Origin: Marispirochaeta sp. | GTDB lineage: Bacteria > Spirochaetota > Spirochaetia > JC444 > Marispirochaetaceae | Assembly (NCBI RefSeq): GCF_963668165.1 | Contig: NZ_OY764209.1 | Location: 434,001 to 498,000, forward strand | DNA: 64,000 nt | Direction: 5' to 3' | In this document: piece by piece, positions 1-64,000 of the stretch | Layout: the number at the start of each line of letters is the position of its first letter | Numbering within the stretch: position 1 is the first letter of the stretch | Notes under the pieces: model-generated | The model's database searches: none | What the model was told of the DNA's origin: nothing | The model's input: only the letters and a program-made list of their open reading frames with translations | Made by a program: the position numbers and the translations under genes

Positions 1-1524
1 GTCACCACCGCCCTGGAAGAGGCTGGCGCAGACCTTGCCGCCTTCAATATTCCCAGCGAGAAGATAAACGCCCAAGAGGAGTACACTGTCAACGTGGTTG
101 TAATCGGCGCCGGCACCTCGGGCTCCGCAGCGGCGCTGGCTGCCTGCGAAAAGACCAGTGACGTCCTCATTATTGAGCGGACAGGGAAAATCGGCGGTAT
201 GGGCGTCTGCTCTACCGGATTCATCGGCATCGACAGTTCCTTCACCCGAGCCGCCGGTCTTGATGTTACAGTAGACGACGTCTTCGCCGAAATGATGGAG
301 TACTCCAATTGGACCGCCAACCCCCTACTGGTAAGAACCATCCTGGAGAAATCCGGCGACACGGCCGACTGGCTGGCCGATCACGGGTATAATTACTCCC
401 GCCTGGGCGGATACGGGTATACCCACGATACCGGCAAGGGAACTGAAAAGATGCAGAACCTCTACGACAACTACATCCTGCCCGCCGGCGCACAGTTGCT
501 GCTGGAGACTTCCGCTACAGAACTGATCATGGACGGCGATACGGTTGTCGGAGTTAAAGCGGTAAAGGACGACGGAACTGAAGTTACCGTGCATGCCGAC
601 GCGGTGGTTATCGCTACCGGCGGTTTCGGAGGGAACGAAGAAATGTTGCGAAAGTATTCCGGCAGCTCCAACTACTTCCTTTCCGGATTATCCGCCAGTA
701 CCGGCGACGGCCTCAATATGGCTATTTCCGCCGGAGCTATGCTCAGCGAAGAGATCTTCCCTCATCTGACGGAGTTTGCCGCCAGCACCGTTCAGGACTA
801 CAACAGCTACTTTCTCAAATATCTGAACTACGGCGGTCTGCTCCAGGTTAACCTGGAGGGCAAGCGCTTCATGAATGAAGGCCTCTGCGCCGAACAGCCC
901 CTGGCAAAGGGCGCCTCCGCCATCAGAACCGCCGGTTCTTTCTATGTAATCTTCGATCGCCAGACCTTGGACACCCTTCATACGCTAGGTTTTCCCGGAC
1001 TTTTCACGGCCGCGACGACCGACCGGTTAAAGAGAGATATCCTCTGGCGAGGACGGGCGCTGGTTCCCTTTACCTCGATTATGGACGAGATTGAAAATGC
1101 CATGCGAGCCGGAATCGCCTTTGAAGGAGAGGGCTTTGAAGACCTTGAAGCCCAAATGGGGATTGAAGAAGGCGTATTGGTAAACACCATCAACCGTTAC
1201 AAAGAAATGGTTGCGCAAGGGAGGGACGACGACTTCCTAAAGGACCATGTCTGGCTCACCCGCACTATCGAAGCGGGCCCCTACTACGCCATCCGCATGG
1301 AACCGGCCATCTTCGGGACATTAGGTGGTATAAAGGTCAATGAACGGCTCCAGGTTATCAATACCGAGCTTAAACCCATTCCCGGACTTTACGCGGCCGG
1401 TCAGGAAACCGGTGGTTTTTACGGATATCCCTACTACGATATTCCCGGATGTACCATGGCCTACGCCTACAACTCAGGCCGTATAGCCGGAGAAAACGCA
1501 ATAGACTTTGCAGAAGAGAACTAA
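1..1524 (+). CDS. FAD-dependent oxidoreductase (fumarate/urocanate reductase-like flavoprotein), 5' truncated by window edge
   Basis: The reading frame is open from base 1. GTG at 94 is only an internal codon, so the start lies outside the window. The first ~30 residues look like the end of an FMN_bind domain, followed at once by a dinucleotide-binding motif (VVVIGAGTSGSAAA) and a full FAD_binding_2 domain ending GLYAAGQETGGFYGYPYYD...NSGRIAGENA. FMN_bind plus FAD_binding_2 is the architecture of soluble or exported fumarate, urocanate and related enoate reductases used with alternative electron acceptors. The C-terminal FAD loop reads YYDIPGCTMAYAYNSGRIAG rather than the usual NRLGGNAL type, so the substrate is probably not fumarate; I cannot name it. 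A strong hairpin terminator follows 20 bp after the stop. Confidence 0.8.
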   Translation, partial: VTTALEEAGADLAAFNIPSEKINAQEEYTVNVVVIGAGTSGSAAALAACEKTSDVLIIERTGKIGGMGVCSTGFIGIDSSFTRAAGLDVTVDDVFAEMMEYSNWTANPLLVRTILEKSGDTADWLADHGYNYSRLGGYGYTHDTGKGTEKMQNLYDNYILPAGAQLLLETSATELIMDGDTVVGVKAVKDDGTEVTVHADAVVIATGGFGGNEEMLRKYSGSSNYFLSGLSASTGDGLNMAISAGAMLSEEIFPHLTEFAASTVQDYNSYFLKYLNYGGLLQVNLEGKRFMNEGLCAEQPLAKGASAIRTAGSFYVIFDRQTLDTLHTLGFPGLFTAATTDRLKRDILWRGRALVPFTSIMDEIENAMRAGIAFEGEGFEDLEAQMGIEEGVLVNTINRYKEMVAQGRDDDFLKDHVWLTRTIEAGPYYAIRMEPAIFGTLGGIKVNERLQVINTELKPIPGLYAAGQETGGFYGYPYYDIPGCTMAYAYNSGRIAGENAIDFAEEN

Positions 1525-1543
1525 GTAGACTCACACCTCCCCT

Positions 1544-1572
1544 GGGCGCTTTCAAGGACCTTGAAAGCGCCC
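1544..1572 (+). terminator. Rho-independent terminator of the flavoprotein gene
   Basis: Perfect inverted repeat GGGCGCTTTCAAGG / CCTTGAAAGCGCCC with a single central base (so the innermost pairs open as the loop), followed directly by TTTTTA. It starts 19 bp after the TAA stop. Confidence 0.85.
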
Positions 1573-1585
1573 TTTTTATGTTTCC

Positions 1586-2134
1586 CTATTCAAGAGAGAC
1601 AAGTTCAAGACGAACCCGAAAATTCCCCCCGAAATACCTCATTTCAGCTATGCGGATCATCCCCTCCTCCATCCCGGACGCGACGGCACCGAGGAGCAGA
1701 GTCTTCTGGGCGGTCTGCATCCTGACCCGGATGCCATCAATCACTCATCCAGGGAAAAGGCGACTTCGACTTCCCCTGATAGGCGAACAATAAGCGATTC
1801 ACCGCTCGCTAAAGCAATCTGGCAGCGAATAATCAACGCAGCCGTATCGTCCGACACAGGCTTCTGCTCCGGGAAGAGAGACGCACGACGCCGCCCTTCG
1901 CGCTGAAAGAGAAAAGCCCCCTTCTCGGCTGCCCCCAGTCGAACAGGGCTCCTGGTTCCGATAGGTTCCAGGTGATACAGGCCTTTGCTATCGGGCAAAC
2001 CTGGGAGGGATTCGGTTTTGAAGGCGCCCACTCCGGAATACTCGACAAATGAATGCCAGAAGAAATCAATCGAGGGGCGCAAGCCGGAACCCGGAAAAAT
2101 TGGGAAATCCCGGCTTACAATATCAGCAAAAATC
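1586..2134 (-). pseudogene. Remnant of an unidentified gene, 5' end lost
   Basis: On the minus strand an open frame runs from the edge of the palindromic repeat (2134) to a TGA at 1741-1743. A second frame begins at a GTG overlapping that stop (GTGA) and runs 52 codons to 1586. Codon use and GC match the neighbouring host genes rather than the AT-richer transposase beside it. Either these are two coupled small genes, or one gene with a frameshift (the join would read ...FSLDE-VIDGIRV...). The upstream part continues without an obvious start into the repeat at 2136-2200, so the gene seems cut by it. I do not recognise the product. This accounts for most of the 600 bp gap after the flavoprotein. 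Confidence 0.35.
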
Positions 2135-2135
2135 G

Positions 2136-2200
2136 CACTCCCGGATCAGAACGGCGCACTTTTTACGGATCTAACAGAAAACATGGGTGATCCGGGAGTG
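2136..2200. repeat. 65-bp palindrome-ended dispersed repeat, copy 1
   Basis: The element begins CACTCCCGGATCA and ends TGATCCGGGAGTG, a perfect 13-bp inverted repeat around 39 bp. Its first ~50 bp recur at 11070-11120 with roughly 85% identity by eye (shared blocks CTCCCGGATCAGA, CGCAC, TTTTAC, TCTAAC, AAACATG). It sits exactly between a truncated gene on the left and a transposase remnant on the right. It may be an IS end, a MITE or a genomic palindromic unit; the second copy lacks the right arm. Confidence 0.6.
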
Positions 2201-2219
2201 GCTTGAATCCAATGAAGAA

Positions 2220-2954
2220 AAACCAGGAAGTCAAGGAAAAGAAATAAAAAGTAACATCACCGATAATGAAAGTGCAAAGATGTCGAGCCCACATGGAGTT
2301 GTGCAAGGGTATAATGGTATTGCAGCGGGTGACGAGAAGCACTAGGTAATCGTTTGGAGAAAAGCCTTTGGCGATATAAACGAAGCTGGTCATTTGCCTG
2401 ATGCGTTGAATGGAATCAAGAGAATGATGTCTTCTGTATCAGGAAAGTATAAGATGCGGATGTCAGCAAACTGGCAGCCGAAGAAGGGCAAAAAGTATTA
2501 TAGTTCTGATGATTTTATTTTTGATGAAGATAGCGGGAATCTTCTCTGTCCCGAAGGACATAAAATGACCATACGCTGCCGAAATAATCGAACAGGAGGA
2601 TATACCGGAGTAACGTATGTAGGTAGTCGGGTGAATTGCTCAGCATGTAAACGACGGAGTGTTTGTTTGAGATATACAACAACCCACGTACGTCAAGTGA
2701 CCAAATATAAAGAAGGCCGGGACGGTAAACCGTTATCATATACAGAGCAAATGCGAAAGCAGTTTGATACACCTGACGGAAGAAGCATTTATAGTAAGCG
2801 AATGGGAATAGTAGAGCCGGTTTTTGCGAATATTCGATCGACGCTGAACTTATCCAGGTTTACAATGAGAGGGAAGGCAAAAGTAAATATCCAGTGGTTA
2901 TTATACTGTATCGTGCATAACCTGAGGAAGATTCAACGGTATGCGAAATTATAG
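2220..2954 (+). pseudogene. IS1182-like DDE transposase, C-terminal remnant with internal amber codon
   Basis: The frame contains the IS1182 landmarks DNESAKM..HGVVQGYNG.AAGDEKH, then TAG at 2343-2345 exactly where family members read DEKHQVIV (a CAG to TAG change), then ...CPEGHKM.., a Cys-rich segment (CSACKRRSVC), and the C-terminal FANIR..L..F..RGK.KVN.QW.LYC..HNL.K. The longest uninterrupted part starts at TTG 2394. Family members are about 450-550 aa; the N-terminal half is missing, so this copy cannot transpose. It is AT-richer than its surroundings, consistent with acquired DNA. Confidence 0.8.
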
Positions 2955-3067
2955 CTAATAAAGCCGTGCTGAAGGTACACAGTATGATAAAATATGGATT
3001 GTGTTACTACCAGGCAGGTAGAATTACCAACTATAACAAACACGACCTTGGCAACGAGACCAGTAAG

Positions 3068-3196
3068 ATGTTGGACGTATCACAACCCACGGCGTTTGAT
3101 TGTTTCTCAGGGTGTGGCGGAATGACGGAGGGCTTTCGACAAGCTGGGTACCGCGTAGTTGGGGCCATCGAGATTGATCCTTACGCCCTCGTTAGG
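3068..3196 (+). pseudogene. N-terminal fragment of a C5-cytosine DNA methyltransferase
   Basis: From ATG 3068 the frame reads MLDVSQPTAFDCFSGCGGM.EGF.QAGY.VVGAIEIDPYA, which is motif I (FSGCGG) and the SAM-binding strand of C5-cytosine methyltransferases. After about 43 codons homology stops and the frame runs on nonsensically to 3331 over the 3' end of the opposing AraC gene. Motif IV (PC), motif VI and the target-recognition domain are all absent, so there is no activity. The junction near 3190-3200 is a recombination scar from loss of a restriction-modification locus. Confidence 0.75.
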
Positions 3197-3262
3197 ATTT
3201 CTCCTTTTAAGGTGCACGGAAATTGCATTCTTCCCGCAGATTTCACGCATCCTCTCTTTCAA

Positions 3263-4171
3263 TCACGAAACAGCTGTTTGCAGAGCCTCTCTGTACTGAG
3301 TTATTGTAAGACCTTCGTTCTCTTTGAATAATTTGGATAATGTACTTGCAGAAGATAAGCCAACACGTTCAGCTATGATGGACAATGAATAATCAGTTTC
3401 TATTAAATAGTTTTTTGCATAATTCAGGCGATAAAGAGTAAGTGTTCGACTTGGACTTGTTCCAAAATATTCTTGAAACACCCTTACAACATGTCTCTTA
3501 GAAATACCGAACTCTTCTGCAATATCAGTGATAGTTATCGGTTTCTCATAGTTCCCATGCATAAATTTTGTTATAACTACCGCAAGATTCGTCACCTTTG
3601 TATTTATGTCAAGTTTTTTAACCTGGAGAAAATTCCTTAACAACAATGTTATCATTTCGACATATTTGGAGCGTACAATAAACTCCCAACCAAATCTTTT
3701 TTCCGTGATCTCATTAGTCAGTATTTCGAGATATTTCTTTACATTGTACCGATCTTCGCAAACAAGAAACTTCTCTTCACGCATCATTTGCATAAAAGCA
3801 CCTATATGTGCTTCCTCATATTTTGTACCAGATTCCACGCTCCGAATGCAATTCTTCTGGTAAAAATTGAATATGATAACAAAATAGTTCTTCATAATTG
3901 TCGGTCGATAAAGTGAACCATGCTGAATACCTGGTGATAAAATAGCAAAACACCCGGCAGGTAAATTATGCACTTCTCCATTTACCATTAAACTTAAAGT
4001 ACCCTGTTCCACGTAGTAGATCTCATAGTATTGATGATGACAATGCGGAAACTCAACAGTTGCCTCGTTAAACCGGTCAATATAATCAATATTTAGAATA
4101 TAACTGTATAACGTTATAGTCTCCAGATAAGGACGGCAAAGCGTATTCAGAGATGCATGATAATTTTTCAC
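3263..4171 (-). CDS. AraC-family transcriptional regulator with cupin-type sensor domain
   Basis: 302 aa. The N-terminal ~150 residues form an AraC_binding cupin (HCHHQYYEIYYVEQGTLSLMVNGE..L..G.F.ILSPG.QHG). The C-terminal ~100 residues carry both AraC helix-turn-helix units (ITDIAEEFGISKRHVVRVFQEYFG and LSIIAERVGLSSASTLSKLFKE). Such regulators sense a sugar-like ligand and usually activate a neighbouring catabolic operon. Here the likely target is the leftward cassette at 5723-10929, which ends upstream of this gene on the same strand, but an IS3 element now lies between them. Confidence 0.88.
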   Translation of the reverse strand: MKNYHASLNTLCRPYLETITLYSYILNIDYIDRFNEATVEFPHCHHQYYEIYYVEQGTLSLMVNGEVHNLPAGCFAILSPGIQHGSLYRPTIMKNYFVIIFNFYQKNCIRSVESGTKYEEAHIGAFMQMMREEKFLVCEDRYNVKKYLEILTNEITEKRFGWEFIVRSKYVEMITLLLRNFLQVKKLDINTKVTNLAVVITKFMHGNYEKPITITDIAEEFGISKRHVVRVFQEYFGTSPSRTLTLYRLNYAKNYLIETDYSLSIIAERVGLSSASTLSKLFKENEGLTITQYREALQTAVS

Positions 4172-4276
4172 ATCATTTTTCCCAAAGAAAAAAACCTACA
4201 AATTGACTGAACTGCGCCCAATTGTCAAGACAGTTTTATAGGAAGTTTAAGGTGTACTCCTCCCTCCTGTTTTATT

Positions 4277-5119
4277 CTACGCTGCCAACGGCAGCGGGTT
4301 CTCCGTAGCGAATGATTGATGCATCTCTTCCGGTGTCCTGTACTCCAGCGACTGGTGTAGCCGTTCGGTGTTGTAGAACGTGAAGTAGTGTTCAATCCCA
4401 TGATGTAATTCCACCATGCTCTCATATGACCGCAGGTAGATATCCTCATATTTCAATGAGCGCCACAGTCGTTCGACATACACATTGTCCAGTGCGCGGC
4501 CAACGCCGTCCATGCTGATCTCCACCTGGTGTTCTTCCAACACCGACAGGTAGGCCCTGCTTGTGAACTGGCTACCCTGATCCGTGTTAAAGATCGCCGG
4601 GACCCCATAGGTCTCGATCGCCTCCTGCAGCGCGGCAACACAGAATGACGGATCCATGCTATTCGAAAGCCGCCAGCTCAAGACCTTACGAGAGTACAGA
4701 TCCACTATAGCCACCAGATAGACGTGCCCCTGCGGAAGACCAATATAGGTGATATCACTGGCCCAAACCTGATTGGGATGCCGTATTTGCTTACCGCGCA
4801 ACAAATACGGATATTTCTTGTGATCGTTGCGTGCCTTGCTCAGATTTGGCCCAGGATATAATGCCCGCAGTCCAAAACGCTTCATCAGCCGCCTGACTCG
4901 TTTTCTGGTCAGGTGAGGATGCTCAGGTAACAGCACTCGTGATACTTTGCGATAGCCGTAAAAGGGGACCTTCTTGTGATACTCCAGGATGACTGTGAGA
5001 TCCTCCAGATCCGTCTCTGTTCGCATATCTCGGCCTTTGCGGTAGTAGGAGCTCCGAGTGACCTCAAGAGTACGACACTGCTGCGCTATGCTCAGCTCGG
5101 GATGGTTCGGATCAATCAT
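4277..5119 (-). CDS. IS3-family transposase OrfB (DDE integrase domain)
   Basis: 280 aa containing HTH_21 (HPELSIAQQCRTLEVTRSSYY) and a complete rve catalytic core: first Asp in VWASDITYIGLPQG.VYL, second Asp in IFNTDQGSQFTS, and Glu in YVERLWRSLKYEDIYLR. Its own ATG overlaps the orfA stop as ATGA, but functional transposase in this family is normally the OrfAB fusion made by -1 frameshifting. The frame upstream of the ATG stays open back to the A9 run in orfA and encodes family-like residues (KTPRVLRERSG), which supports the fusion. Confidence 0.93.
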   Translation of the reverse strand: MIDPNHPELSIAQQCRTLEVTRSSYYRKGRDMRTETDLEDLTVILEYHKKVPFYGYRKVSRVLLPEHPHLTRKRVRRLMKRFGLRALYPGPNLSKARNDHKKYPYLLRGKQIRHPNQVWASDITYIGLPQGHVYLVAIVDLYSRKVLSWRLSNSMDPSFCVAALQEAIETYGVPAIFNTDQGSQFTSRAYLSVLEEHQVEISMDGVGRALDNVYVERLWRSLKYEDIYLRSYESMVELHHGIEHYFTFYNTERLHQSLEYRTPEEMHQSFATENPLPLAA

Positions 5120-5418
5120 TCCGGATCTTTCCCGTAATACTCGCGGTGTTTTTTTTTGAGAAATTCGTTCACAACTGTCAGTTCTCCAACAGTTCGCAGC
5201 AGTTGGTCACGCTCCTGCTCAAGCCTGCGCTCCTCTTCTCGCTTCTTATTAGGACGCTCGAAAGTCGCAGGAAGATTGTCCGGCAGCTGCTTTTTCCACT
5301 GCGATACCTGGTTCGGATGCACATCGTATTTAAGTGCAATCTGCTGTATGGTCTCCTGCTCCTTGATAGCCTCAAGTGCCACTTTCGATTTGAATGCGGT
5401 GTTGTAGCTCTTCCTCAT
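5116..5418 (-). CDS. IS3-family transposase OrfA (HTH_Tnp_1)
   Basis: 100 aa with the typical MRKSYNTAFKSKVALEAI start, a helix-turn-helix (IQQIALKYDVHPNQVSQWKKQ) that binds the terminal repeats, and a C-terminal coiled coil (EERRLEQERDQLLRTVGELTVVNEFLKKK) for multimerisation. Normal length for OrfA. It ends in a run of Lys codons that forms the frameshift site. Confidence 0.92.
   Translation of the reverse strand: MRKSYNTAFKSKVALEAIKEQETIQQIALKYDVHPNQVSQWKKQLPDNLPATFERPNKKREEERRLEQERDQLLRTVGELTVVNEFLKKKHREYYGKDPE
5149..5157 (-). other. Programmed -1 frameshift slippery run (A9) between orfA and orfB
   Basis: Nine consecutive T on the plus strand give A9 in the mRNA within the FLKKKH codons of orfA. 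Slipping by -1 here enters the orfB frame with no stop before its ATG, the standard IS3 route to the OrfAB transposase. No obvious downstream stimulatory structure was checked. Confidence 0.7.
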
Positions 5419-5641
5419 GGTACTACTATACCTCTCTGCTCCCTGGAAGGCGAGAGTTACACCTTAAAGGCACCCCCAGAAGCTGTCTCGTTTCCTGGGC
5501 TCATTATAGACTGTAGTAATCTTAAAACAGGAATTACCAGAAGGCAATAAAAAATAATATGGCATTAATTCACCTGTATAGCGCGTAAATATTTATCATC
5601 ACTGCCTTTTTATACCGAACAAATGAAGATATTCTAAATAT

Positions 5642-5682
5642 GGCACCGAATAGCAGAGGTGTAACCGAAACTATTCGGTGCC
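5642..5682. terminator. Hairpin downstream of the catabolic operon
   Basis: Perfect 12-bp inverted repeat GGCACCGAATAG / CTATTCGGTGCC around a 17-nt loop, 40 bp past the last gene (5723) of the leftward operon. There is only a weak U tract on either strand, so it could be an mRNA-stabilising 3' hairpin or an operator for the AraC protein rather than an intrinsic terminator. The rest of 5504-5722 shows nothing else. Confidence 0.5.
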
Positions 5683-5722
5683 AATTTCCCAATTGATAGT
5701 TCTTCAACTTGCTGTTACGGAG

Positions 5723-6508
5723 TTATAAAGTAGTAGTAAATCCTCCATCAACACTTATATCCCAACCGTTCACATAATCAGAGGCCCTGCTGGAGAGATA
5801 GACTATGGTGCCCATCAAATCTTCCATCTCACCCCATCGTCCAGCCGCAATTCTATTGGTAATCTTATTATAAAAAGCAGGATCTTTACGCAATTCAGCA
5901 TTTACTTCAGTTGCCAGGAAACCAGGAGAAATTGTGTTTGTTTGAATGTTGTAACTACCCAATTCATTGGCAAAAACACGCGTAAGACCAATAATCCCTG
6001 TTTTTGCAGTTGCGTACGGGGGGCAATGCTTATCTGCTGTATACGATAATGCAGATCCGACATTAATGATTTTCCCGCTCTTCTGCTTCATCATTACCAT
6101 TGCGACTGCATGCGAAAGATAGTAAACAGCATTCAGGTCAAGGTTAATACACATCTCCCAGTATCTATCCGGGTATTCAGCAAAAGGAGCAAAGGCACTG
6201 GCTCCGGCGTTATTGATTAGAATGTCAATTCTTCCATAGTCAGCCAGGCATTTATCCACAATTTTCTGAATGTACTCCTTATCTGTAAGATCTCCCTGCA
6301 GAAAAGTAACACTCCGCCCCTCTTTCTGTACCAGTTTTTTCACGTCAGAAATATCGTCCGTATAATGCGGAATGAAGAGATCAGCGCCTGCTTTTGCCAG
6401 AGCTACCGCATATGCAAGTCCAAGGCCCTGGTTCGCTCCGGTGATAATCGCAACCTTTCCATCAAGATTAAAAAAATCCAGCGAGAAGTTTTCAAACTCA
6501 GTTGTCAT
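5723..6508 (-). CDS. SDR-family NAD(P)-dependent oxidoreductase (KduD/gluconate 5-dehydrogenase-like)
   Basis: 261 aa, classical SDR length. Visible motifs are the Rossmann loop TGANQGLGLAYA, NNAG at about residue 93, catalytic Ser in NVGSALS, YATAK (Tyr-x3-Lys), and a C-terminal YVNGWDISVDGG. Acidic or hydrophobic residues after the second strand make the cofactor uncertain. The closest named relatives by pattern are 2-dehydro-3-deoxygluconate or gluconate 5-dehydrogenases, but sugar specificity cannot be read from sequence. Last gene of the five-gene leftward operon, 8 bp after the transketolase C-terminal half. It probably oxidises or reduces a keto-sugar or polyol intermediate. Confidence 0.88.
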   Translation of the reverse strand: MTTEFENFSLDFFNLDGKVAIITGANQGLGLAYAVALAKAGADLFIPHYTDDISDVKKLVQKEGRSVTFLQGDLTDKEYIQKIVDKCLADYGRIDILINNAGASAFAPFAEYPDRYWEMCINLDLNAVYYLSHAVAMVMMKQKSGKIINVGSALSYTADKHCPPYATAKTGIIGLTRVFANELGSYNIQTNTISPGFLATEVNAELRKDPAFYNKITNRIAAGRWGEMEDLMGTIVYLSSRASDYVNGWDISVDGGFTTTL

Positions 6509-6516
6509 AGCCTCAC

Positions 6517-7485
6517 CTATCTTCTCAGGAGTTCATGTACGGTTTGTGCAATACCAATTCGATCAAGTCCATAGTATTTATAGATATCGTCAGGACTTCC
6601 TAACACTGAAAAAGCATCAGGCATACCAAGTATCTTAAACTTACCCGTATAACCATGCTCACACAAAACTTCCGCAACAGCGCCACCAAGGCCTCCATTA
6701 ACCGAGTGATCTTCGACGGTTAACACTGCTCCTGTTTTTTCAGCAAATCGAATTATAGCTGATTTATCCAGAGGTTTGATGGTATGCATATCCAGAATCC
6801 CGGCACTGATACCATCACTCTTCAGCTGCTTTGCAGCCATCATGCATTCGTAGATATTCGAACCTGTAGAAATAATAGTCACATCATTTCCGCTGATAGT
6901 CTCGATCGCTTTACCAATATCGAATTCATAATCGTCATCCGCATAAACGTTGGCTGAACCAGCCCTGTCAATTCTAATTATCATCGGACCATCGTGATCC
7001 ATCGATGCCCGGATTACCTTTTTGCATTGCCCGGCGTCAGCGGGCACACAAATAGTCAGATTTGGTATTGCCCGATACAGTGCCAGATCTGCAATATCAT
7101 TATGAGTGGGTCCACCACCGGCAGTAACACCGGAATGGGTACCGATCAAACGAACGTTAACATCATTATATGCTATGTCTGTATGTATTTGATCAGCCGA
7201 CCGCAGTGGCAGGAAGGGTCCGAAAACTTGTGCAAATACCATATGCCCAGCCAGAGCCAAACCGGCGGAAGCTCCAACCTGATTGGGTTCAGCAATACCG
7301 AAATTAAAACAACGATCTGGATACTTGGCTACCATCTTTCCCGCCGCTGTCGACGGAGCAACATTATCACTATAGGTAAAGACGAAATCAACACTTTCAT
7401 CGGCCATTCTCAACAACTCTTCACCATATGCCTCACGAGCACTCGATAACATCTGATCAAAGTCATATGTAGTTTTTACAGCCAT
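6517..7485 (-). CDS. Transketolase, C-terminal subunit (pyrimidine-binding plus C-terminal domain)
   Basis: 322 aa, comprising Transket_pyr (SDNVAPSTAAGKMVAKYPDRCFNFGIAEPNQVGASAGLALAGH, with the catalytic Glu of thiamine-diphosphate enzymes in GIAEPNQ) and the transketolase C-terminal domain (VTIISTGSNIYECMMAAKQL...VLTVEDHSVNGGLGGAVAEVL). It pairs with the N-terminal half encoded just upstream to form one two-carbon ketol transferase. Split transketolases of this type are common in anaerobes. No phosphatase, kinase or aldolase accompanies them here. The ATG abuts the frame-restored TAA of the upstream half. Confidence 0.93.
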   Translation of the reverse strand: MAVKTTYDFDQMLSSAREAYGEELLRMADESVDFVFTYSDNVAPSTAAGKMVAKYPDRCFNFGIAEPNQVGASAGLALAGHMVFAQVFGPFLPLRSADQIHTDIAYNDVNVRLIGTHSGVTAGGGPTHNDIADLALYRAIPNLTICVPADAGQCKKVIRASMDHDGPMIIRIDRAGSANVYADDDYEFDIGKAIETISGNDVTIISTGSNIYECMMAAKQLKSDGISAGILDMHTIKPLDKSAIIRFAEKTGAVLTVEDHSVNGGLGGAVAEVLCEHGYTGKFKILGMPDAFSVLGSPDDIYKYYGLDRIGIAQTVHELLRR

Positions 7486-8372
7486 TTATCGTACCGTCCT
7501 ATTTTTTCTTACGTCTGCCAGAGCTTCTTTAAGCTGTTCCTTTGCAATGCCGCCGCCATGCCATTTATAGTTGTTTTCCATAAATCGACCCCCTTTCCTT
7601 TTACGGTATTCGCGATAATAAATGTCGGTTTTACCATTTCAGAGGAATCATATATTGGAATTTTATTAAGTGCTTCCAAAACCTGCATCATATCATTTCC
7701 ATCTTCTATCTCTATGCAATTCCATCCGAATGCTTCAACCTTCTCCGGCACGGGGTCAATATTCATCACTTGATTTGTTGGACCGGTCATTTGAACAGAA
7801 TTTTTATCGAGGATCGCGATTAGATTTCCTAATTGATAATGCCCTCCAGCCATTAGAGCTTCCCAGTTTGTTCCTTCGTCAAACTCACCATCTCCCAGAA
7901 GTACAATAGTTTTCCATTGAGCCTTAGAATACCTTGCTCCTAGAGCAAGACCAACTGCGATTGGAAGTCCATGACCAAGTGATCCTGCAGAAACCTCTAT
8001 AGCAGGGACATATTTTCTATTTGAGTGCATTCCGAATCTTGCAGTATCGAGGGTTTCAAAATGGTCTACCATGTAATCCATTGTATAGATACCCATGTCC
8101 TGGAAAATCGTATAGAGTGTTTCGCTGCAGTGCCCCTTACTCAAAACAAACCGGTCCCGGTTTTCCATTTTGACATTCTGTGGGTCCCATTTCATGTATT
8201 CGTAATAAAAGGCAACACACATTTCAACAATCGATAGCTCTCCACCGAGATGCCCCATTCCGATACGATAGATAAAATTTAACAAATCTTCTCGAATCTT
8301 CTGGCACTTATCTTCCAGTTCGATAACTCTCTTAATACCAATATTTACATCATCAATAACGGTTTTATTCAT
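7486..8372 (-). pseudogene. Transketolase, N-terminal (ThDP-diphosphate-binding) subunit, single-base frameshift near the 3' end
   Basis: The N-terminal 250+ residues are intact: MGHLGGELSIVE, RDRFVLSKGHCSETLY, SAGSLGHGLPIAVGLALGARY, and the ThDP motif GDGEFDEGTNWEAL..N. Near base 7577 (GTCGATTTATGG in mRNA sense) the frame slips. As written it ends KGKGVDLWKTTING.. at 7509, whereas the alternative frame gives the family-standard ending KGKGVDF.MENNYKWHGGGIAKEQLKEAL and stops with TAA at 7486-7488, exactly next to the ATG of the C-terminal subunit. One missing T explains everything. Either a sequencing indel or a very recent mutation; the ancestral protein is ~295 aa. Confidence 0.85.
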
Positions 8373-8384
8373 TGCTTTCCCTCC

Positions 8385-9446
8385 TCAATTTGTTGCCAGG
8401 TCTTTATTGCAGTTAATCAGAATTTTGGTATATTCGCCTGAAATCTGAGCTTTAAATGCATCTTCTGCCTGATCAATAAGGAACACTTTCTTGGTAAACT
8501 CATCCAAACTGAATCGCTTCATAACCTGTATTGCCCGCGGATATGTATATGGCGCAATAAAGACACCCGATATCGTAAGCTCATTGGCATAGCAGTATTT
8601 AAACAAGTTAAGCGGCATCTCATAGTCTCCGGGATACATTGCCGCATACAACAGAGTTCCGCCCTTTGCCGTTATCTCGGGCAAACCAGCAACAGCATGA
8701 ACAGAACCAGAGCAGTCAATTACAACATCAAACCCAAGTCCACCTGTAATCCTGTCTGATTCAGCATTGATATTCTCAGACAGTGGATCGATGTTATATT
8801 CCGCACCATAGCCTTGTGCAATTCGCCGTCTACTCTCAACAGGTTCTATCACTGTTAGAGCGACACACCCCATCATTTTCATGGCCTGTACAGTTAATAA
8901 ACCGATGGGACCACCTCCACAAATCGCAACCCGCATGCCGGTTTTAGCCTGGACCTTATCAGCAATCCTTACTGCGATAGAGATCGGTTCAAGCATGCAT
9001 CCGGTTTTCAGATCAACATCATCCGGCAGTTTGTATACCTGGGATTCATGCCAGACGATATACTCGCTCATTCCCGGGCTGTTGTATTCCTCGGAATAGG
9101 GACAAAACTGTTGCTGACCGTTCTGACAGTAGTAGCACTTCCCGCAGAATCCAAGAAAGTTTCCTGCGACTCGGTCCCCGACCTTTAATCCCTTCTGTGA
9201 AGCTCTCTCGCCTAAAGCTACAATAACTCCGGAGATTTCATGACCAATTCCGAAGGGAGGATCCCATCCGAAAATTCCTTCAGCAAGATGAGGATCAGAT
9301 CCGCAGATAGCGCAATAGGCCACCTTTATCTTTACATCCTCGGCTCCCATTTCCGGTTCGGGAACCTGCAATACCTCTACCTGTCCCCGCTTGTTTTCAT
9401 CAGGTTCACGAAGGCTCCCGATCTTTGTTACACAAATTTGTTTCAT
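8385..9446 (-). CDS. Zinc-binding medium-chain alcohol dehydrogenase (sorbitol/threonine dehydrogenase-like)
   Basis: GroES-like fold with catalytic-zinc ligands CAICGSDPH and GIGHE, a structural-zinc loop with four Cys (CGKCYYCQNGQQQFC), and a Rossmann motif GGGPIGLLTVQA. About 353 aa from ATG 9446, chosen because GAGGTAG lies 5 bp upstream; the longer frame from TTG 9473 adds nine residues with no RBS. Members oxidise polyols, sugar alcohols or 2,3-diols with NAD. Second gene of the catabolic operon, between the symporter and the transketolase, so it probably converts the imported polyol or sugar to a ketose. Confidence 0.9.
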   Translation of the reverse strand: MKQICVTKIGSLREPDENKRGQVEVLQVPEPEMGAEDVKIKVAYCAICGSDPHLAEGIFGWDPPFGIGHEISGVIVALGERASQKGLKVGDRVAGNFLGFCGKCYYCQNGQQQFCPYSEEYNSPGMSEYIVWHESQVYKLPDDVDLKTGCMLEPISIAVRIADKVQAKTGMRVAICGGGPIGLLTVQAMKMMGCVALTVIEPVESRRRIAQGYGAEYNIDPLSENINAESDRITGGLGFDVVIDCSGSVHAVAGLPEITAKGGTLLYAAMYPGDYEMPLNLFKYCYANELTISGVFIAPYTYPRAIQVMKRFSLDEFTKKVFLIDQAEDAFKAQISGEYTKILINCNKDLATN

Positions 9447-9501
9447 ATCTACCTCGATCCTAGAAAAAATCAATTTTTGAGTTAAATTTAGTGAGTTGTG
9501 A

Positions 9502-10929
9502 TTAACTCTGGGCTACAAGCTCAGCGTCTTCCACTCGTGAAGCTATCTCTTTCTGCATCTGCACAACCTTTTCTTCATCAATCTTGTAGAAGAATCCAAA
9601 AATGAACATTATTGCTACAATAACAATCAGGGGAAACAGTGAGGTCAGATTACGAATAGCTTCAAGAACTGGAGTCGACTGAACGGTATTGGCAACATAG
9701 CCAACTCTTTCCAGGACTGCATTCGGTACAGCACCACCTACCAGCATACCGAACTTGATTCCAAGCCCCATTACTGTCATGCAAATTGCGGTATAGCGCT
9801 TTCCAGTTTTCCAGTCGACATATTCAACTGGATCGGTAATTATTGACCAGAGGATTCCCATAAGGATTCCATAACCAAAGGATGAGATCGCGCGCGAGAA
9901 CATCATCCCAACAAGTGCAGTTGAGGGCATAAGATAGAGAACCAGAGATCCAAGCGCCGCAAAGGTCAAACCGACAAAGACCGTACCTTTCTTTCTAAGT
10001 TTCTTTGTTAAGTATGGAACACACGGAACGCCAAACACCGATGGAAGCATCATCATCATTGAAAACCAGGAGATTAATTCAGGTCGACCTGCGAAATACT
10101 TGATGTAATAAGCACCCATTGTTGATTGAATCTGACTGAAAGAATATACCCCCAGGAAAAGTATGAACATTACAAAGATCGGTCCCATGGTAAACCATAT
10201 CTTAAAAACATCCCGTGCATCTGCTTTGTTATTTTCATCAAGTGGCTGAGGAGGAATCTTCTCAATAATCTGATGGGCCCCCCACATAAGAATTCCGACC
10301 ATCACTGCCGACATAATCGCTGTGGTAAGCATATATCCAGATTGCAACGACATATACCGAGTAAAGAATCCACTCACTGTTGGCAACATTACCGCGCATA
10401 CAACTCCACCGCTCTGGGCCAGCATCATACGGGTGGACTGCAGACGAGTTCTCTCTCCCTGATCATTGGTCATCAAAGATGCAGCAGATATATATGGCTG
10501 AATTATAAAGGTATACAGCATGTTAAGAAGATTATAGGTAATAGCTGCCCAGGTAAGTTTCAGACCATAAGAAACATTAGGTGTTGTAAAGGTTAGAATA
10601 GCAACCACACCGAAAGGGATTGATCCCCACATTATATATGGCCAGTATTTTCCTCTCTTTGGTGATTGACGCTCGACAATTGTCCCCATCATTGGATCAT
10701 TAACTGCATCCCAGAACCTTGATACAAGAAAAAGTATGGCAACATGTCCCGGTTTAATTCCAAAAATATCAGTGTAAAAATAGCTGATGTACAGAGCGAT
10801 GCACTGAAAAACCAAGTTCATAGCAAAATCAATTGATGCATATCCGGCAGTCTCTGTTTTCCCTAATTTATAGTAACCATATTGGTCACTGGTTTTAGTC
10901 CAGGTAGCGGGATTATTCATACCTCGCAT
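9502..10929 (-). CDS. GPH-family sugar:cation symporter (MelB/YicJ type)
   Basis: About 475 aa with 12 predicted membrane segments. The GPH signature DAVNDPMMGTIVE (cation-site region) follows the second helix, then RQSPKRGKYWPYIMWG. The family imports glycosides, pentosides or hexuronides with Na+ or H+. Two starts are possible: ATG 10929 has AGGAG almost touching it, and ATG 10920 (MNNPATW..) has better spacing and is preferred by family alignment. First gene of the operon, with a promoter at 10971-11000. It defines the substrate as an exogenous sugar or glycoside. Confidence 0.9.
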   Translation of the reverse strand: MRGMNNPATWTKTSDQYGYYKLGKTETAGYASIDFAMNLVFQCIALYISYFYTDIFGIKPGHVAILFLVSRFWDAVNDPMMGTIVERQSPKRGKYWPYIMWGSIPFGVVAILTFTTPNVSYGLKLTWAAITYNLLNMLYTFIIQPYISAASLMTNDQGERTRLQSTRMMLAQSGGVVCAVMLPTVSGFFTRYMSLQSGYMLTTAIMSAVMVGILMWGAHQIIEKIPPQPLDENNKADARDVFKIWFTMGPIFVMFILFLGVYSFSQIQSTMGAYYIKYFAGRPELISWFSMMMMLPSVFGVPCVPYLTKKLRKKGTVFVGLTFAALGSLVLYLMPSTALVGMMFSRAISSFGYGILMGILWSIITDPVEYVDWKTGKRYTAICMTVMGLGIKFGMLVGGAVPNAVLERVGYVANTVQSTPVLEAIRNLTSLFPLIVIVAIMFIFGFFYKIDEEKVVQMQKEIASRVEDAELVAQS

Positions 10930-10970
10930 TCTCCTTTTTGGGTTGTTTTAAGCGCACTTTATGGATATAT

Positions 10971-11000
10971 AGTATATTGGCGGTTTTTCTCAGTCAGCAA
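10971..11000 (-). promoter_or_regulatory. Sigma-70 promoter of the catabolic operon
   Basis: On the minus strand TTGCTG (10995-11000), an 18-bp spacer, and TATACT (10971-10976), about 40 bp upstream of the symporter start. No cre-like or AraC half-site was identified with confidence. Confidence 0.55.
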
Positions 11001-11069
11001 TATCTGAAAAGGACATTTATGTATCAATTATGTCTCTTTGAAATATCTCTTGAGAACAAATAAATGGCC

Positions 11070-11120
11070 CTCCCGGATCAGACCGACGCACTTTTACAGC
11101 TCTAACTGATAAACATGCAC
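11070..11120 (+). repeat. Dispersed repeat, copy 2 (truncated relative to 2136-2200)
   Basis: CTCCCGGATCAGA..CGACGCACTTTTACAG..TCTAACTGATAAACATG matches bases 2138-2187 in the same orientation with only a few changes and one 1-bp gap. The right inverted arm is missing, although ACTCCGGGA appears at 11150. It lies in the 660-bp non-coding stretch between the symporter operon and the FHA gene. Confidence 0.55.
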
Positions 11121-11175
11121 GATACGGGGTGCAAAATACAAACAAGGCACTCCGGGAAACCCGTATTGCGCTCAG

Positions 11176-11252
11176 GGTTCGATTCCCTTCCTTTAACGTA
11201 AAAAAAGCCCCCCTTGCGGGAGGCTTTTTACTTCTAGCGAGCGAAGGGAATC
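11176..11252. repeat. Palindromic unit built from tRNA-Gly 3'-end sequence around a terminator-like hairpin (unit A)
   Basis: Plus-strand GGTTCGATTCCCTTC (T-arm sequence) is followed by a hairpin at 11202-11229 (AAAAAGCCCCCC-TTGC-GGGAGGCTTTTT, one mismatch) and then AGCGAGCGAAGGGAATC (11236-11252), which is identical to the 3' end of the tRNA-Gly gene at 11413-11429. The unit therefore has tRNA-derived arms in inverted orientation flanking a terminator. The following 100 bp (11253-11356) are very GC-rich with several short hairpins and no gene. Confidence 0.55.
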
Positions 11253-11356
11253 CTCTCCGGTCGTCGTCATCGTGACGACTCCCTTCGAGCCGCCGCGTTC
11301 GCTGGCGCACGGCATCGTGCCGCGCTTCCGGGCCTGTGCGGCCCGCGCTCACTTGT

Positions 11357-11412
11357 TTCGATTCCCTACTCTTTATATAGAGAAAGCCCCCAAGAAGGGG
11401 GCTTTCTCTATA
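11357..11412 (-). terminator. Hairpin terminator at the 3' end of tRNA-Gly (core of palindromic unit B)
   Basis: A perfect 16-bp stem TATAGAGAAAGCCCCC / GGGGGCTTTCTCTATA at 11376-11412 begins immediately after the discriminator base of the tRNA on the minus strand. Beyond it, at 11357-11367, lies TTTCGATTCCC, an inverted copy of the tRNA T arm, so the whole segment has the same design as unit A. Confidence 0.65.
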
Positions 11413-11483
11413 AGCGAGCGAAGGGAATCGAACCCTCGTCACAAGCTTGGGAAGCTTGGGTAATACCATTATACGACGCTCGC
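11413..11483 (-). tRNA. tRNA-Gly(CCC)
   Basis: 71 nt on the minus strand. Acceptor stem GCGAGCG/CGCTCGC with discriminator T, anticodon arm CAAGC-TTCCCAA-GCTTG with anticodon CCC, and T-arm GGTTCGATTCC. No CCA is encoded. Confidence 0.93.
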
Positions 11484-11589
11484 GTTTACCTGTGCAGTAT
11501 ACTGATCCACCTCTTGATTGGTCAAGACAGATTTTTACCGTTTATTTCTCCCTTGATTAACCGGGCCGGTTTCTGCTACACAAATCAAT

Positions 11590-11955
11590 ATGTCAGAAAA
11601 CAAGACGATTATAGAAAACAAAGGTTCAAAGATTGATTCTTCCGGTATCGTACGAAAGGGTTTCCTCGTCGGCGTATCGGCAAACATCCTCGGCCAGGGC
11701 TTTATGCTGCCGGAGGGGGAAGTATTGATTGGAAGGGATTCCTCCTGCGGGATCCGTATAAACGACAAGCAGATAAGCGGTCAGCATTGCAGAATAAAAG
11801 CCGGGTCTAAGGGTATACAGATTGAAGACCTCGAATCCTCCAACGGAACCTACCTGAACCGGAAAAAACTAAAGAAACCGATGCCCCTGAACTACGGCGA
11901 CCGGATTGTGCTCGGGGAATCCATACTCCGTCTGCTATTTGAGGAAGAACTCTGA
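11590..11955 (+). CDS. FHA-domain protein
   Basis: 121 aa, essentially one forkhead-associated domain: LPEGEVLIGRDSSCGIRINDKQISGQHCRIKAG..IQIEDLESSNGTYLNRKKL. It keeps the phosphothreonine-binding GR..S..H and SSNGT motifs. FHA domains read Ser/Thr phosphorylation in signalling complexes. No kinase is adjacent, and the gene stands alone, convergent with the EAL-protein gene 20 bp away. Start ATG 11590; a Ser/Asn-rich ~25-residue leader precedes the domain. Confidence 0.88.
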   Translation: MSENKTIIENKGSKIDSSGIVRKGFLVGVSANILGQGFMLPEGEVLIGRDSSCGIRINDKQISGQHCRIKAGSKGIQIEDLESSNGTYLNRKKLKKPMPLNYGDRIVLGESILRLLFEEEL

Positions 11956-11974
11956 GTCCATCGACCGGAAGAAA

Positions 11975-14197
11975 TCACCCGAACACAGTATCGAGCCATT
12001 CCATTAAGGGGCCCTCTTCCAGGGGATACGAGAAAAACCATCCCTGGGCTTCATCACACCCGAGAGCCTGTAAAGAACGGTATTGGTCCCCTGTTTCGAC
12101 TCCCTCGGCGGTGACACTCATTCCCAGGCTTTTACCAAGCCCTATGATTACACGCGCGATGCTGTCATTCTGTTCCATCTCCGAAATAAAACACCGATCG
12201 ATCTTGAGTCTGCCAACGGGGAGATACTTCAACACACTCAAGGAAGAAAAACCTGTTCCGAAATCGTCCAGGGCTATACCGACCCCGATATTCCTGATTC
12301 TCAGCAGCAGTTCCCGTATTTCCTGCGGATCATCGGCGGCCATGGATTCGGTTATTTCCAGTTCAATCTTGTCTGCAGGTATATTATAATCCTGAATAAC
12401 ATTCTCCAGAACCTGGATAAAGTTTTCCTCCTGCAGCTGCAGCTGAGAGACATTTATGGCCATAGTGAGCGATGTATATCCTTTTTCACGCAAACGTGCC
12501 AGCTGCAGACAGGCACTCCGGAGTACGAATGTCCCGATTATTAACATAAACCCCGTCTGTTCAGCCAGGGGAACAAAGTAGTCCGGTGCAACGAACTCTC
12601 CGTCTCCTGTCTGCCACCTGAGAAGCGCCTCCAGACCACTGGGTTTTCCGTCAGCAAGGCTGATTTTTGGCTGGTACACAAGAAAGAAGTGCTGCTCTTC
12701 GAAGGCTGTCCGCATTCCCCGTACCAGATGCATCCTCTCCCGCATGTGAATACCCATCTTCTCGGAAAAATAGACCGCTGCCCCCCGTTTGCGCTTCTTG
12801 GCCTGTTTAAGTGCCAGATTCGCGTTCTTAAGGATCTCTGAATCAGTTGGGATACCATCCGGCAGGGCGACAAGGCCGATAGTCGCAGAAAGCCTGAGAT
12901 TGTTTCCCTGGATAGTAAAGGGTTCATCAAAAAGAGATAAAAGGTTTTCGGGGTTTACTTCGGAAGACGGCCCCAGAACCCCGAATCTGTCGCTGCCTGT
13001 TCTGGCTATTACACTTTCTTCAAGCCTCTCCCGCAGACAGCAGTATATTCCACGCAGAGTGTCGTCACCAAAATCATGCCCCAGGATATCATTAATTGCA
13101 GAGAAATCGTCAATATCAAGAATCGCGAAGTTACGTTCTCCCCTGGACAAGGGCGGTTCAGCCAGGAGTTCGAGCATTTTGTTGAGGTTTGGAATCAGCA
13201 GCAATGGATCAAGGTATGCCTGGTCCTGCAGGCGTTCATACAGAGCAACATTGTCAAATCCGACGGCCATATTCGAGCCGAAGACATCCAGAAGGTGTCT
13301 GTTGTTCTCTTCTATCTCCTCCCCGGTCTCTACAAAAGCGACAAGTTCACCTCCGTTCTCTGTGGAGAAGTAGAGGGTTAAACCATGGTCATAGAGGGTA
13401 CACCGCTTCTTAAGACAGCGTTCTATGGCCTTCTGGATTCCGGGATTCCCGAGATTTGCGAGAGGCTGTTCAATAAGATTGCTATAGCGGCCCGCAGCGG
13501 CAATAATATGGAGTGATTCCCTGTTATCAGCTCCCCCGGCCTGAGCACAAATCAGTCCTTCGGGTTCTATACTCAGCAGCGCGCAGAGCTGCTCTACGAC
13601 ACCTTCGGCAAAGCGTTCCAGACCGCGTTTTTGATTAAGCTCGGTACTGGCCTCAACAACCATCTCAAGACCGGCACGCATCTCTTCCATCTTCTTCATC
13701 TGGCTGTATGCGCGAATGGCAGCGGTCAGACTGGTATACAGCCGTGTTCTGGTCAACTCTGATTTTGTTTTGTAATCATTTATATCGTAATGCCGAATCG
13801 TCTCAAGCTCCGGTGCGTAGCCGGGCTGTCCGGTCCGCAGGATTATTCGTAAAGCCTGGCCCCCGGGTAGTTCCCGGATCTTTTTAATCACCGCCAGTCC
13901 GGCATCCTCTGTTTCCATCACAACATCCAGCAGAGCTACAGCAATATCCGGGGTATCGGTAATACGCTCAAGGGCGTCGCCGGCACTGTGGGCATGCACC
14001 AGACTGACCGGGCGGTCCTCTATTATAAGTCCGCGAAGGGCAAACGCAGTTGCCTGATGAACATCCGGATCATCATCAACTATCAGGACTTTCCAGGTCT
14101 TCAAGGCTTTTCCCTCCGTAACCGCTTCTGCGGTGTCGTCCTGGATCGTTAAATAATCGTTTTCTGCCCTCGACCCGCTCTCGCCATTTATCATCAT
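11975..14197 (-). CDS. Response regulator with DUF3369-like, degenerate GGDEF and EAL (c-di-GMP phosphodiesterase) domains
   Basis: 740 aa. Residues ~35-160 are a receiver domain (WKVLIVDDDPDVHQ...VALLDVVMET, with the phospho-Asp in LLDV). A DUF3369-like linker/GAF region covers ~180-330. GGDEF at ~340-480 has its active-site loop changed to TGSDRFG, so no cyclase activity is expected. EAL at ~490-735 keeps EALLRW, ITES, DDFGTGFSSLSVLKYLP, KIDRCFI and EGVET, so c-di-GMP hydrolysis is likely. It follows the histidine kinase gene by 50 bp on the same strand; kinase phosphorylation of the receiver probably controls the EAL output. Confidence 0.9.
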   Translation of the reverse strand: MMINGESGSRAENDYLTIQDDTAEAVTEGKALKTWKVLIVDDDPDVHQATAFALRGLIIEDRPVSLVHAHSAGDALERITDTPDIAVALLDVVMETEDAGLAVIKKIRELPGGQALRIILRTGQPGYAPELETIRHYDINDYKTKSELTRTRLYTSLTAAIRAYSQMKKMEEMRAGLEMVVEASTELNQKRGLERFAEGVVEQLCALLSIEPEGLICAQAGGADNRESLHIIAAAGRYSNLIEQPLANLGNPGIQKAIERCLKKRCTLYDHGLTLYFSTENGGELVAFVETGEEIEENNRHLLDVFGSNMAVGFDNVALYERLQDQAYLDPLLLIPNLNKMLELLAEPPLSRGERNFAILDIDDFSAINDILGHDFGDDTLRGIYCCLRERLEESVIARTGSDRFGVLGPSSEVNPENLLSLFDEPFTIQGNNLRLSATIGLVALPDGIPTDSEILKNANLALKQAKKRKRGAAVYFSEKMGIHMRERMHLVRGMRTAFEEQHFFLVYQPKISLADGKPSGLEALLRWQTGDGEFVAPDYFVPLAEQTGFMLIIGTFVLRSACLQLARLREKGYTSLTMAINVSQLQLQEENFIQVLENVIQDYNIPADKIELEITESMAADDPQEIRELLLRIRNIGVGIALDDFGTGFSSLSVLKYLPVGRLKIDRCFISEMEQNDSIARVIIGLGKSLGMSVTAEGVETGDQYRSLQALGCDEAQGWFFSYPLEEGPLMEWLDTVFG

Positions 14198-14247
14198 GCA
14201 TTCCTGCTGTTCCTGGTATTCATTACTAGTATCAATTATTCATCTCA

Positions 14248-15915
14248 TTATTGCAAAATTTCCTCATTTTTCGCGGGAGCTGTTACGGGCAGATGCAGAC
14301 AAACCTCAGTTCCTTGTGCCGCTTCACTTTTTATGTTTATCGATCCGCCAAGGATTCCCGTTACCAGGGAGTACGCAATGTGCAGCCCCAATCCGGATCC
14401 TCCCGTTCCAAGTTTTGTTGTAAAGAAGGGGTTAAAAATGTGAGGCAGCACATGAGGCTCAATTCCGCTCCCGTTATCCCGTACCCTGATTGTCAGACTA
14501 TCCTGAGATACAGCAGAGGAAGACAGCAGGATTTCACCCGCAGTACCATCTTCAAAAGCGTGGATCATTGCGTTATTCACCAGATTCATCAGTACCTGGG
14601 ACAATGGCCCGGGAAAGCTGTTCATACAGATCTCCGGATCCACATCCACCAGCAGTTCGACTGTACTCCGTTTAAACTGGGGACTAAGGGCAAGCCGCAG
14701 TTCATTAACTATCTCGGATAACAGGAAGGCCCGCCGCTGGTGGCTTGACTGATCAACGGCTACCTGTTTAAAGCTCTTTATCATCTCCGCCGCCCGGAGC
14801 AGATTGCGCTCTATTACTTCTGTAGATTCCTGTAAATCCCGGACAAAGTTCTCCAGAACCGAGCGTTTAAGCCCTTCCTGAGAGAGCTTTGAGAAATGTC
14901 GCTCCAAATCGCGCAGGGTGCTGGCTACCATCACAGCGTTGCCGATAGGAGTATTCAGTTCATGAGCGATACCTGCAACCAGTGAGCCAAGCCCGGCGAG
15001 TTTTTCGGATCGGATCAATTCCTCCTGGGTTCGCCGCAGTGTCGAAAGGGCATCTTCCAGTTCCCGGGTCCGTTCCTGAACCCTTTTTTCCAGTTGGGTG
15101 TTCATCTGTTCCAGCTCGGCCTGAAAAAGACGTTCCTCGGTTACATCATAGAAGGTGACCACTATCTCAGAGCCGATAATGGATCCGCCTGCTACCAGGT
15201 TACGCAGTTCTCCGCTTTTGGTGGCAACACGCAGTTCCGTCGGCTTGAGCTCTCCTCCGGTCTTCGAGATCCGCTCTATTCCGGCCTCCCATAATGCTTT
15301 AGCCCTGTTTCGTTCTCCCGGATCCGGAATAATCAGGGACCAGTAGTGCTCAATGTCAGGAATCTCTTCATCGGTGTATCCCAGCAGGTTTGCATGCCAT
15401 CTGTTGCGCGCCATAATACGGCCGTCCCGGGATATCAGTAAAAGGTGGACAGGAGCCAGTTCAAAAAGGCGGCGAAAACGCTGCTCGCTCTTCTCCAACG
15501 CCTTTTCCGCCTCGATCGTCTTTGTCACATCTCTAAAGACCGTGACAAAGCGTTTGGCCTCTTTTCCGTCAGAAACGTGTACTGTCTTGGCCGGGTTAAG
15601 AGCCATTTCCGCGGTAAAGACAGCTCCGTCTGCTTTACAGTGCTGCCACAGAAAGGTTCTGGCATTGCCGGCCATGGCATCCGCCATCAGCTCATCAGCA
15701 TACTCCAGAGATTTGCGCCCGTTTTCCTGGTACTCCGGAGAAAGCGTTCCCGGATGTTGTCCGGCGAGTTTATCATGGGGCAATCCAAAGAGACGGCAGG
15801 CAGCAGGATTGCATTCGATAATGATTCCATCTTCCACAAGGAGCATACCGTCGTTGGCACACTCCACCATCTCGCGGAATACCAGCAACTCTTCTTCTGC
15901 ATTCTTCATGGGCAT
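14248..15915 (-). CDS. Soluble PAS-PAS sensor histidine kinase
   Basis: 555 aa with no membrane segment. Two PAS domains (~12-130 and ~145-265, the second ending in VTFYDVTEER) are followed by a coiled coil, HisKA with GIAHELNTPIGN (phospho-His near residue 317), and HATPase_c (NLVNNAMIHAFEDGT, RVRDNGSGIEPHVLPHIFNPFFTTK, GSGLGLHIAYSL). It probably forms a pair with the downstream REC-EAL gene, linking an intracellular redox or ligand cue to c-di-GMP breakdown. Only 12 bp separate its start from an IS5-family element, so its native upstream region has been displaced. Confidence 0.92.
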   Translation of the reverse strand: MPMKNAEEELLVFREMVECANDGMLLVEDGIIIECNPAACRLFGLPHDKLAGQHPGTLSPEYQENGRKSLEYADELMADAMAGNARTFLWQHCKADGAVFTAEMALNPAKTVHVSDGKEAKRFVTVFRDVTKTIEAEKALEKSEQRFRRLFELAPVHLLLISRDGRIMARNRWHANLLGYTDEEIPDIEHYWSLIIPDPGERNRAKALWEAGIERISKTGGELKPTELRVATKSGELRNLVAGGSIIGSEIVVTFYDVTEERLFQAELEQMNTQLEKRVQERTRELEDALSTLRRTQEELIRSEKLAGLGSLVAGIAHELNTPIGNAVMVASTLRDLERHFSKLSQEGLKRSVLENFVRDLQESTEVIERNLLRAAEMIKSFKQVAVDQSSHQRRAFLLSEIVNELRLALSPQFKRSTVELLVDVDPEICMNSFPGPLSQVLMNLVNNAMIHAFEDGTAGEILLSSSAVSQDSLTIRVRDNGSGIEPHVLPHIFNPFFTTKLGTGGSGLGLHIAYSLVTGILGGSINIKSEAAQGTEVCLHLPVTAPAKNEEILQ

Positions 15916-15927
15916 ACCAAAAGCCTA

Positions 15928-16743
15928 TGGCCTGTTCACACTAATTGATAATCCATGTTAAAATTTCCCTATGGAAATTACCCCAGAACAGTTTGCCATA
16001 ATAGAAGACTTATTACCGGTTCAACGAGGAAACGTGAAACTTTTAAATCTTGATGTCCTTAATGCGGTCCTGCATATTGCTGAACATGGTTGTAAGTGGC
16101 GAGGACTCCCTGAGAGATTCGGGAATTGGCATAGTGTCTATATGAGAGCCAATCGCTGGGCTAAGCAAGGTGTACTCGAGAAGGTTTTTCTCGCCCTTCA
16201 AGAGGCAGAAATTATCAATATTCGGGTTGATCATGTCTCTTTGGATAGTACGGCTGTCAAGGTCCATCCCGATGGAACGGGCGCTTTAAAAAAAAACGGT
16301 CCTCAATCTATCGGAAAGTCGAGGGCCGGATGGACAACCAAGATTCACATGGTGGCGGCCGGGGCTCAAACAGCCGTAACTTTCTCGTTATCTCCCGGTC
16401 AGGCCGGAGATGCCCCCGAAGGCCGAAAGCTCTTAAACACCTTGAAAGATAAGAGATGGAAAGGCACCAAGGTTCTCATGGACAGGGCCTATGAAGGCGA
16501 TGAGACCAGGCAACTGGTTCTTGACCTTGAGATGGCACCAGTGGTGCCTCCCAAACGAAATAGGCGTAATCCCTGGGAATATGACAAGGAACTGTATAAA
16601 AAACGTAATGAAGTAGAGCGACTATTCCGTCGTCTTAAGGGCTTTCGGCGCATTTTTTCCCGATTTGAGAAATTAGATGTGATGTTTGTGTTTTTTATCC
16701 ACTTCGCTTTAATTGTTGATACCCTTTTTAGTGTGAACAGGCC
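15928..16743 (+). mobile_element. IS5-family insertion sequence (~816 bp)
   Basis: Perfect 16-bp terminal inverted repeats GGCCTGTTCACACTAA (15929-15944) and TTAGTGTGAACAGGCC (16728-16743) flank a single transposase gene. CTA occurs immediately outside both ends (15925-15927 and 16744-16746), consistent with a 3-bp target duplication if the left end is T15928. The sharp TIRs and intact gene indicate a recent insertion. Confidence 0.9.
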
Positions 16744-16747
16744 CTAG
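15971..16747 (+). CDS. IS5-family transposase (single ORF)
   Basis: 258 aa: an N-terminal DUF4096-type segment (WRGLPERFGNWHSVYMRANRWAKQGV) and a DDE_Tnp_1 core with first Asp in DSTAVKVHPDGTG, second Asp in VLMDRAYEGDETR, and a Glu region in KRNEVERLFRRLKGFRRI. Unlike IS427-type relatives it is one continuous frame with no frameshift. The last codon and the TAG stop (16745-16747) lie outside the terminal repeat, so the stop codon is supplied by target DNA. Confidence 0.93.
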   Translation: MEITPEQFAIIEDLLPVQRGNVKLLNLDVLNAVLHIAEHGCKWRGLPERFGNWHSVYMRANRWAKQGVLEKVFLALQEAEIINIRVDHVSLDSTAVKVHPDGTGALKKNGPQSIGKSRAGWTTKIHMVAAGAQTAVTFSLSPGQAGDAPEGRKLLNTLKDKRWKGTKVLMDRAYEGDETRQLVLDLEMAPVVPPKRNRRNPWEYDKELYKKRNEVERLFRRLKGFRRIFSRFEKLDVMFVFFIHFALIVDTLFSVNRP

Positions 16748-16778
16748 GTATCACCCGGGGAGAAGTCAAGGAAAGCCC

Positions 16779-18984
16779 TCAATAATCATACTCCCGGGCA
16801 ATACCGCGGACTTCAAATGTCGCGCTTTGTACCTCGCTTCCTGTAAGCCGTGTGCTGCGTTTATCCGGCTGACTGCCGCCAATGTACACTGTGTACTGCC
16901 CCGGCTCGAGGATGCGCCTGCCTTTATCGTCAATCATTGTCATGTGACGGTCTGTAAGGGTAAACCGGACCTCCGTTTCCTCACCGGGTTTCAGATTCAG
17001 CTTGCGCACAGCCTTCAATTCCCAGTTCGGGACAATGGTTCCGGCTTCCATGTCCTTCAGGTACATCTGTACAGTCTCTCCGGATTCACGGGATCCGCTG
17101 TTCTTAACCTTGGCCCGGCATTCCAGCTTATCGCCAACCTCAATTTTGTCGCTGCCCAGAGACAAATCCCTGTATTCAAAGCTGGTATAGCTCAAACCAA
17201 AACCAAAAGGATACAGGGCTTCGCCTGTCATATACCGGTAGGTACGGTTCTTCATGGAATAGTCCTTAAAGTCGGGTAATTCGTCTGTAGAGGCGTAAAA
17301 GGTAACCGGCAGCTTGCCTGACGGACTGTACTCACCGAATAAAAGGGAAGCGATGGCCTTGCTGCCTTCAGCACCCGGGTACCAACCCAGAACAATCGCC
17401 GGAACATGCCGATCCGCCCAGGTTACCGAGAGAGCGCTCCCCGTTAACAGCACAAGAATGACAGGTTTTCCCGTGGCACAAACAGCTTCAAGCAATTCCT
17501 GCTGCTGCCCCGGAAGGTTAAGGTCCTTTTTATCTCCCCTGGGGATCTCCTCTTCTCCTCCTGGTCCGGCAGTTTCGCCCTCGATAATATGGATCTCTTC
17601 CCCTTCTATGGTGGGATCCAGCCCGAGGCAGACTACCGCGACATCCGCCATGCGGGCTGCGGCAACCGCCTCCGCCAACCGGTCCTTCGGTTCCGCCCGT
17701 TTCTCGGTCCTGTTTGCATACAGGTGACAGCCCTCAGCGTAGAAAACCCGGGTATCCGGCTCCGCCGCCTGCTGGATTCCTTTAAGCACGGTGGTCATGT
17801 GGGAAGGGGTACCACAGTAGTTGGCCTTCATGGCCTCTTCGTTATCCGCGTTGGGTCCGATAACAGCAATGGACTGTATGCTTTTTGTGTCCAGGGGAAG
17901 TGTTCCCTTGTCGTTCTTCAGCAGGACCAGGGACTGTCTGGATACCTCCAATGCAAAATCCCGGTGTTCGGAGCTGTCATTCACCCCGTAAGGTATGGAA
18001 GCAAAGGGAACATGCCCGGGATCGTCGAACATCCCGAGCTTCATACGGGTGATCATTAAGCGCGTCACCGCCTGATCTATTGCCTTCTCCGAGACAAGCC
18101 CCTCCCTGCAGGCATCCATAAGATGCAGGTACATATGACCGCAGTTAAGATCGCAGCCGTTGTTCATGGCCAGGGCAATAGACTCTGAAGGAGAGTTGGT
18201 TATCTTGTGGTCCTCGTGAAAATCCTTTATGGCCCAGCAGTCAGAAACGACATGCCCGGTAAAGCCCCACTCTTCCCGCAGGATCTTCTGCAGCAGGGTC
18301 GGACTGCCGCAGCAGGGCTCTCCATTCGTTCTGTTATAGGCGCCCATGACCGATTCGACCCCGGCCTCCTTAACAGCATCACGAAAGGCGGGAAGATAGG
18401 TCTCCCGCATATCCTTGGCGGATGCCAGGGCATCAAAACTGTGGCGCTCTGCTTCAGGGCCGCTGTGAACAGCAAAATGTTTCGCGCAGGCTGCGGTTTT
18501 CAGGTATTTTTTATCCGCCCCCTGAAGGCCTCTGATAAATGCTGCCCCAAGCCTGCCGGTCAGATAGGGGGTCTTCTCCGTAGGTTTCATGCCCGCGGCC
18601 CCAGCGGGGATCGCGAAAAATATTGATATTGGGAGACCAGAAGGTCAGTCCCTTATAGATACCGTTGTCATTCTGCCGCTGAAATTCATGATACTTGGCC
18701 CTGCCTTCGGTGGAAATTACATCCGCGACCCGAAATATCAGCTCCTCGTCAAAGGTCGAGGCCATACCGATGGCCTGAGGGAACATGGTCGCCACCCCCG
18801 CCCGGGCTACACCATGAAGGGCTTCGTTCCACCAGTTGTAGGAGGGTATTCCCAGTCGCGGAATTGCCGGAGAGTTGTACCGGGTCTGTGAGGCTTTCTC
18901 CTCCAGGGTCATTCTTGATACAAGGTCCCGGGCCCGTTCTTCAAACTTCAGTGATTCGTTCTTGTAAGCAGGCATATCAGACAT
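16779..18984 (-). pseudogene. GH3 beta-glycosidase (beta-glucosidase/xylosidase type) with a 1-bp frameshift
   Basis: Two frames join to one ~730-aa GH3 enzyme. The first (start 18984) carries the N-terminus and FRDPRWGRGHETYGEDP; the second continues PYLTGRLGAAFIRGLQG, AKHFAVHSGPE, the nucleophile region GHVVSDCWAI, the second GH3 domain (LLKNDKGTLPL..IAVIGPNAD) and a C-terminal fibronectin-III-like domain. The break is a G5 run on the plus strand (18567-18571, C5 in mRNA) where one extra C shifts GEDP-YLTG. No signal peptide, so cytoplasmic hydrolysis of imported oligosaccharides is likely. Everything else is intact, so the frameshift may be a sequence error. Confidence 0.85.
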
Positions 18985-19167
18985 ACTTCTTCCTTCCGGA
19001 TCTTAAGGTCCGTTATCTTATAATATGCTCCAAGCATATGAATTTAAAAGATTTTAACATAGAATTTGAAATTATACCTCCGGGATTTGTTCCAATGTCA
19101 TTCTTTGTAATCTACATAATAAAGCTGCTGATAATTATTTATATATAATCGATATACGGGGTTTTCG

Positions 19168-19197
19168 TTGACAGCTTAAAGGTTTATTATTTATGAT
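19168..19197 (+). promoter_or_regulatory. Sigma-70 promoter of the compatible-solute ABC operon
   Basis: TTGACA (19168-19173), an 18-bp spacer, and TATGAT (19192-19197). The predicted transcript begins about 19204, immediately before the AGGGAGG ribosome-binding site at 19208-19214, which fixes the first gene's start at about 19215-19221. Confidence 0.7.
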
Positions 19198-19220
19198 ACT
19201 AAGTAATAGGGAGGCTGCTT

Positions 19221-19886
19221 ATCAAGCCTTATACCTTTCTGCAATATTACGGGGCAGATATCCTGAGCCGTTTTTTTCAACATCTGCAGGTGGTTCTGCT
19301 CAGTATTCCTTTTTCCATCGCGATCAGCGTACCCATAGGCTTCTATATTTCCCCCCGGCCTAAAATGGCCCGGGTTGTTATCTACATTGCCAGTATCCTT
19401 ATGACAATCCCCAGCCTTGCCCTCTTCGGTATTATGGTTGTTCTGCTGGCCCCCTTTAATATAGGCTTGGGAAAAGTTCCCGCTGTACTGGCGATCATGC
19501 TCTATTCCCTGCTTCCGATTATCAGAAACACCTATACAGCATTGAACCAGGTCTCACCGCGAATGATAGAAGCTGCCCGGGGTATGGGGCTGACAAAGGG
19601 ACAAATACTTTTCCGCATCAAACTGCCCCTTTCCATACCGGTAATAATGGCAGGAGTACGAAATGCCGTGGTGCTTGGAATCAGTGTCGCAACTTTTGCC
19701 TCCCTGGTGGGAGCCGGGGGACTTGGCTATTACATTTTCTCCGGAATCAGCAGAACCAATTTTCTGATGGTCCTTTCCGGAGCGCTTGTGGTCTCTTTTC
19801 TTGGAATAGCAGTAAACATCCTGCTTACAAAGATGGAGGATTTGGTAACGCCAAAAGGGTTAAAGATAACCCGGGTCAAGGAGTAG
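19221..19886 (+). CDS. Glycine betaine/choline-type ABC transporter permease (OpuBD/OpuCD-like), apparent non-standard start
   Basis: ~221 aa, BPD_transp_1 with five or six membrane helices and the coupling loop EAARGMGLTKGQILFRIKLPLSIPVIMAGVRNAV. The first standard start codon in frame is GTG 19290, but that removes conserved N-terminal sequence (KPYTFLQYYGADILSRFFQHLQVVLLS) and leaves a ~70-nt leader after an AGGGAGG site. The best-placed codon 6 bp after that site is ATC at 19221; CTG 19215 is another option. Paired with the second permease at 20990 and an ATPase between them, forming an ABC importer for osmoprotectants. Confidence 0.85.
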   Translation: MKPYTFLQYYGADILSRFFQHLQVVLLSIPFSIAISVPIGFYISPRPKMARVVIYIASILMTIPSLALFGIMVVLLAPFNIGLGKVPAVLAIMLYSLLPIIRNTYTALNQVSPRMIEAARGMGLTKGQILFRIKLPLSIPVIMAGVRNAVVLGISVATFASLVGAGGLGYYIFSGISRTNFLMVLSGALVVSFLGIAVNILLTKMEDLVTPKGLKITRVKE

Positions 19887-19889
19887 AAA

Positions 19890-20981
19890 TTGATTGAACT
19901 GAAGAATGTCACAAAGAAGTTCGAGAAACAGATTGCCGTAAAAAGTCTGAACCTGGAGATCCCCGACGGGGAAATAACCATGCTCATTGGCCCCTCCGGA
20001 TGCGGCAAGACAACTACCCTGCGCATGATCAACCGCCTGATAGAGTCCACGGAAGGCAATATTCTAATTAATGGGAGCTCGATTCACGATCTTGATCCTG
20101 TGGAGCTTCGTCGCAGTATCGGCTATGTTATTCAGGAAATCGGCCTTTTCCCCCACATGAACGTTTTTGACAACATAGCAATGGTGCCCCGCCTGAGAAA
20201 ATGGAGCGAGAAAAAAATAAAACCCCGGATAGAAGAGCTGCTGCATATGGTGACTCTGAATACCAGCTACATGTATAAATACCCCTTGCAGCTTTCCGGC
20301 GGAGAACGGCAGAGGGTGGGACTCGCCCGTGCTTTGGCGGCGGATCCGGAAATTCTGCTTATGGACGAACCCTTCGGAGCAATCGACCCAATCAACAGGG
20401 CCCGGCTGCATGACTCTTTCCTGGAAATTCAGGACAAGATCAAAAAGACAATCGTGTTCGTAACCCATGACATCAACGAAGCAATAAAACTTGGCGACCG
20501 TATTGCCATTATGAACAATGGTGAACTTATTCAATTCGATAACGTCAGAAACATTCTCTACAATCCGGAGAATGAGTTCGTCGAAAAACTCCTGGGTCAT
20601 GACCGGAATATTAAAGCCCTTGTTCTAAAGCGCAACAAAGACTACATCATCAGGGAAGGCTACCTGGAAGTACGCAGTGATGAAAAACCGGAAAAGGTCC
20701 TGAAAAAGATGGAGGAGACCGGAAAGAAAACCGCGATCGTTACCGATTCGGACAAGAAATTGATGGGATTATTCATATTAACACGCAGCAGAAAAAAATC
20801 CAATCTTGATTTTATTGACGATCCGGTGCGGATTGAACAGAACAATAACCTCCAGGAGACCTTTTCCGTAATGATCGAAGCAGGAGAGCGTCAGCTTCCT
20901 GTGGTCTCCAAGGGGAACAAATTCGAAGGTATCATTACGCTGGAGAATATCTTCGCCGAATTCAACCAGGACGAAGGGTAG
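19890..20981 (+). CDS. Glycine betaine/choline-type ABC transporter ATPase with tandem CBS domains (OpuCA/ProV-like)
   Basis: 363 aa from TTG 19890 with AAGGAG upstream. Walker A GPSGCGKTT, Q-loop, signature LSGGERQRVGLARAL, Walker B ILLMDEPFGAID and the switch His in VFVTHDI. After ~residue 240 come two CBS motifs (TAIVTDSDKKLMGLFIL and RQLPVVSKGNKFEGIITLENI), which in this family sense ionic strength or cyclic-di-AMP and gate transport. It sits 3 bp after the first permease and 8 bp before the second. Confidence 0.93.
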   Translation: MIELKNVTKKFEKQIAVKSLNLEIPDGEITMLIGPSGCGKTTTLRMINRLIESTEGNILINGSSIHDLDPVELRRSIGYVIQEIGLFPHMNVFDNIAMVPRLRKWSEKKIKPRIEELLHMVTLNTSYMYKYPLQLSGGERQRVGLARALAADPEILLMDEPFGAIDPINRARLHDSFLEIQDKIKKTIVFVTHDINEAIKLGDRIAIMNNGELIQFDNVRNILYNPENEFVEKLLGHDRNIKALVLKRNKDYIIREGYLEVRSDEKPEKVLKKMEETGKKTAIVTDSDKKLMGLFILTRSRKKSNLDFIDDPVRIEQNNNLQETFSVMIEAGERQLPVVSKGNKFEGIITLENIFAEFNQDEG

Positions 20982-20989
20982 GTGCCAGC

Positions 20990-21640
20990 ATGCAGTTTTT
21001 TACATACTTTGCCGAGAATTCCGAAAATATTCTAATCAGGTTATACCAGCATTTCTACCTTTTTTTCATTTCAACGGTTATCGCCTGCATAATTGGAATA
21101 GCCCTCTCCATTTTTGTAACCCGGGAAGGTAAAGAAAGAATCGGCAAGGTTGTGCTGAATATTACAGCCATGTCTCAGGCAGTCCCATCCATAGCCGTGG
21201 TAGCCCTTGTCTTTCTGGTTGTCGGCATTGGAGCGGTTCCCGCCCTTATAGCCCTCTTTGTTTACAGCCTGGTACCCATTGTCTTCAATTCCGTGTCCGG
21301 CTTATTGAGTGTCGAGGAGAAGATGATCGATGCTGCCCGGGGCATGGGCCTTACAGACCGCCAGATTCTCTGGAAAATAAAGGTACCAGTCGCGATCCCG
21401 GTTATTTTCGCCGGTATTCGCAGTGCCGCAACAATAAATATCGGAACGGCAACAGTGGCAGCAATTATTGGCGGTGGAGGCCTGGGGGACTACATTTTTA
21501 TGGGAATAAAACTGAATAAAGACCATCTGATTCTGATTGGGGCCGTACTTACCGCGCTAATGGCAATAATTGTAGACACAATTCTCAGCCTTGTGGAAAA
21601 GAAAATAACCCCGACAGGGCTGCAGGTAAACAGAAATTAA
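20990..21640 (+). CDS. Glycine betaine/choline-type ABC transporter permease, second subunit (OpuBB/OpuCB-like)
   Basis: 216 aa with about six helices; coupling motif DAARGMGLTDRQILWKIKVPVAIPVIFAGIRSAATINIGTATVAAIIGGGGLG. Two different permease genes flanking one ATPase match OpuB/OpuC-type operons rather than ProU. The ATG start 20990 follows a short gap with a weak GGTAGGTG site. Confidence 0.92.
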   Translation: MQFFTYFAENSENILIRLYQHFYLFFISTVIACIIGIALSIFVTREGKERIGKVVLNITAMSQAVPSIAVVALVFLVVGIGAVPALIALFVYSLVPIVFNSVSGLLSVEEKMIDAARGMGLTDRQILWKIKVPVAIPVIFAGIRSAATINIGTATVAAIIGGGGLGDYIFMGIKLNKDHLILIGAVLTALMAIIVDTILSLVEKKITPTGLQVNRN

Positions 21641-21660
21641 TTTTTTATAGGAGAGATAAT

Positions 21661-22560
21661 ATGAAAAGACTTATCACGCTGTTGTGTATCGCCGTACTGG
21701 TTTTTGCCGCTTTTACAGGATGCAAAAAAGATGCAAAGTCGGTAGCTGTCGGAGCGAAAAACTTTACCGAGCAGTATATTCTGGGAAACATGATCTCCCA
21801 GCTGCTGCAGGAAAGCGGATTTAAAACCAAAGAGCAATTTGGTACCGGAAGTTCAATCACACGGGATGGGCTTACAACCGGACAGATAAGCATGTATCCC
21901 GAATATACCGGAACAGCATGGACCGTTTATCTGGAACATGAAGAAAAGGTTTCTGCCCCCCAGGCATTGTACGAGCGGGTAAAACAGGAAGACCTGGAAA
22001 ATAACGGAATAGTCTGGCTCGACCGCTGGGACATGAACAACACCTACGCCCTGGCAATAAAACAGGAACGGATCTCCGAAATCGGAACTTCGATTTCGGA
22101 TTTGGCGGAGTATATGAATAACAATCCCGGGAAACTGACCATAGCCACCGACCAGGAGTTTTACGAACGTCCTGACGGTTTTCCCGCCCTGGCCCAGGAA
22201 TACGGGATGAAATACGAGGAAGAACAGATCAAGATGATGGACATCGGCCTCTCCTACGAAGCCCTGGACCGTGACCAGGTGGATGTTGCCATGGTATTTG
22301 CAACCGACGGTCTGTTGAAGAAATTCAACCTAAAGGTGCTGGAGGACAATGAACAATTCTTTCCGGTCTACAATGTCGCTGTTACAATCCGAAAAGAGGT
22401 GCTGGATGAGTTCCCGGAAATCGAAGAGATCCTGAAACCCCTGGCTGAGATAATAGACGATGAGACCATGCAGGATCTCAACTACAAAGTCGATGCAGAG
22501 GGATTGCCGGAGAAAAAGGTCGCCGTAGATTTTCTTAAGGCAGAAGGCCTGATCGATTAA
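21661..22560 (+). CDS. Glycine betaine/choline-type substrate-binding lipoprotein (OpuCC/OsmX-like)
   Basis: 299 aa. Lipoprotein signal MKRLITLLCIAVLVFAAFTGC with a lipobox Cys at 21, then an OpuAC-type domain (VAVGAKNFTEQYILGNM, GLTTGQISMYPEYTGTAW, VDVAMVFATDGLL). It binds the osmolyte outside the cytoplasmic membrane and delivers it to the permeases. GGAGAG lies 7 bp before the ATG. The operon ends with a terminator 17 bp later. Confidence 0.93.
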   Translation: MKRLITLLCIAVLVFAAFTGCKKDAKSVAVGAKNFTEQYILGNMISQLLQESGFKTKEQFGTGSSITRDGLTTGQISMYPEYTGTAWTVYLEHEEKVSAPQALYERVKQEDLENNGIVWLDRWDMNNTYALAIKQERISEIGTSISDLAEYMNNNPGKLTIATDQEFYERPDGFPALAQEYGMKYEEEQIKMMDIGLSYEALDRDQVDVAMVFATDGLLKKFNLKVLEDNEQFFPVYNVAVTIRKEVLDEFPEIEEILKPLAEIIDDETMQDLNYKVDAEGLPEKKVAVDFLKAEGLID

Positions 22561-22577
22561 TCCGGATCGCGTTTAAA

Positions 22578-22602
22578 AAACCGGCCGGTTCACGGCCGGT
22601 TT
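22578..22602 (+). terminator. Rho-independent terminator of the ABC operon
   Basis: AAACCGGCCG-GTTCA-CGGCCGGTTT, a perfect 10-bp stem followed by a short T-rich tail (TGTTGTATT). Confidence 0.85.
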
Positions 22603-22656
22603 TGTTGTATTACTGTTCCCGACTTTTTGTCACTTTTTACTGTAGAAAAGGATATC

Positions 22657-22684
22657 TTGACAAATGGGTCTTGAGGGACTACCG
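22657..22684 (+). promoter_or_regulatory. Probable promoter of tRNA-Val
   Basis: TTGACA at 22657-22662 with TACCGT 16-17 bp downstream; predicted start about 10 bp before the mature tRNA 5' end. The -10 match is weak. Confidence 0.4.
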
Positions 22685-22697
22685 TTTTACTATCTTC

Positions 22698-22769
22698 GGG
22701 CGATTAACTCAGTGGGAGAGTGCTACCTTCACACGGTAGAAGTCACTGGTTCAATCCCAGTATCGCCCA
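22698..22769 (+). tRNA. tRNA-Val(CAC)
   Basis: 72 nt: acceptor stem GGGCGAT/ATCGCCC with discriminator A, D-arm AACTCAGTGGGAGAGT, anticodon arm CTACC-TTCACAC-GGTAG with anticodon CAC, T-arm CTGGTTCAATCCCAG. No encoded CCA. Its 3' half is repeated 2.9 kb downstream. Confidence 0.92.
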
Positions 22770-22836
22770 ATCTGTCCTCATAGAGAAGACCAATTCTGCA
22801 AGCTGGTTCCTGCTTTGCTGAATCCAGTATCGTCCA
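22722..22836 (+). repeat. Left boundary repeat (tRNA-Val 3' half plus ~65 bp), probable attachment site attL
   Basis: From the anticodon stem of tRNA-Val to 22836 the sequence aligns in direct orientation with 25643-25759. Shared blocks include CTACCTTCAC, AGAAGTCACTG, ATCCAGTATCG/CCCAGTATCGCCCAATCTGTC, CTGCAAGCTGGT and GCTTTGC. tRNA 3' ends are the classic targets of tyrosine integrases. Confidence 0.6.
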
Positions 22837-22865
22837 TCACCTGACTATCTAATTAGAGGTAAATC

Positions 22866-23062
22866 ATGGGAAGATTGACAAAAGAGATTAAATACAGAAA
22901 GCAAAGTGAAAATTGGGAATATAAGCTGAAAGGTATGTCCAATTTATTGTTCGAGTCTACAAACGTTACGATCCATCAACTCCATTGATCGATGTGAATA
23001 TTAGAGAAGAAGACTTCAACTTTTCCGTAGAATATGAATACTTCCTGATCATTCAGCCTTAA
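22866..23062 (+). pseudogene. Small hypothetical gene broken by a frameshift
   Basis: ATG 22866 with GAGG upstream opens a frame of 40 codons (MGRLTKEIKYRKQSENWEYKLKG..), stopping at TGA ~22986. The -1/+2 frame continues coding-like from about 22936 (YVQFIVRVYKRYDPSTPL..REEDFNFSVEYEYFLIIQP) to TAA 23060-23062. Together they form a ~63-aa product of unknown function. First gene of the AT-rich island. Confidence 0.35.
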
Positions 23063-23125
23063 TGACCGCCCGTTAAAGAAGAGATTCACTTTTTTACCTT
23101 CCCACCAGCCTCACACCATCAAGAT

Positions 23126-23371
23126 TTACTTATCAATCTTCTGAAACTCTTTTACCAATGGATTGACTACAGAGCGCAGAACGTCCTTCGTAATTTCTTC
23201 CTTTAGCTCTTTTTTGAACCGGGCCAGCTCACGCTGATTAATGTCATCGAGGCTTATGGGTTTCTTTGCCGCAGAATCGTTAGTCTTTGTGTTTCCGGTC
23301 TTTTTGGTGGTTTTTGGGGCTTCCTGGGCTACTGTCGTTTCAGTTTTCTTTGGTCTTCCGCGTTTTGCCAT
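23126..23371 (-). CDS. Small Lys-rich protein with an AT-hook-like N-terminus
   Basis: 81 aa from ATG 23371, preceded by AAGGAG at good spacing; the upstream in-frame extension to 23410 has no RBS. Sequence: MAKRGRPKKTE (AT-hook core GRP flanked by Lys/Arg), a Lys/Thr/Ala-rich disordered stretch, then an amphipathic helix (DINQRELARFKKELKEEITKDVLRSVVNPLVKEF). Possibly a minor-groove DNA-binding, nucleoid-associated protein; function otherwise unknown. Bases 23411-23787 upstream are AT-rich and hold nothing I can support. Confidence 0.6.
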   Translation of the reverse strand: MAKRGRPKKTETTVAQEAPKTTKKTGNTKTNDSAAKKPISLDDINQRELARFKKELKEEITKDVLRSVVNPLVKEFQKIDK

Positions 23372-23787
23372 GAATTTACTCCTTGGTGATTGTTTTATGT
23401 ATATTAGCACTGTATTTAGAAAGTTTTCAATTGCTAATTCCTTGTGCTTATTTTAGTGATAAATTTAGCGGCGTGGATTCTTTCGGTCAATAAGCAATTT
23501 ATCTGATACTAAGATCATTTTTCTGTGCAGTAAATTATGCTTTAAAGTATTTAGACTCATTTTGATGTATTCCAGTTTGTAAGAAAACATTTGCGTAATG
23601 TTAGAGGGTAGGACTATAATTGTAGAAAAATAGGAATTAAGATATGTTATGTCCACATAAGGGAGTTGAATTCACAAATAGTCAATAGGCTATAAGTAAG
23701 AAAGTTAACGAATGAAGTTTTATGTTTTGTTGTGTATAGGTTTATTGATTATAATAAAAAATTGTAAATGATATTCTGGAGTATTTT

Positions 23788-24402
23788 ATGAATTATTATG
23801 AAATCTTAGGAATTGATAAAAACGTATCTCAAGCTGAAATCAAATCAGCTTACCGAAAACAGTCATTAAAATGGCATCCTGATGTAAATCAGAATAAATC
23901 CGAAGCCACAGAACGGTTTAGGGATATATATGAAGCATATTCTATATTAAGTGATCCTGGAAAAAAATTAGAATATGACAAATCATTAGAAGATGGTATT
24001 AGATATTCATATAATGAAGATAGAAATTACCAAGAGCGGTATAGGGATGCTTATGAAGCATTTATACTTGAAATGTATAGATTAGCGTATGAATTAACTT
24101 ACCAAAATATTCATTATACTAAAATTAAGAAAGAACTAGTGAAAAGAGGCTGTCCGATACATATTTCAGAGAAGATTGCTATCTACGTAGAGAGTAATAG
24201 AAAAAAAGAAGTCAGAGCGGCTGCACTAAAATCAATTTTAGTAGCAATTGGTAGTTTTATTGTGGGAATTATAATATTTGCAATAGCTTATGCAATGGGA
24301 AGATTTTGGATTGGTGGTTTTTTATTTTTTATCATTGCAATAATAAACTTATTAAAAGGCATATATTACCTAGTAACCGGTAGAGTACCAATTGAATCCT
24401 AA
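23788..24402 (+). CDS. Membrane-anchored J-domain (DnaJ-like) protein
   Basis: 204 aa. Residues 1-68 are a complete J-domain (MNYYEILGIDKNVSQAEIKSAYRK.SLKWHPDVNQ..EATERFRDIYEAYSILSD..KK..YD) with the HPD motif that stimulates DnaK. There is no G/F-rich, zinc-finger or substrate domain. The middle is charged, and the C-terminus has two hydrophobic helices (~150-172 and ~176-196). It presumably recruits DnaK to a membrane client. AT-rich codon use sets it apart from the host genes, consistent with island DNA. ATG with GGAG 9 bp upstream. Confidence 0.85.
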   Translation: MNYYEILGIDKNVSQAEIKSAYRKQSLKWHPDVNQNKSEATERFRDIYEAYSILSDPGKKLEYDKSLEDGIRYSYNEDRNYQERYRDAYEAFILEMYRLAYELTYQNIHYTKIKKELVKRGCPIHISEKIAIYVESNRKKEVRAAALKSILVAIGSFIVGIIIFAIAYAMGRFWIGGFLFFIIAIINLLKGIYYLVTGRVPIES

Positions 24403-24498
24403 ATAAGATATGCCTCCTTAAACCATAAGGAAGTAATTTGACATGTGTTTGATGGATGGAAAAAGACATTTATCTAATGATTTCTTAACACGATAAGG

Positions 24499-24954
24499 AT
24501 GGGTAATGAGCATTTCAGTAAGGGACTTCGAGGTATTGTTGCAGCGATGCAGATCTCCTATGAAAAGCACTTAAAACTTGCAAAAAAAGGAATAATTGGA
24601 GTGCCTTCAGACCCGCATCACTTTACTGGATTATATGGGGCTTTGGCTTCAAGGAACAAAGTTTGCGGAATTCAGGTTAACGAAATCACAGTTTGGCTTG
24701 AACTAACACCATTTTTATATATGGAAGAAAAGCTTGCTGTTTATTTTTTATCAATTTATGCTGCTTTCAGAGAGATTCCTTTGGAGCTTTCATCAAAAGA
24801 AAAGGAGAACCTTAAGAATAATGTAAACTCGGGAGTGATAAGAGCTTTTGAGAAAGAGCCAGGCAGGATAACTGCAATCGTTGAAAAGCAATTCCCGTTT
24901 CCATGGCTAAGCCTTCTTACGGAACCGACACTTAAAGCCATACAAAGCCGATGA
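24499..24954 (+). CDS. Hypothetical protein (151 aa) in the island
   Basis: Soluble 151-aa protein beginning MGNEHFSKGLRGIVAAMQISYEKH; a helical core (EEKLAVYFLSIYAAFREIPLEL) and a C-terminal FPWLSLLTEPTLKAIQ. I recognise no domain. The RBS is weak (AAGG touching the ATG), so the true start may be ATG at the MQISYEKH position. Neighbours are a J-domain protein upstream and another unknown 38 bp downstream, all on the same strand with similar low GC. Confidence 0.6.
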   Translation: MGNEHFSKGLRGIVAAMQISYEKHLKLAKKGIIGVPSDPHHFTGLYGALASRNKVCGIQVNEITVWLELTPFLYMEEKLAVYFLSIYAAFREIPLELSSKEKENLKNNVNSGVIRAFEKEPGRITAIVEKQFPFPWLSLLTEPTLKAIQSR

Positions 24955-24992
24955 TTGAACAAAATACGGCAAAGCATATTTGAGATAAAAAT

Positions 24993-25295
24993 ATGAACAT
25001 AGATGAAAAAAAGAAAATTATAATGCAGTATATGATAGAGAACGCTCCAGATCATCTCCCTGAATACAAACAAGTTTTTAATACAGAAAACCACAAATAC
25101 AGGTTCAATATAGATGGGGCAATCAGAATGCTCGAACTATCCGATAACTTTATGAATGATCATCAAGTTGATTATATCATTCGTCAGATTAAGGCACTTA
25201 GAATCATTGAATCATTACTGGAGGGTGAAGGTAATTATATTCTGACAAACAAAGGCGTTCTCAAACGCCTAACACTGTTGACTATGGATTGGTAG
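24993..25295 (+). CDS. Hypothetical protein (100 aa), winged-helix-like
   Basis: Short helical protein (MNIDEKKKIIMQYMIENAPDH...) ending in YIIRQIKALRIIESLLEGEGNYILTNKG, which resembles the helix-wing segment of a winged-helix domain; this is pattern similarity only. Follows the 151-aa unknown by 38 bp, possibly as part of one transcript. No named family. Confidence 0.55.
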   Translation: MNIDEKKKIIMQYMIENAPDHLPEYKQVFNTENHKYRFNIDGAIRMLELSDNFMNDHQVDYIIRQIKALRIIESLLEGEGNYILTNKGVLKRLTLLTMDW

Positions 25296-25346
25296 TAACT
25301 TCTGATATACTTCGAATCCACCAATAGGAGAAAGGGACAACCTCAA

Positions 25347-25379
25347 GGATTGAGTCGACCTTCACGGTCGATTCAATCC
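25347..25379 (+). terminator. Hairpin downstream of island genes
   Basis: GGATTGAGTCGACC-TTCAC-GGTCGATTCAATCC, 14-bp stem with one G.T/A.C-type mismatch, 52 bp after the last island ORF. No T-run follows, so termination is uncertain. Between here and 25640 only a 36-codon frame (ATG 25420) is visible; I regard it as a probable gene remnant. Confidence 0.4.
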
Positions 25380-25642
25380 AATGTTCAAGAAGCCCTGATC
25401 GACAGTATTGTTTCTTATTAATGGGAAATGCTCGCTGGTTTCTGTTGGAAGACAAATGGCATGTGGAAAAAAACAGCGGCGGTTCCGGTTGGATGCAGGA
25501 ATCCATAGTAGCGGATCTTCATGAATCCTGAAAGGAGCACATGCTGGAGGAATTATCGGAGGAGGATTAATGTGATATGACGGTATTTACCTGACAGCCA
25601 GTGGCCGAAATAGGGTGACCAGACAGAAGCGGAAAATGCCAA

Positions 25643-25759
25643 ATCTACCTTCACTCGACAGAAGTCACTGATTCAAATCCAGTATCGCCCAATCTGTCTG
25701 CTGAGAGCAGACCAAACCTGCAAGCTGGTCCCCGCTTTGCAGGATCCAGTATCGCCCAA
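25643..25759 (+). repeat. Right boundary repeat: degenerate tRNA-Val 3' half, probable attR
   Basis: ATCTACCTTCACTCGACAG..GTCACTGATTCAAATCCAGTATCGCCCAATCTGTC reproduces the anticodon-to-3'-end half of tRNA-Val (22722-22769), and the homology continues through GCAAGCTGGTCCCCGCTTTGC..ATCCAGTATCGCCCA. The D-arm half is absent, so no tRNA is made. Direct orientation, about 2.9 kb from the functional gene. Confidence 0.6.
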
Positions 25760-25843
25760 TCGACAATTATTCAATATCAATGCGGAAAGCAACGCGATAA
25801 AGTCTGATGTGTGTCAGGCAGTTAATGTGTATTCTCTGAAGAG

Positions 25844-25863
25844 AAGGTGAACAAGATCACCTT
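25844..25863 (+). promoter_or_regulatory. Inverted repeat AAGGTGA-N6-TCACCTT upstream of lacI-type gene (possible operator)
   Basis: Perfect 7-bp arms around ACAAGA. Nearly the same sequence (AAGGTGAACAAGGTCACC) recurs at 25960-25977, where it overlaps the regulator's GTG start. Two spaced palindromes before a LacI-family gene suggest autoregulation, though a partial duplication of the gene start is an alternative. Confidence 0.4.
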
Positions 25864-25962
25864 AACAATCCAGATAAATAAATAATTTCACTTTACAAAA
25901 CCTGCAACCTGGTATTATCATGGAATTTATACAATTTATATGAATATTGAGGTTGCACGAAG

Positions 25963-26973
25963 GTGAACAAGGTCACCATCTCGGACATTGCAAATCATGC
26001 AGGTGTATCAAAAACTTCGGTAAGCTATGTTCTTTCCGGGAAAAAACGTCTCAGTGCCGATGTCGAAGAACGGGTGATGAAAACTGTTGAAAAACTTGGT
26101 TACACACCGCCGCGGCATACGGCACGGCTCTACAAGAAACCTCCGAAGATCATCAACTTCTGTCTTCCATTGGAGTCGGGAACAATAAGTGACGACCCCT
26201 ACTATATTCCGCTTATAGAGGGAGCGATGGAATATGCTGCGGCTCATGGTTATCACATGATGATTACGCGGCTGACACAGGGAGACGAAGCTGCGAAAGA
26301 GATGTTTTATCACAGCTTTGAATATGTGGACGGAATAATTCTCTGCAATCTGCAGCGGGATCACGTGTACGAGCAGGCATTGATTGACTATGGTATTCCC
26401 TATGTAGTTAACGGTACCCCGGACAATGTCGATACAAAGTACTATGTTGATGCCGATATCGAAGGCATCGCATATCAGGCTGCTACCTATTTACTCAAAA
26501 AAGGTCACAGGCAAATCTGTTACATCAACCTCGCAGAGCATCTGCTGCAGAGCCAGCAGCGGCTAAGTGGTTTTCAGCTGGCGCATCAGGAATTTGGTCT
26601 TCCATGGGAAGAGCACTGCCATTCATTCTGCAATGTCAGCATGGAAGAATCGTACGAGCTGATGGAAAAAGTTCTTCAGAGTAAGCAGCATTCAATAACT
26701 GCCGTAATTACATCAAATGAAATTCAGGCGCGAGGCGCAATCAAAGTGCTGCAGGAGCGTCAGATAGCCATTCCGCAGCAGATAGCTGTGGTCAGCATGG
26801 GCGGAAGTTCTTTGTCTGTCATCGGGCATCCGAAAGTAACAACTATCGATTTTTCCCCGGCAAAGATTGGGTATGAATCAGCGAAAATGCTGATTGAGGT
26901 CATCACCAGAAAACGCATCCGCCCCTCACAACTCATTGTTCCGGGAAAACTGATTGAACGGGAATCTTCATAA
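25963..26973 (+). CDS. LacI-family transcriptional regulator
   Basis: 336 aa from GTG 25963. N-terminal LacI HTH (VTISDIANHAGVSKTSVSYVLSGKKRLSADVEERV) with the hinge region, then a periplasmic-binding-protein-like sensor (DGIILCNLQRDH, VNGTPDNVDTKYYVDADIEG, AVITSNEIQARGAIKVLQE). It probably represses the following binding protein-permease-GH31 operon, which starts 64 bp downstream on the same strand, with an alpha-glycoside or its product as inducer. The start codon lies inside a palindrome. Confidence 0.92.
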   Translation: MNKVTISDIANHAGVSKTSVSYVLSGKKRLSADVEERVMKTVEKLGYTPPRHTARLYKKPPKIINFCLPLESGTISDDPYYIPLIEGAMEYAAAHGYHMMITRLTQGDEAAKEMFYHSFEYVDGIILCNLQRDHVYEQALIDYGIPYVVNGTPDNVDTKYYVDADIEGIAYQAATYLLKKGHRQICYINLAEHLLQSQQRLSGFQLAHQEFGLPWEEHCHSFCNVSMEESYELMEKVLQSKQHSITAVITSNEIQARGAIKVLQERQIAIPQQIAVVSMGGSSLSVIGHPKVTTIDFSPAKIGYESAKMLIEVITRKRIRPSQLIVPGKLIERESS

Positions 26974-27037
26974 ATACCCGAATCGTATGACGCGACCGGG
27001 CATTGAAGAAATAATCTTGAAGAAGGAGTGTTTTATT

Positions 27038-28348
27038 ATGAACATGGGGAAAAAAAGTATAGGCATCCTGCTTGTACTGAGTATGCTGCTTGTCGGTGCC
27101 TCCGGTCTCTTGTTTGCGGCTGGACAGAAATCCGCTGAAGAAGGCCCGATAACGCTGACAGTCTGGAACTTCAAATATGCCGAGGAAAAGTCCGGAAAAG
27201 CATTTCGAGAAATGGACCAGCTCTTTATGGAGCAGAATCCGAACATTATAATCGATCACCAGGCTCAGCCCGAGTCAAACTACTACCAGATGCTTCTGTA
27301 TGCATTTTCCGCGGAGAGTGAACTCGATGTTTTTCTGACACATACCGACCAGCGGGCCTGGGAGATTTCGGATTCTTTTTATGTGCTGGATGATGACATC
27401 GCTGATGTTATGGATACATACGCTGCATCGGCGCTTCAGGCATGCTCAGAGACCAACTCAGCAAATTCAGACATCAAGATATTGCCCTTAACAGCACAGG
27501 GTACTGGATTCTATTACAACAAAGCCAACTTCAAAAAAGCCGGACTCGATCCTGAAGCCGTCCCTTCGAATTGGGATGATTTCCTGTCTGCCTGTGAAGC
27601 ACTAAAAAATGCGGGTATTACCCCGATCATTTTCGGCAATCAGGGGAGCACCTTCGGTATTGATTTTACCTATCGCGCTATTCTGGGAACACTCCTTGGC
27701 GAAAAGGGGATAAACGGCTTTGCCGACGGCTCGACAAATTTCACAGATCCGGAATTCGTACAGGCAACAAAAATGATCAAGGAGCTGTATGACAAGGGAT
27801 ACGTAAACGTAGAGAATGGCTCAATTCCCTATTTTATGGATGCCATCAATCAGTTCAAGAATGGCAATGGCGGAATCTTCTGCGGACTTACATCCGATAT
27901 CGCGCACTGGAAAGATTTTGGAGAAGCCCTTGGCTACGAATCTGTCGGTTACTTTTCGGCTCCTGTCGCCGGCAATGCTCAATATCCTGAAGCTCAGATC
28001 AACCAGGGCGCCGGAATCGGTTTTGCTGTTACAAACTACAGCCCTCATGCAAAAGCCGCGGCAAAGTATATTAAATTTATAACCTCAGGAGATGCTGGAA
28101 AAATTTTCATGGATACGACGGGAGCAATAGTGCCGAATTCAACAATTCCCATAGACGCTTCGAATTCGATGCTTACCGAGATACTGGACCGCATGAACAA
28201 CAACGCCGTGCCTGATTACATGAACCGGGTACCAGGAGGAATGATTCAGGATTTTTATAATTTAATGAATTTATACTTCATCGCCGGTGGAATCAGCCAG
28301 GAAAAGTATATCGAACAGGTACAGAAAATATACAAAAGTAATCTCTAA
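27038..28348 (+). CDS. ABC sugar transporter, extracellular solute-binding protein
   Basis: 436 aa from ATG 27038 (GAAGGAG 11 bp upstream; an earlier in-frame TTG-type start overlapping lacI is rejected). Signal peptide MNMGKKSIGILLVLSMLLVGASGLLFAAG with a spirochaete-style Ala-rich end and no Cys. SBP_bac_1 fold: LTVWNF, LDVFLTHTDQRAW, GTGFYYNKANFKKAGLDP..VPSNWDDFL, GDAGKIFMDTTGAIVPN. It captures an oligosaccharide for the two permeases that follow. No ATPase gene is in the operon, so a shared MsiK/MalK-type ATPase elsewhere is needed. Confidence 0.93.
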   Translation: MNMGKKSIGILLVLSMLLVGASGLLFAAGQKSAEEGPITLTVWNFKYAEEKSGKAFREMDQLFMEQNPNIIIDHQAQPESNYYQMLLYAFSAESELDVFLTHTDQRAWEISDSFYVLDDDIADVMDTYAASALQACSETNSANSDIKILPLTAQGTGFYYNKANFKKAGLDPEAVPSNWDDFLSACEALKNAGITPIIFGNQGSTFGIDFTYRAILGTLLGEKGINGFADGSTNFTDPEFVQATKMIKELYDKGYVNVENGSIPYFMDAINQFKNGNGGIFCGLTSDIAHWKDFGEALGYESVGYFSAPVAGNAQYPEAQINQGAGIGFAVTNYSPHAKAAAKYIKFITSGDAGKIFMDTTGAIVPNSTIPIDASNSMLTEILDRMNNNAVPDYMNRVPGGMIQDFYNLMNLYFIAGGISQEKYIEQVQKIYKSNL

Positions 28349-28376
28349 ACTACTGTATCTATTGAATGAATGCATT

Positions 28377-28411
28377 CAAGACTGCTGCATGCTTTGGCTG
28401 CGGCAGTCTTG
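28377..28411 (+). promoter_or_regulatory. Intercistronic hairpin between binding-protein and permease genes
   Basis: CAAGACTGCTGCA-N9-TGCGGCAGTCTTG, a 13-bp stem with one G.U pair. Such hairpins after the binding-protein gene protect its mRNA and cause partial termination, giving excess binding protein over permease; this role is inferred. Confidence 0.6.
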
Positions 28412-28430
28412 CATATAATCAGGAGTTACC

Positions 28431-29336
28431 GTGCGTCACCATGTTTTGCGAAAAAGATTCCGTATAAGTCAGGATGCGAAGGACGGCTGGATGCTGCTTC
28501 TGCCGCTGCTTTTGCTGACAGGAGTTTTTCTGGTCTATCCTGTAGCGTCAAATTTCTACTACAGTTTGACGAAATGGAAGGGTCTGGGAGAGCCGGTTTT
28601 CATTGGGCTGCAAAACTATATACGGCTGTTCCAGGATGACAGGTTCTACAGCTCTTTGACGAATCTTTTTATTCTTGTGCTTTATATCCCTCTCGGAGTC
28701 TTTGTCCCGCTGGGACTTGCCGCTGTTCTGCGAAACGGAATGAGGGGATGGCAACTGTATCGCGGACTGCTCTATCTGCCGAATGTCCTGGGACCGGTAA
28801 TTCTCGGAACAATCTTTTCCGTTATGCTCAGTCAGGTAGGCCCGATTACAGAGATATTGACCCGCCTCGGATTTGAGCATGCAAACAAATTTTATCTGCT
28901 CGGAAAGACATCTACGGCGATTCACACCCTCTCTTTTTTATTCGTTATCTGGATGCGGGTCGGATTCGGCTGTATCTATTTTCTTGCTGCCATGAGTACT
29001 ATTGATTCCAGCCTGTACGATGCGGCAAGAATTGATGGAACCAATAAATGGCAGGATTTTATTCATGTCACCATTCCCGGTATTCGGTTTTCTATTGAAT
29101 TCTTTACTGTTCTGGCATTCATCGAAGTCTTTGCGCGTATGTATGGCATGATTTTCACCCTGACAGGCGGCGGTCCCGGGTACGCGACCTATACGCTTGA
29201 ATTCGGTGTGTACATGATCAGTTTTGGCGCCTTCCAGAAAGGATACGCATCAGCCTGGTCTGTAGTACTCTTTTTCTTTTGCGCGATTATCGCCCTCATA
29301 CAGATCCGCCTTTTAAAGCAGGATAAAGCATCATGA
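28431..29336 (+). CDS. ABC sugar transporter permease (MalF/UgpA type)
   Basis: 301 aa from GTG 28431 with CAGGAG upstream. Six membrane helices; EAA coupling motif DAARIDGTNKWQDFIHVTIPGI. N-terminal cytoplasmic stretch RKRFRISQDAKDGW. Forms the heterodimeric channel with the next gene, which overlaps it by 4 bp (ATGA). Confidence 0.93.
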   Translation: MRHHVLRKRFRISQDAKDGWMLLLPLLLLTGVFLVYPVASNFYYSLTKWKGLGEPVFIGLQNYIRLFQDDRFYSSLTNLFILVLYIPLGVFVPLGLAAVLRNGMRGWQLYRGLLYLPNVLGPVILGTIFSVMLSQVGPITEILTRLGFEHANKFYLLGKTSTAIHTLSFLFVIWMRVGFGCIYFLAAMSTIDSSLYDAARIDGTNKWQDFIHVTIPGIRFSIEFFTVLAFIEVFARMYGMIFTLTGGGPGYATYTLEFGVYMISFGAFQKGYASAWSVVLFFFCAIIALIQIRLLKQDKAS

Positions 29337-30187
29337 CAGAAAAGAGCTTGAAGACTGAAAGATTTCGACGGAATTTCACACGGACGACAACGTATATAAT
29401 GCTGACAGTCTTTACACTGATTGTTGTTTATCCAATCTATTTCTCCATAATTTCCAGCTTGAAAACTACAGCGGATTATACCGCCGACAAGATCGGGTTT
29501 CCTGTGTCGGCGACCCTGGAGAATTTTGCAAACGTACTTGTGCAGATGAGTATGTTAAAGTATCTGGGCAACACGCTGCTGCTTGTGAGTGTGGCAATGA
29601 TTCTCTACTTCCTGATCTGCACAGCGGCAGGCTTCGCTTTCGGGATGCTCCGCTTCAAAGGGCGTTTAAGCGCTTTTACCTTTGTGCTGTTTATCCAGAT
29701 ATTCCCTCAGATGGTCATAGCCGGACAGGTGTATCAGCTGATCAGTAAAATGAGTCTTCTGAATACGTATACCGGACTGATTCTGATCTGGGTAGCGTAT
29801 TTCGCTCCCTTTGGCACCTATATAATGACGACCTATTACAGCAGCGTTCCGAAAGCACTGGTGGAATCCGCCAGAATCGATGGCGCCGGCGTTTTCCAGC
29901 AGCTGTTTCGAATCATGATCCCCATTGCAAAACCGATGATCGGCACTCTCGGTATTATCGGGGCATTGGCCATGTGGAACGAGCTGCCATTTTCCATGCT
30001 GATTCTTCAGCGACAGGAGCTGCGAACTCTGACTCTCGGTATAGCAATGATGCAGGGTGAATTCGGGCTTCAGACCCCGGTACTTTCCGCCGCCGTTCTG
30101 GTGACCTCAGGCGTACCGCTGATTCTCTACATCATATTCCAGAACTACATCACCATGGGATCTGTTGCAGGTTCCATTAAAGGATAA
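29333..30187 (+). CDS. ABC sugar transporter permease (MalG/UgpE type)
   Basis: 284 aa, six helices, EAA motif ESARIDGAGVFQQLFRIMIPIAKP and the MalG-type C-terminal QNYITMGSVAGSIKG. Translationally coupled to the MalF-type permease (overlap 29333-29336). Confidence 0.93.
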   Translation: MTEKSLKTERFRRNFTRTTTYIMLTVFTLIVVYPIYFSIISSLKTTADYTADKIGFPVSATLENFANVLVQMSMLKYLGNTLLLVSVAMILYFLICTAAGFAFGMLRFKGRLSAFTFVLFIQIFPQMVIAGQVYQLISKMSLLNTYTGLILIWVAYFAPFGTYIMTTYYSSVPKALVESARIDGAGVFQQLFRIMIPIAKPMIGTLGIIGALAMWNELPFSMLILQRQELRTLTLGIAMMQGEFGLQTPVLSAAVLVTSGVPLILYIIFQNYITMGSVAGSIKG

Positions 30188-30246
30188 ACAGCTCGTTATG
30201 AAATTAAGAAGCCCAAGGAAAATAAGGAAATTGAACTGGAGGGATT

Positions 30247-32646
30247 GTGAAACAATCTAACGATTTCGCCCATGATATGATCGACCTCGACGTCAGCCCT
30301 GAGCGGATACTCTACCTTGCCGCCAGGGATGTATCACCTGTTCAGAAAGCGGATGGAAGTGTTGAGATCACTATCCCGTTCCAGCCGATGCGGCATAACG
30401 GAACATTCGTGCCCCTCTCCGAATCCGAGCATCCGCGAAAACACATACCTTTTCGTCTTGCAGCTTATGGTAAAGAAGTGCTTCGTTTTTCCGGCGGTTT
30501 TTCGAATGAGCCGGTGGACGAAGACTCCATCATGCTTAATCCGGATAAATCTGTACGGATGTGCGCTCTGCATCTCAGCGAACCGGGAAACGGCACCTAT
30601 ACTGTACACGATGATAATGGAAAGCTGCGCGCCCGTATCTCTGTAGTGCCGCACCCGGTAAACAATTGGAGCGACCTTCAGCGAGCTGCGGATCCAATGA
30701 TGCAGATTGAGTTCTTTCCCGATGGTACCGAGAAGAGAGCAGTAAAGCCGATGAGTTATGACCATTTTTTCCCGGGGAAACTGGAATCTGTACCGTTCGG
30801 CTGTACTGCGGATAACACCAAAATCACCGGAACCCTTTTCTCATTTCATGCAGACCCCAATGAGCATTTCTACGGTACAGGAGAACGTTTCAGCCGCCTG
30901 GACCTTGCGGGGAAAACCATCACCCTGGAAAATACCGATGCCCTGGGAACAGCAAGCCGAAAAGCCTATAAAAATGTTCCGTTCTATCTTTCAAGTGCCG
31001 GGTACGGCGTATTCATCCACTCAAGTGCACACATCAGACTGTCATTCGCGGATATTTCCAACCGTGCCGTGCAGGGACTGATTGATGATACCCGGCTGGA
31101 TCTGTTTCTGATCGGCGGCGGAACGCCTGAGCGCGTTATTCGCAATTACCGCGGACTGACCGGGTTTTCTCCTGAACTCCCCTTGTGGAGCTATGGAATG
31201 TGGATGAGCAGAATGACCTATTTCTCGGCGGATGAAGTGGAGCGTATTGCAGATCGGCTTCGGGAAGAATCGTATCCATGCGATGTTATCCATCTTGATT
31301 CAGGATATTTTTCTGAAGACTGGGTCTGCGATTGGGCTTTTTCACCGGAGCGGTTTCCCGAACCAAAGGAATTTATACGAAAACTCAGGGATAAAGGGTT
31401 TCATATAAGTGTATGGCAAACCCCCAATATCGGAAAAGACAATCCGCTTTATCCGGAAGCAAAGCGTAACGGATATCTGCCGGCACTGAAAGAAGAAGAC
31501 CACATGAACACCATGTCTGACTTTTCCGGACAGGATTTCGGAGGACAGATCGATTTCACCTATGAACCGGCGGCAAAATGGTACAAAAAGCTGCTGAGAG
31601 GACTCCTTGATCTGGGGGTTGAATGCATCAAGACCGATTTCGGCGAGAAGATACTGCTGCATGCTGATTTCAAACGGATGTCCGGAGAGAGACTGCACAA
31701 TATCTATTCCCTGCTGTACCAGAAAGCGGCTTTTGAGACGACTGCTGAATACGCTGACAAACCGTTTATCTGGGGACGGTCCTGCTGGGCAGGAGGACAG
31801 CGGTATCCGCTGCACTGGGGAGGCGACACCTCGGCCACCTGGGACGGATTGGCTTCTTCACTTCGCGGCGGGCTGCAATTCGGATTATCGGGATACACAT
31901 TCTGGAGTCACGATATTCCCGGCTTTCACGGACTGCCGGAATTCATGAACAGCTGGCCGTCGGAAACACTCTATATGCGATGGACGCAGTTCGGGGTGTT
32001 TACTTCGCACATGCGCTATCATGGATCCACACCGCGTGAGCCCTGGGAGTTTCCGGAAACAGCGGGTCTCGTGCGTTCCTGGCTGCGGCTGCGTTACGCG
32101 CTGATCCCCTATATTCTGCAGGAAGCTGCCTATTGCACCGGACGGGGGAATCCTGATGATTATACAGAGACTGAGGCTAAGGGCAACAATGCAAACGGCC
32201 GGCCGATGATGTCGCCGTTGCTGCTGGATTATTCAAATGATCCGAATACCTGGCATATCGATGATCAGTATCTCTTCGGACGGGACCTTCTTGTTGCACC
32301 TATCATGAATGATGAAGGCATCAGGGATATTTATCTTCCCGAAGGAGACTGGTTCGACTTATATACGGGTAAAGTATTTACCGGCGGCCGCTGGCTGCTT
32401 CAGGTTCTTTATCCGCTTGCAGCGTTCCCTGTATTCGTACGTTCCGGGGCGGTCATTCCGTATTATCCCGATCAGGTAAACTCGACCGCAGAGATGGATT
32501 TGAGCAGAGTGAAGTATATACAGTTTTTACACAGAATGTCTGCGCATCAGGATGACAAACAGACTGGAGCATTTAATGGATTGGTGTCTTCTCCTTTAGG
32601 GAAACTATGCGGTTTTTCTGCCGAAGAGATTCAAATCGGGTTCTGA
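30247..32646 (+). CDS. GH31 alpha-glycosidase (alpha-xylosidase YicI-like)
   Basis: 799 aa from GTG 30247 (GGAGG 5 bp upstream). Contains the N-terminal galactose-mutarotase-like domain (FYGTGERFSRLDLAGKTITLENTDALGT), the catalytic barrel with nucleophile in CIKTDFGEK (~Asp465) and acid/base in HWGGDTSATWDG (~Asp527), and the proximal C-terminal sheet domain (LFGRDLLVAPIM..G.RDIYLPEGDWFDLYTGK). The pattern is closest to alpha-xylosidases such as YicI, acting on isoprimeverose or xyloglucan oligosaccharides; alpha-glucosidase remains possible. No signal peptide: it cleaves the imported disaccharide. The last ~40 residues are poorly conserved and end FSAEEIQIGF. Confidence 0.92.
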   Translation: MKQSNDFAHDMIDLDVSPERILYLAARDVSPVQKADGSVEITIPFQPMRHNGTFVPLSESEHPRKHIPFRLAAYGKEVLRFSGGFSNEPVDEDSIMLNPDKSVRMCALHLSEPGNGTYTVHDDNGKLRARISVVPHPVNNWSDLQRAADPMMQIEFFPDGTEKRAVKPMSYDHFFPGKLESVPFGCTADNTKITGTLFSFHADPNEHFYGTGERFSRLDLAGKTITLENTDALGTASRKAYKNVPFYLSSAGYGVFIHSSAHIRLSFADISNRAVQGLIDDTRLDLFLIGGGTPERVIRNYRGLTGFSPELPLWSYGMWMSRMTYFSADEVERIADRLREESYPCDVIHLDSGYFSEDWVCDWAFSPERFPEPKEFIRKLRDKGFHISVWQTPNIGKDNPLYPEAKRNGYLPALKEEDHMNTMSDFSGQDFGGQIDFTYEPAAKWYKKLLRGLLDLGVECIKTDFGEKILLHADFKRMSGERLHNIYSLLYQKAAFETTAEYADKPFIWGRSCWAGGQRYPLHWGGDTSATWDGLASSLRGGLQFGLSGYTFWSHDIPGFHGLPEFMNSWPSETLYMRWTQFGVFTSHMRYHGSTPREPWEFPETAGLVRSWLRLRYALIPYILQEAAYCTGRGNPDDYTETEAKGNNANGRPMMSPLLLDYSNDPNTWHIDDQYLFGRDLLVAPIMNDEGIRDIYLPEGDWFDLYTGKVFTGGRWLLQVLYPLAAFPVFVRSGAVIPYYPDQVNSTAEMDLSRVKYIQFLHRMSAHQDDKQTGAFNGLVSSPLGKLCGFSAEEIQIGF

Positions 32647-32712
32647 CGGCAGATATGCTGCTGAGGTACAGCAGCTGTGCAAGATATAATCGTAAACAGG
32701 AGTCAGTATTTT

Positions 32713-33825
32713 ATGTGGAAAAAGGACTGGGACCAGCTGCAGCAGCATTTTACTGAATTCTGGCAGAGAAAGGGATTCATACTATCTACATGGAACAGCT
32801 CTTTCCAGACAGAACGGATCACCTGTCCCGATCCGGAAAATGTTCTTCCGGACATAAACAGCATTATGCGGTTTATTGAAGAGAAGGACAGATGGGACCA
32901 GTTCTATCTTAACCCGGAACTGGTAGCACAGCAGCAGCGCGATGCACTCTGCCGTGCTCTGTATCCGGGGGACCTGATGCCCTTCGCTTACTGCGACTGG
33001 GGCACCATCTCGCTGGCCCCGATGCTGGGAGCTGAGCAGCACTTCGGAAAGGAGACTGTCTGGTACACCCACAAGAATGCACCGGTATCCCCCGACAACG
33101 ACCGACCGCTTGTTCTGAAGGAAGATGATCAATGGTACCGGATGCTGCGGGAACTGGCTCGGATCGGAACAGCCCGGGCTGAGGGTAAGTATCATTGCGG
33201 GTTTCCTGCTGTATGCGGTGGTCTGGATGTGCTCGCCGAACTTCGCGGCGCTTCCGAGCTCTGTATGGATCTGGTGCTCGAACCGGACTGGGTAAAGGAA
33301 AAGCTGCGGGAAATAGACCAGGCGAGCCGGGAAGCGTACCTTAGCCTGTATGATATCATGAGGGCCGATGGCGGTTCCATGTTTCACGCTTTTTTCATGG
33401 TATGGGGACGCGGAAAAACTTCCCTGATTCAATGTGATTTCGCTGCTCTTATATCGGAGGAGATGTTCCGGGAATTTGCCGTCCCTTCAATTCGCGATGC
33501 GTGTTCCTGCCTGGACTACAGCCTCTATCATGTGGATGGACCAGAAGCTGTGAGAACCGTGGATGCTCTGCTGGAGATCGATGAAATCGACTGTATTGAA
33601 TTTACTCCTGGGCCGAAGGTCCCACAGGGCGGCGATCCGAAATGGTACCCTCTTTACAGAAAAATCAAGGATTCCGGAAAATGTGTTCAGGCGGTGGAAA
33701 TGCAGGCCTCGGAAGTAGTTCCCCTTCTGGAAGCTCTGGGACCGGAGGGGATGTACTTGATGGTCAATTTTCAGTCTGAACGGGAACTATACGATACACT
33801 GGAAGCAGTTGAAAGATTCCGTTGA
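32713..33825 (+). CDS. Uroporphyrinogen decarboxylase-like (URO-D fold) protein of a sugar operon
   Basis: 370 aa from ATG 32713 with GGAG 10 bp upstream (GTG 32677 is an alternative). Features of the URO-D/MtaA/CmuA fold are CDWGTISLAPMLGAEQHFGKETVW, MDLVLEPDWVKEKLREIDQ, and a C-terminal barrel with YHVDGPEAVRTVDALLEIDEIDCIEFTPGP. It lacks the classic N-terminal substrate-binding motif of HemE, so it is not haem biosynthetic. Such proteins recur in carbohydrate operons without assigned function. Last gene of the GH31 operon, 66 bp after it; a second relative is at 62598. Confidence 0.75.
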   Translation: MWKKDWDQLQQHFTEFWQRKGFILSTWNSSFQTERITCPDPENVLPDINSIMRFIEEKDRWDQFYLNPELVAQQQRDALCRALYPGDLMPFAYCDWGTISLAPMLGAEQHFGKETVWYTHKNAPVSPDNDRPLVLKEDDQWYRMLRELARIGTARAEGKYHCGFPAVCGGLDVLAELRGASELCMDLVLEPDWVKEKLREIDQASREAYLSLYDIMRADGGSMFHAFFMVWGRGKTSLIQCDFAALISEEMFREFAVPSIRDACSCLDYSLYHVDGPEAVRTVDALLEIDEIDCIEFTPGPKVPQGGDPKWYPLYRKIKDSGKCVQAVEMQASEVVPLLEALGPEGMYLMVNFQSERELYDTLEAVERFR

Positions 33826-33843
33826 TTTGGAGTCTATGAAATA

Positions 33844-34353
33844 TCAATATATCCTGCTCAATAATTCTTCAAATGATTCCTGTATTGTCTTTCCGGCTGT
33901 ATCTACAATAATAATATCTTTATTCCATGGATGGTAATCCCTATTCCTGATTTCTTCCCAAGATGGCAACTTCAAACCTTCTATTTCCGGTATCCGGCTC
34001 TCCGCTCTTCTTTTATGCTCCTCCGCGTCACTGCAGAGTACTTCGATATTGATAAAGTCCGCTCTGTTTTCCAGAGCAACATTTTCCCATTCATTTCGGG
34101 TAAGAGTCCAGGGATTGCATGAATCGGAAACAACACTAATACCGAGTTTCAGGTTATCCGCGGCTATTCGATACGCCAACCGGTATCCTTCTCCCTGGAC
34201 ATTACAGGAGCAGAAGTCCCGTAAGCCCTGTTCGATTGTGTCCGCTCGTATATAGGCAGCATGCATCTCCTTTGCCATCAGTTTTGCAAGGCTCGACTTG
34301 CCGGCAGCAGGCAAACCGGAGAAGATATATAGAACAGATTTTGTTGCTTTCAT
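33844..34353 (-). CDS. P-loop nucleoside/zeta-type kinase-like ATPase (AAA_33)
   Basis: 169 aa. Walker A at residues ~12-20 (SGLPAAGKSSLAKLMAKEM), a lid and acceptor region YIRADTIEQGLRD, and a C-terminal IIIVDTAGKTIQESFEELLSRIY. Matches the small-molecule kinase/zeta-toxin-like AAA_33 family, which phosphorylates nucleotides, sugars or antibiotics; substrate unknown. Stands alone, convergent with the URO-D-like gene, whose stop is 19 bp away. The 167 bp upstream contain no other feature I can support. Confidence 0.75.
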   Translation of the reverse strand: MKATKSVLYIFSGLPAAGKSSLAKLMAKEMHAAYIRADTIEQGLRDFCSCNVQGEGYRLAYRIAADNLKLGISVVSDSCNPWTLTRNEWENVALENRADFINIEVLCSDAEEHKRRAESRIPEIEGLKLPSWEEIRNRDYHPWNKDIIIVDTAGKTIQESFEELLSRIY

Positions 34354-34520
34354 TGAACTCCCATTTTATTTCTGTTATATAAAACGCACTTGATCTTCGT
34401 AATCAGAACAATCGGTCTCCATGTCGAATGCTTTTCGTGGAAGCTCCTGCCACTGCTCTTATTGTTCCGCACATGACAAGTCACATAATCTCCTTGAAAA
34501 CCAAGATCAATAATCCAGGA

Positions 34521-35591
34521 CTATTTGAATAGTATCGCTGTTTTCTCTTCAAGTTTATATCCTTGGGATGTATATCTCTGGATAGTATAGATCAATAGCA
34601 GGCTTTCACTCTTTGTAAAGGGTCTCGAGAACCTGAGCTTCATCTGCCTGTCACCCGACCATTCAACTTTCACTTCCGGGGTTCTCTTATCGTCATCATA
34701 GCTTATTGACTTGCGGATTAAATATTCTGAATTCTCTTCCACCGGGTGCGAAAAATGCACACGTACCTCCGTGCCAATCCTGTCTATGGGAGTCCCCTCA
34801 GCCGGTATAACCGAATATGCAAAGGTATTCTCCGTCGATTCCCGGATGATAATCACAGTATTAATAAGATTAAGCGCCAGAACAAAAAAAATAAGAGCCT
34901 GCGAAACCCGGTTCTTTTTCCGGACATTCTCCTGTATATCTTCACGATTAAGTATGCGGATTACGGCATCCTCTATCTCTTTTCTCCAGATCAATACCGA
35001 CACGAGGATTACAAGATACGATAAAAGGTGCAGTGTTTGTCCAAAGTTCCGGAAAAACCCTGCGTTATATACAACGACTTCCACAACCGGTATACCGAAG
35101 ACATTGAAAACTGCGAAAACAAGCAAGAGTATGGTTCCTGGTTTTTTCAGGATATCCCACCGCTTTCTCTCAACAAGGATAACGAGGACAAAGAGAAACA
35201 AGCTGTGATAGCCGAAGCAGATTCCCGACGCACCATGGATCGTCCCTGCAGTACCGTTCATGCGCAGATAGGCAACAAGGGTTGAACCGAAAAAGGTAAG
35301 CAGGGTAAGAAAGGCAAAACGGTTTCGCCCGAGTACAATTTCCGCTATTGAGCCGAAAACGAGGATAACAAGAACGTTCCCGATAAGATGCACAAGTAGA
35401 AAATCCGGCGAGTGGGTAAATGAGGGCAGTGTAGCCAGATACAGATGGCTCACAGCGGGAAACTGCGCGGTAAGAGTACTGTACACAGCAGAAAGAAAAA
35501 ACTGCGGCAGTGTTGAAATGAAACAACTCAATGCCAGAAGAAGCGAAATGACAGGGAATCTATTTTTGACCAGCCGATAGTAATAGTTCAT
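34521..35591 (-). CDS. Rhomboid-family intramembrane serine protease fused to a C-terminal Ig-like domain
   Basis: 356 aa. Six or more hydrophobic helices span residues ~10-260. Rhomboid hallmarks appear in order: HLIGN (H-x3-N, ~residue 69), IHGASGICFG (the GxSG nucleophile, ~residue 121), and a later His in FGQTLHLLSYLV. After the last helix, ~100 residues (VIPAEGTPIDRIGTEVRVHFSHPV...SLLLIYTIQ) look like a Big_5-type bacterial Ig domain, placed outside the cytoplasmic membrane. It probably cleaves membrane-anchored clients, with the Ig domain as adaptor. The usual A-H-x2-G for the catalytic His is altered, so activity needs testing. Confidence 0.75.
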   Translation of the reverse strand: MNYYYRLVKNRFPVISLLLALSCFISTLPQFFLSAVYSTLTAQFPAVSHLYLATLPSFTHSPDFLLVHLIGNVLVILVFGSIAEIVLGRNRFAFLTLLTFFGSTLVAYLRMNGTAGTIHGASGICFGYHSLFLFVLVILVERKRWDILKKPGTILLLVFAVFNVFGIPVVEVVVYNAGFFRNFGQTLHLLSYLVILVSVLIWRKEIEDAVIRILNREDIQENVRKKNRVSQALIFFVLALNLINTVIIIRESTENTFAYSVIPAEGTPIDRIGTEVRVHFSHPVEENSEYLIRKSISYDDDKRTPEVKVEWSGDRQMKLRFSRPFTKSESLLLIYTIQRYTSQGYKLEEKTAILFK

Positions 35592-35669
35592 GTGTACTTT
35601 ATTCCTGTTAAAAAATCAGAGTTAAGAAACCATCTGCAGCTGAACATTTATTCCATCCGGCACAATAAA

Positions 35670-35759
35670 TTGCGGGAAAAAAGAGAGGAAAGGCAACGTC
35701 AGCTTCGGAGTCAAAAAGATGAAATCCTGAGAATAGCTGCAGAATATGCTGCATGTTGA
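35670..35759 (+). pseudogene. Possible N-terminal fragment of a nucleotidyltransferase-type antitoxin
   Basis: The frame from TTG 35670 reads LREKREERQRQLRSQKDEILRIAAEYAAC then TGA. The pattern R...EIL.IAA.YGA.N is how MNT-type nucleotidyltransferase antitoxins begin, but the catalytic GSxARGE segment is missing. It ends 2 bp from the convergent VapC stop. Weak, short evidence. Confidence 0.25.
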
Positions 35760-35760
35760 A

Positions 35761-36159
35761 TTAGATACAAACATCTATCTTCATCTGCGTTGCTGTTTCT
35801 GCCAGTTTATTGTCTTTCGTAATCAGCACAGCATCATTTCGTCGTGCCAGTACAGTATAAAACATGTCGTAAATTGAATGATTATACTTTATTCCTTCTC
35901 CCAATGCTTCTTTCCATAATTCACCGCCGGCGGTGAAATCATCAACCATGGCTATTCCGTCTTCCGTAAACTGAATACTTTCTTCGTGTGATACAATCTC
36001 CGCCCTGTAGCACTTCCATAATACATTGGCGATTTCCGGATGAAACAAGTCGGGTGCAAGTACCCAGGAAGTCTGAGCAAGCTTTTCTTTATACATGGCG
36101 CTCCTTTCTTTTAATAATAAGATTTCCACCGCGGCACTGACGTCGATTACGCAAATCAT
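35761..36159 (-). CDS. PIN-domain toxin (VapC-type ribonuclease)
   Basis: 132 aa with the PIN acidic residues: VIDVSAAVEI (Asp near residue 5), PEIANVLW (Glu), SIYDMFYTVLA (Asp) and a terminal VLITKDNKLAETA (Asp). These Mg-binding residues cut RNA, typically initiator tRNA or specific tRNAs. ATG overlaps the antitoxin stop by 4 bp, the usual antitoxin-first arrangement. Confidence 0.88.
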   Translation of the reverse strand: MICVIDVSAAVEILLLKERSAMYKEKLAQTSWVLAPDLFHPEIANVLWKCYRAEIVSHEESIQFTEDGIAMVDDFTAGGELWKEALGEGIKYNHSIYDMFYTVLARRNDAVLITKDNKLAETATQMKIDVCI

Positions 36160-36401
36160 CTGTCGCGATCCTCACGGACCATGGCAACTGCGTCGATTTC
36201 TTTGAGTTCTCTGCCGATTTTTCTGGATTCTATTTTTTCAAGGAGCCTTCTTCTTCTTTCCATATTAGATTGCTCCTGCCCCAGACCTTTTTCCAGCAGC
36301 ACAATCACCTGCTGAGCAATCGATCTGTTTTCTGATCTGGCGACTGAGGCAATTTTCTTATAAATATCTTCCGGACAATCCCTGACCTGCAACAGCGGCA
36401 T
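36156..36401 (-). CDS. Ribbon-helix-helix antitoxin (FitA/VapB type)
   Basis: 81 aa from ATG 36401, which has GGAGG 7 bp upstream; the longer frame from 36449 runs through the operator and is rejected. N-terminal RHH MPLLQVRDCPEDIYKKIASVARSENRSIAQQVIVLLEKGL, then a charged C-terminal tail that would wrap the PIN toxin. It binds the palindrome at 36413-36443 to autoregulate. Confidence 0.85.
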   Translation of the reverse strand: MPLLQVRDCPEDIYKKIASVARSENRSIAQQVIVLLEKGLGQEQSNMERRRRLLEKIESRKIGRELKEIDAVAMVREDRDR

Positions 36402-36412
36402 AACTGACCTCC

Positions 36413-36443
36413 GTGCATACAATCTACAGCCGTTTGTATGCAC
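36413..36443. promoter_or_regulatory. Operator palindrome of the toxin-antitoxin operon
   Basis: Perfect 10-bp inverted repeat GTGCATACAA / TTGTATGCAC with an 11-bp spacer, ending 12 bp upstream of the antitoxin start. This is the position and geometry expected for RHH antitoxin autoregulation. Confidence 0.75.
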
Positions 36444-36529
36444 TGTCAATGATTTTCATCTGAACTAATCTTCCAGCGGTTAAGCTTTGCCTTTAAATAG
36501 ATTATATATATGATGGATGATATTGAGTG

Positions 36530-37556
36530 ATGATTACAAAGCATCGTAAGCATATTTTCATGCTGCTTGCAGGGTTTATAATTGCAGCCGGCTGGCTCAT
36601 GGTGAACGGCGGCTGTCAGAGTCCTGCGGCCTCCGCCCCGGAGCCGGATACTGCACCTGCGGAAGACGCGGCTCTTGAGGTTATTCCCCTGGAGGGGCCC
36701 ATTGTGGTGGCCCTCCAGCCGGGTCACTGGAAGATTGACGAACTCCCGCCGGAAGCACGACGGCGATCGCGAAGTACAGGTGCTGTTCACGGAAATGTCC
36801 GGGAGCTCGATATCAATCTGGCGGTGGTGGATGCCCTGGTCCCGCTGCTGAAAGCGGAACACTGGAGTGTAATCCTTGTTCCCGCGACGGTTCCCCCCGG
36901 ACTGCGGGCCGATGTGTTTCTTTCTATCCACGCCGACTGGGGTGCGGATCCCGCCAGAAGAGGATGGAAGCTCGCGCCTCCCTGGCGTCCGAGCATCGCT
37001 TCCAGCGAGATTGCCGAGGCCCTCATGGAATCATTCAGAGCCGAAGAGAGCCTGACAGAAGATGCAGACGGCGTCACCGTCGGCATGCGCGGCTATTTCG
37101 GCTTCAGCTCCCATCGCTACCGTCACGCGTCCAGCCCCTACACTCCCGCGGTCCTTGTCGAACTCGGCTTCGTGACCAACACTATTGACCGGGAACTGAT
37201 GGTAACGCAGCCGGAGTTCTACGCGGGAATAATCCACCGCGGTCTGGAGAAGCACTTTTACACCCGGGGACGTTCCAATGTGGCCTTCCCTGCTCCCCCG
37301 TGAGTACGAAAACATGGCAGCGGGATCAGAAGGGGCCCATGTGCGGCATCGGCCGGACCGCTCAAGTGCCGTCGTCCGCAGGCTGGAGGCGGGTGAGTAT
37401 ATCCGGCCGGTTGACGATTCAGAGGGCTGGTACGAAGTAATACTCCGCAATCCCTTCAGGACCGGATGGGTTGACGAAAAGTCGCTGATAAAACGATCTT
37501 CCGGTGTTGCCTTTACCGGCCCGGTAGATGAGCATCAGAAAGAAACAATACATTAG
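36530..37556 (+). pseudogene. N-acetylmuramoyl-L-alanine amidase (Amidase_3) with C-terminal SH3 domain, 1-bp frameshift between domains
   Basis: The first frame (ATG 36530, GTG 36527 also possible) gives a probable lipoprotein signal (FMLLAGFIIAAGWLMVNGGC) and Amidase_3 zinc ligands: VVALQPGHW, VRELDINLAVVDAL, VFLSIHADWG and VLVELGFVTN. It stops at 37303. The overlapping frame gives REYENMAAGSEGAHVRHRPDRSSAVVRRLEAGEYIRPVDDSEGWYEV, an SH3-type wall-binding domain, to 37556. Dropping one C from the C5 run at 37295-37299 fuses them seamlessly (..PAPREYENMA..). The ancestral protein is ~340 aa and cleaves peptidoglycan stem peptides. As written, the amidase domain alone would still be made. Confidence 0.8.
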
Positions 37557-37650
37557 ACAAACCGTCAGCCATTTTTTTCTTGTACTGTGCTGCCATTTAT
37601 TTTATGCTGATAGAGTATCCTTCCAGTGAATCGAACAGAATGGGAAGGGA

Positions 37651-38651
37651 ATGTATTTCTGGCAACTTACGGATAAAAACGTGTATCAGTCATTGATCGA
37701 AGGAACCAGTAGTAATCTCGGTGAAGCATCTCTTTTCAACACACAAGAAAAGTTAATTCTGATCGTCGAAGATGAGGCAATCATCGCCCTGGCAGAAAAA
37801 CGAACCCTTGAAAAGGCCGGCTACACTGTCCATGTTGCCAATAACGGGGAACGCGCCATGGAACTTACGGAGACCCTGGAAAAGATCGATCTGATCCTGA
37901 TGGACATAGACTTGGGGCAAAAACCCGACGGGACTGAAACCGCGGAACAGATTCTTGCCGAACACGAGATACCGATAATGTTCCTTTCAAGCCACACCGA
38001 ACCGGAGATCGTAGGGCGGACCGAAGGAATTACCTCTTACGGCTATATTGTAAAAAACAGCGGCAATACGGTTTTGCTGGCGTCCATCCGTATGGCTTTT
38101 CGGCTGCACAAAGCACGGCAGGCTGTGAAAGAACACATGGAAATGCAGGACCTTATTCTGCGGGTAAGCGAATGCCTGACAGCGACTCGGGGGACCTGCA
38201 GGCTATCCTTCAGCTCGCCTCGGACACCATGGCAAAACTCTCCGGACTCAACAGCGGCGCTATCTATTTTCTGGAAGAGGATTTCCTGATCCTCAGAGCA
38301 ACGACACCCGCCCTTGAAGGGGATCCACCGGAGAAGTTCATCAGGGCCCGGCTCCAGGAGCATCCCCATATCAATGACGCAGTACACAATCATAAGGCGG
38401 TCTACATCCGGGATACAGAATCAGAGCCCCTCACCGACGAAGAGCGTTCCATCGCTGAAGCCAGGCAGCTGAAATCTATCCTCTTTGTCCCACTGCTTTC
38501 CCAGGAAAGGACCATCGGCGTTTTTATAACAGGCGGAACCAGCCGCCACGTGACATTGAAAAAGGCGGCCATTCTGCTCTGCGAGACTCTTGCCAATATT
38601 GCGGCCCTGGCTGCGGCAAACGCTCTGCATACGTCGAAAAACACCGATTAA
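37651..38651 (+). pseudogene. Response regulator receiver domain fused to GAF, 1-bp frameshift
   Basis: ATG 37651 (GGGAAGGGA upstream) opens an REC domain at residues ~30-150 (KLILIVEDEAIIALAEKRTLEKAGYTVHVANNGERAMEL, phospho-Asp in LILMDIDLG, then MFLSSH and a YIVKNSG Lys). The frame becomes nonsense after ILRVSECLTATRG and stops at 38289. The +1 frame from ~38190 encodes a GAF domain (LQAILQLASDTMAKLSGLNSGAIYFLEEDFLILR...SILFVPLLSQERTIGVFITGG) to 38651. One missing G in the G5 run at 38189-38193 explains the break (TRGDLQAIL). This REC-GAF layout is typical of spirochaete signalling proteins feeding PAS/GGDEF partners. Confidence 0.8.
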
Positions 38652-38659
38652 CCCGGACT

Positions 38660-39697
38660 TCAGGCTTGTATCCCCTCAACCCGGTTTCGCCCCTTCTGCT
38701 TAGCCCTGTACAAAGCTTTATCTGTACGGCTCAGCAGGGAATCCGCGGAATCTGATGAAAGAACCTCTGCAACACCAAAGCTGCTGGTTATCTGCTGCTT
38801 CTTGAAGAAAATGTGTTCTTCTACAACTGCCCGCAGCTTTTCCGCTATCTTCATTCCCTGCTCAAAATCACAGTTCGGCGTTATAATCAGGAACTCTTCA
38901 CCGCCCCAACGTCCTATGATATCTGTTTCACGAATACTCTTTTTCAACAGCTCGGCAAAGGATTTTAGGATCTCATCTCCAGTCTGATGCCCAAAGTTGT
39001 CGTTAACCTCTTTGAAAAAGTCTATGTCAGTTAAAATAACCGAAAACGCTGTTCCATATCTGACAAATCGGGAAAGTTCCGCGGATAGATCTTCATCAAG
39101 GCAGGCTCTGTTATTCAACTGGGTAAGCTTGTCGGTAATTGACAGTTCCTTCAGTTCCCTGTGGGTCTTATCATAAGCCTTGGAGAACTGCAGGACAACA
39201 AGAAAAACCGCGATCAGCTGAATAGGTACCTGGATCATGCGGTCAATAAACTGGGAAGTCCGGGAATACTGCATAACCATCCCGGGAAAAAAGTATTCGA
39301 CATTGAGCAGAAGTAAAAAAACAAGGATCAGCAGACCGATTAGTAAAATACGGGTTCCGCCTTTAAAAAGATATGTTATGGATACGATTAACAGAAAGGA
39401 ATACCCCATTGCATTGTTGTTACTCCCCCCGGATTCCAGAAATGCATAGGGAAGAAAAACTACGATAAGGAAAAGATAAAAAAAGAGCATACCCCTCCGG
39501 GAACCGGTTTTTCGTGAATATACAAGCAGGGAAGCTGCGGCGGCGATAATCAGCAGAATCCATTTTATATTCAGGTAAAGGGGAAATCCTGCAATTGAAT
39601 TCCCGATCAGAACAATAGCAGATAAGGAAATACAGAATACAAGAATTATTGCATACAATCGTTGTTCAATGTTCGAAGAAGAAGGAGTGTTTCTCAT
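38660..39697 (-). CDS. Membrane-bound diguanylate cyclase (GGDEF)
   Basis: About 345 aa from ATG 39697 (MRNTPSSSNIEQRLYA..), preferred over the longer 39799 frame, which lacks any RBS. Five or six membrane helices cover residues ~15-180 (IILVFCISLSAIVLIG, YLFLIVVFLPYAF, LLIGLLILVFLLLL). A full GGDEF domain follows with LTQLNNRACLDEDL, DIDFFKEVNDNFGHQTGDEIL and an intact active site RWGGEEFL. An RxxD inhibitory site is plausible at RETD. It makes c-di-GMP in response to an unknown membrane signal. Confidence 0.9.
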   Translation of the reverse strand: MRNTPSSSNIEQRLYAIILVFCISLSAIVLIGNSIAGFPLYLNIKWILLIIAAAASLLVYSRKTGSRRGMLFFYLFLIVVFLPYAFLESGGSNNNAMGYSFLLIVSITYLFKGGTRILLIGLLILVFLLLLNVEYFFPGMVMQYSRTSQFIDRMIQVPIQLIAVFLVVLQFSKAYDKTHRELKELSITDKLTQLNNRACLDEDLSAELSRFVRYGTAFSVILTDIDFFKEVNDNFGHQTGDEILKSFAELLKKSIRETDIIGRWGGEEFLIITPNCDFEQGMKIAEKLRAVVEEHIFFKKQQITSSFGVAEVLSSDSADSLLSRTDKALYRAKQKGRNRVEGIQA

Positions 39698-39778
39698 TGT
39701 CGGCCTATAGACAGGTGTTGTATTCAGTATAGACCGCTCTGATGAATTGTCAATTACAAACCCATACATAGTGTCCCA

Positions 39779-39907
39779 AACCGTGGGGATGAAAATCACC
39801 TGATCGTCGGATTATTCCGAAAGAATGGAAGATTTCCCGAGCAAGGCACAGCACAGCGAATAATTTCTTTGCTAAACAGTAATTAATAGCCTTTCATCCC
39901 CACGGTT
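39779..39907. repeat. 129-bp MITE-like element with 16-bp perfect terminal inverted repeats
   Basis: AACCGTGGGGATGAAA (39779-39794) and its exact reverse complement TTTCATCCCCACGGTT (39892-39907) bracket 97 bp with no ORF. It lies in the 285-bp gap between the divergent GGDEF and PLP-enzyme genes. No target duplication is evident (flanks TCCCA and ATGAA). Confidence 0.55.
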
Positions 39908-39982
39908 ATGAACAGTAAAAAAACCTATAAAGAATCCCTATTGACACTGCCGCCAAAATATTAGCATTAGTAAAACAGAAAG

Positions 39983-41059
39983 ATGGAAGAACTCTTCAAT
40001 CTACTGAACAACGCCTCATCCCAGTTTGAGGCGGTTTTGCCGGAAATAGCAGACCTGAAAAAGGTAGCCGCAAATCACGATGAGGGACGGGATACCCGAA
40101 TCGAGGCTTTCGAGGATATTATCGCCTCCGAGGTTGGGGACACCCCCCTGGTCCGGGCCCGCAACCTTGAACGGGAGGTGGGGCTGCGGCAGATTTTCCT
40201 TAAATTCGAGGGAGGTAACCCTTCGGGCACCCAGAAAGACAGGATAGCCTTCGCCCAGGTACTGGACGCCCTGCGTCGGGGCTATGACACAATAGTTATT
40301 GCCACCTGCGGCAACTACGGCGCCGCTATGGCCTTTGCCTGTTCCCTGGCAGGAATACGCTGCCGCGTCTATATCCCGGAAAAGTACCATACCAACCGTA
40401 TAGAAGAGATGCGCAAATTCGATCCGGAAATAGTCAGGGTCCCCGGAGATTACGAGAACGCCGTGGAGGTCTCCTCGGCGGACGCCCGGCGTCTGGAGTT
40501 TTACGACGCCAACCCCGGAGGAGACAATACGGACCTGCAGATCCGTGCCTATGGATCAATCGCCGAGGAAATATACGATGAACTCCGAGACGCTCCGGCA
40601 GTTCTGGCAGTCCCTGTCTCCAACGGAACAACCCTGGCGGGAATTTACCGGGGATTCATGAACCTCTACCGGCGGGGCAAAACATCCCGGGTCCCGCGGA
40701 TTTTCGCGGGGTCCTCCCACGGTAAGAACCCCATTATCCGGGCAGTAATTAAAAACCTTCCCAACTGCGAAGACCTTAAACCCGGGCAGATCAAGGAATC
40801 GGTAACCAACGAACCGCTGATCAACTGGCACTCCATCGATGGCGAGCAGGCCCTCATCTCTATCCGCAATTCCGGCGGCGGAGCCGGTTTTGCCTCGGAC
40901 AAGTCCATGCGGGATTATTCCAGGCTCATCCGTCAAACCGAAGGCTTTCACGTGCTGCCGGCTTCTACTGCCGGTCTTGCTGCCATGATCGAATCCCACA
41001 AAAAGGTTCCCCTGGGGAACGACCGCTATGTTGTAGTCCTTACAGGGAGAAACACTTGA
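39983..41059 (+). CDS. PLP-dependent lyase/synthase of the threonine synthase-like fold II family
   Basis: 358 aa. PLP-binding Lys in NPSGTQKDRIAFAQ, phosphate/amino-acid loop ATCGNYGAAMAFA, VYIPEKYHTNRIEEMRKFDPEIVRVPG, and a glycine-rich site around VPVSNGTTLAGIYRG, all in fold-type II order. Length and pattern resemble threonine synthase and cysteate/diaminopropionate-type enzymes, but the TGSFKDRG and GGGGL motifs deviate, so the reaction is uncertain. It overlaps the DgcN gene by 4 bp, suggesting a role in D-amino-acid or acyl-glutamate metabolism. Confidence 0.8.
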   Translation: MEELFNLLNNASSQFEAVLPEIADLKKVAANHDEGRDTRIEAFEDIIASEVGDTPLVRARNLEREVGLRQIFLKFEGGNPSGTQKDRIAFAQVLDALRRGYDTIVIATCGNYGAAMAFACSLAGIRCRVYIPEKYHTNRIEEMRKFDPEIVRVPGDYENAVEVSSADARRLEFYDANPGGDNTDLQIRAYGSIAEEIYDELRDAPAVLAVPVSNGTTLAGIYRGFMNLYRRGKTSRVPRIFAGSSHGKNPIIRAVIKNLPNCEDLKPGQIKESVTNEPLINWHSIDGEQALISIRNSGGGAGFASDKSMRDYSRLIRQTEGFHVLPASTAGLAAMIESHKKVPLGNDRYVVVLTGRNT

Positions 41060-42141
41060 ACATACAAAGAGTAAACGCCATTGTCTTCTGCGAAGGAGCC
41101 TTTGCCAGCACCTACGGAAAAACCGCCCACGGTCTGGTCCGCTTTACCAGGCGATACAATGTGGCCACGGTAATCGATTCGACTCTTACCAGCAGGGCGG
41201 GGACCGTCCAGGATGCCGGAGAGTTCCTGGACAGGAAACCTGCAGGTATTCCCATTGTGGCAGGAGTCGGGGAAGCCCTTAAAACAGCAGTAGAGTCAGG
41301 CCGACCGGCCACCCATTTTGTGGTGGGGATTGCCGTGGAAGGCAGGCAGCTGCCGGAAAGCCTCGTGGCCGCGGCAACCGAAGCCCTGGAAGCAGGGCTT
41401 CACATCCATTCCGGGCTCCATGTGTTTCTTTCTGAGTACCCTCCTCTGGCCAGGATTGCAGGAAATAGAGGATTAACGATACTGGATATCCGCAAACCTC
41501 CCGCCGTCGATAAGCTCCACTTTTTCTCCGGCCGCATCGAAGAGGTCGGCTCCTTCCGCACCGCGATACTGGGAACAGATTCAGCCATCGGAAAACGCAC
41601 TACCGCCTGGCTTATCATTCAGGAACTCGAAAAACGGGGACTCTCCTCTGAACTTATCGGAACAGGGCAGACTGCCTGGATGCAGGGGGCTGACTATTCC
41701 CTGATTATGGATTCCCTTATCAATGATTTTGTGGCCGGGGAAATCGAACACGCGGTGCTCAGCGCCTGGGACGATAAGCATCCTGCACATATCATTGTAG
41801 AGGGGCAGGGAAGCCTGATGAACCCGGCCTTCCCGGGGGGCTTCGAGATTCTGGCCGCCGCCCGGCCCCACTGTATCGTACTTCAGCATGCTCCGGCCAG
41901 AAAAGAATATGACGGCTTTCCAGGTTTTCCCCTGCATCCTCTGACAACCCAGATCCAGGCTCTGGAGCTCATCTCGGGAAAAACAGTCGTTGCGGTCAGT
42001 GTAAACCATCAGGGCTTGAACTACAGCGAGGTCCCGGGAGTCTGCCGCCGCATTCAGGAGGAAACAGGTCTCCCCTGTACAGACCCTCTTCTTGAAGGAC
42101 CGGAAAGACTTGTCGATGCCATTCTGAAGGCGGCGAAATAG
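41056..42141 (+). CDS. dgcN: DUF1611 family protein, DgcN-like D-glutamate N-acyltransferase
   Basis: 361 aa from TTG 41056, overlapping the previous stop. N-terminal Rossmann-like domain (GKTAHGLVRFTRRYNVATVIDSTL.SRAGTVQDAG) and C-terminal P-loop domain with Walker A-like GTDSAIGKRTT, and VEGQGSLMNPAFPGG. This family, together with an epimerase, forms the DgcN-DgcA route in which D-glutamate is N-acylated and then epimerised to the L form. The adjacent epimerase gene supports the assignment. Confidence 0.82.
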   Translation: MNIQRVNAIVFCEGAFASTYGKTAHGLVRFTRRYNVATVIDSTLTSRAGTVQDAGEFLDRKPAGIPIVAGVGEALKTAVESGRPATHFVVGIAVEGRQLPESLVAAATEALEAGLHIHSGLHVFLSEYPPLARIAGNRGLTILDIRKPPAVDKLHFFSGRIEEVGSFRTAILGTDSAIGKRTTAWLIIQELEKRGLSSELIGTGQTAWMQGADYSLIMDSLINDFVAGEIEHAVLSAWDDKHPAHIIVEGQGSLMNPAFPGGFEILAAARPHCIVLQHAPARKEYDGFPGFPLHPLTTQIQALELISGKTVVAVSVNHQGLNYSEVPGVCRRIQEETGLPCTDPLLEGPERLVDAILKAAK

Positions 42142-43211
42142 TGCAGATAACAGGCGTCAGCACCCTGGGACTCTCAATCCCCCTCAAGCATCCTTACCAT
42201 ATAGCCTATCAGGATATAATCGAGGCAAAGGTCCTCTTTCTGCGGGTCAGAACCCGGGACGGTATCGACGGCTTCGGCTGCGCCTCCCCGGAAGAGGCAA
42301 TCACCGGAGAAAACTTTGCTGCCGCGAAAGAGCTTCTTGCAGGTGCCGTACGGGACACACTAAAAGGACAGGACCCATTGCGCCGGGGACTGATTATCGA
42401 CCGACTTGCAGAACTCACCTCCGGGTTTCCTTCCGTGCGGGGCGCGGTCGATATGGCACTGCTGGATATTCTTGGAAAAAAGGCCCGGTTGCCGGTCTGG
42501 CAGCTCTACGGCGGCTACAGACGCAGTATAGAAACCAGCATTACCCTCGGAATCGCACCCCTTGATGAGACACTTACACTGGCAAAAGAGCTTACGCAGC
42601 GGGGCTTCAGAGTACTCAAACTAAAGGGGGGCCTTTCAGTGGAGGAGGACGCGGAAAAACTCAACCGGCTGCGGGAACTCACCGGGCCTGAAGCAGTACT
42701 GCGCTTTGACGCGAACCAGGGCTACAGCGTCTCCGAGGCCCTCAGGCTGCTTGAACTCGCGGCCCCTGCAGAAATCGAGATCCTGGAGCAGCCGACCCCG
42801 CGGAAATCCCCTACCCTGCTTGGTCACGTAACCCAGCTGCTGGCAGTCCCGGTCATGGCAGATGAGAGCCTGCAGTCTCTCCACGAGGCCTTTCATCTGG
42901 CCCGGGAAGAGCTGGTGGATATGATGAATATAAAACTTACCAAAGTCGGCGGCTTCACTGCTGCCCGCCGCATAGACGCGGTCGCCCAGGCCGCGGGAAT
43001 CGAATCCATGGTGGGCTGCATGGATGAGCCGGCTCTGGGAGTTGCCGCGGGGCTGCACTTTGCCCTGTCCCACGAAAACGTGCGCTACGCGGACCTGGAC
43101 AGTTTTCTCGACCTGACCGACGACCCCACAGCAGGAGCAGTCCGCCTGAAAAAGGGAATGCTCATTCCCCGCAGCGCACCGGGCTTCGGCTGCGAACCAA
43201 AGATCTTTTAA
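42141..43211 (+). CDS. dgcA: Enolase-superfamily dipeptide/N-acyl-glutamate epimerase (DgcA / L-Ala-D/L-Glu epimerase family)
   Basis: 356 aa from GTG 42141, overlapping the dgcN stop. Enolase-superfamily catalytic set: KLKGG (KxK), metal ligands DANQGYS, EQPT and ADES, and the second base KLTKVGG, with C-terminal GCMDEP. The dipeptide-epimerase subgroup is indicated by these motifs; beside dgcN the substrate is more likely N-acetyl-glutamate than a muropeptide. Converges with the next gene, overlapping by 4 bp. Confidence 0.88.
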   Translation: MQITGVSTLGLSIPLKHPYHIAYQDIIEAKVLFLRVRTRDGIDGFGCASPEEAITGENFAAAKELLAGAVRDTLKGQDPLRRGLIIDRLAELTSGFPSVRGAVDMALLDILGKKARLPVWQLYGGYRRSIETSITLGIAPLDETLTLAKELTQRGFRVLKLKGGLSVEEDAEKLNRLRELTGPEAVLRFDANQGYSVSEALRLLELAAPAEIEILEQPTPRKSPTLLGHVTQLLAVPVMADESLQSLHEAFHLAREELVDMMNIKLTKVGGFTAARRIDAVAQAAGIESMVGCMDEPALGVAAGLHFALSHENVRYADLDSFLDLTDDPTAGAVRLKKGMLIPRSAPGFGCEPKIF

Positions 43212-43543
43212 TATGTGTCCAGATTCTTCCCTTCGTGTTCCAGCCGCAATAACAGATGGTCAACCTCGTTCAGGGATTCAATACCCTCCTGGTTGAACCT
43301 GCTTCGCAGCTCATCCAAATCCGGCAGTTCCTCACGGGTATAACGCTCGATAGCCTCCCTGGCTTTTGCCGCGTGATGTACCTGCAGGGACTCCTTAACG
43401 TAGTTGATGATCAGCTTCTTGCTCGTCGTGCGCAGCTCCTGCCGGTTCACGAGCTCGATAATTGAATAGGTAATCTGCAGTAAACGTTCTTCCGAAGCGA
43501 TAGCTTCCTTCCTTTTTACCGTGTTATACACACAGTGTAGCAT
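43208..43543 (-). CDS. Hypothetical helical protein (111 aa or shorter)
   Basis: Charged, all-helical sequence (ERLLQITYSIIELVNRQELRTTSKKLIINYVKES..VHHAAKAREAIERYTREELPDLDELRSRFNQ). Start unclear: ATG 43543 lacks an RBS and runs through a region that may be the promoter (TACACT); an AAGGAAGG run near codon 13 precedes no standard start. No known domain. Lies between convergent dgcA and the mutM stop, 31 bp after the latter on the same strand. Confidence 0.6.
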   Translation of the reverse strand: MLHCVYNTVKRKEAIASEERLLQITYSIIELVNRQELRTTSKKLIINYVKESLQVHHAAKAREAIERYTREELPDLDELRSRFNQEGIESLNEVDHLLLRLEHEGKNLDTY

Positions 43544-43574
43544 ATCCGCGGCTTTTCATCAGCACGGAGCACGC

Positions 43575-44408
43575 TTAATTCTGCTTCCGGGCCTGACATC
43601 CGGGGCAGAAATGGGTCGACCGCTGTGCAACAATGATCCGCTCAATCGGCATCCCGCAACGTGGACAGGGTTTCCCGGTGCGGCGAAAGATCTGCAATGC
43701 CGCGGCGTTTCTGCCGTAGACTCCGGAACTGGAGAAGTTGGATTCCCCGTCCCCCAGGGAGGTACCTTTATTTTCTATGCCGCTGCTCAGGACTTTCCGG
43801 ATACTTGCAAGCAGCTTTTCGGACTCAGGCATATCCAGGGAACTTGCCGGACACAGGGGGTGCAGCCCCGCAGCAAAGAGACTCTCGTCGGCATAGATAT
43901 TGCCCAGGCCGGCGATAAAAGCCTGGTCAAGAAGCAGGGTCTTGGTGGCTCTTTTTCGCACCGCAAGACGGGAATAGAAAACCTCGGGAGTCAGGGCCGG
44001 GTCAAAGGGTTCAGGTCCCAAAGCGGCGAAGATCCTCTCCGGCTCAGGGGTAAGGAGCATCCGGCCAAACTTGCGGGTATCATGAAAAACAAGCCTGCCC
44101 GTATCCAGAATTAAGATAACCCGGTCGTGGGGGTCCCGGGGCTCGTCCTCCCCTGCCAGAGCCAATCCCCCGGTCATGCGAAGGTGAATAACAAGACTCA
44201 TACCCGAATCAAGATCGACGCAGAGGTATTTTCCCCGGCGTCGGAGACCTGCCACCCTGCACCCCCGGATCGCATTACGAAAATCCTCCACCGAGGTTCC
44301 CGTAATACTCCGCTCCCAGAAAATCTCTGCATCAGTAATCCTCATTCCCGTAAGACCCGCGGTAATAAGGTCCCGGCGAAGGGTTTCTACTTCCGGAAGT
44401 TCGGGCAT
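43575..44408 (-). CDS. mutM: Formamidopyrimidine-DNA glycosylase (Fpg)
   Basis: 277 aa from ATG 44408, giving the obligatory N-terminus PELPEVETLRRDL in which Pro2 is the Schiff-base nucleophile (AGGAG upstream); the frame upstream to 44555 is not coding. Also visible: Glu3, Lys in RRGKYLCVDL, H2TH region (QAFIAGLGNIYADESLFAAGLHP) and the C-terminal zinc finger CPRCGMPIERI...CPGCQ. Removes 8-oxoguanine and ring-opened purines. Confidence 0.97.
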   Translation of the reverse strand: MPELPEVETLRRDLITAGLTGMRITDAEIFWERSITGTSVEDFRNAIRGCRVAGLRRRGKYLCVDLDSGMSLVIHLRMTGGLALAGEDEPRDPHDRVILILDTGRLVFHDTRKFGRMLLTPEPERIFAALGPEPFDPALTPEVFYSRLAVRKRATKTLLLDQAFIAGLGNIYADESLFAAGLHPLCPASSLDMPESEKLLASIRKVLSSGIENKGTSLGDGESNFSSSGVYGRNAAALQIFRRTGKPCPRCGMPIERIIVAQRSTHFCPGCQARKQN

Positions 44409-44523
44409 CTGCTTCTTCTCCTGACGGCACAATCTACCGATAAAGTTATAAAAGATACTTCGTACGGCAAGGCTTTTCTCCATCGCGGATGAAAAAAAAT
44501 TAAAAGGGGCGTATACTACAGAC

Positions 44524-45387
44524 ATGAAAGGCGTACATAAAGCGGCAGTGTTCATCTTTTTAGCTATCCTGATCGGAGGTTTTCAGGTTTACGGCCTTGA
44601 TGTGCATGAGGAAATAATATATCCGGCACAGCGTTTAAAAGGCGCCCCATACTCCTTTGGCAACGAGGGCCCCCGGGCTTTTGACTGTTCCGGTCTGGTC
44701 TATTATCTCTATAAACCGCACCTGCCTTCCATTCCCCGAACCTCCCGGGATTACAGCCGTTACGGCAGCCAGGTGGGTATCAACGAGCTGCTTCCCGGCG
44801 ATCTGCTCCTGTTCGCCACCACCAATAACCGGGGAATCGTCTCCCATGTTGCCATCTACATTGGTCAGAAGTCGGTTATCCACGCTGTTTCCAACGGGCC
44901 GGAGACGGGTGTCATTGTCTCCAGGGTCGATTCCGGCTACTGGCGCCGGACTTTTCATTCGGCTCGCCGTGTATTTGATACCGCAACCCAAAGTACACAA
45001 AAAGAGCAGACAAGCATTGAGTTTGAGCGGGGACTGTATACCGGCCCCTTAAAAGACGGTGAACCTTCAGGCACCGGAACCATGCGCCTGAAAAACGGCG
45101 ATACCTACCAGGGAGAATTCCGGGACGGACTCTTCCACGGACAGGGCACCTACACCTGGAGCAGCGGAAAAAGCTATACCGGCAGGTTCGAGAAGGGCGA
45201 GATCGTGGAGACGGAGAAAACCGCCGGAAAACCCGAAACCTACATGGAAGAAAAGGATTCCCCCTGGGACAGCTGGGACGGAGAAGTGTACGGAGACTTC
45301 CGGGAGTGGCGGGAGCAGGAGCAGTCCGCTTTTGAAGCCTTTAAAGCCCGGGACAGGGAAGGAACCGCGGGAAAAATGTCCCGATAA
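44524..45387 (+). CDS. NlpC/P60 peptidase fused to MORN repeats
   Basis: 287 aa. Signal peptide MKGVHKAAVFIFLAILIGGFQVYG, then an NlpC/P60 domain with catalytic Cys in RAFDCSGLVYYLY, His in SHVAIYIG and third residue His in SVIHAVSNG. It is followed by two to three MORN repeats (YTGPLKDGEPSGTGTM, YQGEFRDGLFHGQGTY, YTGRFEKGE) and a charged tail. Exported cell-wall D,L-endopeptidase; the MORN part may anchor it to membrane lipid or a protein. Divergent from mutM. Confidence 0.88.
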   Translation: MKGVHKAAVFIFLAILIGGFQVYGLDVHEEIIYPAQRLKGAPYSFGNEGPRAFDCSGLVYYLYKPHLPSIPRTSRDYSRYGSQVGINELLPGDLLLFATTNNRGIVSHVAIYIGQKSVIHAVSNGPETGVIVSRVDSGYWRRTFHSARRVFDTATQSTQKEQTSIEFERGLYTGPLKDGEPSGTGTMRLKNGDTYQGEFRDGLFHGQGTYTWSSGKSYTGRFEKGEIVETEKTAGKPETYMEEKDSPWDSWDGEVYGDFREWREQEQSAFEAFKARDREGTAGKMSR

Positions 45388-45437
45388 ATTCTGATTTTTC
45401 TCGATTTTTGTTTATAATTCACTATCATTTATAGTGT

Positions 45438-46205
45438 ATGAAAACAATGCAGATAAATCGGCTGAAAACCATGTTTGTTTTGGTACTCCTGTTTGCAGCT
45501 GTCTCAGTCTCTGGCCAGCAGCAGTACCGCAGCATTACCGCTTTAAAATTCAACTACTACACCGATGACAGATCTTCCCTGGAATACGAGGAAGTCTTCA
45601 TCATTCCTCTGGTTAAGCAGTACTATCTGATAACCGCGGTACTCGGAAACACCAGCGATTTCGAAGCCGCCCTGGGGGGAAAAATCGGTCTGGCCTTTGA
45701 CCTTCCCGGCTTGTACTACGGCGAAGCAGCCTATACCTACGAACGGAAGTTCGACGATCCGGCGGAGTCATGGTTAAATACCCTCTACGGGTCAGTCAGT
45801 TATGAAACCGGCGGCATCAGGGCAAGTTTGAGCCTTAGCGGAGAGCTTTCGGATGAAACCCGGGGGATAAAACTCTCGCCGGGATTAAACTACCTGGTCA
45901 GACCGGACTTGGAACTCTATGCAAAATACTTTTCCGCCTCCAACCTTTACGATGACGACCAGTATTTTAACCACGCAATCTGGACGGGTACCGAGTACGA
46001 AATCCTTCCAACCATATGGCTCCACGCAGGTGGTACTTTCGGTACGGTTTACGAGCCGGATAATTCATACGAAAAATGGTCCGCCATTGCAGGAATACGC
46101 ATTCTGCCGATACCGGATTTGACGATTCGTTACCAGTTTGAATACGAGGTAAATCCGCTGTACGAGATTGTCTCCAATGGAATCGTGGCGGATTATAAAT
46201 TTTAG
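45438..46205 (+). CDS. Probable outer-membrane beta-barrel protein
   Basis: 255 aa. Signal peptide ending VSGQQ, then alternating aromatic/hydrophobic strands (YYGEAAYTYERKF, LNTLYGSVSYETGG, IRASLSLSGEL, LELYAKYFSASNLY, LTIRYQFEYEV) and a terminal Phe (NGIVADYKF), the BAM-recognised beta-signal. About 10 strands. No named family; function could be a porin or a secretion channel. Follows the NlpC/P60 gene by 50 bp and ends 4 bp into the opposing GH16-like gene. Confidence 0.7.
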   Translation: MKTMQINRLKTMFVLVLLFAAVSVSGQQQYRSITALKFNYYTDDRSSLEYEEVFIIPLVKQYYLITAVLGNTSDFEAALGGKIGLAFDLPGLYYGEAAYTYERKFDDPAESWLNTLYGSVSYETGGIRASLSLSGELSDETRGIKLSPGLNYLVRPDLELYAKYFSASNLYDDDQYFNHAIWTGTEYEILPTIWLHAGGTFGTVYEPDNSYEKWSAIAGIRILPIPDLTIRYQFEYEVNPLYEIVSNGIVADYKF

Positions 46206-46918
46206 TTTTGGAAGGGAGTAAAGGTGAACTCCGATACCCGTAAAACCTGGGGTTCTCCGCTTTGGGGGGGCGCACCCCGAAACAGCCAGAAGTTCAGATG
46301 CAGGTAAGCCGTACCGGGATCGGGAACCGTCTCGCCGGGCCAGATAAAACGAGCCACCTCCCGTTCCCATCCGCCGCGTCCAAGGGCATAGGAGGAGAAT
46401 TCGACCCTGTCCGGCATCCACTCTATTCTGTGCAGAGAGCGGGAGCCAAGTTCTTCAAGAGGAAAGACCGATTTGTTTTCTTCAAGCGTGTAGGGCTGTA
46501 CAGTATAGTTTCCCCCGGGATGCCCGGGATCTGCCCAGCGGGCAAACTCGATATCCAGTTCCCGGTAGAGGGGAGGAGCAAGATGATCATAGGTAAAAAA
46601 ACCGAAGACAGCCTGGGGGTCAAGTTTTGCAGGATCTCCTTCAACAATGATTTCGTATCTGCCGTAACCCAGGGCTTCAGTAAGATGCAGCTCGGCGGAG
46701 CTCCAGGAACCGTTTCGCTGACTTATCCGCAGAACCAGCCGTTCCCGGGCATCAAGGTACACATTGTCAGGCAGAAAGATATTCGGGCCGGGGGATTTTC
46801 CCGCGGGAGCATCGGACACCAGCCACCGACGCGAGCTGAAGTCCAGAAAGAAATCTTCGGAGAAGGTATCCATGCTTGCCCCTGACAGAACTATGCATAA
46901 AATAAGCAGACGTAGCAT
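46202..46918 (-). CDS. GH16-like exported glycanase / concanavalin-fold protein
   Basis: 238 aa. Signal peptide MLRLLILCIVLSGASMDTFS, then a jelly-roll domain starting with ..FSSRRWLVSDAPAG.. and containing YRELDIEFARW, which fits the GH16 catalytic motif E-x-D-x-E, plus LHRIEWMPDRVEFSSYA, the usual late GH16 strand. GH16 enzymes cut beta-1,3/1,4-glucans, carrageenans or agar. Shorter than average but all core strands seem present. It is divergent, with 57 bp between its start and the STAS gene of the glycan operon, so the two may be co-regulated. Confidence 0.72.
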   Translation of the reverse strand: MLRLLILCIVLSGASMDTFSEDFFLDFSSRRWLVSDAPAGKSPGPNIFLPDNVYLDARERLVLRISQRNGSWSSAELHLTEALGYGRYEIIVEGDPAKLDPQAVFGFFTYDHLAPPLYRELDIEFARWADPGHPGGNYTVQPYTLEENKSVFPLEELGSRSLHRIEWMPDRVEFSSYALGRGGWEREVARFIWPGETVPDPGTAYLHLNFWLFRGAPPQSGEPQVLRVSEFTFTPFQN

Positions 46919-46975
46919 TACCGGGAAGTGTACCGTTTCCCTGAATTCTTCTCAATCCGGTAGAGGAAAAGCAGG

Positions 46976-47308
46976 ATGACAACAGAACATATTCAGGGAG
47001 TACAGGTTATAAAGCTGGATACCCCCCAGATCGATGCTCTGAATTCCGAAGAACTCAAGCAAAACCTCCTCGATGAAACAGGAGACACATTGCGGATTGT
47101 GATTGATCTGTCGAATGTCCGCTTTGTCGACAGTTCCGGACTTGGTGTCCTTCTGGGATTGCTGCGCAAAATGCATGAGAAAGGCGGTAGAATAGCCTTT
47201 TGTGCGCCCCGACCTCCAGTTCAGGCGCTTTTTCGTATGGTACGGCTTGCTGATATTGTCACAATCTACGAGAACAGGGACGATGCTCTTGCCGCAGTTT
47301 CCGCGTAA
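46976..47308 (+). CDS. STAS-domain anti-sigma factor antagonist (SpoIIAA/RsbV type)
   Basis: 110 aa, one STAS domain. The phosphorylatable Ser is in VRFVDSSGLGVLLGLLRKM, flanked by LRIVIDLSNV. Unphosphorylated STAS proteins bind RsbW-type kinases and release the kinase's partner. GAGGAAAAGCAGG precedes ATG 46976. First gene of the four-gene coupled operon; its 3' end overlaps the next gene by 26 bp. Confidence 0.92.
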   Translation: MTTEHIQGVQVIKLDTPQIDALNSEELKQNLLDETGDTLRIVIDLSNVRFVDSSGLGVLLGLLRKMHEKGGRIAFCAPRPPVQALFRMVRLADIVTIYENRDDALAAVSA

Positions 47309-49076
47309 CAGACACGTGCTTCTTCTCGGTTCCGTACTGCTCCTGGTTTCCGCGTGCGTTCTGCCGGTACTTTACTTTAGCCCCGGATTTTTTGTCCAGG
47401 TTTCTGCCGCGGCTGTTTCGGCAATCCTCGTAAGTGTATTTCTTCTCCTGCTGCACTCGGCAATCTATGATCTATTTCCCCTGAACCATCCCTCCTTTGC
47501 AGGTTTTGTGAAAAAAGAAGATTCCATCATTCTCCTGCTGGATAAAAGAGCAGAGATAATCTGTTACGCCGGCCCGAAGGTGGAGGACTACTTTACAGCG
47601 TCTGTCCGTGCCGGCAAAGCAAGCAGTACCCTTTTGCACAGATTCTCACCCGACGAACGCGAGACACTGGTATCCGAATTGTCCCGATTGCAAGGGGGAG
47701 AAGAAGGCAGAACCAACGAGCTCAAGCTGGTCCGTCCCGACAAGGATGAGGCATGGCTCTCGATTCGTTTTGAAGGCATTCGCAGCAGACGGGGAGTACT
47801 GAAGCGAATAGTCTTTGTGTGCAGGGATGTAACCGCACGGAGGGATGCCCAGTTGCGGCTGGTACAAGCACGGGAGTACGAGGTCGAGGTGGGCGCCCGT
47901 ATCCAGCAGTCTCTGCTCCTGGGACAGCCGGAAACATCGTATTCCGGGATGCAGATAGGAGCTTTTACCCTGCCCTCCCAAAGAATTGACGGCGATTTTG
48001 TGGACTTCTTTTCCGGCAATGATTCCAGTATAACCGATTTTGTGCTGGGTGATGTAATGGGCAAGGGAGTCCCGGCGGCACTGCTCGGAGCAGCAGCCAG
48101 GACCGAGTTAATGAGGTCACGCCTGGGTAATAGCAGTTCAAACTCCCTGCCCCTGCTGAGCAGTGTCATAGCCAACGCAGAAGCAAATCTTTCTGTCGAA
48201 CTGCAAAAATTCAACTCCTTCGTGACCCTGATATACGGACGCCTGGACAGACAGCAGAGGCTCTTCGAGTTCATCGATTGCGGTCACACAAGCATAATCC
48301 ATTACGATGCGGTACACCGTCACTGTTGGCTCCTCAAAGGATCGAATATGCCCCTGGGTTTTGTAAATTCCCAGGATTTTCAGAGATACATCATCGATTT
48401 GAACATGGGAGATATTCTTTTTGTCTACTCCGACGGCATAACAGAAGCGGTTAACAGTGAAGGGGAGCTCTTTGGCGAGGAGCGGCTGATGCATCTTGTA
48501 CGGTCCTCTGCCGAACTTGATGCTGAAGATCTTCTGCAAAAAATTAAAATGATTACCTTTGCCTATTCCGCTGGAGCCTTCCGGGACGATGTAACTGGAA
48601 TCGCGATTAAGCTGGACCATACGGACAACGAACTGGAGATAAAAACCGCGACCGAAACATTTCCTCAAAGCATGGAATCCCTGCGGGATATTCGCGCATT
48701 TTCCCGTAAACAGCTCAGCGCCTGCCGCTCGGTTAGCGGCAGCGGGAATGAAGGCCTGTGCGATACAATCGAACTTGTTGCAGGCGAAGCAGCCTCGAAC
48801 ATCCTGCGTCACCAGGAGAGCGGGAGCGGAACCACCCTTTCCGTTTCCATTCGCACCTGTGTAAAATGGATTGCCGTGAGTATGGAATACCGGGGCAATT
48901 CCTATGAGTGGTACAAGGTATCTGATCCCGATGTAACCAGCTATCAGCAGAGCGGCTACGGGCTTTACCTGATGGAGTCTTCCATGGATTCAGTCACCCT
49001 TGAACAGGGCGAGGATGATCGGCTGCGTCTTGTAATGATGAAACACATTGAAAGAACCGGAAATGAGGAGCAATGA
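47283..49076 (+). CDS. Membrane PAS-PP2C (RsbU/SpoIIE) phosphatase with C-terminal RsbW-like ATPase domain
   Basis: ~597 aa from ATG 47283 (GTG 47202 would overlap the STAS gene by 107 bp). Two N-terminal helices (VLLLGSVLLLVSACVLPVLYF, AAAVSAILVSVFLLLLH), a PAS-like domain (~75-185, ending FVCRDVTARRDAQ), then SpoIIE/PP2C with metal Asp residues in IDGDFVDFF, LGDVMGKGVPAALLG, YSDGITEAV and FRDDVTGIAI. Residues ~460-597 are an HATPase_c_2 domain (LCDTIELVAGEAASNILRH, SGYGLYLMESSMDSV). One chain thus holds both the phosphatase and the kinase-like arm of a STAS partner switch. It overlaps the next gene by 4 bp. Confidence 0.88.
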   Translation: MLLPQFPRNRHVLLLGSVLLLVSACVLPVLYFSPGFFVQVSAAAVSAILVSVFLLLLHSAIYDLFPLNHPSFAGFVKKEDSIILLLDKRAEIICYAGPKVEDYFTASVRAGKASSTLLHRFSPDERETLVSELSRLQGGEEGRTNELKLVRPDKDEAWLSIRFEGIRSRRGVLKRIVFVCRDVTARRDAQLRLVQAREYEVEVGARIQQSLLLGQPETSYSGMQIGAFTLPSQRIDGDFVDFFSGNDSSITDFVLGDVMGKGVPAALLGAAARTELMRSRLGNSSSNSLPLLSSVIANAEANLSVELQKFNSFVTLIYGRLDRQQRLFEFIDCGHTSIIHYDAVHRHCWLLKGSNMPLGFVNSQDFQRYIIDLNMGDILFVYSDGITEAVNSEGELFGEERLMHLVRSSAELDAEDLLQKIKMITFAYSAGAFRDDVTGIAIKLDHTDNELEIKTATETFPQSMESLRDIRAFSRKQLSACRSVSGSGNEGLCDTIELVAGEAASNILRHQESGSGTTLSVSIRTCVKWIAVSMEYRGNSYEWYKVSDPDVTSYQQSGYGLYLMESSMDSVTLEQGEDDRLRLVMMKHIERTGNEEQ

Positions 49077-51061
49077 AGGCGTATCAGGTAGACAAGGATA
49101 ACGGGATTACCAGTATCGACGGATCAAAATCGCTGCGTCTGGTCTCCTGTTATTCCTATATAATTCAAACAGCTGCATCCATGGTGCTGATCGATCCGGG
49201 ACCGGCGGAGGATTTTCCCTCCGTTTTCGGGCAGGTGTCGTCCCAGGGGTCAATTGAAAAGCTGAGCTATATCCTGCTTACATCAGAATCCCCCACCGCT
49301 GCCTCGAGTCTTCCGCTGTGGCAAAAGGCAGGATTCAGCGGAAAGGTTGTACTTTCATGGCAGGCCTATATCAGTGCCCGATATTATGCTCCCGGTATGG
49401 ATTATCATACCATCAGCTCACGCAATGATATAATTCCGTTGGCTGACGGGCGTAATCTCCGATGCATCCCCCTGCCCGGGCTGCCCACAATGGGCGCCCA
49501 GGTCTACTGGGACCCCGCCAGTGCAAGCCTTTTTTCCGGAAGTCTCTTCGGCACCCTGAAGGGAGCAGAAAACGCGGAAACTGTCGTTGACGGCCCACAG
49601 CTCCAGGGACGCATGGAATCCTACCATGAATTATTTCTGTCCAGGAGCCCGGCTAAAGAAGAGATTGAACTGCTTAAGGATCTGGGGCCCGGGAGAATAT
49701 GTCCGCACCACGGGAAGCCCATTGTACAGGACCTGTCTGTTCTCTTTACCAGACTGCTGCAACAGAGTACGGAAGATTCTGCCCCGGTTTCCCGGGAAAA
49801 TCCCGCTTTGCTTCGAAATACAATTCTTCACCGCATGCATCAGCATCTGAAGGCTCTTTTCCCACGGAAAGAAGTGGAAAATGTTTCTGGATCCATCATG
49901 GAGAACAAGGAAGAGGGGCTGACTCCGGAGGAGTTTAATGCCTTTTTCGAACGAATCCTCCACGCCAAAGGATACACATGGCTCGCCCTGATAGATCTGG
50001 AACTCAGAAGATTGTGCCGGAATACAGGCATTGCTTTGCCGGAGTTGTACCACGCGCATGAAAAAGAAATCGCCGGGGGCATGCATGCTTTAATCAAGGA
50101 GGTCCGAAGTCTCCGGGATTCGAATTTTCAGCTTCAGCAGTCAATTATAGAGGCCAGCGATGATCTTTTGCGAGATAAAACGACCGGTCTGTATAATGAG
50201 TCGTTCTTCAGCGAATATATTGCCAGCACCCTGCAGGGGAAAACTGAGAGCAAAGACGCCGTACTGTTTATTCGCCTTGATGAAATCAAAACCCTGAATG
50301 CCCGCTTTGGTGCCGAAGCGGGGGACACAACACTGAAAAATCTCTCTTTTTTTCTGATGAACAGAAAGCGGGAGTCCGCTGTCTTTTTTCGCTTAAACGG
50401 TCCAGGCTTCGCAGCATATCTGCATGATACCGGAAAGGAAGGCGCAGTAGAGTATGCCGAAGAACTGAAGACCCAGGTTGAACGTTCAGACGAGTTCATA
50501 ACCTCCATATCAATCTCTGCTGCGGTTATAGAACTCAATGAATTGTTTTTATCAGCGGTCCCCGCCGACCGTTTTTTTACCGAGATGATGAAGCTCGCCA
50601 AGGAACGCACAAAGATCCTCGAACGCATGGGTCCCGGATCAATCTGTGCAAGCTCCAGACTTACCCGCTTTCAACGCAGCCGGGGAACAATTCTTCTGAT
50701 AGAAAGCAGTAATTTTGAAGCGGAGATCTATAGAAAGATGCTCGAACACGAGGGATTCGAAGTTTTTCTCGAGCACCAAGGCACGAAAGCCCTGGAGCAG
50801 GCCGATACGATTCGTCCGGATATAATTATAAGTGAGATCTTTGTTTCGCAGATGGACGGTTTTCAGATACGCCGGCGACTGCTGGACTCTCAGGACCTGA
50901 AAGAAATCCCCTTTATTCTGCTGTCCCGGGAAAAGAGCGCGACCTCGGTACAGCGGGGATTCGAAATGCGGGTATACCGTCATTTCAGAAAACCGGTTAT
51001 GCCGGCAGAACTTATCGGAACAGTACAGAGTCTCATCGAAATGAAGGAAAGAAACGTATGA
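49073..51061 (+). CDS. Three-domain receptor/scaffold: degenerate MBL-fold (ODP-like), degenerate GGDEF, degenerate receiver
   Basis: 662 aa. N-terminal ~230 residues follow the metallo-beta-lactamase/flavodiiron layout (SYIIQTAASMVLIDPGP, SLFSGSLFG, ICPHHGKPIV), but the HxExDH site reads TSESPTAA and FSGD reads FSGS, leaving only one Glu and one His. Residues ~360-520 are a GGDEF fold (LLRDKTTGLYNESFF) whose active loop is RLNGPGF. Residues ~545-660 are a receiver (ILLIESSNFEAEIYRKMLEHEGF) with the phospho-Asp position changed (IISEIFVSQMDGF) while the Lys in FRKPV is kept. Likely a non-catalytic ligand or protein-binding hub controlling the next gene's synthase. Overlaps it by 4 bp. Confidence 0.75.
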   Translation: MKAYQVDKDNGITSIDGSKSLRLVSCYSYIIQTAASMVLIDPGPAEDFPSVFGQVSSQGSIEKLSYILLTSESPTAASSLPLWQKAGFSGKVVLSWQAYISARYYAPGMDYHTISSRNDIIPLADGRNLRCIPLPGLPTMGAQVYWDPASASLFSGSLFGTLKGAENAETVVDGPQLQGRMESYHELFLSRSPAKEEIELLKDLGPGRICPHHGKPIVQDLSVLFTRLLQQSTEDSAPVSRENPALLRNTILHRMHQHLKALFPRKEVENVSGSIMENKEEGLTPEEFNAFFERILHAKGYTWLALIDLELRRLCRNTGIALPELYHAHEKEIAGGMHALIKEVRSLRDSNFQLQQSIIEASDDLLRDKTTGLYNESFFSEYIASTLQGKTESKDAVLFIRLDEIKTLNARFGAEAGDTTLKNLSFFLMNRKRESAVFFRLNGPGFAAYLHDTGKEGAVEYAEELKTQVERSDEFITSISISAAVIELNELFLSAVPADRFFTEMMKLAKERTKILERMGPGSICASSRLTRFQRSRGTILLIESSNFEAEIYRKMLEHEGFEVFLEHQGTKALEQADTIRPDIIISEIFVSQMDGFQIRRRLLDSQDLKEIPFILLSREKSATSVQRGFEMRVYRHFRKPVMPAELIGTVQSLIEMKERNV

Positions 51062-53883
51062 ACATGCCCCTTGTTCTGCTCTCGGGTTTTCTTCTAATCA
51101 ACCTTGCGGCCCTTTACGGCTTCTTTCTTTATAAACAACATCAAAAGCAGGAGTATCGCCGTACCCTGTCTATTCGACAGATTATAAGCGCAGTGGCTTT
51201 TTCCCGGCAGGAAACCAGTCACCGCGCCATCAAGATGCTGCGCAGAAACCGCTGGATCGCACTAAGACAGCTGGCATCGGTCCATGGCAGTCTGGTTCTA
51301 CAGCAGGAAGAAAGAGAGCGGCTCTCTGATTTTTTCGACAAAGCCGGAATTTCCCGCTATCTTCTGCGCAACCTCGATTCCCGGCGGACCTGGAAGCGTT
51401 ATGCCGCTGCCCTCTACCTTCGCTTCCTGCTCGATCCATCGCAGCGTGATCCTTTAAGCGCAAGATTACACCGGGAAAAATTGAGTCATATACGCATTGC
51501 TCTGGTCAAAGGGCTGTTGACGGCAGAGACTGACACGGGCTTTGACGCAATTGCAGAAAGTCTCTCATGGGAAGGCGATTATGCGCGGTCGGTAGCCTCG
51601 ATGATGCGCATTGCCGGGTACCGCTATATAGGCTGGGCCAGACGCCGTCTGGATTCTTCCGACAGCCGTTATAAGCGGGCCATCCTCTATGGTGCTGCGG
51701 TCCACACCACTGAATGGCTTACCGACTTTGCTAAAAAGATGCTTTCCGACCCCGATCCCCTGGTGCGGGAGGCAGCGGCAAGCTGTTCCAATGTTTGTCC
51801 GGAGATTCTGGTTTATCAAAATATACCCACCTCGGACAACTATATTCGCGGACTTGCAATTCGGGCCGAGGCCCGCAGATCATTTCCCCTGGATCTTCCC
51901 CGGTTTCTCTGCTATTTCGATGAAGAACAGACTTTTATGCCGGCCCGGAAAGGATTACAGGAGTATATATCCCGCCACCTCGAGGAAATCGAGACCCTGC
52001 TGGACCTTCTTGAATCAGGACTGCCCCCGGAGCAACAGCGGGGCGCAGCCCTCAGTCTTATCGGGCGGCTGCCGTTTCTGCTTGCTAATCGCACTTCCAT
52101 TGAGCGCATAGCTCCGGTAATCAACGAAGCTGTTGCATCAGGGTACAGTGCATCAATAATCTCGTTTCTTAACCTGAATCGTGATCCGGCACTGCAGACA
52201 AACCTCCTGCACCATCTGCGTCCCCTGGCCCACAGCATGTCCGGTTTTCGGGAAAGCTGTCAGCATTTTCTCTCTTCTCCAATTCTGAAAGAAATGGGCC
52301 TTGGGGAAAAGCTCATGGAGAAAGATCTGCCGAGAACACCCCTGGGATCCAGGGACCGGGCCATTCTCGTTATGCTGCTGGTCAGTATAGTCACCATTCC
52401 CTGTGTTCTTCTGTACAATGCTTACAGCAACAGCACAGACAATTTCTCCCTGGTCTCTTTTTTCAACTACAGTATACACACCTTTTCCGCAGTCTTTGCC
52501 TGGTACGCAGTCACCCTTAACAGCATCTATTTTGCCTTGCTTGGTTTCTCGGCAGTAAATCTGATTGACCAGACGCGATATTGGAACATCCATGACCAGG
52601 AATTTCTCTTTACCCCGGGAGTTGTTCCATCTGTATCCATAATTGCCCCTGCTTATAACGAAGAAAAAACCGTCATAGAAAGCGTAAATTCTCTGTTGAC
52701 CCTTGTGTATCCCGATTACGAGGTTATTATCGTTAATGACGGCTCAAAGGACGGCACCATAGATATCCTGCAACAACACTTTCATCTTAGCAGGGTCGAC
52801 ATGACAGCGGAGGGGGGCATACATACCGCTCCGGTGCGCGGCATATATCGGTCGCCTCTGAACCAGCGCCTTCTTGTTATAGACAAAGAAAACGGAGGAA
52901 AGGCCGATGCCCTGAACTGCGGCATAAATCACGCCGGCAGAGAATACATCTGCAGTATAGATTCCGACTCATTGCTGGAACCGGACTCGCTTTTGCGAAT
53001 GACGACCGAGGCTATGGTCGGCAAACATGAAACAATCGCCATCGGCGGTAATATCCTGCCGGTCAACGGCTGTGAGGTTGATCACGGAGCCCTGCAGAAT
53101 ATCCACCTTAGTAAAAACCGCTATGTACGACTGCAAACCATCGAATATCTGCGCTCTTTTGTGGCAGGAAGACTCGGCTGGGCGAAAATAAACGCCCTGC
53201 TTATTATATCCGGAGCCTTTGGGCTCTTTCGCCGCACCAGGGTCATGGAAATCGGCGGGTACCTTACAGGCCGGGGCATTCACCAGCGGGACACTGTCGG
53301 TGAAGACATGGAACTTGTTGTTCGCCTGATCCGTCACATGGGAGGCATCGGACAAGCCTGTCGGGTTGCTTATGCCGCGACAGCAAATTGCTGGACAGAG
53401 GTTCCGGAAAAGCTATCAGGACTGTATAAGCAGCGCGATCGCTGGCACCGGGGACTGGCAGAGATTATGACCTACCATCGAGACATGATACTGAACCCCA
53501 AATACGGCGCATCGGGACTGCTGGCAATGACCTACTTCCTGCTCTTCGAGATTATAGGCCCATTTTACGAATTCGCAGGGTACCTGTTCCTCATTGCCGG
53601 CTTCGCTACAGGTGTTCTCTCCTCGGGAGTTTTTCTTATCATGTTCTCCGTCATTGTACTTTACGGTACCCTGATATCCCTGACATCGCTGATACTTTCG
53701 GAGAACGGTATTGTCTATTTTAAAAGTTCCGAGGTCTTCACCCTGCTAAGAATCAGCTTTACCGAAAACCTCGGCTACCGCCAGCTCATGTCCTGGATAA
53801 GGGTCTTCTCGTTGGTTGGGATGCTTTTTACAAACAAGGGCTGGCAAAAACTGGAACGAAAGGGATTTGGAAATATCGGCTGA
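51058..53883 (+). CDS. Membrane GT2 glycosyltransferase with N-terminal HEAT-like helical region
   Basis: 941 aa. One N-terminal helix (LVLLSGFLLINLAALYGFFLY), then ~400 residues of helical repeats rich in LRR.RW.ALR, AALYLRFLL, DPDPLVREAAASC (HEAT/armadillo-like). Two helices (~440-515) precede a family 2 synthase: VSIIAPAYNEEKTVIESVNSLL, VIIVNDGSKDGT, CSIDSDSLLEPDSL (DxD), TVGEDMELVVRL (TED-like), and KQRDRWHRGL (QxxRW). Three or four terminal helices follow. The motif set is that of processive synthases for beta-linked polymers (cellulose, PNAG, hyaluronan). The cytoplasmic HEAT arm is probably the regulatory docking surface. Last gene of the operon. Confidence 0.88.
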   Translation: MNMPLVLLSGFLLINLAALYGFFLYKQHQKQEYRRTLSIRQIISAVAFSRQETSHRAIKMLRRNRWIALRQLASVHGSLVLQQEERERLSDFFDKAGISRYLLRNLDSRRTWKRYAAALYLRFLLDPSQRDPLSARLHREKLSHIRIALVKGLLTAETDTGFDAIAESLSWEGDYARSVASMMRIAGYRYIGWARRRLDSSDSRYKRAILYGAAVHTTEWLTDFAKKMLSDPDPLVREAAASCSNVCPEILVYQNIPTSDNYIRGLAIRAEARRSFPLDLPRFLCYFDEEQTFMPARKGLQEYISRHLEEIETLLDLLESGLPPEQQRGAALSLIGRLPFLLANRTSIERIAPVINEAVASGYSASIISFLNLNRDPALQTNLLHHLRPLAHSMSGFRESCQHFLSSPILKEMGLGEKLMEKDLPRTPLGSRDRAILVMLLVSIVTIPCVLLYNAYSNSTDNFSLVSFFNYSIHTFSAVFAWYAVTLNSIYFALLGFSAVNLIDQTRYWNIHDQEFLFTPGVVPSVSIIAPAYNEEKTVIESVNSLLTLVYPDYEVIIVNDGSKDGTIDILQQHFHLSRVDMTAEGGIHTAPVRGIYRSPLNQRLLVIDKENGGKADALNCGINHAGREYICSIDSDSLLEPDSLLRMTTEAMVGKHETIAIGGNILPVNGCEVDHGALQNIHLSKNRYVRLQTIEYLRSFVAGRLGWAKINALLIISGAFGLFRRTRVMEIGGYLTGRGIHQRDTVGEDMELVVRLIRHMGGIGQACRVAYAATANCWTEVPEKLSGLYKQRDRWHRGLAEIMTYHRDMILNPKYGASGLLAMTYFLLFEIIGPFYEFAGYLFLIAGFATGVLSSGVFLIMFSVIVLYGTLISLTSLILSENGIVYFKSSEVFTLLRISFTENLGYRQLMSWIRVFSLVGMLFTNKGWQKLERKGFGNIG

Positions 53884-53900
53884 GTCGGGGCCCGACTCAG
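53880..53900 (+). terminator. Palindromic hairpin at the end of the glycan operon
   Basis: CTGAGTCGGG-G-CCCGACTCAG overlaps the TGA stop. The arms are perfect (10 bp), the effective loop ~5 nt. No U tract follows on either strand; it lies between convergent genes and could act in both directions. Confidence 0.5.
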
Positions 53901-53919
53901 CCTGCAGTTAGCTCTTGAG

Positions 53920-56211
53920 TTATTCCTCTTTTTTTTCTTCCTTTCCGTCAGTATCTTCATCCGGAGTCATCTCTTCCAGATAGCCATCATCATTATCGCT
54001 GCTGCTGCTTTCCGCAGCAACCTCTGCTTCGTCGTCAACTGTTTCAGCTGCGTCAGGGTCAGCCTCAACCATTTCCGCCTCTTTGGCAGCCTGGACCTCA
54101 TCTTCGGTCAGGAAGAACTTGGTCGTCTCCTCTTTTACCAGACGGATACTATCGGTGTTTTCATCGGAAAGCTCAACTATGTTGGAAACCGCCCGGTTGA
54201 TTTCTCCGGTACCCCGGGAAATCTCGTCGATAGCGTTTTTAACCTCTTCGCTGATGGCATTAAGGCTGGTTATTACCTCCAGAATCTGGGTGTTTCCCTG
54301 GTTCATTTCTTCAGAGCCTGAGCGGACTGTTTCAGTAATCTGAGTCATTCCGGCAAGGATACCCAACAGCTGTTCGCCTCCGGTGGACTGTTCCTCCATG
54401 GCAGAACGAATCTCTTCGAATACCCGCTGCACACCGTCTATTGAACCGGTAATCTGGCCGAAGGCTTCATTGGTATCGCTGGAGATGTTCACAATCTGAT
54501 CCACCGCCTGGGTAACATCCTTGAGACGTCCCTTGACAATCTTTGCCTGGGCCGATGCGTTCTCTGCCAGGTTCCGAATCTCATCGGCGACGACCGAAAA
54601 GCCTGCCCCGGCATCCCCGGCGTGGGCGGCCTCGATAGCGGCGTTCATGGCAAGCAGGTTGGTCTGGGAGGCAATATTCGCGATTACCGTATTTGCCTCG
54701 CCCAGGGCATCAGACATTCCCGCGATTTCCCGGATCAGGCCCACCATCTTGTCGAGCTGTTCCTTACCATTCTTCGACACATTTTCCAGGGCCTTGACTT
54801 CTTCCGAGGCTTTTTCAGTTGTGGAACTTATTACCCGGACACTCTGGACCATCTCTTCCACGGCGGTTGATGACTGGGTTACGCTTTCGGCCTGATGCTC
54901 AATGGAGGAACCGAGGGATTCTACGTTCTTGGTCATCTGCTCAACTGTTGCTGAGGTCTGGGTTATACTGACCGACTGGTTCGCGATCTGAGCCCTGGTA
55001 CTCTCAATATTGGCATTTATCTGATTAATCGCAGCGGCGGTCTCCTGCACATTGGTAGATAAATCGTGACCGCCCCTCTCAAGGATGTCCATCTTCTCCC
55101 GCACCTGGGTTACCAGGGTCCGCAGGGCCATCATAAGCCGGTTGAACCTGCGGCTTATATCGGTAAACTCGTCATTACCCTTTTCCGGGGCCTCGACGGT
55201 AAGGTCGCCCGTGGCGGCGACCTGCAGAAGTCCTGCCATGCCATGAATTCTGCGGATCAGGAAGGAACGAATGAAGAGAATCAGCAGAGAAATCATGATG
55301 GCGGCGGCAACAACCGCACTGATCATCAGCATCCTGATTACCCGGACAGCAGGGGCGGACATCTCTTTCTGAGTCATGCTGACAGCGGAAATCCAGGGAA
55401 TGGATCCGGTAGCGGGAGAGAAAACCAGAAGCCGTTTTTCTCCTTCAAAGGTATAGCGGGCGATCCTGCGCTGGGAGTAATTTACCGCGGACTGCTCCTC
55501 TATCTGTTGAAAAAAGGATTCACTGGAAATGTCGTTTCCGATCATGTCGTTATTCGGGTGAGAGACCATTTTCCCATCGGTAGTCATAAGAAAAGGATAT
55601 CCTGTTTCTCCGAATTGCATGGGTGAAATATAGATGGAGCTGAAGGTCGCCAGGTTCAATACCGCGATTATGGTTCCCTGCTCGTCCCTGTCCTTAAACA
55701 CCCGGACGGCGTAGTAGATGACCGGCTTTCCCGAGAAGGGAGATTCGGAAGGAATAAAATCGACAGGGTAGGCTGCCCCGCCCTCGATTTCGTTCCAGAT
55801 TCTGGTGCCCCGTATTGATTTGCCGATCTGTGAATCATCCGCCGCCGCCATAACAGTCCCTTCGGTATTGACCATAAGGGCCGCGTCGAGGATCTGCAGG
55901 TTCGAGTTCAGAATGCGCAGCAGTCCCTGGGCTTCAGCGAAATCCCCAGAGTCAAAGGCATCGGCATACTTGGTGTTGAGAATATGGGCTTTCAGTATTC
56001 TTTCCACCAGCCGGGACTGAAACTCCACCAGGTGCCGGATAGCCGTCACCTCGCTTTCAAAACCCTGGATCTGCACATCGTCTATATCTGTAGCCATGCG
56101 GCCGCCTATGACGATCAACATGCCGGCGAAGACAACTACCAGAAGAATAACAGTTATTAAAGAAACCCGGGCGGAAATACCAAACCGGGATGTTACGTTT
56201 TTTCGTCGCAT
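53920..56211 (-). CDS. Methyl-accepting chemotaxis protein with dCache sensor
   Basis: 763 aa from ATG 56211 (GGAGG 7 bp upstream; the longer 56241 frame lacks an RBS). TM1 (ARVSLITVILLVVVFAGMLIVIG), periplasmic dCache_1 (MVNTEGTVMAAADDSQIGKS, YAVRVFKDRDEQGTIIAVLNL, GYPFLMTTDGKMVSHP), TM2 (MLMISAVVAAAIMISLLILFI), HAMP and a long signalling coil with the CheA/CheW hairpin tip IASQTNLLAMNAAIEAAHAGDAGAGFSVVADEIRNLAENAS. The C-terminus is an ~70-residue acidic tail (Asp/Glu/Ser-rich, ending KEEKKEE) with no CheR/CheB-binding pentapeptide. Ligand class (amino or organic acids) is a family inference. Confidence 0.95.
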   Translation of the reverse strand: MRRKNVTSRFGISARVSLITVILLVVVFAGMLIVIGGRMATDIDDVQIQGFESEVTAIRHLVEFQSRLVERILKAHILNTKYADAFDSGDFAEAQGLLRILNSNLQILDAALMVNTEGTVMAAADDSQIGKSIRGTRIWNEIEGGAAYPVDFIPSESPFSGKPVIYYAVRVFKDRDEQGTIIAVLNLATFSSIYISPMQFGETGYPFLMTTDGKMVSHPNNDMIGNDISSESFFQQIEEQSAVNYSQRRIARYTFEGEKRLLVFSPATGSIPWISAVSMTQKEMSAPAVRVIRMLMISAVVAAAIMISLLILFIRSFLIRRIHGMAGLLQVAATGDLTVEAPEKGNDEFTDISRRFNRLMMALRTLVTQVREKMDILERGGHDLSTNVQETAAAINQINANIESTRAQIANQSVSITQTSATVEQMTKNVESLGSSIEHQAESVTQSSTAVEEMVQSVRVISSTTEKASEEVKALENVSKNGKEQLDKMVGLIREIAGMSDALGEANTVIANIASQTNLLAMNAAIEAAHAGDAGAGFSVVADEIRNLAENASAQAKIVKGRLKDVTQAVDQIVNISSDTNEAFGQITGSIDGVQRVFEEIRSAMEEQSTGGEQLLGILAGMTQITETVRSGSEEMNQGNTQILEVITSLNAISEEVKNAIDEISRGTGEINRAVSNIVELSDENTDSIRLVKEETTKFFLTEDEVQAAKEAEMVEADPDAAETVDDEAEVAAESSSSDNDDGYLEEMTPDEDTDGKEEKKEE

Positions 56212-56294
56212 CAAATTCCTCCAAAATAGGGATATTAACAAATATTCTAAATCGAAATGTTAAAGTAGGCAACGGATAAAATACTTTGTTCAGT

Positions 56295-57938
56295 TTACGT
56301 CAAATCCAGTTCCTCCACAACCCTCAAAATCTCCGGAAGCACCTGCTTTTTTCGGCTCAGTATTCCCGGCAGGGAGAACTCGTTCTCCCTGTTTTTTGTA
56401 TAGATCAGCTTTTCCTCTGCTGCTGCAAATCCGCTGGTCAGAAGTATGCTTTCTCCCTTCATCACGTCCGAAATCAGCAGCAAAACCCAGTCAAGTCCCC
56501 GTGCCAGTCTGGTTCGGCTGATTGCCTCAAGCAGCTCCATCCGGGCCTCAGGCAGATCTTCAAGGGTAACAACCTCTGCCTGGCCAATGCCGAAGCGCAC
56601 TCCTCCTTCATAATATTCCTTGAAATCAGATTCCACCACGTCTCTGGGTTTCCTGTTTTTTATGGATGCCGAGTGGATAAAGAGGTCCTTTCCCCAGTTC
56701 ATCCATTCCACCTCCGCCAGCTGACCCAGCTCTTCCACTGCCTTGCGTTCGGCGTCGGTTGTTGTAGGGGATTTCAGCATCACAGTATCAGCAAGAATCC
56801 CCCCCAGGAGCAGGGTCGCGGTAATTTTGTCCACCTCTACACCATGATACCGGTACTCATGGAAAATAATGGTACAGGTACTGCCAACCGGTTCAATCTT
56901 CATGGATATCGGTTCCCTGGTACGCTCAAATCCCAGCCGGTGATGGTCCACAACCTCAAGGATTCTGGCTTCCTCCGCCCCGGGAACACTTTGGGCAATT
57001 TCGTTATGGTCCACAAGGATTATGCTCCGCTGCGGTTTGCCGATAAAACAGCGGCGGGTTACAATGCCGGAAAACTGCTCCCCTTCGAATACCGGCAGTC
57101 CCCGGTAATCTGAATTAACAAGCCGCGCCTTTGCGGTTTCATAATTCTCATCGCTCTGTACCGTAACCGGATTATCGTTGATGATGTCCTTTAAGGGGGC
57201 GGAGAGCCGCAACAGGCGTACCGTCTCTGCAGTATCGGTTTGGGAAACAAAAACCGAACCCCGGTAGGATGAAAAATCCACCGAAACCGGTTTGTCTTCG
57301 TCCAGGCCGGTCAGTACGATCGCGGGAAAATCGTTTTCCACCGCGTAGGAGATCAGTTCTTCCCGCAGACCCACAATCAGAATCGGTTTTACATCCCCAA
57401 GTTCCCGGATACGCTGGACGCTGATCTCGTAGGGCATGGCACCGATCATGATCGGAGCGGAAAATTCCCGTTCCCGGCCAATCCGGTAGAAATAACCGGG
57501 AAGGACATGTTTAAAATTGTCCGTCAGAAAACGGTAGACCGGCCTGGTATGCAGATTATCGCTCATCAGAAAACCGGAAATCTCATGCAGACTCACGATG
57601 CCCTTGAACTCGTGCATATCCTGAAAAACAGGAATCATGCTCAAGGTTCGTTCGTCCAGCTCTTTTATTGCCGTATAGACCGGGTCGGTTATGTTGAGAG
57701 TGATTACATCCCGCTTGGCTACATCCGCCACCTTGGGATACACATCTTTCACGAGCTGCGGCGGCTCAATACCAAGGGTCTCAAAAACATATCGGGTTTG
57801 GGCGTTCATGGCGCCGCACCGGACAGGAAGATAACTGTGCCCGGAATCGATACGGTTCTTGAGAGCCGCATAGCACCAGGCGGAACAGATGGAATCCATG
57901 TCAGGATTTCGGTGTCCGGTTACATATACTGTATCCAT
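56295..57938 (-). CDS. ppaC: Manganese-dependent inorganic pyrophosphatase (family II) with CBS-DRTGG-CBS insert
   Basis: 547 aa from ATG 57938 (MDTVYVTGHRNPDMDSICSAW); the upstream frame to 57986 is weaker. Metal ligands lie in GHRNPDMDS, VDHNEI and VVDHHRLG (DHH), with a DHHA2 C-terminal domain. Between the first block and the second are two CBS motifs (TLSMIPVFQDMHEFKGIVSL; YRGLPVFEGEQFSGIVTRRCF) around a DRTGG domain. Such enzymes are inhibited by AMP/ADP and activated by ATP or Ap4A. Hydrolyses pyrophosphate in the cytoplasm. Confidence 0.93.
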   Translation of the reverse strand: MDTVYVTGHRNPDMDSICSAWCYAALKNRIDSGHSYLPVRCGAMNAQTRYVFETLGIEPPQLVKDVYPKVADVAKRDVITLNITDPVYTAIKELDERTLSMIPVFQDMHEFKGIVSLHEISGFLMSDNLHTRPVYRFLTDNFKHVLPGYFYRIGREREFSAPIMIGAMPYEISVQRIRELGDVKPILIVGLREELISYAVENDFPAIVLTGLDEDKPVSVDFSSYRGSVFVSQTDTAETVRLLRLSAPLKDIINDNPVTVQSDENYETAKARLVNSDYRGLPVFEGEQFSGIVTRRCFIGKPQRSIILVDHNEIAQSVPGAEEARILEVVDHHRLGFERTREPISMKIEPVGSTCTIIFHEYRYHGVEVDKITATLLLGGILADTVMLKSPTTTDAERKAVEELGQLAEVEWMNWGKDLFIHSASIKNRKPRDVVESDFKEYYEGGVRFGIGQAEVVTLEDLPEARMELLEAISRTRLARGLDWVLLLISDVMKGESILLTSGFAAAEEKLIYTKNRENEFSLPGILSRKKQVLPEILRVVEELDLT

Positions 57939-58093
57939 ATACCGTGTACTATAGGCAAGGGGAAAACTTATGGCAAGTTGCTGCAAATACTAATAGTCGA
58001 AAAAAGATAACCTGTACTATAATTAGCAGAACATCCTGCCCCGCAGGAGGCATGTTGTAATCCCTGCATAACCAGCAGACAAGGACAGGCATA

Positions 58094-58786
58094 ATGTTCG
58101 GCGACGGGGATATCTATTTCGGGATAAAAGAACAGTCACCAGGCTACAGGTTTACCACTGAGTACTATGATATTTCACAGATAATCCTGGTTACCTGCGG
58201 AGAGCTGAGATTCTTCGGCACGGAATCGGCACGGCTGCATCCCGGCGATTTCTGTCTTCTGGTACCGGGATCCGCCTTCAGGCTCCGCTGCGAGACCTCA
58301 GGCTACCGCGGAATAGCTTGCGAATTCTGGAAAACCCGGCGTCCGGATCTTCCCGTCGACTCTACCGTGCATACTGCGGATACCGCCATGCGCTTACTGG
58401 GTAAGTGGGTGGAAGAGGAATACCTGTGTGAGGAAAATCTCGACCGGAAGGTCATCGAAAACCTCTGCCGCACCATCTTTTCCATGGGGATGCGCCTGCG
58501 GCTTTGCCTCTCCGTCGCCTCCGCCCAGAGAAGTGAAGAGTATCATGCTGCAAGAGCCATGGAATTGATTCAGGCGCATGCCATGACAGGACGCTCCCTG
58601 AACGAGGTTCTCAAGCCCCTTCCCGTCAGTTACCGTCACATGTCGCGCTATTTTAAGGTGCTGACCGGCATGAGTCCCAAACAGTATTACGATAAATACC
58701 GGACTGGTGGTGTATCAGTTTTGACAAGAAGCCGAAACACCTTGATGATTCTTATACGCCCAATTCCTCCAGGCATTCCTTCTTAA
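58094..58786 (+). CDS. AraC-like regulator lacking the second HTH
   Basis: 230 aa. N-terminal cupin-like region (GELRFFGTESARLHPGDFCLLVPGSAFRLRC) followed by one AraC helix-turn-helix (SLNEVLKPLPVSYRHMSRYFKVLTGMSPKQYYDKYR). Then, instead of the linker helix and second HTH, comes a non-homologous tail (..TRSRNTLMILIRPIPPGIPS) that overlaps the 3' end of the convergent enolase-superfamily gene by 35 bp. Looks 3'-truncated by fusion with that gene's end; no simple single-base fix restores an AraC tail in another frame. DNA binding is doubtful. Confidence 0.65.
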   Translation: MFGDGDIYFGIKEQSPGYRFTTEYYDISQIILVTCGELRFFGTESARLHPGDFCLLVPGSAFRLRCETSGYRGIACEFWKTRRPDLPVDSTVHTADTAMRLLGKWVEEEYLCEENLDRKVIENLCRTIFSMGMRLRLCLSVASAQRSEEYHAARAMELIQAHAMTGRSLNEVLKPLPVSYRHMSRYFKVLTGMSPKQYYDKYRTGGVSVLTRSRNTLMILIRPIPPGIPS

Positions 58787-59843
58787 AACTGAATCCCCAT
58801 CCGGCGCCCTCCCGGGGATAGGCAAATCCGTTTTCCACACGCATTGTGTTGTCAATGATTCCGTCAATCCAGTCGAAGGATTCGGCGCCAGCAACCCGGG
58901 AAACCGTACAGAGCAACGGGACATCATAATCCTTGTAATAATGCGGCAGAACCGGAATATTATAACTGATCGCGAGAGCCGCAGAATTCCGCCACTCCTC
59001 TACACCGCCGATACGAATAAGGTCCGGTTGCCACATATCAAGGGCATTTCTGGCAATCAGGGATTTTAACGCCTCGCAATCATATTCACGTTCTCCCATG
59101 GCGAGGGCGATACCGCACTTATTCCGTAAAAACTCATATCCCGCGTAATCGGTATTCTGGACCGGCTCCTCGAACCACTGGATTCCCAGGGAGATGGCCT
59201 TTTGCGACAGCTCCAGAGCCGACGGAACGTCCATCCCCTGATTCGCGTCCATCATGATTCGTACATCCGACCCGAGGGCTTCTCGGCATTTCCGAAGGCG
59301 ATGAAGATCGTGGTCCACCCCAAGCCCTGAGCCGACCTTTATCTTTACCGCCGTAAACCCGCGCTTTTTGTAACCGAGGACCTCGTCAACCAGCTCTTCG
59401 TCGGAATACGAGAGCCATCCTCCGCTGCCGTAAACAGGTATCCGGCGGCTGTCGGTGCCGAGCAGCTTCCAGACAGGGACGCCCAGAGTTCTGCCCCAGG
59501 CGTCCCACATTGCGACGTTAATGATTGCGCAAGCCCATTTCTGCAGCCCGTTGGTACCGAAATATTCTGTTTCCTCGTCATACTCCTGTTTCAGCCTGAC
59601 GGTTTCATATACCGTATATCCTTTTTCCAGGACAAAGGCCCTGATATCCCGCAGGGCGCCTTCGACTGCATTCCTGGAATAGTGAAACGCCAGCAGATAC
59701 CCCTGCCCGGTAATACCGTTTTCAAGCTCCGTCTCTGCGACATAAAATGCTATCCGGTTAATGGAATGGGTCGAATCGGCAATCGGTTTTGATAAGTCCG
59801 ATACCGTCCGAAAAAGACGAATATCTTTTATAAAATGTTCCAT
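58752..59843 (-). CDS. Mandelate racemase/muconate lactonising (enolase superfamily) sugar-acid dehydratase or racemase
   Basis: 363 aa. Substrate-capping N-terminus, then barrel motifs KIKVGSGLG (KxK base), metal ligands MDANQGMDV, WFEEPVQN and MGEREYD, and a late LPHYYKDYDVP where mandelate-racemase members carry the His base (HY). Typical sugar-acid dehydratase length. With the divergent Ldh-type dehydrogenase it may form an acidic-sugar or hydroxy-acid cassette. Start ATG 59843 with AGGAGG upstream. Confidence 0.87.
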   Translation of the reverse strand: MEHFIKDIRLFRTVSDLSKPIADSTHSINRIAFYVAETELENGITGQGYLLAFHYSRNAVEGALRDIRAFVLEKGYTVYETVRLKQEYDEETEYFGTNGLQKWACAIINVAMWDAWGRTLGVPVWKLLGTDSRRIPVYGSGGWLSYSDEELVDEVLGYKKRGFTAVKIKVGSGLGVDHDLHRLRKCREALGSDVRIMMDANQGMDVPSALELSQKAISLGIQWFEEPVQNTDYAGYEFLRNKCGIALAMGEREYDCEALKSLIARNALDMWQPDLIRIGGVEEWRNSAALAISYNIPVLPHYYKDYDVPLLCTVSRVAGAESFDWIDGIIDNTMRVENGFAYPREGAGWGFSFKKECLEELGV

Positions 59844-60037
59844 GATTCCTCCTGAGTAATGCCGTTTGCGATATCTCAGCTGCAGTATTCATTCGTACAG
59901 AACGACAACAGCAGTCAAGGCTGAAGGATACTATACTTCGGCAGGAAGCAGGTGCAAACTACGGACCGGGAATGTATGAATTCCGGACATAGCTTCTGCC
60001 GGGAAATCACAGCACAGGTAAAATCCCACCGCAGGTA

Positions 60038-60060
60038 ATTGTATAATTCTTGTATACAAT
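60038..60060. promoter_or_regulatory. GntR-type operator candidate in the divergent promoter region
   Basis: ATTGTATA (60038-60045) and TATACAAT (60053-60060) form a perfect 8-bp inverted repeat, and the right part contains the 10-bp palindrome TTGTATACAA (60050-60059), the form bound by many FadR-subfamily GntR regulators. It lies between the divergent genes at 59843 and 60151. No GntR gene is in the window. Confidence 0.5.
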
Positions 60061-60150
60061 TGACTCAAATCTCCCCTTGGGTTTATGCTGAGGTATATTG
60101 TCGGCTCCCCACGGCCGCAGCCCGGGGAGACCGCATACAAGGAGTCGAAG

Positions 60151-61236
60151 ATGCCAGGAGTTGATGGCGGCGTACTGTTTCCCGCCGAAGATTTACGGAA
60201 ATGGACGGAAGAAATCTTTCAGAAGGTGGAGGTCAGCAAAGAAGACGCTGCTCTGCTGACTGATTCCCTGATCGAAGCGAACCTCCGGGGAGTTGATACC
60301 CACGGAATAACCCGCATGCTGACTGTCTACGTGAACCGCATACAGGCCGGGGTTATGAGCCCACAGACAAAACTGGAGATTGTTCGGGAGAAAGCCTCTA
60401 CCGCTCTGGTTGACTGCCATAACAGCATCGGGCAGGTAGCCTCTGATTATGCCATGGAACTTGCCATACGGAAGGCAAAGAGCACCGGAACCGCCTTTGT
60501 AGCCACAACCCATTCAAACCACTACGGCGCCGCTGCCTACTGGTCCATGAAGGCCCTGGAACACGGGATGATCGGCTTTTCCGCCACCAACGGACCGGCC
60601 AGTTTTGCCCCCACCGGCGGCCGCACCCCGATGCTCGGCACAAATCCCTTCTCCGTCGCAATACCTGCGGGTAAGGAACTTCCCTTTGTACTGGATCTTG
60701 CGACAACGGTAGTTGCCCGGGGACGGATTACCCTCTACGCCAAGCAGAACAAGGAGCTTGAACCCGGCTGGGCCTTCGACGAGATGGGGCAGCCCACCAC
60801 AGACCCCCACGAAGCGCTTAAGGGACTTCTTGCGCCCATCGGCGGCTACAAGGGCTACGGCATTGCCCTGGCCATTGATATGATCTCCGGCGTCATGACG
60901 GGTTCCAGTTACGGTACCCACTTTCCCGGATTTCTTGCGGACAACCTGAAGGACCCCACCGACGTGGGGAGCATATTTGCCGCAGTCAGCATCGACAGTT
61001 TTATGGACCTGCCGGAATTCCAGGAAGCCATGGACACGGCCATCCGGGAGGTCAAGAACTGCGCCAAAGCCGAAGGGGTGGAACGCATCTATGTCCCGGG
61101 AGAAATCGAGATGGGAATACGGGCGGACCGCCTTGCCAACGGAATACCTCTTCCTGAAGCCGTACTCAAGGACTTTGTTGCCCTGGGCAGGGAACTGGGC
61201 GCAGCTTTTCCCGGAGAAGAGAATCCATACAGATAA
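60151..61236 (+). CDS. Ldh_2-family (malate/lactate/ureidoglycolate-type) NAD(P)-dependent dehydrogenase
   Basis: 361 aa from ATG 60151 with AAGGAG 8 bp upstream (the frame to 60085 crosses the promoter region). Family motifs: EANLRGVDTHGITRML (catalytic His in DTHG), ATTHSNHYGAAAYWSMKA, TNGPASFAPTGG..PMLGTNPFSVA, and GGYKGYGIALAIDMISGVMTG. Not of the classical Rossmann LDH type. Reduces or oxidises 2-oxo/2-hydroxy acids such as diketogulonate, ureidoglycolate or sulfolactate; substrate unresolved. Confidence 0.9.
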   Translation: MPGVDGGVLFPAEDLRKWTEEIFQKVEVSKEDAALLTDSLIEANLRGVDTHGITRMLTVYVNRIQAGVMSPQTKLEIVREKASTALVDCHNSIGQVASDYAMELAIRKAKSTGTAFVATTHSNHYGAAAYWSMKALEHGMIGFSATNGPASFAPTGGRTPMLGTNPFSVAIPAGKELPFVLDLATTVVARGRITLYAKQNKELEPGWAFDEMGQPTTDPHEALKGLLAPIGGYKGYGIALAIDMISGVMTGSSYGTHFPGFLADNLKDPTDVGSIFAAVSIDSFMDLPEFQEAMDTAIREVKNCAKAEGVERIYVPGEIEMGIRADRLANGIPLPEAVLKDFVALGRELGAAFPGEENPYR

Positions 61237-61243
61237 CTATCGG

Positions 61244-61268
61244 GGGTCCTGTCGGGGCCCTCTTTTTT
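61244..61268 (+). terminator. Rho-independent terminator after the Ldh-type gene
   Basis: GGGTCC-TGTCG-GGGCCC (6-bp stem with one G.U) followed by TCTTTTTTT. It begins 9 bp after the TAA stop. Confidence 0.75.
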
Positions 61269-61285
61269 TGGACATAGAACAGAAA

Positions 61286-62573
61286 TCACGGATAGAGGCT
61301 CATTTTTTCGGCCCGGTAACTGCGATAACCTTCGTAGGTGGAAGCATCATCATCAGCCAGGACAACCTCCCGGACAACCCGGGCCGGGGTTTCACCGGTA
61401 AGCTCGATAATATGGGCGGAGACTTTCATCATGTTGACCTTGTCGTTCTCAAAATCAAAGAGCTCCATGGGCCTTCCTTCCAGATCCCTGGTGATTCCAC
61501 CGAAACAGGCCAGGCGGTTCCCGTTGGGAAGATAGTCGGCATCCCCTATAAAGGGGGCGAAAAGCTCACTCACAGGGCGCAGCAGATAGGGCTCGAATTG
61601 TGCTTTCCACTTATCGTGGTTTCCAAGGATCCATGCAATCCGGCCCGAGGCGAGGTACACCTTTACAAGAGCACTCTGGTCGCGTCCGGAAACGATCACG
61701 GAACCATCCCCGGAATCATGGACAATCCCGTTCATATGCAGCCAGTCCTTTGGATTAAGATTGGCCGGCATGACCGGTCTGTCGGGATCCAGTATCTGTC
61801 TGAAGTCCCAGCGTCCAACAATTGTACCGCTGGCCTGGTCAATCATAACGACCTCATCGTCAAAAGAATCCTCAGCGGAACTCAATGCCAGGAAACTCCC
61901 ATCAGACATCTCGACAGCGTCATGATGCAAGTCCCGGGGAACGACCTCCCAGCTGCGTCCTGCCCGACGGCCCAGCATATCAATCTCGACGATGCAATTC
62001 TCCTGCTGAATCATGAGATTTCCGTTCCTTAAGCGGCGCAGCAGATGGCCGTTGTCTCCGGCATACAACCAGCGGACTTCTCCGGCAGCATCAATGGCAG
62101 AAGGATATGGCGTATAGCTCATTCTGCGGTCGTAATGCCCCAGGTACAAAAACAGCATTCCCGATGCAGCCTGTTCCGGCAGGGGGGGTCCGCACAAGAA
62201 TATCCGGGTAATCTTTCGGCAAAGGATCAGTTGCTACACTGCGGGTCAACCGATGGATCAGGCCCGTGTTATCAGTAACGGTGAACTCGATGCTGTTATC
62301 GTAATCGGCATAGAGTCCCAGGACAGGAACACGATGGGTTCTGGACTCCCTGCTAAAGGAGACCTGGAGATCCTCCGCCCCGTTCCGCCCCTTAACAGTC
62401 AGACTGACCCGCGAAGGGCGTCTGGTCCTGATTTCCGCCTCTGCCGCCAGAGGGACTTTTTCGGCAAGAGCAAAGGAAGTAATCTTGACCGCCGGCCGGG
62501 AAAAAAGAACTATTCCAAGGAATCCCAGTAGAACAACACCAAAACTCAATAATAGAAGTCTGATTAGACGCAT
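61286..62573 (-). pseudogene. Arylsulfotransferase (ASST)-like exported protein with frameshift in a C7 tract
   Basis: Start ATG 62573 (AGAGG upstream) gives a signal-anchor (LIRLLLLSFGVVLLGFLGIVLF) and an N-terminal Ig-like ASST_N domain (..HRVPVLGLYADYDNSIEFTV). The frame breaks in G7 on the plus strand (62182-62188); removing one C joins DYPDILVRTP to LPEQAASGMLFLYLGHYD and opens a beta-propeller (IDAAGEVRWLYAGDNGHLLRRLRNGNLMI, VPRDLHHDAVEMSDGSFLAL, LHMNGIVHDSGDGSVIVSGRDQSALVKV) ending at 61286. The His in DLHHDAVE matches the sulfated catalytic His region of ASSTs. Predicted ~428 aa; transfers sulfate between aryl compounds. Adjacent to URO-D-like and AraC genes on the same strand. Confidence 0.75.
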
Positions 62574-62597
62574 GGCCTCTATTGTAGACACAAATTG

Positions 62598-63668
62598 TCA
62601 GTTTTGTAAAACTTCCGCCTTGTGACGCAGCTCATTAATTGCACGGAAAACAGCGGTAATGTTCTTTTCCGGCATGGAGTCATCGATATTAATGCAGCAG
62701 AAACCGGTAAGCAGGGGATCACCGGCCTCGTCAGCCAGATCCACCACCAGTTTCTCTATTTCCGCCGGGCTTTTATGAACAAGAGAAACAGGATCCAGGC
62801 GAATATTTAAAAATGTCCGGGGAAGAGCCTTGCGTAAAACTGCAATATCTCCTCCCCACCCGACATCCAGAAAGTCCAGGGACGGCAGTTCAGCAAAAAC
62901 TTGAGCAAACCTGTGGGGATCCTTACCGCAGTAGTGAATTCCGTAAGGTCCTTCTGCCTGGCTCCAGGCTATATCAAAGCGCATAAGATGTTCCCGATAG
63001 AACTCTTCTGAAATCATGGTATGACTGCATTCTGAATGGAGCCTGATTTTCTTATCCACACCGCTTATGGTTCTGTTCACCGATATGGATGTCGTTCCGC
63101 TCATCCGTTCAATGTAGGAAACAAATTGTTCTATAACCCTGCTGATTTGTCCAAAGAAAACATCGAGTTCCTCCGGTAAGTCCACAGCATCCAGAAAGAG
63201 GCTTTCCCCCCGTAAGTCCAGAGCAATATTGAGAACCCCGCCCCAGTTGACGTCCCCTGATACATACCCATACCGGCTTTTTAGTTGTTCCACCATCGAC
63301 TCAAACTGCCGGAACCGGGGATGAAAAGTAAAATCCTCGACAGAAAGGACCGGTTTGGACAGCTTCTGTGGTTTTACCCGGGGCGGGTGACCATCGGAAT
63401 ACTCAACTTCACATCCTAATACTTCCGATAAAAAGAAGCCGGCGGCGAGATGAACAGCACCGACATCCGGTCTGGAGGTGTTTCTCCCTGCGCCAAACCC
63501 GTAGTCCCCCCAACGGTCGTAGAGCTCCTTTTCCATTCGCTGCTCAGCTTCTACTCTTCTGCCAGGATGATAGAAAAAGTCTTCATCAAAGGTAATTCCG
63601 GTTTCCGAATGCCACCATTCAGGAGCCAGAACAATATCTACAGGATAATAGTAATCAGATTTAGCCAT
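62598..63668 (-). CDS. Uroporphyrinogen decarboxylase-like (URO-D fold) protein, second copy
   Basis: 356 aa. URO-D-like barrel with VSGDVNWGGVLNIALDLRGESLFLDAVDLPEELDVFFGQIS, SECSHTMISEEFYREHLMRFDIAWS, YGIHYCGKDPHRFAQVFAELPSLDFLDVGWGGD (His/Cys pair that could bind a metal, as in MtaA/CmuA methyltransferases) and a C-terminal helix. Starts 3 bp after the AraC stop and is followed by the ASST-like gene, so they form an operon. Possibly a methyltransferase or decarboxylase acting on a plant- or algae-derived aromatic; inference only. Confidence 0.75.
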   Translation of the reverse strand: MAKSDYYYPVDIVLAPEWWHSETGITFDEDFFYHPGRRVEAEQRMEKELYDRWGDYGFGAGRNTSRPDVGAVHLAAGFFLSEVLGCEVEYSDGHPPRVKPQKLSKPVLSVEDFTFHPRFRQFESMVEQLKSRYGYVSGDVNWGGVLNIALDLRGESLFLDAVDLPEELDVFFGQISRVIEQFVSYIERMSGTTSISVNRTISGVDKKIRLHSECSHTMISEEFYREHLMRFDIAWSQAEGPYGIHYCGKDPHRFAQVFAELPSLDFLDVGWGGDIAVLRKALPRTFLNIRLDPVSLVHKSPAEIEKLVVDLADEAGDPLLTGFCCINIDDSMPEKNITAVFRAINELRHKAEVLQN

Positions 63669-63671
63669 ACA

Positions 63672-64000
63672 TCACTCCGTTTTGTTAACCTTCTGGGTCG
63701 GTGCTCTGCCGAACCGTTTTCTATATAACTTCGAGAAATAATTGGGATCGCGGATGCCGACACGAAAGGCTGCCTCCTTAACATTCAAGCCTTCACCCTT
63801 CAATAATTCTTCCCCGCGCTGAACACGCAAATCAACAATTCTCTGGTTAAGGGTAAAACCGGTAGTTTCCTTAAACAGGCGACTCAAATGCGAAAGGCTG
63901 ATTCCTTCGCTGCGGGCCAGCCGCTGAATTGACAAATCCTCAGCCAGATGATCCAGAATAAAGGACTCCACCCTTTTACACATAAGCTCCGGCGTATTCC
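63672..64000 (-). CDS. AraC-family regulator, C-terminal DNA-binding domain (5' end beyond window)
   Basis: The frame is open to the window edge (63984-64000 reads ..NTPEL before Met 63983). The visible ~108 residues are a full AraC DNA-binding domain: LSIQRLARSEGISLSHLSRLFKETTGFTLNQRIVDLRVQRGEELL and VKEAAFRVGIRDPNYFSKLYRKRFGRAP. The sensor domain lies outside. First visible gene of the URO-D-like/ASST-like operon, which it likely controls. Confidence 0.9.
   Translation of the reverse strand, partial: NTPELMCKRVESFILDHLAEDLSIQRLARSEGISLSHLSRLFKETTGFTLNQRIVDLRVQRGEELLKGEGLNVKEAAFRVGIRDPNYFSKLYRKRFGRAPTQKVNKTE

Follow-up and report, generated by a model that had tools for sequence, protein, structure and literature searches.

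An overlap-coupled operon of STAS, PP2C-HATPase, pseudo-receptor and HEAT-GT2 genes in spirochaetes as a candidate partner switch without a sigma factor

Related systems and the layout of the locus

Several described systems share part of their components with the locus analyzed here. RsbUVW-sigma systems contain a STAS protein with a phospho-serine, and SiaABCD of Pseudomonas aeruginosa joins a PP2C phosphatase, a STAS-like target and a GGDEF protein in one operon, where the stalk of SiaD is the binding site of SiaC (PMC8457831). Control of a GGDEF partner by a STAS protein has also been described for HsbA and HsbD of P. aeruginosa and for BgrV and BgrR of Sinorhizobium meliloti (PMC8457831). 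In Vibrio fischeri SypA/SypE, which includes a PP2C/HATPase protein, the STAS output controls polysaccharide and biofilm below transcription (PMC10120452), and the PP2C/RsbW/STAS switch HmpUVW of Nostoc punctiforme is associated with a motility and polysaccharide locus (PMC8256260). The direct target of the polysaccharide-controlling STAS proteins SypA and HmpV is an open question (PMC10120452, PMC8256260).

By the defining features that were tested, the present locus lies outside RsbUVW-sigma, SiaABCD and SypA/SypE proper, and it probably works like them. Unlike RsbUVW-sigma, its HATPase domain lacks the G1 Asp, and the genome gave no cognate sigma factor above cut-off. In SiaABCD the target SiaC belongs to DUF1987, and SiaD is catalytically active as a cyclase, as are HsbD and BgrR; the present STAS protein, by contrast, is a PF01740 member, its operon includes a GT2 synthase and the GGDEF domain encoded there is dead. 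SypE carries a central REC domain and acts as a kinase, and the Syp set comes without an ODP-GGDEF-REC relay or a HEAT-GT2 protein; HmpUVW has a separate kinase, and no receptor-synthase operon is described in the passage of PMC8256260 considered. Regarding single components, the GT2 motifs are common to the processive PgaC/IcaA-type synthases, from which the present enzyme differs by its HEAT arm and a separate relay protein. The ODP domain is shared with Treponema denticola ODP, all of whose aligned ligands occur in many STAS-free relatives, but the copy studied here has lost five of the six and forms one protein with GGDEF and REC domains. No account of a STAS switch encoded together with both a dead GGDEF relay and the glycan synthase came up in the literature searched; to an earlier note on this DNA, too, no characterised system of this composition was known. 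As far as was searched, the locus is an undescribed variant of non-sigma partner switching.

The window, that is, the whole stretch of 64,000 nucleotides of a free-living spirochaete that was analyzed, contains the features collected in Table 1. Gene borders and Pfam matches confirmed the four genes, domains and overlaps given by the earlier note, all on the plus strand with consecutive overlaps of 26, 4 and 4 bp. The unit that the note delimited is overlap-coupled and conserved, but it comprises at least six genes, since the GH16-like and barrel-like genes had been omitted. That the four genes form one functional unit is very probable. Promoter and terminator scans, including that of the 57-bp divergent region, gave nothing better than shuffled sequences. 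A gene for an NlpC/P60 peptidase domain with a MORN repeat (44524-45387, plus strand) lies shortly upstream of the barrel-like gene.

Table 1. Features of the locus, with positions in the window
Feature	Position	Strand	Basis
Outer-membrane beta-barrel-like protein, 255 aa, candidate export pore	45438..46205	+	Linkage; barrel judged from sequence
GH16-like glycanase, 238 aa, divergent from STAS	46202..46918	-	Motif ELDIE, linkage, weak beta-glucanase match
Divergent intergenic region, 57 bp, likely promoter site	46919..46975	.	Position only
STAS-domain protein, 110 aa, SpoIIAA/RsbV-like	46976..47308	+	PF01740 76 bits, DSSG motif
PAS-PP2C(SpoIIE)-HATPase, membrane-anchored, 597 aa	47283..49076	+	Pfam; start ATG 47283; 26-bp overlap with STAS
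Receptor: pseudo-ODP (diiron MBL)-stalk-pseudo-GGDEF-pseudo-REC, 662 aa	49073..51061	+	Pfam; 4-bp ATGA overlap
Receptor stalk, residues 343-366, adjoining pseudo-GGDEF	50099..50170	+	STAS-clade motif; putative STAS docking site
HEAT-GT2 synthase, 941 aa	51058..53883	+	Pfam, catalytic motifs, TM scan; 4-bp overlap

Conservation and descent across spirochaetes

Loci were collected by searches of the phylum and the class, and the fetched regions were mapped with profiles built in the analysis, so that gene order, conservation and co-inheritance could be read directly. In every one of the 46 spirochaete loci with a readable position, the gene immediately preceding HEAT-GT2, in the same orientation, is that of the receptor. 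The full order STAS, PP2C-HATPase, receptor, HEAT-GT2 is found in 10 genomes (the window, L005, L067, L068, L073, L078, L085, L119, L122 and L129). A switch is located upstream in 13 mapped loci, these being the 10 complete ones together with L114 and L137, whose contigs begin inside the PP2C gene, and L118, which has STAS alone at the locus, while another part of its genome (L179) carries a STAS/PP2C-HATPase pair. A further copy of the order, L173, meets the end of its contig inside the HEAT arm. The four-gene arrangement is non-random and kept across many spirochaete families; the conserved order that the earlier note had proposed as a check was thus found, the genes being neighbours in many genomes.

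A GT2 tree (56 rows) groups the 13 switch-bearing loci in a single clade, supported at 95% SH-aLRT and with one state change, and order and coupling are retained over families f1, f4, f11, f13, f19, f21 and f64. Three of these (f4, f13 and f19) include both switch-bearing and switch-free loci, and therefore the unit was inherited or transferred whole. Most synthase homologues occur without the STAS/PP2C switch, the pair being confined to one clade of the wider receptor/HEAT-GT2 core. The linked PP2Cs lie together to one side of a weakly to moderately supported branch (63/76). A scan of the contigs with STAS returned only one true relative, L005; the match in L006, a weak 54-residue Prevotella match, was set aside. 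Outgroup loci encode REC, TPR, HEAT and GT2 as separate neighbouring genes (L089:5979-10330, L093:5406-9621 and L121:5531-10665; those of the same type in L090-L092 are partly cut or incomplete), a possible ancestral form of the system.

Related STAS/PP2C-HATPase pairs are also found away from any GT2 gene in other spirochaetes (L174-L183), which indicates that outputs other than a glycan synthase are open to the pair. STAS and PP2C-HATPase stand directly before pyruvate kinase in three genomes, all of the same genus (L178:3689-7156, L182:1340-5393 and L183:726-4896).

Decayed sites of the receptor and HATPase, and a candidate docking stalk

The receptor matched the ODP-family beta-lactamase, GGDEF and REC families of Pfam with 90, 57 and 49 bits, respectively, and the state of its active sites could be read directly. 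The MBL domain of the earlier note is a degenerate ODP oxygen-sensor domain, its nearest relative by sequence being an oxygen-binding diiron protein (6qrq). At the ligand positions the window copy has SSTPSH vs HDDHDH in T. denticola ODP. The motif GG[DE][DE]F is absent from all 45 readable receptor copies (NGPGF in the window), as is the c-di-GMP I-site RxxD, in accordance with the claim that the output is not an active cyclase; the SiaD model scored 34 bits vs a cut-off of 290. The phospho-Asp site of the receiver is occupied by Glu in 42 of 47 copies, the window included, by Asp in four and by Ala in one, while the free RECs of the outgroup loci retain the Asp. Judged by these residues, the receptor is a pseudo-enzyme family expected neither to synthesize c-di-GMP nor to take up phosphate.

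All six ODP ligands are kept in many STAS-free receptors (L070, L074, L075, L076, L079, L080, L084, L096, L116, L127, L135, L140 and L142), and in the STAS-bearing L119. Five of the six positions are intact in the STAS-bearing L118 and L122, and several STAS-free loci have lost the ligands or the entire ODP domain. A strict rule by which presence of STAS implies loss of the metal site is ruled out by these loci. Together these receptors form a natural series, in the course of which one sensory input was seemingly exchanged for another. The STAS-free loci with HDDHDH receptors are, in their own right, candidate oxygen- or NO-gated polysaccharide synthases of spirochaetes.

Adjoining the pseudo-GGDEF domain, STAS-linked receptors share the stalk motif N[FI]xLxxx[IL][IV]xxSD[DE]x[LI]xD (in short, NFxLxxxIIxxSDDxL). 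Comparison of 24 stalk residues, matched by GGDEF divergence, gave identities of 0.30 in linked vs 0.11 in unlinked receptors (20-28% bin) and 0.28 vs 0.15 (28-36% bin), and also 0.43 vs 0.34; these sequence pairs are not independent, the linked loci have a common ancestry, gaps are frequent in the aligned unlinked receptors and the signal is clade-specific. One position is Ile or Val in 14 of 14 linked copies, with Lys or Arg as the commonest residues in unlinked ones. Such additional hydrophobic residues along a helical stalk point to docking. It is quite possible, if a little short of probable, that STAS docks there, before the pseudo-GGDEF, in analogy to SiaC on SiaD; as a lead and not a proof, the stalk appears a better docking candidate for STAS than the HEAT arm, the point of contact suggested by the earlier note. 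The candidate STAS target is a product of the very operon in which STAS lies, coupled by overlaps, and a motif specific to the clade sets it apart, so it can be put to a direct test.

The STAS protein of the window matched only PF01740/PF13466 in Pfam and aligned with SpoIIAA structures (2e-12); its phospho-Ser motif, DSSG/DSTG, is retained in 10 of 11 linked copies (DSSG in the window). The following gene scored 28 bits for PAS_9, 129 for SpoIIE/PP2C and 33 for HATPase_c_2, without a REC domain by Pfam, and its product has two N-terminal membrane segments. Its PP2C metal-site motifs are intact, in the window and in the linked copies. The G1 Asp of GHKL ATPases binds adenine. RsbW and SpoIIAB have Asp at this position, whereas Tyr or Phe replaces it in 12 of 12 linked copies (YRG in the window); Tyr occurs in L173 too, and Asp is likewise missing from the unlinked PP2C-HATPase relatives that were read. 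Hence, the HATPase domain is probably a pseudokinase that holds STAS, and a kinase elsewhere, or no phosphorylation, has to be assumed.

We infer a control unit, independent of transcription, that is built into a polysaccharide-synthase system. A signal at the PAS or membrane domain would switch the PP2C, which would dephosphorylate STAS; unphosphorylated STAS would dock on the stalk just before the receptor pseudo-GGDEF, and the receptor, a cytoplasmic relay, would act on the HEAT arm by contact and so gate the GT2. Outside the cell the GH16-like glycanase and the outer-membrane barrel would act on the product. On this explanation as a whole, from switch through receptor to HEAT-GT2, our judgement is evenly balanced. 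A stronger version, which appears rather doubtful, is that a chain almost wholly of dead enzymes gates the synthase, the pseudokinase holding STAS, STAS acting on the receptor stalk and the receptor moving the HEAT arm, and that STAS replaced an older oxygen input. This replacement would fit the distribution of the ligands: the diiron set is intact in many relatives without STAS, L119 combines it with STAS, and the metal site has gone from other STAS-bearing lineages.

The locus had been taken by the earlier note for a STAS/PP2C/HATPase partner switch. In the classical form of such a switch, the HATPase would phosphorylate STAS, the PP2C would reverse it and free STAS would bind the HEAT arm, the receptor being a separate input. 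Retention in the linked copies of the N-box Glu/Asn and G2 glycines as well as of the STAS Ser speaks for such a working, and so does L118, where STAS lies beside receptor and synthase with the PP2C absent. However, the missing G1 Asp in every linked HATPase makes a kinase/phosphatase switch doubtful, HEAT and receptor co-occur mostly without STAS, so that neither was built for it, and it is in the receptor stalk that a motif changes along with STAS. Altogether, the classical switch is unlikely.

Equally little probability is given to the possibility that STAS and PP2C are a general spirochaete module with other partners in transcription or metabolism, placed in the operon for co-expression only. 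It would explain the GT2-free pairs beside unrelated genes, three of them at pyruvate kinase, but not a single clade with one state change, nor an order and coupling kept over seven families. The genome also offers no sigma-type partner: at 97% completeness and with curated cut-offs, no SigB/F/G-type sigma factor (best matches 112-134 bits vs 234) and no RsbW was above cut-off, the best RsbW match being the HATPase of the window itself. That the output is not a sigma factor, as had been claimed, agrees with this genome-wide search for an rsbW/sigma pair. Four STAS and three PP2C/SpoIIE matches were found; by inspection, the other STAS genes are one in a SulP-like transporter context, one near chemotaxis genes and one stand-alone. 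Seven other HATPases of the genome that were read retain the Asp, and most resemble histidine kinases, while L108 is possibly a free-standing HATPase of the anti-sigma type.

It is highly improbable that the receptor is the real input through binding of metal, of O2/NO or, outside the canonical site, of c-di-GMP, with STAS only tuning it, since the window has five of six ligands changed and RxxD is missing throughout, even though many STAS-free receptors and L119 keep HDDHDH.

The synthase, its product and adjoining genes

In the window synthase, Glycos_transf_2 matched with 85 bits and HEAT with a sub-threshold 19 bits; the separate-gene homologues reached 34.5 (L081) and 92 bits (L089) for HEAT_2. 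The catalytic motifs DSDS, GED and QRDRW are conserved and membrane helices are present, both features of a processive GT2, as expected from the earlier assignment of the last gene as a glycan synthase. A TM scan gave an N-terminal TM, the HEAT arm, two TMs, the GT2 domain and C-terminal TMs, a topology that would put HEAT arm and GT2 domain on the same, cytoplasmic side. Confidence was low for the AlphaFold models built from two-sequence alignments (pLDDT 42 and 44), in which the HEAT arm was all-helical with moderate local confidence at best. The best NCBIfam match was TIGR03937 (PgaC/IcaA), at 123.4 bits vs a cut-off of 422.3; so far below it, identity as a poly-GlcNAc synthase is unproven. 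The enzyme probably makes a surface sugar polymer, which would be a beta-glucan, to which the GH16 neighbours point, or an aminosugar polymer, to which the PgaC similarity points. With its fixed pseudo-receptor, it would represent an undescribed and widespread spirochaete polysaccharide synthase.

The GH16-like glycanase and the outer-membrane barrel-like protein belong to the synthase unit. Homologues of the former are present in 26 loci of the system, and its catalytic motif E[ILV]D[IVFY]E is retained in all 25 copies that reach the motif, although the match to beta-glucanases is weak and the GH16 family score sub-threshold. Barrel-like homologues adjoin the system in about 19 loci; the protein matched no Pfam or NCBIfam family and has, as judged from sequence, alternating strands and an aromatic C-terminus. 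In the window the two genes overlap tail to tail by 4 bp.

At L118:3903-6715, where STAS lies beside receptor and synthase and PP2C-HATPase is absent, a polysaccharide deacetylase gene is located between GH16 and STAS. In other loci the synthase is adjoined by membrane-anchored proteins of about 1000-1100 aa (L075:7948-11220, L079:3175-6579, L080:8062-11286, L069:11470-14501 and L073:8458-11538), a family without a Pfam or NCBIfam match that, by eye, looks like a TIM-barrel glycoside hydrolase.
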